From the IMG/VR virus record IMGVR_UViG_3300027896_000257, positions 1 through 21,710 of that record: a stretch of 21,710 nucleotides of DNA. One strand, given 5' to 3'. Every line of letters begins with the position of its first letter. Positions within the stretch are counted from its first letter, which is position 1. Made by a program: the position numbers and the translations under genes. Positions 1 to 21,710 of this stretch are shown here, in pieces. The DNA comes from a virus. A model generated the notes under the pieces. The model was not told where the DNA came from. It saw nothing but the letters and a program-made list of their open reading frames with translations, and did not search any database.

Positions 1-451
1 AAGTCAACCCAATTAATCTAAAAACACCGGTGTGGTTGTTTGTGACAGAAATATTTCTTGTCAATTTACAAACAATATCCTGCCCAGCCTTAGTAAAATC
101 AACATGAGAAATTAATAGTGTGCTCGTAGTATGTACTTGTTTAACAAGGGCTATAGCAGGAACAGCAACCACTTCATGTGTAATATTAGTTGAATATGAA
201 GAATTATTATCTTTATAAATATCATAAGATAAATCTAACTTAATATTTCCAGAATAAGCTGTAGTCATGTCATAAATTAATGTGAAAATAATATTTTTAG
301 TTAGAGAAAAAGTTTTTGGAAAATTAAATTGAAAATAACAGCTGGTAGAAACATCAGGATCAAAACCTAAAGCACATGTAACGTCATCTACTAATATATT
401 GTAAACCATATCAGTATCATCACTGTCAAAAAACTCAATCTGATATGACAT
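1..451 (-). CDS. Stand-alone tail-fibre C-terminal module, 3' end cut by window
   Basis: The reading frame opens with ATG at 451 (MSYQIEFFDSDD...) and stays open for 150 codons to the window edge. The product matches residues 325-475 of the neighbouring 475-aa fibre-like protein almost end to end, with roughly half or more of the positions identical. Shared blocks include QIEFFDSD, GFDPDV, SCYFQFN, IYDMTTAY, IVCKLTR and VTNNHTG. By that alignment only a few codons are missing. The start coincides with the beginning of the shared module, so this gene is the isolated C-terminal domain without the preceding beta-rich shaft. No catalytic motif is visible. It could be a second receptor-binding tip, a hetero-trimerisation partner or an assembly factor for the fibre; the sequence does not decide. 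It is 13 nt downstream of the fibre gene and probably cotranscribed. Confidence 0.75.
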   Translation of the reverse strand, partial: MSYQIEFFDSDDTDMVYNILVDDVTCALGFDPDVSTSCYFQFNFPKTFSLTKNIIFTLIYDMTTAYSGNIKLDLSYDIYKDNNSSYSTNITHEVVAVPAIALVKQVHTTSTLLISHVDFTKAGQDIVCKLTRNISVTNNHTGVFRLIGLT

Positions 452-920
452 TTTGTACCTCCTATTACTGGTGTACAGTACAACCAATCAGCCTAAAGAT
501 ACCTGTGTGATTATTTGTAACAGTCACATCTCTTGTCAGTTTACACACAATCTCATCACCTATCTCAGCAAAGTCAGTGTGATTAATTTTTAATTGTTCT
601 GTTATATAAATTTGTTTCGTCTGTGGAATTGGTGTCGATGCATTTATTGTTTCAGTATCACTATTAGTAGCAAGTAATACTCGATTATCCCCATAAACCC
701 AATAGTCTAAATTTAATTTAACATTACCTAGATAAGCTGTTGTCATGTCGTAGATAAATGTAAAAAAGATATCTTTATTTAAATCAAAAAATTCAGGAAG
801 ATTAAATTGAAAATAACAACTAGATGGAACATCTGGATCAAAACCAACAGCACTCGCAGAATCATCTAATAATATATTATAAACCATGTTAATATTATCA
901 CTATCAAAAAATTCAATTTG
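1..920 (-). repeat. Tandem duplication of a ~450-nt coding module
   Basis: The segments 1-451 and 465-920 encode homologous ~150-aa domains in the same orientation, one as its own gene and one as the 3' part of a longer gene. The nucleotide sequences are clearly diverged but collinear, so this is an old direct duplication followed by divergence. The most variable stretch is the middle (near residues 80-115 of the module), while both ends are well conserved. Confidence 0.7.
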
Positions 921-1892
921 TAATGAAGGTTCTGAACTAACTGAAGAACCTGAACAAAGACCAACATTAGTAGAAGTACCTACGGCCCAAACGCCATGCC
1001 CAAAAAACCAATGTAATAGTGGCCCTGAAGAACTATCTACCCTCATAGCTATCGGTAAATACCACCCATCACTAGTATCTAATTTAGGGATGTGTGTCTG
1101 CTCTACAAATAAGTTTCCATTTGTAACAGTAAGTTGAGGAGATGCCACAAAACCAGTCCCCGTCCCATCTCTATTTATAAGAGCATAAATGAGACTCCCA
1201 TCATTATTAAAGGTTAAAGTCTCCCCAACAGGAATTGAATATGTAAAAACCGCTTGAGTGATATTATTAATAACCTTTATATCTAATCCAGTAGTGTCAT
1301 AAGTTAAAGAAGTACCATCATAAGTAAAAGGATTTTTACTATGAAAAATTACTGTATGCTGTGCTAAAGAATCAGAAATATTTAAGCCATAAACAAAACC
1401 ATCAATATTGTAAGAACTTAATGAAGTGATATCTTGAATTTTATTTAAAATAGTACCAGCTAAGGATTTAGTTACACCACTCACATTTGCAATAATGTTA
1501 GGGCCTACCTTAACCGCAATATTTAAAGTCTTAAAAGAACTATTTTGATATATTTTAAAATCAGACAGTGTTCCATTAGCTTTTAATTCTATGGCAATAT
1601 TAGCATCATTTTGATTTAATATATTTAAGTTTCTGACGTTATATCCCTCCCCACTAAAAATAACTAAAGAGGAAGAAGGTCTGGACACATTGTTGATGAT
1701 AAAGGCATTTGGGTCTGAATTTATTGTAACCCCCTTAACCGTGATCTCCTGGGGGGTTGAGAGTGTAATGCTACCCAATATATAAACTCTTTGATTGTCT
1801 CCTGCTGAATTTATAATAGAAGCAAAGTTAGTGTCTGACGATTTAATATAAATGTCATATCTGTCTTTTATAGAGTATATTTTTTCGTACAT
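465..1892 (-). CDS. Probable tail fibre/tail spike-like protein with beta-rich shaft
   Basis: 475 residues, ATG at 1892 preceded by GGAG five bases upstream. Residues ~30-190 consist of short alternating hydrophobic/polar strands rich in Asn, Ile, Val and Thr, with NI/NV/GV turns (VYILGSITLS, GYNVRNLNILN), which resembles a right-handed beta-helix shaft of phage fibres or spikes. Residues ~190-320 form a Gly/Ser/Thr-rich region with a Trp-rich patch (LLHWFFGHGVW). Residues 325-475 are the module duplicated in the next gene. There is no signal peptide, transmembrane segment or obvious hydrolase signature. The assignment as a receptor-binding or fibre-like virion protein rests on composition, the repeat and its place in a structural module, not on a recognised family. 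Alternatives are a baseplate or head-fibre protein. Confidence 0.5.
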   Translation of the reverse strand: MYEKIYSIKDRYDIYIKSSDTNFASIINSAGDNQRVYILGSITLSTPQEITVKGVTINSDPNAFIINNVSRPSSSLVIFSGEGYNVRNLNILNQNDANIAIELKANGTLSDFKIYQNSSFKTLNIAVKVGPNIIANVSGVTKSLAGTILNKIQDITSLSSYNIDGFVYGLNISDSLAQHTVIFHSKNPFTYDGTSLTYDTTGLDIKVINNITQAVFTYSIPVGETLTFNNDGSLIYALINRDGTGTGFVASPQLTVTNGNLFVEQTHIPKLDTSDGWYLPIAMRVDSSSGPLLHWFFGHGVWAVGTSTNVGLCSGSSVSSEPSLQIEFFDSDNINMVYNILLDDSASAVGFDPDVPSSCYFQFNLPEFFDLNKDIFFTFIYDMTTAYLGNVKLNLDYWVYGDNRVLLATNSDTETINASTPIPQTKQIYITEQLKINHTDFAEIGDEIVCKLTRDVTVTNNHTGIFRLIGCTVHQ

Positions 1893-2008
1893 CTTTACTC
1901 CATCTAGCTAAAATTATTTGAATTTATACACAACACTTATAAAAAAGATCACACACATCTCTCATTTAGATAGAATATTAGTAAAAAAACTTGTATTATT
2001 TAAAAAGA
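1893..2008. promoter_or_regulatory. Divergent intergenic region between fibre and glycosyltransferase genes
   Basis: This 116-bp AT-rich gap separates two divergently oriented genes and should carry the start signals for both. On the minus strand it contains TTTTTTACTAATAT (1988-1975), an identical copy of a 14-mer also found upstream of the 233-aa gene (18551-18538). On the plus strand TAGAAT at 1971 resembles a -10 box, but no -35 box lies at the right distance. No clear terminator or stable hairpin is visible. Confidence 0.3.
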
Positions 2009-2923
2009 ATGAAAATAGCTTTAATATTTAAAGAAGATTCTAAAGAATATACAGAGATTCCTAAAATTTTAGGAGATTCTTGTACTGTTTTTAAAGATAT
2101 TTTAGACTTTGATAAAAATAAAGAAAACTATGATTGTGTCTATTCACCAGACCCTAAAGAACTTCTTAAAATACAGAACAAAATACCATATTTTTATGAT
2201 ATCTCAGCAAAAACAGTTATAGGAGAAATGGACTATGCCTCATTCTTCAAATTCTACTCTCAAATAAGTGGCTCCCTAGCTACCTTCACAAGTGATAAAA
2301 AGCTTAATAAGAACGCTTGCTGGATGAACTTAAATAGCTATTGGGTGAATAAAAGTGCTGACACAGATATAATCTTTAAATTTAAGAAGTTTGTAACTCC
2401 TAAACTGAATGTAGGTTATATCTTTCAAGATCCAGAAAGTTTTGAGATAATTAAAAAAGTAATATATGCAAAAAAAGATAGCTGGCTCTTTCATGTATAC
2501 TATCCTTTTGAGATTGATGACTCCTTAAAGAATAAGGGAGTCTTCTTTTATAGTGGCGACTTATCTAAGGCCAAAGAAGATATTTTATCCAAAGTACATG
2601 TAAATATAGATTTTGATCTTAATCTAAGCAATATGTCTGATACCTTCCCTTCTGAAATTGGAAAAGATACCTTATTATCTGGAACAATTCTGATAAGTTC
2701 TAATCCTCAAGGAAATAACACACATATCTTATTTGATAAGTTTAACTATTTTAAATTAGATTTCATCGACGCTAATACAATCTTGGATACCCTAAGATAT
2801 ATCGATAAAAGAAGAGAGAAACTCGAGGTTATGGCAAAGGCGGGGGCTGAAGTAGTTAAAAAATACTTTGATTATAAAAGGATTGCTCAACAGAAAGTTG
2901 ATATAATTAAGAGTTTACTCTAG
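2009..2923 (+). CDS. Glycosyltransferase-like protein (GT-B / GT1-GT4 type, divergent)
   Basis: About 304 residues from ATG at 2009 (MKIALIFKED). A TTG six codons upstream is possible but has no better ribosome site. The C-terminal half has the usual layout of the sugar-nucleotide-binding domain of GT-B enzymes: a segment of the form FPSEIGKDTLLSGTILISSN, in the place of the family's E-x-G-x-P..E-A-x-x-x-G-x-P-V-I region, and a closing helix pair (DKRREKLEVMAKAGAEVVKKYFD) like the end of many GT4 enzymes. The N-terminal half is poorly conserved and has no signal peptide. It is the only plus-strand gene in the window, sits between fibre and endonuclease genes, and runs convergently into the 122-aa gene 15 bp away with no terminator between them. 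Together with the RmlA-like gene at 15541-16293 it suggests sugar attachment to a virion, DNA or host target. Acceptor and donor are unknown. Confidence 0.5.
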   Translation: MKIALIFKEDSKEYTEIPKILGDSCTVFKDILDFDKNKENYDCVYSPDPKELLKIQNKIPYFYDISAKTVIGEMDYASFFKFYSQISGSLATFTSDKKLNKNACWMNLNSYWVNKSADTDIIFKFKKFVTPKLNVGYIFQDPESFEIIKKVIYAKKDSWLFHVYYPFEIDDSLKNKGVFFYSGDLSKAKEDILSKVHVNIDFDLNLSNMSDTFPSEIGKDTLLSGTILISSNPQGNNTHILFDKFNYFKLDFIDANTILDTLRYIDKRREKLEVMAKAGAEVVKKYFDYKRIAQQKVDIIKSLL

Positions 2924-2938
2924 GTTTTCATCATCCTC

Positions 2939-3307
2939 TTAATATTCTTCATCTTCAAATTCAGATTCTTCAGATTCACCTTCTGCATATTCTGGTATTG
3001 TTATTGTCTCCTCATATTCAAAATCTTGAAATGAAAGAAGACCTTTTTTAACTAATTCTTCACAAATATTTTTAGCAATATCATTTCTTGGGGTTATTTC
3101 AATCCAATGTGTGTCTGCATGAATATTAAGAGGACAACTCAAAAGTGCTTCAGAAATTTCTTTTAAAGTTTCAGATGCTGACCAAAGATTTTTAGCATAT
3201 TCTATACAAGCTTTAGAAAAATTATTATTATTTGCATCAAGTTCTCTACGAAAATCGTCCCCTCTTTTATAAAGAAGTAAAACAGGAGTGTACACTCTTT
3301 CAATCAT
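2939..3307 (-). CDS. Small acidic-tailed protein coupled to the endonuclease-methyltransferase genes
   Basis: 122 residues, family not recognised. The start ATG overlaps the stop of the upstream methyltransferase fusion in an ATGA arrangement (3304-3307), indicating translational coupling. Residues 1-95 look like a compact alpha/beta domain (MIERVYTPVLLLYKRG, then a helical stretch, then HADTHWIEITPRNDIAKNI). The last ~25 residues are almost all acidic or polar (EGESEESEFEDEEY). An acidic tail next to DNA-binding enzymes may indicate a DNA mimic, inhibitor or specificity partner, but that is inference only. No catalytic motif, transmembrane segment or signal peptide is visible. Confidence 0.6.
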   Translation of the reverse strand: MIERVYTPVLLLYKRGDDFRRELDANNNNFSKACIEYAKNLWSASETLKEISEALLSCPLNIHADTHWIEITPRNDIAKNICEELVKKGLLSFQDFEYEETITIPEYAEGESEESEFEDEEY

Positions 3308-5658
3308 AAATTAATCCTTTTCTTAAATATAAATATAGGTTCAGATTTATATCCTCCCCCAACTGAAGATAAAACCATATCATATTTTTTAATTAAATCA
3401 TATTTTTCAGAAGCTAAAATTAAAAAGTCATCAACTAAATTAGGATATGATTGAACGTTATTAATGTTTATAATTAAGTATCCTGAGTCTTTAATTGAAA
3501 TATAACAATTATCCAAGGTAGCCTTTAAAAAACCATTTAACCATAGTTCTTTAGTTGGAAACTTTATATAACTCTGAGTTTCCTCTAAACTATAATGTTC
3601 AGTATTAAAATAGGGAGGCGACGTGAAACAAAGATCTACTTTTTCTTTTGAAATAAAGGTCTCACTACCACATTTATGTAATTCAATTTCTTTATTTAAG
3701 TATCCAAAATCTTCTTTTATTTTTTCTAAGCCACTAAATGTTTCAGAACTTGGGTCTAATCCTATATATTTTTTTAATTTTTTAGAGGCTAATGCTCCTA
3801 AAAGGCGACCCCCAAATCCGGCAGACATGTCTAAGGCTACACCACCATCAGGCAAAAAAGAATCGTAGATATATTTAGCTACTGTAGGTCTAAAATTAGA
3901 AACACCCTGTGACCCTGAAAATGTCTTAAGAGCTTCTCTAATTCTAGAATTTGTTATTTTGGCCCTCTTTTTTAATCTTTTTGTCAAACATTTTTTAAAT
4001 AGTTGATCCTCATTAAATAACTCTAGGGGGGATCTTTTATAATTACACCTTATATTAAAGGCGTGAGGAAAATAACACCAAGCAAGATCTAAACCGTGCA
4101 TGACCTGTTTTAGAGAGCCTTCTTTTAAAAAATTAGAATAATTAAATTCTTTTACTTTGTTAAAAGAACATATTTTTTCTTCAGCATTTAAATTAAAATA
4201 AGGAAAACCTTTAATTCTGTAGTAGTTAAAAACTTTATTTATTAACCTATCTTTTTCAATATCTGAAAAAGTGTCCCAGCAAGAAAGATCTACATTTAAG
4301 ATAGAAAGATCCTTTTCTTCTTCTAACTCAGAAACCTTATCATCTTTAATAAATTTATAATAAAAAATAGGAAGAACATAAGGTTTTATTAAATTTTGAA
4401 ATATTAAAGCATTTTCCTTGGTAATAATAACCCTTCCATCTTTATTAAGATAGGTGTTTATTCCTAATTTATTTTTAAAATAATTTTGAATTAATTTTAA
4501 GTCAGCTTTATTGAAACTTTCAGTACAAAGTTCAAAACCATTAGAATTGTAACTAGTCCCATCATCCATGAACCAAAAAGCCAAACCACGAGCATTTATT
4601 CTTTCAAGAGTATGGGGGTTTACATACTTTAGGGGGTTATAAAATAAATTATAATATTCTTCAAATATCCTGGTAGCTTTTGTTTTGAAACTAACTGATA
4701 TTCTAAATTTTTTATCTCTTTTACAAAAATAGTTTGTTTTTTTGACATCCTCTGAATTAATAAAGTTTTTTAAAATGGAATGCTTATATCTTGAGTATTC
4801 TTCTTGTTTTTGGCCATGATCCTCTTTAAATCGGAAGACTCCATGATGCCTCTCTAGATGACCATCTCCTAGTAATGACCCCAAAAGTAATTGTTCTTGA
4901 ATATCTGTAAACCTGTTTAAAAGTTCTCCTTTATCAGAATATAAGTCCCCCTTATCTAACCTATACCTAATTAAGATAAGCTTAATAGCAGTTTCAGTAG
5001 TTCTGAATAATTTAGCTAACTCCGGAATGCTCTTTTTTTCACTAAGGTAGTATTCTAAAAGAGACCTATTAACAGTCAATCCTGATTCTTTTCTTAGTTG
5101 TACTTCATATTTTTTTAATAAATAATATAGATTAGAAACAGATTTATTTAATTTTTCAGAAATAACCTTAACTGGCAGTCTTTCTACTAAATAATATTTT
5201 TCTAAATCTTCTTTAGCTACAACTTCCCAATTTCTTTTTCCTTTTTCAATATTAAACTTTTCTTTTGCATGTCTCAAACCTGAGATGGACATATCTAAAG
5301 TTTTAACAAATTCCTTATCCAGCACACCTTCTTTTTTAGCTTGCTTATAAGCATCTAAATCAAACTTAATCTTTCTAAAAGATATTTTAAATTCGTGTAG
5401 CTTTTGGGATACAGCTGATCTTGATATCCCTGTCTCCTTGACTACATCTTCTAGCGTTTTGCCAAGATCTGCACACGCTTTAAGATAGTTGGGGGTTAAG
5501 GTGCTATCTATTTTTTCTGCGCTATTTTTTTCTTTGAGGGTAAAAGAGATGTTAAACTCTCTGCATTTTCTTTGAAGAGTGCTCTTTGATATTTTCAATT
5601 GCTTGGCAGCTTCAATCATGGAGAGGTGTTTTAGGGACTCAAGATCTTCTTTTTTCAT
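3304..5658 (-). CDS. Multi-HTH / LAGLIDADG endonuclease / amino-DNA-methyltransferase fusion (copy B)
   Basis: 784 residues. ATG at 5658 is chosen because it overlaps the upstream stop (TGATG) and has GAGGA 11 bases upstream; a TTG at 5667 would sit too close to that site. Residues ~10-235 hold five helix-turn-helix-like modules of 40-50 aa, each with a pattern like AKQLKISKSTLQRKCREFNI. Residues ~250-440 are a LAGLIDADG endonuclease: motif 1 LLLGSLLGDGHL (Asp265) and motif 2 LAFWFMDDG (Asp365/366), both acidic residues present. Residues ~475-784 are a methyltransferase: motif I DMSAGFGG (610-617) for S-adenosylmethionine and motif IV TSPPYF (679-684), the N4-cytosine/N6-adenine class. It could cut and methylate related DNA sites in one polypeptide. 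It is very AT-rich, as is usual for mobile endonuclease genes. It follows paralogous copy A and is coupled to the 122-aa gene. Confidence 0.85.
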   Translation of the reverse strand: MKKEDLESLKHLSMIEAAKQLKISKSTLQRKCREFNISFTLKEKNSAEKIDSTLTPNYLKACADLGKTLEDVVKETGISRSAVSQKLHEFKISFRKIKFDLDAYKQAKKEGVLDKEFVKTLDMSISGLRHAKEKFNIEKGKRNWEVVAKEDLEKYYLVERLPVKVISEKLNKSVSNLYYLLKKYEVQLRKESGLTVNRSLLEYYLSEKKSIPELAKLFRTTETAIKLILIRYRLDKGDLYSDKGELLNRFTDIQEQLLLGSLLGDGHLERHHGVFRFKEDHGQKQEEYSRYKHSILKNFINSEDVKKTNYFCKRDKKFRISVSFKTKATRIFEEYYNLFYNPLKYVNPHTLERINARGLAFWFMDDGTSYNSNGFELCTESFNKADLKLIQNYFKNKLGINTYLNKDGRVIITKENALIFQNLIKPYVLPIFYYKFIKDDKVSELEEEKDLSILNVDLSCWDTFSDIEKDRLINKVFNYYRIKGFPYFNLNAEEKICSFNKVKEFNYSNFLKEGSLKQVMHGLDLAWCYFPHAFNIRCNYKRSPLELFNEDQLFKKCLTKRLKKRAKITNSRIREALKTFSGSQGVSNFRPTVAKYIYDSFLPDGGVALDMSAGFGGRLLGALASKKLKKYIGLDPSSETFSGLEKIKEDFGYLNKEIELHKCGSETFISKEKVDLCFTSPPYFNTEHYSLEETQSYIKFPTKELWLNGFLKATLDNCYISIKDSGYLIININNVQSYPNLVDDFLILASEKYDLIKKYDMVLSSVGGGYKSEPIFIFKKRINL

Positions 5659-8138
5659 CAGCAACAATCCTCACTAAAATTGGAATAAAGCCAAGCATTA
5701 AAAATAGACTCATCTTTTTCTAAAAGATATTTAGGTAACTCTTCTTTCAAATGAGCATAAGGTTCATTTTTGTTAAAAAGCCTTTTATACTGTGTTGCAG
5801 GTATTCCTTCTATTTTTTCTAATTCATAAAAACTTAAAAACTTTCCATGAGTTAGACATATTTTTCGATAATTTATCATTTTTTCTATAGCTGTTTGATA
5901 CTTTAAGTTTATGGGAATTTCTGCTACTTTAAGAAAGTCATTCCATGTACCAAAATATTTTTCAACAGTGGATGTGCTGTAAGGAAAAAGTTCAGGGTGT
6001 TCATTTAAAAAAGCACGATTAGTTTTATAACCTAACTTATAAATTTCTTTTATTTTTTCAACACAACTATTATAATCAAGTTTTAAGAAATTTCTTTTTT
6101 TATTTTTAGAATAAACTGTCTTTAATGCCTCAACATCCTCAATGTTAATAAGATTGTCTGAATCTTTTTGAAAAATTAAAAGCGTCTCATACACAAATTT
6201 ATGAATATTTGAACTTTTATCAAAAACTCTTCCCGTTGGGATTTTATAAAAATCTATTAATCCAAATTTACTATAACAACACTTTAAAATGTCTGAAATC
6301 ATCTTTTTTTCAATGACAAGAGCATAAATTCCCTCGGATTCTAATAGATTATAAAAATTATTTATAGATTTTTGTAAAAAAGAAGTTAACCAAAGGCTAT
6401 AACTAGTATACCTACTTATACTTTGATCATGATTATCTTTTTCATAAATTTCTTTATCAAAATAAGGGGGGCAGGATAAAACTAAACCTACTTTATTAAA
6501 ATAATTTTCAGGTAAATAATCTTCTGAACAATTTTTAACAAAAATTACTTTTTTTTCTGGGGATACCCTACTAGCTAAAGAAATAGAAGAATTAATGTTT
6601 TTTATGTTTGGATCTAAGCAAATTATTTCTTTTACCCCAGAAATAAGACCCCCTAGTAATTTCCCCCCATACCCAGCATCAGGCAAATATAAAATTTTAT
6701 TTTTTCCAAAAGTCTCACAAATAAATTTAGAAACTGTTGGTTTAAAATTAGCTACAGTTTTAAAATTTAAATCCACTCCTGTTCGCATTGATGCTGGGGA
6801 AACCCCGCTGCTATACAAAAATCTATTTCTTATGAGTTTTTTAAGTTCTAAGTCATCTTCCCATAATTCAATAGGACTTTTATTTTTTTCTTTAATCCTA
6901 GCTTCATAAATATGATTCATAAAATTTTTACAAATATTCAAACCCTGTGTTTTAAATTGAAGAGTTTTATTGTTTTCTTCAATAACTACTTTTTTTAATT
7001 CAGATATTTTTTGGTTAAGTTTTTCTTCAGACATTTTTATATAAGGAAAACCATATTTACGATAATAATCAAAAACGTCTTTTTCCCATTTTTGCTTAGC
7101 AGCATCATCCAAAACATTATATTGCCTTGTTTTATATTTATGGATGTCATCGTAGAATCCGTCAAAAGCTCTTACATTATACTCTTTAATTAAATCAGGA
7201 CTTATTTCGTCATAGCACTCTTTTGGTACTTTATAAATCATATCTGGAGTTAAAACTTGTTTAATTATGTCAAACAGTCTTCTTTTATTTTTTATTTTTA
7301 AAAAAGACATTTTAGGCATAGAAGGATATATTATTTTTTCAATATCCAGATTTTCTTTATCATTTATAAAGGATATAAACTCATCTAAATTATTTTTGAA
7401 AGCAGTACAAATTCGAGGTGAATTATCTTTTAATTCGCCATCTCCAAAATACCAATAAGCCAAAATTTCTGAATTCCAATTATTTTTAAGAAATTCTAAT
7501 GGGATTTCTTTAACTCCATCTGGATAATAAATATCCCTTAATTTTTTAAAATAATCAGTTGATGTGGTTTTAAATCCTATCTCATCCCTACCCTTATCAG
7601 GGTTTTTAGTAATACTTATTTTAATTGAAAAGGGTTTTAATTTAGTATAAAGATACTTAGCATATAAATCCTGATTAACTGAATGAGATTCTTTATAAAA
7701 AGCATGTAGAGAACTAGATTGAGCAATATGTCCATCTCCTAGAAGACTGCCAAAAATAATGTTTTTTTGAGAAGGTGTCAATTCTGGAAGATTTTTTATT
7801 CTTTGTACCGTTTTTAATGTTATATCTCTTCGTTTAATTTCATTTTTTATTTTAAGCGTTGAACAAAAAAACAATTTAGAAAGTTTTTCTAATGTATTTG
7901 AATAATATAACTTTTTAAATTCTTCATTTGAGATATCTTCTATGTTTCCATTGTTGTTGGGAAGTTTATCTAAAATTCTTTTAAATTGTGATTTTGTTTT
8001 TATTCCAAAACTTTTTCTTAAATAAGAAATGGCTACATCAGAGCATTTAAATTGTTGAGCAATCTTTTGATCACTTATATTTTGTTCTTCATAAAGTTTT
8101 ATAAGTTCTTCTTTAGAGATACCAGATAATTTAGACAT
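5658..8138 (-). CDS. HTH / LAGLIDADG endonuclease / methyltransferase fusion with C-terminal DNA-binding repeat (copy A)
   Basis: 826 residues, ATG at 8138 with AAAAGGA seven bases upstream. It begins with one or two HTH-like modules (SDQKIAQQFKCSDVAISYL). A LAGLIDADG domain follows at ~120-310, with motif 1 FGSLLGDGHI (Asp135) and motif 2 LAYWYFGDGEL (Asp233). The methyltransferase region (~345-660) has motif I DAGYGGKLLGG (487-497) and motif IV at 554-560 reading LSCPPYF: the first position is Cys where the class normally has Ser, Asn or Asp. Residues ~685-740 (TNRAFLNEHPELFPYSTSTV then KYFGTWNDFLKVA) resemble the DNA-binding repeat found next to many phage homing endonucleases. It is paralogous to copy B but has fewer N-terminal HTH modules and an added C-terminal region. 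It is the first gene of a coupled three-gene unit just downstream of the capsid terminator. Confidence 0.85.
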   Translation of the reverse strand: MSKLSGISKEELIKLYEEQNISDQKIAQQFKCSDVAISYLRKSFGIKTKSQFKRILDKLPNNNGNIEDISNEEFKKLYYSNTLEKLSKLFFCSTLKIKNEIKRRDITLKTVQRIKNLPELTPSQKNIIFGSLLGDGHIAQSSSLHAFYKESHSVNQDLYAKYLYTKLKPFSIKISITKNPDKGRDEIGFKTTSTDYFKKLRDIYYPDGVKEIPLEFLKNNWNSEILAYWYFGDGELKDNSPRICTAFKNNLDEFISFINDKENLDIEKIIYPSMPKMSFLKIKNKRRLFDIIKQVLTPDMIYKVPKECYDEISPDLIKEYNVRAFDGFYDDIHKYKTRQYNVLDDAAKQKWEKDVFDYYRKYGFPYIKMSEEKLNQKISELKKVVIEENNKTLQFKTQGLNICKNFMNHIYEARIKEKNKSPIELWEDDLELKKLIRNRFLYSSGVSPASMRTGVDLNFKTVANFKPTVSKFICETFGKNKILYLPDAGYGGKLLGGLISGVKEIICLDPNIKNINSSISLASRVSPEKKVIFVKNCSEDYLPENYFNKVGLVLSCPPYFDKEIYEKDNHDQSISRYTSYSLWLTSFLQKSINNFYNLLESEGIYALVIEKKMISDILKCCYSKFGLIDFYKIPTGRVFDKSSNIHKFVYETLLIFQKDSDNLINIEDVEALKTVYSKNKKRNFLKLDYNSCVEKIKEIYKLGYKTNRAFLNEHPELFPYSTSTVEKYFGTWNDFLKVAEIPINLKYQTAIEKMINYRKICLTHGKFLSFYELEKIEGIPATQYKRLFNKNEPYAHLKEELPKYLLEKDESIFNAWLYSNFSEDCC

Positions 8139-8147
8139 CTTAGTTCC

Positions 8148-8179
8148 TTTTTTAAGTATATCTAATAATACTTAAAAAA
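8148..8179 (-). promoter_or_regulatory. Hairpin abutting the ribosome binding site of the first endonuclease gene
   Basis: On the minus-strand RNA, TTTTTTAAGTAT (8179-8168) pairs perfectly over 12 bp with ATACTTAAAAAA (8159-8148) around an 8-nt loop. The 3' arm includes the A-run of the AAAAAAGGA ribosome site, and the GG follows immediately, so folding would limit ribosome access. T4-type phage homing endonuclease genes such as I-TevI are known to be translationally silenced by hairpins over their ribosome sites. That this hairpin does the same is inference. Confidence 0.5.
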
Positions 8180-8214
8180 AGTTAATAAAGCAACTAAAAT
8201 ATTAAAAAAATGAT

Positions 8215-8274
8215 GTTTTAACCGCTGACGATCCAAAGGCCTGAACGATAGGGTTTTGTATTTTTGTTAATTTT
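8215..8274 (+). pseudogene. Inverted, broken fragment of a major capsid protein gene 3' region
   Basis: Read on the plus strand, the 20 codons at 8215-8274 give V-L-T-A-D-D-P-K-A-stop-T-I-G-F-C-I-F-V-N-F. The resident capsid protein (codons at 8457-8398, minus strand) has V-L-S-A-D-D-P-K-A-R-T-I-G-F-S-I-F-E-N-L. Fifteen of 20 positions match, with an in-frame TGA where the intact gene has Arg. Of 16 nucleotide differences, 12 fall at third codon positions, so the copy diverged while still coding and came from a related capsid gene rather than from a recent local duplication. An in-frame TAA (8203-8205) just upstream and a further stop inside the terminator region downstream show it is not part of a gene now. 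Confidence 0.8.
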
Positions 8275-8278
8275 ATAC

Positions 8279-8317
8279 AAATAAAAAGGGATACTATTAA
8301 AGTATCCCTTTTTATTT
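8279..8317. terminator. Strong bidirectional rho-independent terminator after the capsid gene
   Basis: A 17-bp perfect stem, AAATAAAAAGGGATACT with its complement, surrounds the loop ATTAA. The GC-containing core GGGATACT is flanked by A-runs on one side and T-runs on the other, so it can act on both strands. It lies 27 bp past the capsid stop codon on the minus strand and separates the head operon from the endonuclease cassette. Confidence 0.85.
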
Positions 8318-8343
8318 AAAATTAATTAAATAATTCTAATTAC

Positions 8344-9222
8344 TTATCGAGCAATTACCATTCTTGAAAGCCCACCAGGATTATGTGCACCTATCCCCAA
8401 ATTTTCAAAAATTGAAAATCCTATGGTTCTTGCTTTGGGATCATCTGCAGATAATACAGTAAGTTCTGTTCTAACGGGTATGCGTCCGAAAAATTCTGCT
8501 TCAGCGCAGACATAGGCATTGCCTACTGGGATTTTTCTTGAAACGATAATTTGAGCACCCCATAGATAGGCCATCAAACCAGTTTTCAATAAAGAAGCTT
8601 GGGTCTCAATGTCGAGAACATCGCGCCCCCACTTACGGATATCTGTGTAATCTTTAGGATTCATGAAAATTCTAGCAACTCTAAGATCGTGTCTTTCAAC
8701 ATCAGCAAAAGCGTCAGCAAAGAAAGAAGCTGTGATAGGAGCAGCAACACTGATATCTGGATTAGAAATTCCATCATCAGCAGCATTTCCAGCTACAGCG
8801 TCCATAATTGCGAATACTCTTCCGTCTTCTTCAGCTTGAATTTCAGCTTTAGCAAGATCTTGTGATCTTTCGATAAGGTCAAAACGTCTTTCTTTCACTT
8901 GTGTTAATGGAATAACTGGGTTAGAACTAATTTCGAATAGTGGGAACATAACCCTTTTAGGCTTTTGAATAGCAAGAATGTTTTCGCCTTCTTCTCCAAT
9001 AACATATGCAGTTGCTTTTACGTCTTTGTCATAAATTGGGAGCGCCCCATCGGGTAACTGCTCGACCAAAAATGCTCTACGTCCTACTGACGTATAGTCT
9101 CTACGGAAACGTAGTGGTTGAATCATTGATGCTGCAAGTTTTTGTCTTCCAGCTGCCGTTTTGATGTATTCGGAAATTACTTTTTCCTTTACTTCATTAC
9201 TGGCGGGTTTAGCATTGTTCAT
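8344..9222 (-). CDS. Major capsid protein (HK97-fold type)
   Basis: 292 residues, ATG at 9222 with GGAGG four bases upstream. The sequence has the familiar pattern of short phage capsid proteins of large myoviruses: an N-terminal helical arm (SEYIKTAAGRQKLAASM), then the segment RRAFLVEQLPDGALPIYDKD, the stretch EISSNPVIPLTQVKERRFDL, a spine-helix-like region with many Ala/Glu (DLAKAEIQAEEDGRVFAIM), and a C-terminal A-domain-like part ending in GLSRMVIAR. No long scaffold-like N-terminal region is present, which fits the separate protease/scaffold gene upstream. It is the last gene of the head operon, preceded by a structured RNA element and followed by a strong terminator. The protein forms the icosahedral head shell. 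The assignment is by recognition of the family pattern and by gene order. Confidence 0.88.
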   Translation of the reverse strand: MNNAKPASNEVKEKVISEYIKTAAGRQKLAASMIQPLRFRRDYTSVGRRAFLVEQLPDGALPIYDKDVKATAYVIGEEGENILAIQKPKRVMFPLFEISSNPVIPLTQVKERRFDLIERSQDLAKAEIQAEEDGRVFAIMDAVAGNAADDGISNPDISVAAPITASFFADAFADVERHDLRVARIFMNPKDYTDIRKWGRDVLDIETQASLLKTGLMAYLWGAQIIVSRKIPVGNAYVCAEAEFFGRIPVRTELTVLSADDPKARTIGFSIFENLGIGAHNPGGLSRMVIAR

Positions 9223-9256
9223 AAATCCTCCATTAAAAAATTATTATTAAACTTTA

Positions 9257-9287
9257 TTAATACCATTTCCCTTATGGGCAGTATTAA
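9257..9287 (-). promoter_or_regulatory. Conserved RNA structure upstream of the capsid gene (copy 1)
   Basis: On the minus-strand RNA a 7-bp outer stem (TTAATAC with GTATTAA) encloses an asymmetric internal loop (TG on the 5' side, AAATG on the 3' side) and an inner CCC/GGG stem capped by ATAA. It begins two bases after the decoration-gene stop codon and lies ~28 nt before the capsid ribosome site. The same design occurs at 9901-9932 with four compensatory base-pair changes in the outer stem. There is no U-run after it, so it is not a plain terminator. Confidence 0.6.
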
Positions 9288-9289
9288 AA

Positions 9290-9868
9290 TCATACTCTCA
9301 AATTAAATCTCATCATTGGATCTGAAGATGTTGGAGATTTAGTAATAATACCAACAACAACAGCACCAACAACAGCAGTTACAGCATTTCCACCAGTATG
9401 AATCAAACCCTCAGCAACAGTTAAAAAACCATTAACTGAACAATAAAGAGGTTTTCCAAATTGGTATTGAGTCATAATGCTGGCACCATCTAGGTTAGCT
9501 GTTTCATAAACACCAACTTCATAAGTTCCTAAACAATTAACATAAACACCTTTTTCAGAAGCAGCAGCAGAAGAAGATTCAAAAGCATTTCCTGCTAAAT
9601 CGTTTACGAATAAACCAACGATTGCATCTGTTGGACCATTACCAGCACCTAATACTGCTTCACCGTGAACGGCAGCAACAGATCCTGCTAAGCATCCTAA
9701 TTTAGTTACATCAGCAGTTGTTGTATTAGCTGCAACCTGTGCAGGTGTACTTGCATGATTAACTTTTGTAAATGCGGCACTTTCTAATCCTTCAATAGAG
9801 TTACGAACTCCCAAATAAAGAATCTTCAAAATTCCGCCACCTTGTGCTAAAAATCCTGTACTAGCCAT
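9290..9868 (-). CDS. Probable capsid decoration / head-stabilising protein
   Basis: 192 residues, ATG at 9868 with GGAGG four bases upstream, as strong a ribosome site as that of the capsid gene. The protein is rich in Ala, Gly, Val and Thr with many short beta segments (VGVYETANL, NAVTAVVGAVVVGIITK), few charged residues and no transmembrane signal, as expected for a beta-barrel or beta-sandwich outer-capsid protein. Its place directly before the major capsid gene, with its own strong ribosome site and an RNA structure upstream, is typical of abundantly made decoration proteins. No specific family is recognised. A head fibre or other abundant virion protein is an alternative. Confidence 0.5.
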   Translation of the reverse strand: MASTGFLAQGGGILKILYLGVRNSIEGLESAAFTKVNHASTPAQVAANTTTADVTKLGCLAGSVAAVHGEAVLGAGNGPTDAIVGLFVNDLAGNAFESSSAAASEKGVYVNCLGTYEVGVYETANLDGASIMTQYQFGKPLYCSVNGFLTVAEGLIHTGGNAVTAVVGAVVVGIITKSPTSSDPMMRFNLRV

Positions 9869-9900
9869 AATTCCTCCTAATTTTAATTATTAAATTTTAA

Positions 9901-9932
9901 AAATCACCATTTTCCCTATGGGACAGTGATTT
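9901..9932 (-). promoter_or_regulatory. Conserved RNA structure upstream of the decoration gene (copy 2)
   Basis: On the minus-strand RNA the outer stem AAATCAC/GTGATTT (7 bp) encloses an internal loop (TGT on the 5' side, AAAATG on the 3' side) and an inner CCC/GGG stem with an ATA loop. It lies ~33 nt before the decoration-gene start. Layout and loop sequences match the element before the capsid gene (9257-9287), whereas the outer-stem bases differ in compensating pairs. A short T-run follows it. Confidence 0.6.
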
Positions 9933-9970
9933 GTTTTCTCTTAAATTACCAAATATTAATACATTATCGA

Positions 9971-10003
9971 GTTTTAAAGGCACCAAGTAGGTGCCTTTAA
10001 AAC
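9971..10003. terminator. Perfect 14-bp hairpin after the Lys/Glu-repeat gene
   Basis: GTTTTAAAGGCACC (9971-9984) and its exact complement (9990-10003) enclose the loop AAGTA, 13 bp beyond the stop of the 363-aa gene. The stem is strong, but neither strand has a clean T-run after it, so it may be a weak terminator, an RNA-processing or 3'-end-protection hairpin, or an attenuator lowering transcription into the decoration and capsid genes. Confidence 0.5.
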
Positions 10004-10016
10004 AAATTTATAAAAA

Positions 10017-11108
10017 CTATTCTTTCATCCACAAATCAGAAAGTTTTTCAATTTCGCTAAATTCTCTAGAAGCAGTTACATTTTTAAGAGATTGGATTTT
10101 AGCTTCTTTCTTTTCTTCTTCTTTTTCTTCTTCTTTTTCAGCTTTAAACAATTGAGCTAAAACAGCAATGTCTTCTTGAGAAGCCATTACGTCACCAATT
10201 TCGTCAAAAGAAACATCAAGAGAAGCTTCTTTTTCTTCAACTTTTTCTTCTTCTTTCTTTTCTTCTTTAGTAGCTTCTTTCTTTTCTTCTTTTACTTCTT
10301 CCTTAACTTCTTCTTTCTTTTCTTCAACTTTAGGAGCAGCCGCTTCTTTCTTTTCTTCTTTTACTTCTTCCTTAATTTCTTCTTTCTTTTCTTCTTTAGC
10401 AGCTTCTTTCTTTTCTTCTTTTACTTCTTCCTTAACTTCTTCTTTCTTTTCTTCACATTTTTCAGCAGCTTTTTTTTCTTCTTCTTTCTTTTCTTCTTCT
10501 TTTTCTTCTTCTGCTAAAACTTGTAGAACGGCTTCAACAATAGAAGCAATCTTTTTATCTTCTTCCTCTTCTTCTTCTTTTTCTTCTGCTTTAGGAGCAG
10601 TAGCTTCTTTCTTTTCTTCTTTTACTTCTTCTTTCTTTTCTTCTTTTTCTTCAGCAATAACTTCCATAACAGCATCAACGATTTTAGCAACTCGTGCTTC
10701 GCTAACGATTTCATCAAATTCCCTCATTCTACGAAGAGTAGAAAGAACTGATTTGTTACTCATAGTCATGAAATCAACAGCTTGTCTTTCGATAGCATCT
10801 GCTGGAGCATCTGGAAGAATAGTTTCAGCAAGTTTAAGACATCTCAAAGCTTTTGCTTCAAGTTCTTTTGCTTCAAGAACCATCGATGCATAAGTATTAG
10901 CACCTTTAGTTTTCATTTTTGCATGGCCAGTATCTTCACGGCCTTTAGCATTTTCTTCATCCCATGGGTGATCCATGTTTACGCCTTCAGCCCATGATTC
11001 TGGATTACCAGTTTCGTATTTTGATACGTCTGGGTTCTTGTGTGGGGCATCCATAGTTGTTGGGCAATCATTTAGGCCCATAGCATTTTTAGTCAATCTT
11101 GTTCTCAT
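10017..11108 (-). CDS. Head-module protein with long Lys/Glu repeat tract
   Basis: 363 residues, ATG at 11108 with AGGAGG five bases upstream. Residues ~1-65 are polar and Pro/Asp-rich (MGLNDCPTTMDAPHKNPDVS), ~70-155 are helical (SMVLEAKELEAKALRCLKLA), and ~155-305 are an extreme Lys/Glu tract with the unit EEKKEEVKEEVKEEKKEA, broken by two related hydrophobic helices (KIVDAVMEVIAEE and SIVEAVLQVLAEE). The last ~60 residues return to ordinary composition and end in SEIEKLSDLWMKE. The charged tract should form a long single alpha-helix or coiled coil. Its position between the prohead protease and the decoration/capsid genes fits an internal head-core or scaffold protein, perhaps processed by the protease, but no family is recognised. 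Confidence 0.7.
   Translation of the reverse strand: MRTRLTKNAMGLNDCPTTMDAPHKNPDVSKYETGNPESWAEGVNMDHPWDEENAKGREDTGHAKMKTKGANTYASMVLEAKELEAKALRCLKLAETILPDAPADAIERQAVDFMTMSNKSVLSTLRRMREFDEIVSEARVAKIVDAVMEVIAEEKEEKKEEVKEEKKEATAPKAEEKEEEEEEDKKIASIVEAVLQVLAEEEKEEEKKEEEKKAAEKCEEKKEEVKEEVKEEKKEAAKEEKKEEIKEEVKEEKKEAAAPKVEEKKEEVKEEVKEEKKEATKEEKKEEEKVEEKEASLDVSFDEIGDVMASQEDIAVLAQLFKAEKEEEKEEEKKEAKIQSLKNVTASREFSEIEKLSDLWMKE
10273..10454 (-). repeat. Three tandem copies of a 53-nt coding repeat
   Basis: Near-identical 53-nt cores start at 10273, 10342 and 10402, joined by 16-nt and 7-nt linkers; a shorter related copy starts at 10603. Each core encodes EEKKEEVKEEVKEEKKEA. Copy 2 differs by one base (ACTTC to ATTTC). 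Such near-identity at the DNA level indicates recent expansion or gene conversion within the coding tract, so length variation between relatives is expected. Confidence 0.85.
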
Positions 11109-11126
11109 TAAAACCTCCTATAAATA

Positions 11127-11477
11127 TTAAGTGTTCAAATTCTTTAGTACATTTTTTATATACTTAATCGAATCTTTTTTATCTAGATTCCCAAAATTCT
11201 CTTTTAAATTACTATATATTTTTTCTGCACTTTTTAAGTTACTTTTTCTAATAAGATTATTTAGGTTTGATTCATTCTCAGAAAGAAAAAGGAGAGTATC
11301 CTTGTATTGATTTAAAACATTTTTACTGATTTTAGAAAATTTATAGCTTTTAGAGCCTACTTCTTCTAAAGTTTGAGAAACTTTGTCTATTCTCCAAACT
11401 AAATTAATGGCCCAGGGTTCATCAATTTCTTCTATGTATTGGGCAATTCTATCTAATTCAGCAATAATATGTTTCAA
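11127..11477 (-). CDS. Hypothetical helical protein, TTG start
   Basis: 116 residues starting with TTG at 11477, which lies directly after the stop of the basic 68-aa gene and has AGGAG seven bases upstream; no ATG gives a comparable start. The product is predominantly helical (AELDRIAQYIEEIDEPWAIN, then several Lys/Asn/Leu-rich helices) with no Cys, membrane segment or catalytic motif. The opening, of the form LDRIAxxIE...WRIDKVSQTLE, resembles short helical segments seen in other head-module proteins of this window. Function is unknown. Coupled translation with its upstream neighbour suggests a joint role in head assembly. Confidence 0.6.
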   Translation of the reverse strand: MKHIIAELDRIAQYIEEIDEPWAINLVWRIDKVSQTLEEVGSKSYKFSKISKNVLNQYKDTLLFLSENESNLNNLIRKSNLKSAEKIYSNLKENFGNLDKKDSIKYIKNVLKNLNT

Positions 11478-11684
11478 TCACTTTCTCCTAAACAACCTTT
11501 TCATTCGTTGACGATGCTTCAGCACCATCTTATTTCTCTTTCTCCATTTTTTATTATACAGTTTTATTTTACTTTTATTCTTTAAATATCTTTGTCTATT
11601 TTTTCTTCTTTGGAGGGGGTTTGTTATCCTTTTTTTCTTTTTAAAAAAAATTGGAGAATAACCCTCTTTATTAATATTCTCCAT
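11478..11684 (-). CDS. Very basic 68-aa protein
   Basis: Roughly 29 of 68 residues are Lys or Arg (for example NPLQRRKNRQRYLKNKSKIK), with a few aromatic residues and no Cys. The ATG at 11684 has AAGGTG seven bases upstream, a site that overlaps the stop of the protease gene. Proteins of this kind bind nucleic acid or acidic partners. Next to a protease with a Glu/Asp-rich tail and a Glu-rich head protein, it may be an internal head protein that condenses DNA or pairs with the acidic scaffold. That role is inference; the family is not recognised. The tight spacing on both sides and the ribosome site make it a real gene. Confidence 0.65.
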   Translation of the reverse strand: MENINKEGYSPIFFKKKKRITNPLQRRKNRQRYLKNKSKIKLYNKKWRKRNKMVLKHRQRMKRLFRRK

Positions 11685-11695
11685 ATTCCGGCACC

Positions 11696-13438
11696 TTAAA
11701 AAATATCAATTATAAGTTTCTTAAGATTTAGCCTTTCCTCAATAGAAAGTTCTTTTCCTAATTTACTTTCAATAGCCTTAGCTATTCTTCTAAACGTCGG
11801 ATAATCCTTTATATTAAGGGAGTCTATAATCTTAAATACGTCCTTATTAATAGAATATCGATTACTTAACATGGCTATTTTAAGAACAGCTGTTTTATTA
11901 TAACCAATCTCATATAGAGATCTTAAGCCACATTTCTTAACAATTTCACAGGCTTTTCTAATATTTGCATATTCATTTTTTAGTTTACTTTGGATAATTG
12001 AGTCATTTAGGTTCACATTGTCTAAACCTTGATTCATAGGGGTACCTAATTCAATACCCAAATCTTGAAGTAATTCTTTTTTAATTTGATCTTTTAACGT
12101 TTTTTTAATTTCTTCTTTTAATTCATTATATGGTTTCTTTGATTCTTCTTCTATTTTTATATCCTCTGCTGGAACCTCTTCTTCAACAGGAGCCTCTTCT
12201 TTTTCCATTTCCTTGATATCTTCTGGAAGTGGTTCTGTTTTATCTTCTTCTAGATTTGGTTCTTCTGTAGGATCTTTATCTGTAGGAGTTTCCTCTTCCG
12301 CAGGTTTTTCATCTTCCAAGGGTTCTCTTTTTACAGGAGCCTCTGGCTTTACTTCAACTTCATCTAAATTTGGAGGATCAATAGGAGCCTCCTCACCCTC
12401 AGGAAGTTTAGGATCTTTCATCTCAACGGGATCAAACTTTTCTTTCTTTTCTTCAGTTATATCTTCTTCAGGTGTTAAATTATCTTCTTCCACTTCAGTT
12501 TTAGCTTTTTTATTAAGAGTATCTGTGACTCTATCAACAACAGCAAAAGCAGCCATTACTCTAGAAGCAGTATGCCTTAGTTCTTCAGATTTAAAGTTTA
12601 TTACGGGTTCATATTTTTCAATAAAAGCAGCTTTATCTACAGAAGCAACTTCTACCTCATTTCTCATCACGGCACCCTTAAACGCAGGGGTCTCTACCCA
12701 AGAACCTTCTATAAATTTATTAGACATAGGGTAAATCACATGGCCACATAACTCGGCTATTACTCTTTTTTTACTGTCATGCTCACTTATAAAAGTATTT
12801 CTTTTAAAAAACTTAATATGGGTACACAACTCTGTCTCATCTGTAGCCACTCGACCACACTGGGTGCATATAGTAAAAGCAACAACTGAGCCCATGCTTA
12901 AAGTAGTTAATTTACCTGTTCTAATCTTATCTACTAAATCTTTATGTTTTTTATTTGTAGCTACAAGAATATCGACAAATAATGATTTACCCTCATCTAC
13001 TTCTCTTATAACTGCATCTAATATTTTACCTTTAGATAAGGTGGGATCTTGAACATGCTCTAGGTAATTTTCAGCACCAATAAAACTTTTATAAGATACT
13101 TTTAAAAGCTCTCGGGCCCAAGCATCCCCATTGGCGTTCATATATTTAGAGGTATCAGGACTAATAAAATAGTCTTTTTTACCAGCAACCTCAGGAAATT
13201 CTTTTTTAGTTTTATCTGACCCAAAATGAACTTCTTTTGGAGCCTCTTCAACATCAACAGATGCTACGATAGTACAATGTGTAAGCAAGTAGTCATCTGG
13301 ATTAAAATCTGAAATTATTTTTTTATATTCAACAACACGATTAGCAGCAGTTCTAACGCTGCCTCTGTTTCCTACCCAAGAATCTATACTTACTTCGGGA
13401 TTTTCAATTTTTAATGAAGCCTTTTTTATAAATGCCAT
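11696..13438 (-). CDS. Prohead protease fused to acidic scaffold-like region
   Basis: 580 residues, ATG at 13438 with AAGGAT upstream inside the end of the preceding gene. Residues ~95-260 carry the prohead-protease signature: NGDAWARELL, then YLEHVQDP with likely catalytic His128, then LTTLSMGS with likely nucleophile Ser181. A possible metal-binding cluster CTQC..C.H (Cys191, Cys194, Cys205, His207) follows. Residues ~315-435 are a Pro/Glu/Asp-rich low-complexity region, and ~435-580 a helical C-terminal domain. The protease cleaves head-core and scaffold proteins during capsid maturation. The acidic and helical tail probably acts as an internal scaffold. Gene order (portal, protease, capsid) supports this. 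Catalytic residues are assigned by pattern, not by alignment. Confidence 0.8.
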   Translation of the reverse strand: MAFIKKASLKIENPEVSIDSWVGNRGSVRTAANRVVEYKKIISDFNPDDYLLTHCTIVASVDVEEAPKEVHFGSDKTKKEFPEVAGKKDYFISPDTSKYMNANGDAWARELLKVSYKSFIGAENYLEHVQDPTLSKGKILDAVIREVDEGKSLFVDILVATNKKHKDLVDKIRTGKLTTLSMGSVVAFTICTQCGRVATDETELCTHIKFFKRNTFISEHDSKKRVIAELCGHVIYPMSNKFIEGSWVETPAFKGAVMRNEVEVASVDKAAFIEKYEPVINFKSEELRHTASRVMAAFAVVDRVTDTLNKKAKTEVEEDNLTPEEDITEEKKEKFDPVEMKDPKLPEGEEAPIDPPNLDEVEVKPEAPVKREPLEDEKPAEEETPTDKDPTEEPNLEEDKTEPLPEDIKEMEKEEAPVEEEVPAEDIKIEEESKKPYNELKEEIKKTLKDQIKKELLQDLGIELGTPMNQGLDNVNLNDSIIQSKLKNEYANIRKACEIVKKCGLRSLYEIGYNKTAVLKIAMLSNRYSINKDVFKIIDSLNIKDYPTFRRIAKAIESKLGKELSIEERLNLKKLIIDIF

Positions 13439-13444
13439 TAAAAA

Positions 13445-14191
13445 TTATCCTTGTTGCTGTTTTAATTCTTTTACTCTTTGAGCCACAGACCCAACAACAG
13501 CAGCATAGTCTGGTTTTTTGGTTAGAGCTGTTAAAATTTCTTCAACTCTATTAAAGTTCTCAATAGCTATTTTAGCATTGTCATAGTCTTGTTCTGAAGT
13601 TTCATTCCCAAGAGAATATGATAATTTAAATCCAAAATCACTATTTCCAGAAAGATTTAAATTAGCTGTTTTGTATTCTCCACCAACAAAAAGATCTGAG
13701 GATCTTTTTACTTCAAAAGAATCATTAAAGATTTTAGAAAGAGTTTCTTCAACGATAGCCTTATTATCAAACTCTGCTGTGAGAAATTTAAAAGCATCTG
13801 CTTTAGACACACCTTCGTTATATAAGGCAGATGCTTTTAAAATAACTGGATTTACATTTTCATGTAAAAAATCTTCTAAAACTTTATAATGTTTCAAAGA
13901 TTCTGCTTTTTGCTTACCTCTTTCATTATAGTATGTTGGATAAGCTTTGTCTTGATTCACAACAGGAGGTTCAAAGAAAGGATTTATTTTTATAAGTTCC
14001 CAAGGATCTTCCAGGCCTATTCCGCTTGGCCATTGAACTTCTACTTTATTAGTTGATGGTATCACCGAAGTGACAACACCAACATAAGGAGTCTTTATAT
14101 TATCTGTGATAACTTTTTTTACAACGTCACCCCTAGAAAAGTTTAGGGGATTGACCTGCATTGGATAAAGATCCGTAGAAATTATATTCAT
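13445..14191 (-). CDS. Head-module protein with SH3-like N-terminus
   Basis: 248 residues, ATG at 14191. Residues ~18-70 (RGDVVKKVITDNIKTPYVGV followed by TSVIPSTNKVEVQWPSG) look like a small SH3- or KOW-like beta-barrel with a conserved Gly-Asp-x-Val opening and a Val-x-Trp-Pro strand. The rest is mostly helical, with an ALYNEGVSKADAFKFLTAEF helical pair and a Gln-rich end. Function is unknown. The location between the portal and protease genes implies a virion or assembly role, for example an internal head or head-completion protein. Its last codons contain the ribosome site of the protease gene. Confidence 0.6.
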   Translation of the reverse strand: MNIISTDLYPMQVNPLNFSRGDVVKKVITDNIKTPYVGVVTSVIPSTNKVEVQWPSGIGLEDPWELIKINPFFEPPVVNQDKAYPTYYNERGKQKAESLKHYKVLEDFLHENVNPVILKASALYNEGVSKADAFKFLTAEFDNKAIVEETLSKIFNDSFEVKRSSDLFVGGEYKTANLNLSGNSDFGFKLSYSLGNETSEQDYDNAKIAIENFNRVEEILTALTKKPDYAAVVGSVAQRVKELKQQQG

Positions 14192-14223
14192 GCCTCAATC
14201 CTTGAAGAATAAATTATGAAAAA

Positions 14224-14694
14224 TTATTTGCTAAGACTTGCCATTATGTTTTTAATGGTATTTCTTAAATTTTTAGCAACTTCACCTTCATTATAGTTAT
14301 CTGATGGTTGCTTTTTCTTTGCGCCAGCGCCAGCAATTTCAGCAGGTTCTTTTCTTTCAAGAACTTCTTTATGGTCGTCGCCTTTAAATTCTTTCATGTA
14401 TTTATTTTCATCTGCGTCACCTTCAATGGTTCCCGTTCCACCGAAAGTATTCATATACTTTTCGTCAGAATCTTGGGCCCATGCTCCGGTTCCTACGCCA
14501 TTAGCTTCTTTCTCAACTGAAGCCTGTTTTTCACTTTGAAAAGCAGATACTTCAACTAGATCAGAAAGTCTGTCTAATCTGAAAGCTAGGTGTTTCTTCA
14601 TTTCTGGTGCGATTCCTTCTAATGCTTCAATTTCATTAGCTAAGGCATCAAGATGCGCTGTAAAAGTCTTTGCTTCTTTAGTTGTTTTAAACAT
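14224..14694 (-). CDS. Possible nested product from internal start
   Basis: In-frame ATG at 14694 (MFKTTKEAKTFTAHLDALAN) is preceded by GGAGG four bases upstream, the same sequence and spacing as the strong sites of the capsid and decoration genes. The 156-aa product would be the C-terminal domain and tail of the 287-aa protein. Nested in-frame scaffold genes are known in other phages (lambda Nu3 within C). It could equally be a relic of two genes that fused. Expression is not shown by sequence alone. Confidence 0.5.
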   Translation of the reverse strand: MFKTTKEAKTFTAHLDALANEIEALEGIAPEMKKHLAFRLDRLSDLVEVSAFQSEKQASVEKEANGVGTGAWAQDSDEKYMNTFGGTGTIEGDADENKYMKEFKGDDHKEVLERKEPAEIAGAGAKKKQPSDNYNEGEVAKNLRNTIKNIMASLSK

Positions 14695-15087
14695 ATTACC
14701 TCCATTAGCAGTTTTTTTATTTTCTAAAAATTGTTGTATTTTATTTTCTAAATTATCTTTCAAGTCATTATATAGTTTTGTTCCAAAACTATTAAATGAT
14801 TCTTCTAATTTTTCTTCTTCTTCATCAAATTGTCTTTTAGTCATTTCATTTTTATTATCTTTAAATGCTTTTTCAAAATGTTTAATTGTATATGCTGAAA
14901 CCCATCCTTTTAATTTAGATGAATTAACTGGAAAATCACCTAAAGATGACTCCAATTCAACAGCTAGGTGCATTGCTAACTTATATTCTCTATTTACTAA
15001 ATCATTGATATCCTTATATGAATCAACTTCTTTATCATTTTCTAGTTCAATAATTTTATTATCTACTAATTTATAAATAGTTTTCAT
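14224..15087 (-). CDS. Head-module protein, probable two-domain, with internal start
   Basis: 287 residues, ATG at 15087 overlapping the upstream stop as TAATG, with AAGGGGA about ten bases upstream. Residues 1-130 are an acidic helical domain rich in Lys/Glu/Asn (KRQFDEEEEKLEESFNSFG). Residues ~132-180 are a second helical domain (AHLDALANEIEALEGIAPEM), and the rest is a polar, Gly/Asp/Glu-rich disordered tail with two similar segments (DEKYMNTFGGTG and DENKYMKEFKGD). The family is not recognised; it may be an internal head or scaffold-type protein. A strong internal ribosome site and ATG at 14694 suggest that the C-terminal part is also made alone. Confidence 0.65.
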   Translation of the reverse strand: MKTIYKLVDNKIIELENDKEVDSYKDINDLVNREYKLAMHLAVELESSLGDFPVNSSKLKGWVSAYTIKHFEKAFKDNKNEMTKRQFDEEEEKLEESFNSFGTKLYNDLKDNLENKIQQFLENKKTANGGNMFKTTKEAKTFTAHLDALANEIEALEGIAPEMKKHLAFRLDRLSDLVEVSAFQSEKQASVEKEANGVGTGAWAQDSDEKYMNTFGGTGTIEGDADENKYMKEFKGDDHKEVLERKEPAEIAGAGAKKKQPSDNYNEGEVAKNLRNTIKNIMASLSK

Positions 15088-15461
15088 TATTTATTCCCCT
15101 TCTGAGCAGATTCACTTAAAATTTTATATAAAAAGTTATAAATGTTGCTGTCTATCTTAGATTGAAATTGACTATTATTATATGTGTAAATTGCTGTTTG
15201 AAGAGCAGCGTTTAATGCTGTATCTGGTACTTTTTTAAAAAGATCTTGATCAATTAAAGATGAAGCATAAGAAACTATGTTTGTAAGATCTTCTTTAGTG
15301 ATGTCTCGAACATCGGTATAGTCCCACCTTTCAGGTCGATCACTCTTTGGACCATATAAATCTTGTGGTTGCTTTACGCCATTTTCAAGAACTACTTTAG
15401 TGTGAAAATAACCCTCAGCAGAATTTAAAAAAGAAAGAACGACTCTCTTTGCTCTATCCAT
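15087..15461 (-). CDS. Hypothetical 124-aa head-module protein
   Basis: 124 residues, ATG at 15461 with GTAGGAAAA upstream. It is an alpha-helical protein with a central polar segment (QDLYGPKSDRPERWDYTDVR) and helices on both sides (MDRAKRVVLSFLNSAEGYFH; TALNAALQTAIYTYNN). There is no recognisable family or catalytic motif. It is the first of a closely packed run (124 aa, 287 aa, 248 aa, protease), with a 79-bp gap before it that carries a candidate promoter element, so it may begin a transcription unit. A head-completion or internal protein is possible. Confidence 0.6.
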   Translation of the reverse strand: MDRAKRVVLSFLNSAEGYFHTKVVLENGVKQPQDLYGPKSDRPERWDYTDVRDITKEDLTNIVSYASSLIDQDLFKKVPDTALNAALQTAIYTYNNSQFQSKIDSNIYNFLYKILSESAQKGNK

Positions 15462-15509
15462 ATAGTTTTCCTACAATAAACAAAACCTAAATTCTCTAGG
15501 AATTGTTAA

Positions 15510-15517
15510 ATATTAGT
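15510..15517 (-). promoter_or_regulatory. ACTAATAT element, candidate phage promoter motif
   Basis: Minus-strand ACTAATAT in the gap before the 124-aa gene, 48 nt ahead of its ATG. The same octamer occurs 45 nt ahead of the 233-aa gene (18545-18538) and 82 nt ahead of the fibre gene (1982-1975). One other copy, at 184-191, is inside a coding region. Its recurrence in three of the longer gaps suggests a promoter element, but the AT-rich background makes chance possible. Confidence 0.25.
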
Positions 15518-15540
15518 TAATTATTCCAAAAATACGCTTA

Positions 15541-16293
15541 TTATACTTTCCATGCGTCAATTGTATAACTTAGTTTAAAACCCTTCTCTTTCACAAAGTT
15601 AGAAGTCTCTAAGATACTATCAAATGTTCCCATATCGTTCCAAAAACCATTAATTTGATAGGAATTACAAGTTCCCTCTTTAACATAAAGCATATTCAAA
15701 TCAGTCACCTCAAGTTCACCTCGAGCTGAAGGTTTCAAAGTTTCTATCTTATTAAATAGTGTTTGATCATAAAAATATAATCCAGTAACAGCTAAATTTG
15801 TCTTAGGATTTTTAGGTTTTTCGACAATATTGGTAACTCTATCCCCCTCTAATTCAGCCACGCCATATCTCTCTGGATCTGGCACAGGCTTAATAAAAAG
15901 GGAGCACCCTCTGTCCTGCTTTTCAAAAGCTTCGACATATGATGTGATATCATCTTCAAAAAAGTTATCCCCCAAGACTACCGCACATTTATCATGTACT
16001 GAATTCTTAGCCCTATAGATGGCATCACTAATCCCTTTAGGGTCTTGTTGGTGTACATAAGTTAAACTAGTACAATTGAACTCACGGCCATCCCCCAAAA
16101 CCGAAACGATGTTTCCATTATACCTACCACCTAAAACACAGACAATGTCAGTAATCCCTGCTTTTACTAATGTATTTAGGGGGTATTCTAATACTAATCT
16201 ATCATAAACAATAGCTAAACTTTTATTATTGACCCTTTTTGAGTAGAGCCCCAGTCGTTTTCCATCTCCGCCACAAATTAGGATACCAATCAT
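15541..16293 (-). CDS. rmlA: Glucose-1-phosphate thymidylyltransferase-like sugar nucleotidyltransferase
   Basis: 250 residues, ATG at 16293 with AAGGAG six bases upstream. The N-terminus GILICGGDGKRL is the nucleotide-binding loop (GGxGxRL in the family), NNKSLAIVYDRLVLEYPL matches the K-x-L-x-P-V-Y-D region, LGDNFFEDD holds the metal-binding Asp, and GVAELEGD, EKPKNPKTNLAVTGLYFYD, LKPSARGELEVTDLN and FWNDMGTFDSILE are all typical of RmlA. The enzyme joins a sugar-1-phosphate to dTTP (or another NTP) to make a nucleotide sugar, the first step of the dTDP-rhamnose pathway. It is shorter than the usual ~290 aa of bacterial RmlA. No other rhamnose-pathway gene is in the window. Sitting inside the head operon, it may supply a sugar for the glycosyltransferase at 2009-2923. 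Substrate and base preference cannot be read from the sequence. Confidence 0.85.
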   Translation of the reverse strand: MIGILICGGDGKRLGLYSKRVNNKSLAIVYDRLVLEYPLNTLVKAGITDIVCVLGGRYNGNIVSVLGDGREFNCTSLTYVHQQDPKGISDAIYRAKNSVHDKCAVVLGDNFFEDDITSYVEAFEKQDRGCSLFIKPVPDPERYGVAELEGDRVTNIVEKPKNPKTNLAVTGLYFYDQTLFNKIETLKPSARGELEVTDLNMLYVKEGTCNSYQINGFWNDMGTFDSILETSNFVKEKGFKLSYTIDAWKV

Positions 16294-16302
16294 AAATTCT
16301 CC

Positions 16303-17772
16303 TTATATATATTTTCTTTTTATATTTAAAAAACTGGCTTTTATTGAAATTGAACACCAAGAACGATTTGGTAGTTTTTCTAAAAGATATTCTTTTGTAC
16401 TATCTGCATAAAGTTCTTCTAAAATAGTTAATTCTTTTTCATTCCAGCGTTCTATTTTTTTTATATTTAATTTATTTGCTTTACCGGAGATAGCTCGCCA
16501 TGTTTTATTTTTTATTTTTTCTAAAAGATATTCTTTACTTTCAACTGGATACATCTTTTTTAATAGCTCTTTATCCTCTTCTGACCATAGATAATCCTGT
16601 TTTTCTCTAACTAATCTTAAAAAAGACATTCTATTCTTAATTGAATAATTTGTTCTATTAAGTAATATTAAATTTATATTTTTGTTATTATAATTTTCTT
16701 TTAGTTTTAAATCTTCTTCTAAAGTCCAGGGTAAGTTTTTCTTTTTAACATTTAAATCATTAAAAATTTCTGAAATCTTATAATTACCATAAACTCTTTT
16801 TAAAAGAGTTGGAGTTCTTGGATAAAAGTTTTTAAATTCTACAATATTAGGATATTTTTTATATATCTCTACAAAAGATAAAAATTTATTTTTTAATCTT
16901 TCTTTATCTATTTTTTTTAATTGTTCTTGATTTATAACTTTTATAGAATTAACTGATCCATAAATCCGAATTATTAGCTTATTACTAATTCCTATTTTTT
17001 TACAGAAGTCAGATACTGATATTCTTGTGTCACTATCTTCATCTTCATAGAATTTTAAAAATTTATCATTAATTTCTTTTTTAGTTAAGGGATAAAAGTT
17101 ACTATCCAACACAATTTTATTTCCGAAAAGTTTCATTAACTTATTATAAAATTTCTCATTTACATATATTATATTTTTATCTGGATACTGGTTTTTAAAT
17201 CTTAAGAATTTATCATTTCGTTCATATCCTTTAATCTCGTAATACTTATCTTTACTTTTTATATAAAAATCAGGTGTATAGGTGTCTTCTTCATTTAATT
17301 TAAAAGTTTCTTTTTCATAGTCATATGGTAATTTAAGATAATTTAAAATCCTTGCAAAATTTGCTTCCCAAGAAGATCTTACTGAATGACCTAGATCTAC
17401 ACGAAAACCAGCTTTACTGTGTGTGGCGGGCTTTCCATACATAGGATTATTTTTTCCTTTTGATTTACCATTTTTAATTTGAGTTAATCTTCCTTTTTCC
17501 ATAGCCGCTTTAATTTTAGGGTTTTCTTTTGTTAAACCCTTATTCCATCGGATACAAGATTTTCTATTTTTTATAGATTCTTTAAACTTTTCAGAAACTA
17601 TATGACTTTCAGAAAGTCCTCTTAAGGGGATGTTATTTTTTAATAATCTAAGACTTATTGCTTTACTAGAAACTCCTAAAAAAATGGCTATATCTTTTAA
17701 ACAACTACCTTTAGAATACATTTCTTTAATTACATTAATATCTAAATTAAATCTTAACTTTTGAACACTCAT
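16303..17772 (-). CDS. Free-standing PD-(D/E)XK homing endonuclease with NUMOD3 and Myb/SANT-like repeats
   Basis: 489 residues, ATG at 17772 with only a weak ribosome site. An N-terminal HTH (~20-45) is followed by a NUMOD3-type motif (KGKNNPMYGKPA, ~105-117). A nuclease core has Glu136 (SSWEANFARIL), Asp168 (TPDFYI) and Glu179/Lys181 (YYEIKGY), the PD-(D/E)XK pattern of Vsr-like phage homing enzymes. Residues ~245-345 contain two endonuclease-associated DNA-binding repeats (for example NFYPRTPTLLKRVYGNY). Residues ~345-489 hold three Myb/SANT-like repeats, each opening with W-x-x-E (PWTLEEDLKLKENY, LWSEEDKELLKKMY, RWNEKELTILEELY). It is very AT-rich. It fits between the 233-aa gene and rmlA so tightly that its stop codon overlaps the rmlA ribosome site. 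It probably cuts an intergenic or adjacent-gene site in relatives that lack it. Confidence 0.8.
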   Translation of the reverse strand: MSVQKLRFNLDINVIKEMYSKGSCLKDIAIFLGVSSKAISLRLLKNNIPLRGLSESHIVSEKFKESIKNRKSCIRWNKGLTKENPKIKAAMEKGRLTQIKNGKSKGKNNPMYGKPATHSKAGFRVDLGHSVRSSWEANFARILNYLKLPYDYEKETFKLNEEDTYTPDFYIKSKDKYYEIKGYERNDKFLRFKNQYPDKNIIYVNEKFYNKLMKLFGNKIVLDSNFYPLTKKEINDKFLKFYEDEDSDTRISVSDFCKKIGISNKLIIRIYGSVNSIKVINQEQLKKIDKERLKNKFLSFVEIYKKYPNIVEFKNFYPRTPTLLKRVYGNYKISEIFNDLNVKKKNLPWTLEEDLKLKENYNNKNINLILLNRTNYSIKNRMSFLRLVREKQDYLWSEEDKELLKKMYPVESKEYLLEKIKNKTWRAISGKANKLNIKKIERWNEKELTILEELYADSTKEYLLEKLPNRSWCSISIKASFLNIKRKYI

Positions 17773-17790
17773 TAAATAATCACGCTTTAA

Positions 17791-18492
17791 TTACCATTTC
17801 TTATGTTGTAAAATTGCTTTGATCTTTTCTTTTTCTTGATCTGAAAGAGTTGGGGCCCCTTGTTCAGGAGACGACTTTTTTTCTACTTCTTCAGCTTGCT
17901 CAAGATATGTATCTGCCTGATCTAAAATTTCTTTAACTACAGGGTTGTCTTCAACGGTTGTTTTTTTCCAATATGGTGAATTTACTTCATCATGAAAGGT
18001 GTCAATTAGCTCACTTAAGACATTTAAAGATTGAGCCAGTAAAGACCTCACATCTTTAATGGAAAGGACATACCCCTTTCCGCCCAGGCACCCGTCTGGA
18101 GAAATTTCAGAAGATTTACATGAAATAAAAGCGTTATTTGCTTTTGATAAAAGCATAAAAGATTCTGCCAAATTCTTATAGGTAGTGGCTACGGACCTAA
18201 TGCCTTTTTCTTTAAATTTGAAACCTTCTAATCCTTCACGGGTCAAAGGTTCTTCTGCCTTTTTAGCAGTAATTAATCTTCTTGCTACTTTTTTAGCAAT
18301 TTCTAATTCATCTGATTCATTTGATACTTTCATATCATTTTCCTCAAGTTTTTTATCTTTTTTATCTAAAGGATCTACTAAAGTTTTATGTTTCCTTCTA
18401 AGATCATACCTAGGTGGTTTTTCTTGTGGGGATGTATATTCATTATCCCCATTTGGATTGTATTTTCGTCTGTCTGATTCTTTAATAGACAT
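17791..18492 (-). CDS. Hypothetical 233-aa protein downstream of portal
   Basis: 233 residues, ATG at 18492 with AAGGAAGAAG upstream. Residues 1-55 are polar and basic (RRKYNPNGDNEYTSPQEKPP), probably disordered. Residues ~60-185 are helical with two Cys (CKSSEISPDGCLGGKGYVLS), and the tail is Glu/Lys-rich (LEQAEEVEKKSSPEQGAPTL). The family is not recognised. It directly follows the portal gene after a 60-bp gap with a candidate promoter element, which fits a portal-associated, protease-partner or internal head protein. The 18-bp gap after it is where the homing endonuclease gene was inserted. Confidence 0.6.
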   Translation of the reverse strand: MSIKESDRRKYNPNGDNEYTSPQEKPPRYDLRRKHKTLVDPLDKKDKKLEENDMKVSNESDELEIAKKVARRLITAKKAEEPLTREGLEGFKFKEKGIRSVATTYKNLAESFMLLSKANNAFISCKSSEISPDGCLGGKGYVLSIKDVRSLLAQSLNVLSELIDTFHDEVNSPYWKKTTVEDNPVVKEILDQADTYLEQAEEVEKKSSPEQGAPTLSDQEKEKIKAILQHKKW

Positions 18493-18537
18493 TAAACTTC
18501 TTCCTTAAATAAATAAATAAAGCACATAAAAAATAAT

Positions 18538-18551
18538 ATATTAGTAAAAAA
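18538..18551 (-). promoter_or_regulatory. TTTTTTACTAATAT element before the 233-aa gene
   Basis: This 14-mer (minus strand) is identical to 1988-1975 upstream of the fibre gene and shares ACTAATAT with 15517-15510. It lies in the 60-bp gap after the portal stop. It is a candidate promoter element only; no standard -35/-10 pair is evident nearby. Confidence 0.3.
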
Positions 18552-18552
18552 G

Positions 18553-20202
18553 TTATTTAAATCTTGATTCCTCGGTTTCCTCTTTCCCCTCTTCTGCCCA
18601 GGCTAACTTCATATAACCTGCTACTTTTTTAGCTAGATCTGTATTTGTAGCTATTTGGTCTGCAAGCGGTTGGGCCAAAGCATTTAAAATATCGTTAAAT
18701 CTACTATCATTTACAGTTAATAGGTCTTTTTCAAGTTCCGTTTTAGTTGTATTTGGATCCAATCCAAGTAAATCTAAAATGAAAGATAATGGAATAGAAC
18801 CTTTTTGATATAAATCAAATAATTGTGAGAAGATGGCATCATTATCTCTAATAGCTAATCTTGTGAAGGAAAGTTTTGGATAAAGTAACTTCTTATTTCC
18901 AAACTTATCATATTCCCAGAAACCTTTTTTCAAAGCAACTGGCTTAAAGATATGATTTTCAACAAAATCCTGAATTATTTCTCTAAAAAGCATATATTGA
19001 GTATTGATGATTTCTAAGGAAATTCTTTCTCCCCCGAAAGATGATTCACCGGTTAATAGTCCAATAGTTACTCCTAACCCAGCTGATAACTTCTTCTCTA
19101 ACTCTGCATACTCATCAGATAAATGAAGGATACGAGCATCACTTCCCATTTCTTGCCAGTTAATTTCATAGTTGGCAATAATTGAATAGTCTGGGTCAAC
19201 AATGGCAGCATCTACTTGATCTCTTAAAAATTCTAGGTCATCAAAAGAGGCTTTAGGTGCTGTGACTACCCGCATAGGTGTCATGTGTCTTGAAGCAATC
19301 TGAGATTGGGCTTGACGATACTTGTCCATCAATAATAAAGATCTTAAACAGCAATCTAGAATAGAAGACCCTGCCTCCTCATACTCCCCTGTTTTTCTTA
19401 AAATTTCTACTAAATGTGATCCCTTATATGGGTTCGTTTCAAAAGGTGGTGGAGAGCCGGTGTCTAAGCTTGCTTTAATATCAACAGGCATATCTCTTAT
19501 AATCTCATCAACATCTGCACCCATATTTGGGTTTCCAGCCATCTGTCTAATTATATTTTTAGTGTCTGCAGGTATTAATAATTCTGCTTTAATTTTATCT
19601 GTAAATTGCCACCTTGTGATCTTGACCATATCAGGAGGAAGTATTTGAAGACGCTCCCATCCTTGATACTCTGGACATTTATTATCAAACTTGTCTCTTA
19701 ATTTTAAAGCACCCTCAGGTTTCTGTAGATCATCATCTATATTAAAGAGGGGATCATCCTTAGCTCCGGACTCATCTCCATCTTCTAAGAAGATATAGCA
19801 ACAACCCATTAAGTTATACTCATGGGATAGAGCTAGTAGTTTCTTAAAAAGTTTAATTCTATCGCACATGTTTTCAAAAAAAGTTAAGATATATTGAGAC
19901 TTTTCATTATCTTCACATTTTGGTGGTTGCAATCTAATTTTGGATAGAGGCAACTCACTATGTAAATCGATAGCTCTTCTGACCATTTCATTAAATGAAT
20001 AAAAGAAACGATACCAAGCACGTCTTTCTTTAAGGTTCTGTGGTAATTCAAGAAAGTCTTTAGATAGGACGGGTGAATAAAAATCTGAAAATTGGGCTTC
20101 TGTTGTCCCACTTGGGTTAGCTCCTGCCGACTTTGAAAAACCTTTTCCTGACGAGGTTGTCGCATATTTTTTATTAGTTGAAAAAGAATGATTTTTGTTC
20201 AT
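18553..20202 (-). CDS. Portal protein
   Basis: 549 residues, ATG at 20202 overlapping the upstream stop as ATGA, with GGAGAG six to eight bases upstream. After a polar N-terminus of ~40 residues the sequence follows the portal pattern of large myoviruses: a wing region (RAIDLHSELPLSKIRLQPPK), a stem/clip region around the segment HLVEILRKTGEYEEAGSS, the stretch DKYRQAQSQIASRHMTPMRV, a crown-side helix region, and a C-terminal part with Asp/Glu-rich end. Length is normal for the family. Portal dodecamers form the DNA entry ring at one head vertex and bind the terminase. The position next to the terminase and upstream of the protease and capsid genes is the standard head-operon order. Confidence 0.85.
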   Translation of the reverse strand: MNKNHSFSTNKKYATTSSGKGFSKSAGANPSGTTEAQFSDFYSPVLSKDFLELPQNLKERRAWYRFFYSFNEMVRRAIDLHSELPLSKIRLQPPKCEDNEKSQYILTFFENMCDRIKLFKKLLALSHEYNLMGCCYIFLEDGDESGAKDDPLFNIDDDLQKPEGALKLRDKFDNKCPEYQGWERLQILPPDMVKITRWQFTDKIKAELLIPADTKNIIRQMAGNPNMGADVDEIIRDMPVDIKASLDTGSPPPFETNPYKGSHLVEILRKTGEYEEAGSSILDCCLRSLLLMDKYRQAQSQIASRHMTPMRVVTAPKASFDDLEFLRDQVDAAIVDPDYSIIANYEINWQEMGSDARILHLSDEYAELEKKLSAGLGVTIGLLTGESSFGGERISLEIINTQYMLFREIIQDFVENHIFKPVALKKGFWEYDKFGNKKLLYPKLSFTRLAIRDNDAIFSQLFDLYQKGSIPLSFILDLLGLDPNTTKTELEKDLLTVNDSRFNDILNALAQPLADQIATNTDLAKKVAGYMKLAWAEEGKEETEESRFK

Positions 20203-20666
20203 ATGTTACTCTCCAAACTTTTAAAATCTTTAGCCTCAAAGTCTTTTTCTGTTAAATTCATGTCGGTGTCTAAAAATTTTAAATGAGCATAAGCCTGTCT
20301 CAAATAATCCATATCCTGTTTAAAACTATTTACTTCCACAAAACTCTGATCTTTCATTTTACTTTTAAGTATATTTTCAATCTTTATTATATTGTTTTGA
20401 GTCTGCTTTATAAGTTCTTTTATTTCGATTTCATCTTCTTTTTTATCTTTAAATCCCTCAAGTTTTAAAGAAAATATACATTTTTGGGCTGAATTTGTTT
20501 TATCTACCCCCCTTTTGATGAATATAAGTTTATTATTAATTTTCTTTGTGTTTAGTTGATATAGCCAATGCATTATATTTTGAATAATTAATATGTTTTT
20601 TTTCAAAATATCTTTTTTTGAAGAGAGTTCTGCTCTTAAATCAACCATTTTTTTTAACCCAAGCAT
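20199..20666 (-). CDS. Small coiled-coil protein between terminase and portal
   Basis: 155 residues from ATG at 20666, which overlaps the terminase 3' end by 26 nt; an in-frame ATG at 20648 (8-nt overlap) is an equally possible start, as neither has a strong ribosome site. The protein is Lys/Ile/Asn-rich and helical (LSSKKDILKKNILIIQNIMH; KELIKQTQNNIIKIENILKS), without recognisable motifs. It ends in an ATGA overlap with the portal gene, so translation is coupled. The place suggests a portal or terminase partner, but no family is recognised. Confidence 0.6.
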   Translation of the reverse strand: MLGLKKMVDLRAELSSKKDILKKNILIIQNIMHWLYQLNTKKINNKLIFIKRGVDKTNSAQKCIFSLKLEGFKDKKEDEIEIKELIKQTQNNIIKIENILKSKMKDQSFVEVNSFKQDMDYLRQAYAHLKFLDTDMNLTEKDFEAKDFKSLESNI

Positions 20667-21710
20667 TTCTTCTTAAATTTCTTACAGATCTTCTATTATC
20701 TGTAATGTTGTGTATTCTAGATTTCATTAATTGATAATGATTGGCATCTCGCACATATCCAAACCTATTATTACTTAAAGACATACTTCCTGTTGCTCCA
20801 CCTTTAAGTGCTTCAGTTGCCAACCACACACTTCTCATTAAAGCATCTGACCTATCATCATGTTGGCCCTTTAATTTAGGAGATTCTACAGAGATAACAT
20901 TTTTAGAATGTTGTACCACCTGTAGCCTTAATAACTCCTGAATCAGGTCACTATCATTATACTCAGCAGTTTTATTATTATAAAGTCTAAGTTTTTTATC
21001 TATACAAAGCATCATAAAGTTTTGATACAGATCAGAATTAAACTGACGAGTATGATAGGCTAATTCAAACTGGTGTAACCCACGTTTAGCTAAATTTTGA
21101 GTAACCAGCATCCCATTATGTTGGTCAACCATTCCTTTTACTATAAAAAATTTATTACATATCTCAGCAATCCAATCTGCCAGTAATTCAAAATCTAAGA
21201 CTTCTAATTTTTCATAAGGATGTATTCCCGCACTTCTAGAGTCTACATAATCAATTTCTATTTTATTTATATTATCCCCAGTTTCCTCATCTTTTACAGT
21301 TACTATATGGGATACTGCAATAGAAGTCCCATCTTCTTTAAAACCTATATCCAATCCCATAAAATGTGGAATTCTAGCAGTACCCGCTGTTTTTTCTTTT
21401 AAATCTGGAACAATTATTCTTCTTAAATATTCTTCTGGCATCCAAGAAGACACCCTATCCGAAAAGTTCCCCCCAAACTCACATTCATAAGTGATGGGGT
21501 TATTATGATATCTTCCTTTCAGATAGGTGGAATCTAGGGTGTTATTAATTTCCCAAGAGGGCGCTTGAATCATTAAAAGGTTAGAATCACCAGTTAGAGA
21601 CTTGTTATATAAATCCCATAGCATCCCTGACTTATTCAAGGGGGATGAAATATTAATAATTTTACCGTCACCCTTAAAGGTTGCCACGGAGGGGGTAACG
21701 GCTTCATACA
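20641..21710 (-). CDS. terL: Terminase large subunit, C-terminal part (5' end beyond window)
   Basis: The frame is open through the right edge (YEAVTPSVATFKGDGK...), so the apparent GTG start at 21687 is internal. The first residues hold the end of the ATPase domain with the coupling motif (KIINISSPLNKSGMLWDLYN). The remainder is the RNase-H-fold nuclease domain: Asp in MGLDIGFKEDGTSIAV, Asp in GMVDQHNG and Asp in HDDRSDALMRSVW match the three catalytic acidic positions. The C-terminus is basic (RRSVRNLRRNAWVKKNG). The enzyme translocates DNA into the prohead through the portal and cuts the concatemer. The Walker A/B motifs must lie beyond the window. Confidence 0.85.
   Translation of the reverse strand, partial: YEAVTPSVATFKGDGKIINISSPLNKSGMLWDLYNKSLTGDSNLLMIQAPSWEINNTLDSTYLKGRYHNNPITYECEFGGNFSDRVSSWMPEEYLRRIIVPDLKEKTAGTARIPHFMGLDIGFKEDGTSIAVSHIVTVKDEETGDNINKIEIDYVDSRSAGIHPYEKLEVLDFELLADWIAEICNKFFIVKGMVDQHNGMLVTQNLAKRGLHQFELAYHTRQFNSDLYQNFMMLCIDKKLRLYNNKTAEYNDSDLIQELLRLQVVQHSKNVISVESPKLKGQHDDRSDALMRSVWLATEALKGGATGSMSLSNNRFGYVRDANHYQLMKSRIHNITDNRRSVRNLRRNAWVKKNG

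Follow-up and report, generated by a model that had tools for sequence, protein, structure and literature searches.

Introduction

Among DNA cutters, homing endonucleases and restriction–modification systems are generally placed in different categories. Single-chain Type IIG/IIB restriction–modification enzymes, which serve in bacterial defense, unite a PD-(D/E)XK nuclease with an N6-adenine methyltransferase and a target-recognition domain. The free-standing LAGLIDADG homing endonucleases of phages carry, to our knowledge, no DNA-modification domain. The cleavage site of a free-standing homing endonuclease lies apart from the place where its gene is inserted (PMC2988022), and insertion therefore leaves the target undestroyed; with the target still whole in its own genome, the carrier needs some way of being spared. 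The main text of the review cited contains no occurrence of "methyl" or "modification", and we found no description in the open-access papers searched of a homing endonuclease with a methyltransferase, a Mom domain or self-protection.

Here we describe a phage locus in which two adjacent genes each join a LAGLIDADG nuclease to a methyltransferase fold. There is, in our judgment, a somewhat better than even chance that such genes are free-standing homing endonucleases with a DNA-modification module for self-protection in the same chain, a hybrid of homing and restriction–modification.

Results

Two coupled genes join nuclease and methyltransferase folds

The window (the whole stretch of DNA analyzed, 21,710 nucleotides of IMG/VR virus record IMGVR_UViG_3300027896_000257) encodes at positions 3304-8138, on the minus strand, two coupled proteins of 826 and 784 residues in open reading frames. 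Each chain comprises helix-turn-helix (HTH) modules, an I-SceI-type LAGLIDADG domain and an S-adenosylmethionine methyltransferase fold, which places nuclease and methyltransferase on one polypeptide in both proteins (reading frames, Pfam and model). The features are as follows.

8344-9222, minus strand: major capsid protein gene, upstream flank and constant neighbor of the hotspot; 73% identical to LR745208, 52% to Tunturiibacter phage Tunturi_5 and 40% to gp27 of Bacillus phage G
5658-8138, minus strand: gene 1, HTH, LAGLIDADG, linker, methyltransferase fold and C-terminal repeat, 826 residues (reading frame; Pfam; AlphaFold2, pLDDT 84)
7830-8114, minus strand: gene 1, two N-terminal HTH modules, residues 9-44 and 71-103 (model helices; weak HTH_7 match)
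7230-7781, minus strand: gene 1, LAGLIDADG nuclease domain, residues 120-303, both Asp present (PF03161, 2.7e-17; motifs; I-SceI fold)
6159-7121, minus strand: gene 1, linker domain and methyltransferase fold, residues 340-660, motifs degenerate (alignment; motif count; model)
6462-6473, minus strand: gene 1, motif IV CPPY, Cys for Ser (alignment; motif count)
5919-6002, minus strand: gene 1, C-terminal homing-endonuclease-associated repeat, residues 713-740 (PF18780, 4.1e-4, below Pfam's cut-off)
5656-5660, minus strand: TGATG, stop of gene 1 over start of gene 2 (sequence)
3304-5658, minus strand: gene 2, HTH array, LAGLIDADG, linker and methyltransferase, 784 residues (reading frame; Pfam)
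4951-5658, minus strand: gene 2, N-terminal array of about five HTH modules, residues 1-236 (HTH matches at residues 1-38, 59-89, 160-184 and others; PHROG HTH matches)
4339-4911, minus strand: gene 2, LAGLIDADG nuclease domain, residues 250-440, both Asp present (PF03161, 2e-30; I-SceI, ~7e-9)
3307-4278, minus strand: gene 2, linker domain and methyltransferase, residues 461-784 (alignment; AlphaFold2, pLDDT 95; 43% identity to a standalone Vibrio phage methylase)
3808-3831, minus strand: gene 2, motif I DMSAGFGG (motif count)
3610-3621, minus strand: gene 2, motif IV SPPY (motif count)
2939-3307, minus strand: small acidic-tailed gene, downstream flank (homologues at the corresponding position in L013, L025 and the vacant L250)

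The two genes overlap by a single nucleotide within TGATG, as originally predicted, and the gene 2 ATG is preceded, 9 nt upstream, by the ribosome-binding-like sequence GAGGA. The length of 784 residues counts from this ATG; a TTG start would make it 787. The stop codon of gene 2 likewise overlaps the ATG of the small gene at 2939-3307.

Both catalytic Asp residues are kept in both LAGLIDADG domains by motif reading (GDG/GDG in gene 1, GDG/DDG in gene 2), in line with the expectation of a complete-looking nuclease in each chain. The relationship to I-SceI is detected by sequence for gene 2 and by fold for gene 1, whose AlphaFold2 model resembles I-SceI and I-WcaI (TMt ~0.75) as well as class I methyltransferases; for gene 2, the model of the methyltransferase part reaches pLDDT 95. 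Structure prediction thus bore out both folds. The DNA-binding parts do differ between the proteins, with about five N-terminal HTH modules in gene 2 and two plus the C-terminal repeat in gene 1.

The two proteins, called paralogous in the original prediction, share 26% identity. A simple tandem duplication was nevertheless rejected: the window methyltransferases do not form one clade (AU test, p 0.00013) and the LAGLIDADG halves also fall in separate branches. Because the methyltransferase halves lie in different branches, the pair is not a plain duplication.

The methyltransferase motifs are canonical in gene 2 and degenerate in gene 1

The original prediction had credited both proteins with a methyltransferase motif I and a PPY motif IV. 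This is correct for gene 2, which has both catalytic motifs in canonical form (D..xG and [SND]PP[YFW]). Gene 1 departs from both patterns: its motif I reads YLPDAGYGG (aligned as LPDAGYGG) and its motif IV CPPY, so that the Asp of the former and the Ser of the latter are lost. Since both motifs are degenerate, the gene 1 methyltransferase is probably inactive or altered.

The same two losses occur in the gene 1 orthologue of the closest relative, L025, which has persisted at 49% identity. Such persistence would be expected if the methyltransferase domain served the nuclease only in DNA binding or target recognition and performed no catalysis. We consider this quite improbable, since 23 of the 25 LAGLIDADG fusions in the tree set, and all 10 fusions of other kinds, keep both catalytic motifs. 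In a set of 94 methyltransferase domains, 92 have motif I D..xG and motif IV SPP[YF]; only gene 1 and its L025 orthologue depart from this. One comparison shows purifying selection on the methyltransferase: dN/dS is ~0.08 between L071 and L189 (dN 0.217, dS 2.62), one measurable pair where most pairs are saturated, and the LAGLIDADG dN is similar (0.25).

The fusions recur at a hotspot downstream of the capsid gene

Searches of IMG/VR proteins with the two window proteins returned few relatives, and the capsid gene proved the productive route. The comparison set was assembled from three capsid-gene scans of IMG/VR; loci were collapsed at 97% capsid DNA identity and at least 2.2 kb of downstream sequence was required, which yielded 101 non-redundant phage-G-like loci. 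Loci and contigs compared are denoted by L followed by a number.

A LAGLIDADG–methyltransferase fusion in a single reading frame lies behind the capsid gene at 23 of the 101 loci. The same methyltransferase is found with no detected LAGLIDADG domain at nine, mostly with another N- or C-terminal part, LAGLIDADG genes stand without the methyltransferase at 18, and none of these genes is present at 51. The other parts on the LAGLIDADG-free methyltransferases are PD-(D/E)XK- or VSR-like (by eye) or MucR-type zinc fingers (Pfam); nuclease-like partners of this kind occur in L052/L053, L093, L303 and L017 (by eye, the zinc fingers by Pfam), and the L055 methyltransferase gene has no recognizable nuclease part. 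The fusion in L189, a bacterial MAG contig, also lies directly behind a phage capsid gene.

Four pairs of loci with capsid genes 88-91% similar (L258/L262, L268/L277, L064/L071 and L076/L079) differ downstream, and their alignable DNA ends a few bases from the capsid stop codon. Such breaks, together with differing contents, are the pattern of a homing hotspot as read from these alignments. The downstream neighbor is common to the window, L013 and L025, and in L250 only 581 bp, free of any gene of this kind, separate it from the capsid gene. In LR745208, a 485-kb phage known from an unannotated metagenome record, a 1230-residue protein with two LAGLIDADG domains and a methyltransferase occupies the same interval, bounded by the capsid gene on one side and the small acidic gene on the other (L013, 5140-8826); both catalytic Asp residues of its first LAGLIDADG domain are replaced (LLGNG, FLDRG), and the chain ends in a cysteine-rich, zinc-ribbon-like tail. 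Genes at the locus are placed between conserved genes and are present or absent among relatives, as expected of intronless homing elements. Clean indels remove LAGLIDADG-only genes (~830 bp in L021/L022, ~900 bp in L030/L031), and among the compared loci no two near-identical phages were distinguished solely by a LAGLIDADG–methyltransferase gene; the fused genes themselves are presumably mobile.

The tandem arrangement, noted in the original prediction as not known to be described, is not confined to the window, as tandem pairs also occur in L025, L027 and L058. Their recurrence is compatible with a pairing of the two proteins.

The same domain order in more than 20 independent contigs answers the search for it in other phages and rules out a fusion created by sequencing error. 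Relatives of the LAGLIDADG domain do sit inside inteins in other phages (L005, L010 and L011, which give PF14890/Hint-type splicing matches), but the window proteins have an N-terminal HTH part in place of an extein, and neither matches PF14890 or a Hint splicing domain at E-values up to 10 (Pfam; for gene 2 among the best 25 of 26 families). With the splicing domain absent and the domain order wrong, an intein was rejected, and we regard an origin of the arrangement as an intein or a sequencing or assembly artefact as having a negligible probability.

Other genes at this site and in the window were also noted. Behind the capsid gene, L034 encodes an RRXRR (IscB-like) protein (2683-4755; PF14239, 3.4e-26) with a homing-endonuclease-type C-terminal tail, and the first long reading frame of L085 is also RRXRR (IscB-like), by eye only. 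At the same hotspot, the LAGLIDADG protein of L045 (8969-10624) has a ParB N-terminal domain (PF02195, 2.2e-7) in its C-terminal part. Uracil-DNA glycosylase-like genes (by eye) lie directly behind the capsid genes of L247, L254 and L258, where there is no nuclease. In the head-gene cluster of the window, a 489-residue protein (16303-17772, minus strand) with endonuclease- and Holliday-resolvase-like PHROG matches and D5-like HTH parts is probably another homing endonuclease, and a nucleotidyltransferase gene is found at 15541-16293 (minus strand; PF00483, 2.9e-45).

Nuclease and modification module have been joined repeatedly

A single origin of all LAGLIDADG–methyltransferase fusions was ruled out, as the methyltransferase tree rejects the LAGLIDADG fusions as one clade (AU test, p 2e-7). 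The LAGLIDADG tree contains at least nine changes between presence and absence of the methyltransferase on well-supported branches, a number in which gains are not separable from losses. On the evidence of both trees, the association has been remade repeatedly.

In the tree, the nearest LAGLIDADG relatives of gene 2 are the second gene of L025 and the LAGLIDADG gene of L021 (fork SH-aLRT 86%). In L025, the gene 2 counterpart has a Mom domain in the place of the methyltransferase (PF25680, 1.1e-9; phrog_1384 'Mom-like DNA modification protein', 7.5e-15), and the two proteins share 42% identity across their common HTH–LAGLIDADG part. A second LAGLIDADG–Mom fusion is present in L027. The L021 LAGLIDADG gene (12052-12951, minus strand) adjoins a free Mom gene, and L022 has Mom alone (11230-12051, minus strand; PF25680, 1.3e-10); these two phages are 95% similar and differ here by the ~830-bp clean indel. 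By domain matches and tree position, a single nuclease lineage is associated, by fusion or adjacency, with two DNA-modification families of different chemistry.

The partnership might instead be one of transport, in which the methyltransferase modifies short, frequent sites throughout the genome against host restriction and rides on the nuclease for its spread, with no protection from the nuclease attached to it. Viruses commonly encode standalone members of the family (at least 580 loci; the best 80 matches of a methyltransferase-alignment scan are almost all standalone genes), and the gene 2 copy is 43% identical to a standalone methylase along its entire length. Many LAGLIDADG genes at the site also lack the module (18 of the 41 loci with a LAGLIDADG gene), so that the methyltransferase is not obligatory for persistence there. 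The module has nevertheless been fused repeatedly, in a single chain, to a variety of nuclease-like parts, and Mom has taken its place within the same nuclease lineage; both observations fit a functional link better, and we hold the passenger role to be unlikely. Mom is a modification that protects against host restriction; because it is itself anti-restriction, the Mom exchange is compatible with this alternative as well.

The methyltransferase probably modifies DNA

The nearest solved folds to the methyltransferase are the RNA m2G tRNA methyltransferases Trm11 and TrmN (Z ~18), and Trm14 is also among the best structural matches. These resemblances could point to an RNA substrate such as tRNA or rRNA. 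We judge this very improbable, as no THUMP-like RNA-binding domain was recognized, the domain is joined to DNA-binding and DNA-cutting domains, its place can be taken by Mom, a DNA-modification family, and several fused relatives match PF01555 (DNA methylase) with scores exceeding the family's cut-off. Type II methylase profiles also match, and a putative DNA modification methylase is among the closest sequences (1.7e-6). PADLOC returned only generic HEase and MTase_II models, and an NCBIfam profile search gave nothing useful. The SPPY motif presumably marks an exocyclic amino methyltransferase, possibly of the N4-cytosine type. From PF01555 and the Type II methylase profiles, this motif and the genomic context, we infer that the substrate is DNA.

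Nine viral contigs (L101, L102, L106-L109, L111, L112 and L114) have two adjacent genes of this methyltransferase family, a copy of ~540 residues with an unrecognized N-terminal part followed by one of 320-390 residues.

A proposed model of self-protecting homing endonucleases

We propose that both genes are free-standing (intronless) homing endonucleases occupying a site downstream of the capsid gene that is a hotspot in phage-G-like giant phages. A long target, probably within the adjacent capsid-region DNA, would be bound by the HTH array together with the I-SceI-like LAGLIDADG domain, and the cut would fall on co-infecting phages without the element; repair templated by the carrier would then copy the element and its flanks. 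The attached methyltransferase, or a Mom-type module in relatives, would modify the target on the carrier's own DNA, supposing that the cut and modified sites coincide, and the chain would behave as a very site-specific one-protein restriction–modification enzyme. With the carrier protected by the modification module, a conserved target would become usable. Gene 2 is the likely active nuclease–methylase of the pair. Gene 1 would contribute an intact-looking nuclease, and its degenerate methyltransferase may only bind DNA or the partner.

The idea of a cutter combined with a self-protecting modifier was part of the original prediction. It is strengthened by the recurrence of the fusions, their repeated joining, the retention of catalytic motifs and the Mom exchange; the accompanying claim that both methyltransferases look intact did not survive. 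We put at even chances the broader reading that homing endonucleases escaping self-cleavage through an exchangeable modification module, methyltransferase or Mom, form a previously undescribed class of phage mobile element, acting from the capsid locus as a single-protein, very site-specific restriction–modification system against competing phages, in which the two window proteins may pair with one methyltransferase inactive.

Discussion

If correct, this model would provide a direct bridge between homing nucleases and restriction–modification, with either a methyltransferase or Mom as the modification domain, and would explain how a free-standing homing gene can target a conserved sequence and leave its carrier uncut. 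It would also offer a testable mechanism for competition among giant phages, and long-target nuclease–methylase chains could serve as tools.

The window proteins resemble the phage free-standing LAGLIDADG homing endonucleases of the I-SceI/I-WcaI family in their LAGLIDADG_2 domain with both Asp residues, their intergenic position beside a conserved gene and their HTH modules, and differ by the addition of the methyltransferase (Mom in relatives). Among 50,697 phage records, LAGLIDADG and methyltransferase occur in one place only in LR745208. The intronless homing genes of the T4 seg/mob type are likewise free-standing endonuclease genes between conserved phage genes, with cleavage sites apart from their insertion sites, but encode GIY-YIG or HNH nucleases (PMC2988022).

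The modification modules also have free counterparts. Standalone phage methyltransferases (phrog_12517; the 'N-4 cytosine-specific DNA methylase' of Vibrio phage 2.058) match the linker and methyltransferase of gene 2 over their entire length at 43% identity and, unlike gene 2, have no nuclease or HTH part. Mom proteins (PF25680, phrog_1384), which take the methyltransferase's place in L025 and are fused to LAGLIDADG in L027, are absent from the window. The ShiLan element (PMC11855218), in which an HNH endonuclease has inserted itself into a phage methylase, provides another link between homing endonuclease and methylase; there the methylase is the invaded gene, whereas here it is the endonuclease's fused module.

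Single-chain Type IIG/IIB enzymes such as TstI (PMC4027205) share with the window proteins the union of a nuclease and an amino-methyltransferase in one polypeptide. The window nuclease is LAGLIDADG rather than PD-(D/E)XK, and the chains have no recognized target-recognition domain, are phage-borne and occupy a homing-type locus. In its design, each would be a homing endonuclease that resembles a single-chain restriction–modification enzyme.

What the first reader, a model, noticed from the sequence alone, without database searches (positions are those of the whole stretch)
8215..8274. Inverted capsid-gene scar with synonymous divergence beside the endonuclease cassette
Twenty plus-strand codons match the resident capsid protein at 15 of 20 positions but carry a stop at one. 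Twelve of 16 nucleotide differences are third-position changes, so this fragment evolved under coding constraint in another phage before being left here. It lies between the capsid terminator and the endonuclease genes, in the opposite orientation to the resident gene. This suggests the cassette arrived by recombination at a related capsid locus, or that the capsid 3' region is or was the homing target. Mobile genes that carry a piece of their target gene are known in fungal mitochondria (displaced atp6 C-termini); a phage capsid version would be new to me.
Basis: partly seen in the sequence, partly recalled or inferred. Interest (0 to 1): 0.7.

Follow-up and report, generated by a model that had tools for sequence, protein, structure and literature searches.

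The report
Capsid-gene relic beside homing endonucleases
A 60-base, backwards-facing remnant of a second major capsid gene lies between this giant phage's capsid gene and two homing-endonuclease genes, and several related phages carry similar capsid remnants at the same spot, so selfish endonuclease genes there seem to break into and carry pieces of the capsid gene.

Summary
Window 8215-8274 (+) reads VLTADDPKA*TIGFCIFVNF, matching codons 256-275 of the resident capsid gene (minus strand) at 15/20 residues and 44/60 bases. Twelve of 16 differences are at third positions. The next best 60-mer in the window matches only 31/60.

The window is a fragment of a phage-G-like jumbo phage. In 106 of 191 related loci with enough downstream sequence, a homing-endonuclease-type gene starts within 900 nt of the capsid stop.

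Among 211 loci, 8 have a capsid-3'-like stretch just downstream of the capsid (expected about 0.6). Three relatives show displaced capsid C-termini: L038 (after the endonuclease), L216 (fused to a truncated endonuclease, with a second terminator) and L146 (fused to the endonuclease C-terminus). Some fragments match other phages' capsid genes better than their own.

Best reading: the scar is a relic of a foreign capsid copy left by endonuclease cassettes invading the capsid 3' end, as fungal mitochondrial mobile ORFs do. Its inversion, its donor and the enzyme's target are unresolved. An operator (I-TevI-like) reading is not excluded. It is a new variant of a known kind.

The parts
8213..8274 (+). 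Scar: inverted fragment corresponding to capsid codons 256-275, with an internal TGA
   Evidence: 44/60 nt, 15/20 aa, differences 2/2/12 by codon position; own-record tblastn E 4e-4
8344..9222 (-). Resident major capsid gene (292 aa)
   Evidence: PHROG major head protein E 1.7e-53; 40% identical to phage G gp27, 73% to LR745208
8267..8329 (.). Terminator-like hairpin between the capsid gene and the scar
   Evidence: 29-nt arms 8267-8295 / 8301-8329, 83% complementary, 5-nt loop, flanked by A and T runs. The scan did not list it, so its function is inferred by eye
8139..8212 (-). Leader of endonuclease gene 1, probably with its promoter (TTGCTT, 17 nt, TATTAT by eye)
   Evidence: Read from sequence; not found by the consensus scan
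5658..8138 (-). Endonuclease gene 1 (826 aa): HTH + LAGLIDADG_2 + methyltransferase-like region
   Evidence: Pfam PF03161 E 2.7e-17; PHROG LAGLIDADG homing endonuclease and DNA methyltransferase
3304..5667 (-). Endonuclease gene 2 (787 aa): HTH repeats + LAGLIDADG_2 + N6/N4 methylase-like region
   Evidence: Pfam PF03161 E 2e-30; PHROGs
2939..3307 (-). Small gene marking the far edge of the cassette
   Evidence: A homologue starts 133 nt after the capsid stop in endonuclease-free L211, 5037 nt after it in the window

Best explanation
The scar is a dead relic of a capsid-gene copy from another phage lineage, left by homing-endonuclease cassettes that repeatedly invade the 3' end of the capsid gene in phage-G-like jumbo phages. 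Proposed steps: (1) an endonuclease cuts a conserved stretch of the capsid 3' coding region in a cassette-free genome (inferred). (2) Repair from a cassette-bearing genome installs the endonuclease, with a complete, differently coded capsid 3' end and terminator in front of it (inferred). (3) Pieces of the invaded or donor capsid copy remain beside the endonuclease gene as non-functional arms and decay (such arms are shown in L038, L216 and L146; weaker ones in L245, L111, L273 and L021). (4) In the window the arm ended up inverted, upstream of the endonuclease pair, presumably through cassette inversion or aberrant end repair (not shown). It has no expected function now: 20 codons with a stop.
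For: Coding-type divergence of the scar and equal distance to three capsid alleles. Two LAGLIDADG_2 genes adjoin it. 106/191 related loci have an endonuclease-type gene within 900 nt of the capsid stop, and L211 shows the uninterrupted arrangement. Capsid pieces in these spacers are confined to the capsid 3' part and to endonuclease-adjacent loci; 8 of 211 against 0.56 expected. Displaced C-termini: L216 with a second terminator, L038, L146. Fragments of L245, L111 and L273 match other phages' capsids better than their own. Raised synonymous divergence at the capsid 3' end, more so with endonucleases, p 0.04 (suggestive only).
Against: The window fragment is inverted, lies on the 5' side of the endonuclease, and lacks codons 276-292, so it is not itself a displaced C-terminus of the known kind. 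L012, with a related endonuclease pair at the same place, has no detectable scar. No donor capsid was found. Most endonuclease-adjacent loci show no piece. 27 further loci gave no new strong case. Target cleavage is untested.
Confidence: 0.66

Rival explanations
1. Operator or non-cleavable target mimic: the endonuclease binds a degenerate copy of its capsid target next to its own promoter and represses itself, as I-TevI does with a homing-site-like operator.
For: The 5'-side pieces are short (30-60 bp) and lie just upstream of the next endonuclease-type gene in the window, L245, L111, L021 and L273. T4 intron endonucleases have homing-site-like operators upstream of their ORFs (PMC2988022).
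Against: In the window the piece lies upstream of the likely promoter rather than overlapping it (by eye). It does not explain L038, L216 and L146, where pieces sit at the 3' side or inside the endonuclease gene. Most endonuclease-adjacent loci show no piece.
Confidence: 0.13
2. Ordinary illegitimate recombination in phages left a random capsid fragment, unrelated to the endonuclease genes.
For: The window piece is inverted, its boundaries match nothing obvious, and L011 has a similar inverted piece without an adjacent recognised endonuclease.
Against: Pieces come only from the capsid 3' part; windows over codons 253-288 hit 5-6 endonuclease-adjacent loci against 0-1 others. Three displaced C-termini directly join endonuclease genes.
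Confidence: 0.14
3. Tandem or inverted duplication of the resident capsid gene in this lineage, then decay.
For: The resident ties for the best match to the scar.
Against: Decay after duplication should spread over codon positions, yet 12/16 differences are at third positions. The resident is no closer to the scar than L006 and L012 are.
Confidence: 0.05
4. Chance similarity.
For: The spacer is AT-rich and only 60 bases match.
Against: Score 45 against at most 36 in 1000 shuffles; self-match 71 against at most 50 in 2280 controls.
Confidence: 0.02

Closest known systems
Fungal mitochondrial mobile ORFs with C-terminal duplications (Allomyces macrogynus atp6; Glomus sp. atp6, atp9, cox2, nad3; PMC3630166)
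   Same: An endonuclease ORF sits directly after an essential gene, and a second, mostly synonymously divergent copy of that gene's C-terminal coding part is nearby. L216, L038 and L146 have the direct displaced copy.
   Different: Phage major capsid gene, not a mitochondrial gene; several endonuclease types at one locus; endonucleases have own leaders behind a capsid terminator; the window's own copy is inverted and on the 5' side.
Free-standing phage homing endonucleases (T4 seg/mob genes, intronless homing; PMC2988022)
   Same: Stand-alone endonuclease gene beside an essential gene that may be the target; T4 segD lies between capsid gene 23 and gene 24; mobA and mobE split their host genes.
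   Different: LAGLIDADG plus methyltransferase-like proteins instead of GIY-YIG or HNH; capsid-derived pieces next to the endonuclease, which I did not find described for phages.
I-TevI-type operator (homing-site-like site upstream of the endonuclease ORF; PMC2988022)
   Same: A possible target-like sequence upstream of the endonuclease gene.
   Different: The known operators overlap the promoter; here the piece lies upstream of it and is about 60 bp. Binding and target are untested.
Endonuclease-bracketed essential genes in phages (PMC10448857)
   Same: Endonuclease genes concentrate near capsid and other essential genes and mark boundaries of exchange.
   Different: That study treats T5orf172 and HNH types; relics of the neighbouring capsid gene inside the cassette are the new element here.

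Membership tests
Mobile ORF with displaced target C-terminus (Allomyces atp6 type) | Endonuclease ORF directly downstream of the host gene | tested here: met
   Window 5658-8138 after capsid 8344-9222; 106/191 relatives
Mobile ORF with displaced target C-terminus (Allomyces atp6 type) | Native C-terminal copy in direct orientation downstream of the endonuclease ORF | tested here: not met
   Window: copy is inverted, upstream of the endonuclease, and lacks codons 276-292. Relatives L038, L216 and L146 do meet it
Mobile ORF with displaced target C-terminus (Allomyces atp6 type) | The C-terminus now fused to the gene is foreign, the displaced one native | tested here: inconclusive
   L216 displaced end is slightly closer to sister phages L217/L219 (0.83) than the resident end (0.77-0.79); L038 gives no signal
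Mobile ORF with displaced target C-terminus (Allomyces atp6 type) | The endonuclease cleaves the cassette-free gene at the insertion point | not testable with these tools
   Needs biochemistry
LAGLIDADG homing endonuclease | LAGLIDADG domain above the curated cut-off | tested here: met
   PF03161 63.6 and 106.4 bits against cut-off 25 for the two window proteins
LAGLIDADG homing endonuclease | Site-specific DNA cleavage and homing | not testable with these tools
   Needs biochemistry and crosses
I-TevI-type autorepression operator | Site overlaps the endonuclease promoter | tested here: inconclusive
   By eye the scar ends upstream of a TTGCTT-17-TATTAT promoter; the consensus scan found no promoter on that strand
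I-TevI-type autorepression operator | Endonuclease binds the site and represses | not testable with these tools
   Needs gel shift and reporter assay
Group I intron in the capsid gene | Intron RNA interrupting the gene | tested here: not met
   Window: no Rfam match, capsid ORF uninterrupted. Relative L012 does have a probable one

The most novel reading that the evidence does not exclude
In phage-G-like jumbo phages, endonuclease cassettes of several unrelated families carry and exchange pieces of the major capsid gene, replacing the C-terminal coding part of the capsid from phage to phage: a phage counterpart of fungal mitochondrial mobile ORFs, with the window's inverted scar as one decayed trace.
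Probability: 0.45. Interest if true: 0.66.

Novelty: new variant of a known kind. Interest (0 to 1): 0.5.

Why it matters
Displaced C-termini next to homing endonucleases were described in fungal mitochondria. Finding the same anatomy at the major capsid gene of giant phages would show that selfish nucleases recode and swap the end of an essential virion gene. It would point to a defined capsid stretch (about codons 255-276) as a natural homing target, and it makes testable whether such enzymes diversify capsids or exclude rival phages.

Tried and rejected
A second putative target around VYVCCE (codons 235-243; L039, L149, L139, L108, L066): most of these matches fall on promoter-like GTATA... 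sequence or the start of the next gene, so I do not count them.

An inverted LSANELKKLG-like peptide in the L012 spacer: too short and too common a helix motif.

The idea of a + strand RNA across the scar: the promoter-like hit at 8172-8200 is no more than shuffles give. No Rfam family in the window.

Searching for the donor: the DNA search with 8190-8290 in phage records gave only matches to the terminator side of the query. VLTADDPKA-coding DNA occurs once in IMG/VR, in an ordinary capsid gene, L306. TIGFCIF-coding DNA gave no capsid relative.

The endonuclease-1 protein search in viral contigs gave one weak locus.

Replication on further capsid loci: 27 testable, none clearly above control level, about one expected.

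Weak matches at endonuclease 3' ends in L017, L018 and L135 are not relied on.

Full report
OBSERVATION. On the plus strand 8215-8274 translates to VLTADDPKA*TIGFCIFVNF and aligns without gaps to codons 256-275 (VLSADDPKARTIGFSIFENL) of the capsid gene at 8344-9222 on the minus strand: 44/60 nt, 15/20 aa, differences 2/2/12 by codon position. The next best 60-mer anywhere in the window is 31/60, and 1000 dinucleotide shuffles of the spacer reach at most 36 against 45. tblastn of the capsid on its own record finds it independently at 8212-8274, E 4e-4. The homology ends abruptly on both sides.

CONTEXT. The record is an IMG/VR virus fragment of 21,710 bases. The capsid protein is 73% identical to that of an unannotated 485-kb phage genome (LR745208.1), 52% to Tunturi_5 and 40% to phage G gp27, so this is a phage-G-like jumbo phage. 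Reading along the minus strand the order is capsid, hairpin terminator (8267-8329), scar, leader, two LAGLIDADG_2 proteins with HTH and methyltransferase-like parts, then a small gene at 2939-3307. In L211 the homologue of that small gene lies only 133 nt after the capsid stop with no endonuclease between; in the window, L012, L003 and L229 it lies 1.3-5.4 kb away behind endonuclease genes. The cassette therefore looks like an insertion between these two genes.

RELATIVES. Capsid searches of IMG/VR gave 303 loci with the capsid, 227 after removal of duplicates. Of 191 with at least 700 nt downstream, 106 have an endonuclease-type gene starting within 900 nt: 86 LAGLIDADG, 16 of a zinc-finger/methylase type, 3 RRXRR (IscB-type domain), 1 other (domains). 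The 3' flank of this capsid gene is a hotspot.

OTHER CAPSID PIECES. Scans of the spacers with profiles of successive parts of the capsid gave an excess mainly for the 3' part. Windows over codons 253-288 hit 5-6 endonuclease-adjacent loci at 5 bits or more, against 0-1 loci without endonuclease and 0-1 in reversed sequence. Comparing each locus's own capsid C-terminus with its own downstream 275 nt, 8 of 211 score at least 40 where 0.56 are expected from 2280 control windows: window 71, L245 48, L021 45, L273 43, L111 42, L039 41, L229 40, L011 40. L039 is probably spurious, and L229 and L011 are marginal; those two are inverted, as in the window. The direct ones (L245, L111, L021, L273) end at about codons 271-275 and lie upstream of the next endonuclease-type gene.

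DISPLACED C-TERMINI. Three relatives carry the other side. L216: after the capsid and its terminator, an endonuclease N-terminus (42 residues, 52-64% identical to homologues) runs in frame into IGCHNPLGLCRVVISR* and a second terminator. The 16 residues equal the resident C-terminus but 11 of 48 bases differ, so the differences are synonymous. L038: just after the endonuclease stop lies a capsid 3' remnant running to a stop codon, 51/57 nt to the resident over the last 19 codons, with the RTIGFSCFE stretch missing from its middle. L146: the endonuclease has an extra tail of about 28 residues, absent from homologues, that contains SLFEGLGIGTYNLKK, compared with capsid SVFENLGIGAYNPKG. L298 may have GIGTFNRPG four bases after the endonuclease stop. 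Left pieces ending near 271-275 and right pieces starting near 271-277 suggest one common break region, but the sample is small, and L038 and the window also reach back to about codon 254-256.

ORIGIN OF THE PIECES. The window scar is 16/60 from its own capsid, from L006 and from L012, while those three differ from each other by only 11-12. It behaves like another lineage's capsid allele, but no better-matching donor was found. In L245 the IGFSCFEN stretch is identical in all 24 bases to L238's capsid, and its own capsid ranks 239 of 303; own ranks for L111 and L273 are 210 and 126. So at least L245's fragment is not a copy of the resident gene. Between nearest-neighbour phages the fraction of identical-residue codons that differ synonymously is 0.26-0.31 along codons 61-235 and 0.44-0.51 along 236-292 where both carry endonucleases. 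Without endonucleases it is 0.26-0.33 rising to 0.36-0.45; the excess with endonucleases has permutation p 0.04. Neighbours were chosen on codons 61-235, which biases other regions upward, and phylogeny was not controlled, so this is suggestive only.

MECHANISM. Shown: a capsid-derived relic next to endonuclease genes, a hotspot, and displaced C-termini in relatives. Inferred: that these enzymes cut the capsid 3' end, that repair installs a complete, differently coded 3' end with the cassette, and that leftover pieces decay. Unknown: why the window piece is inverted and on the 5' side. The main functional rival is an operator derived from the target, for which I-TevI is the precedent (PMC2988022). 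It could explain position and length of the 5' pieces but not L038, L216 and L146.

KNOWN KINDS. Fungal mitochondrial mobile ORFs replace the C-terminus of atp6, atp9, cox2 or nad3 and leave the native one downstream, with mostly synonymous differences (PMC3630166). Phage endonucleases cluster near capsid and other essential genes (PMC10448857) and can split host genes (PMC2988022). I found no report of capsid C-terminal pieces carried by phage endonuclease cassettes, but only an open-access library was searched. I call it a new variant of a known kind. The window by itself does not meet the defining feature (a direct displaced C-terminus downstream of the endonuclease), whereas three relatives do.

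Noticed in passing
L012:8874-10000: In the closest relative with a related endonuclease pair (capsid 90% identical), the capsid gene is interrupted after codon 33 by a 1.1-kb insert with a LAGLIDADG_2 ORF and a sub-threshold group I intron match (29.4 bits, E 3.6e-5).
   Followed up: partly
window 16303-17772 (-): Another probable stand-alone endonuclease within the head genes: N-terminal part matches PHROG Holliday-junction-resolvase/endonuclease families, C-terminal part a D5-like regulator family; a homologue is in L012.
   Followed up: no
L021:2683-4755 (+): An RRXRR-domain (IscB-type) gene directly after a phage capsid gene, with a possible capsid-like stretch in the spacer where an IscB guide RNA might be encoded. 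Whether it is an RNA-guided homing nuclease was not tested.
   Followed up: no
window 206-448 and 684-926: Two copies of a 243-nt stretch, 76% identical, in neighbouring ORFs on the minus strand: a duplicated small domain.
   Followed up: no
window 10017-11108 (-): Long Lys/Glu-rich low-complexity repeat region (EEKKE-type repeats) in a protein encoded two genes upstream of the capsid gene; similar repeats in L012, L034 and L038.
   Followed up: no
L229, 87-138 nt after the capsid stop: What looks like a tRNA-like sequence on the opposite strand between capsid and endonuclease gene (by eye; no tRNA search run).
   Followed up: no
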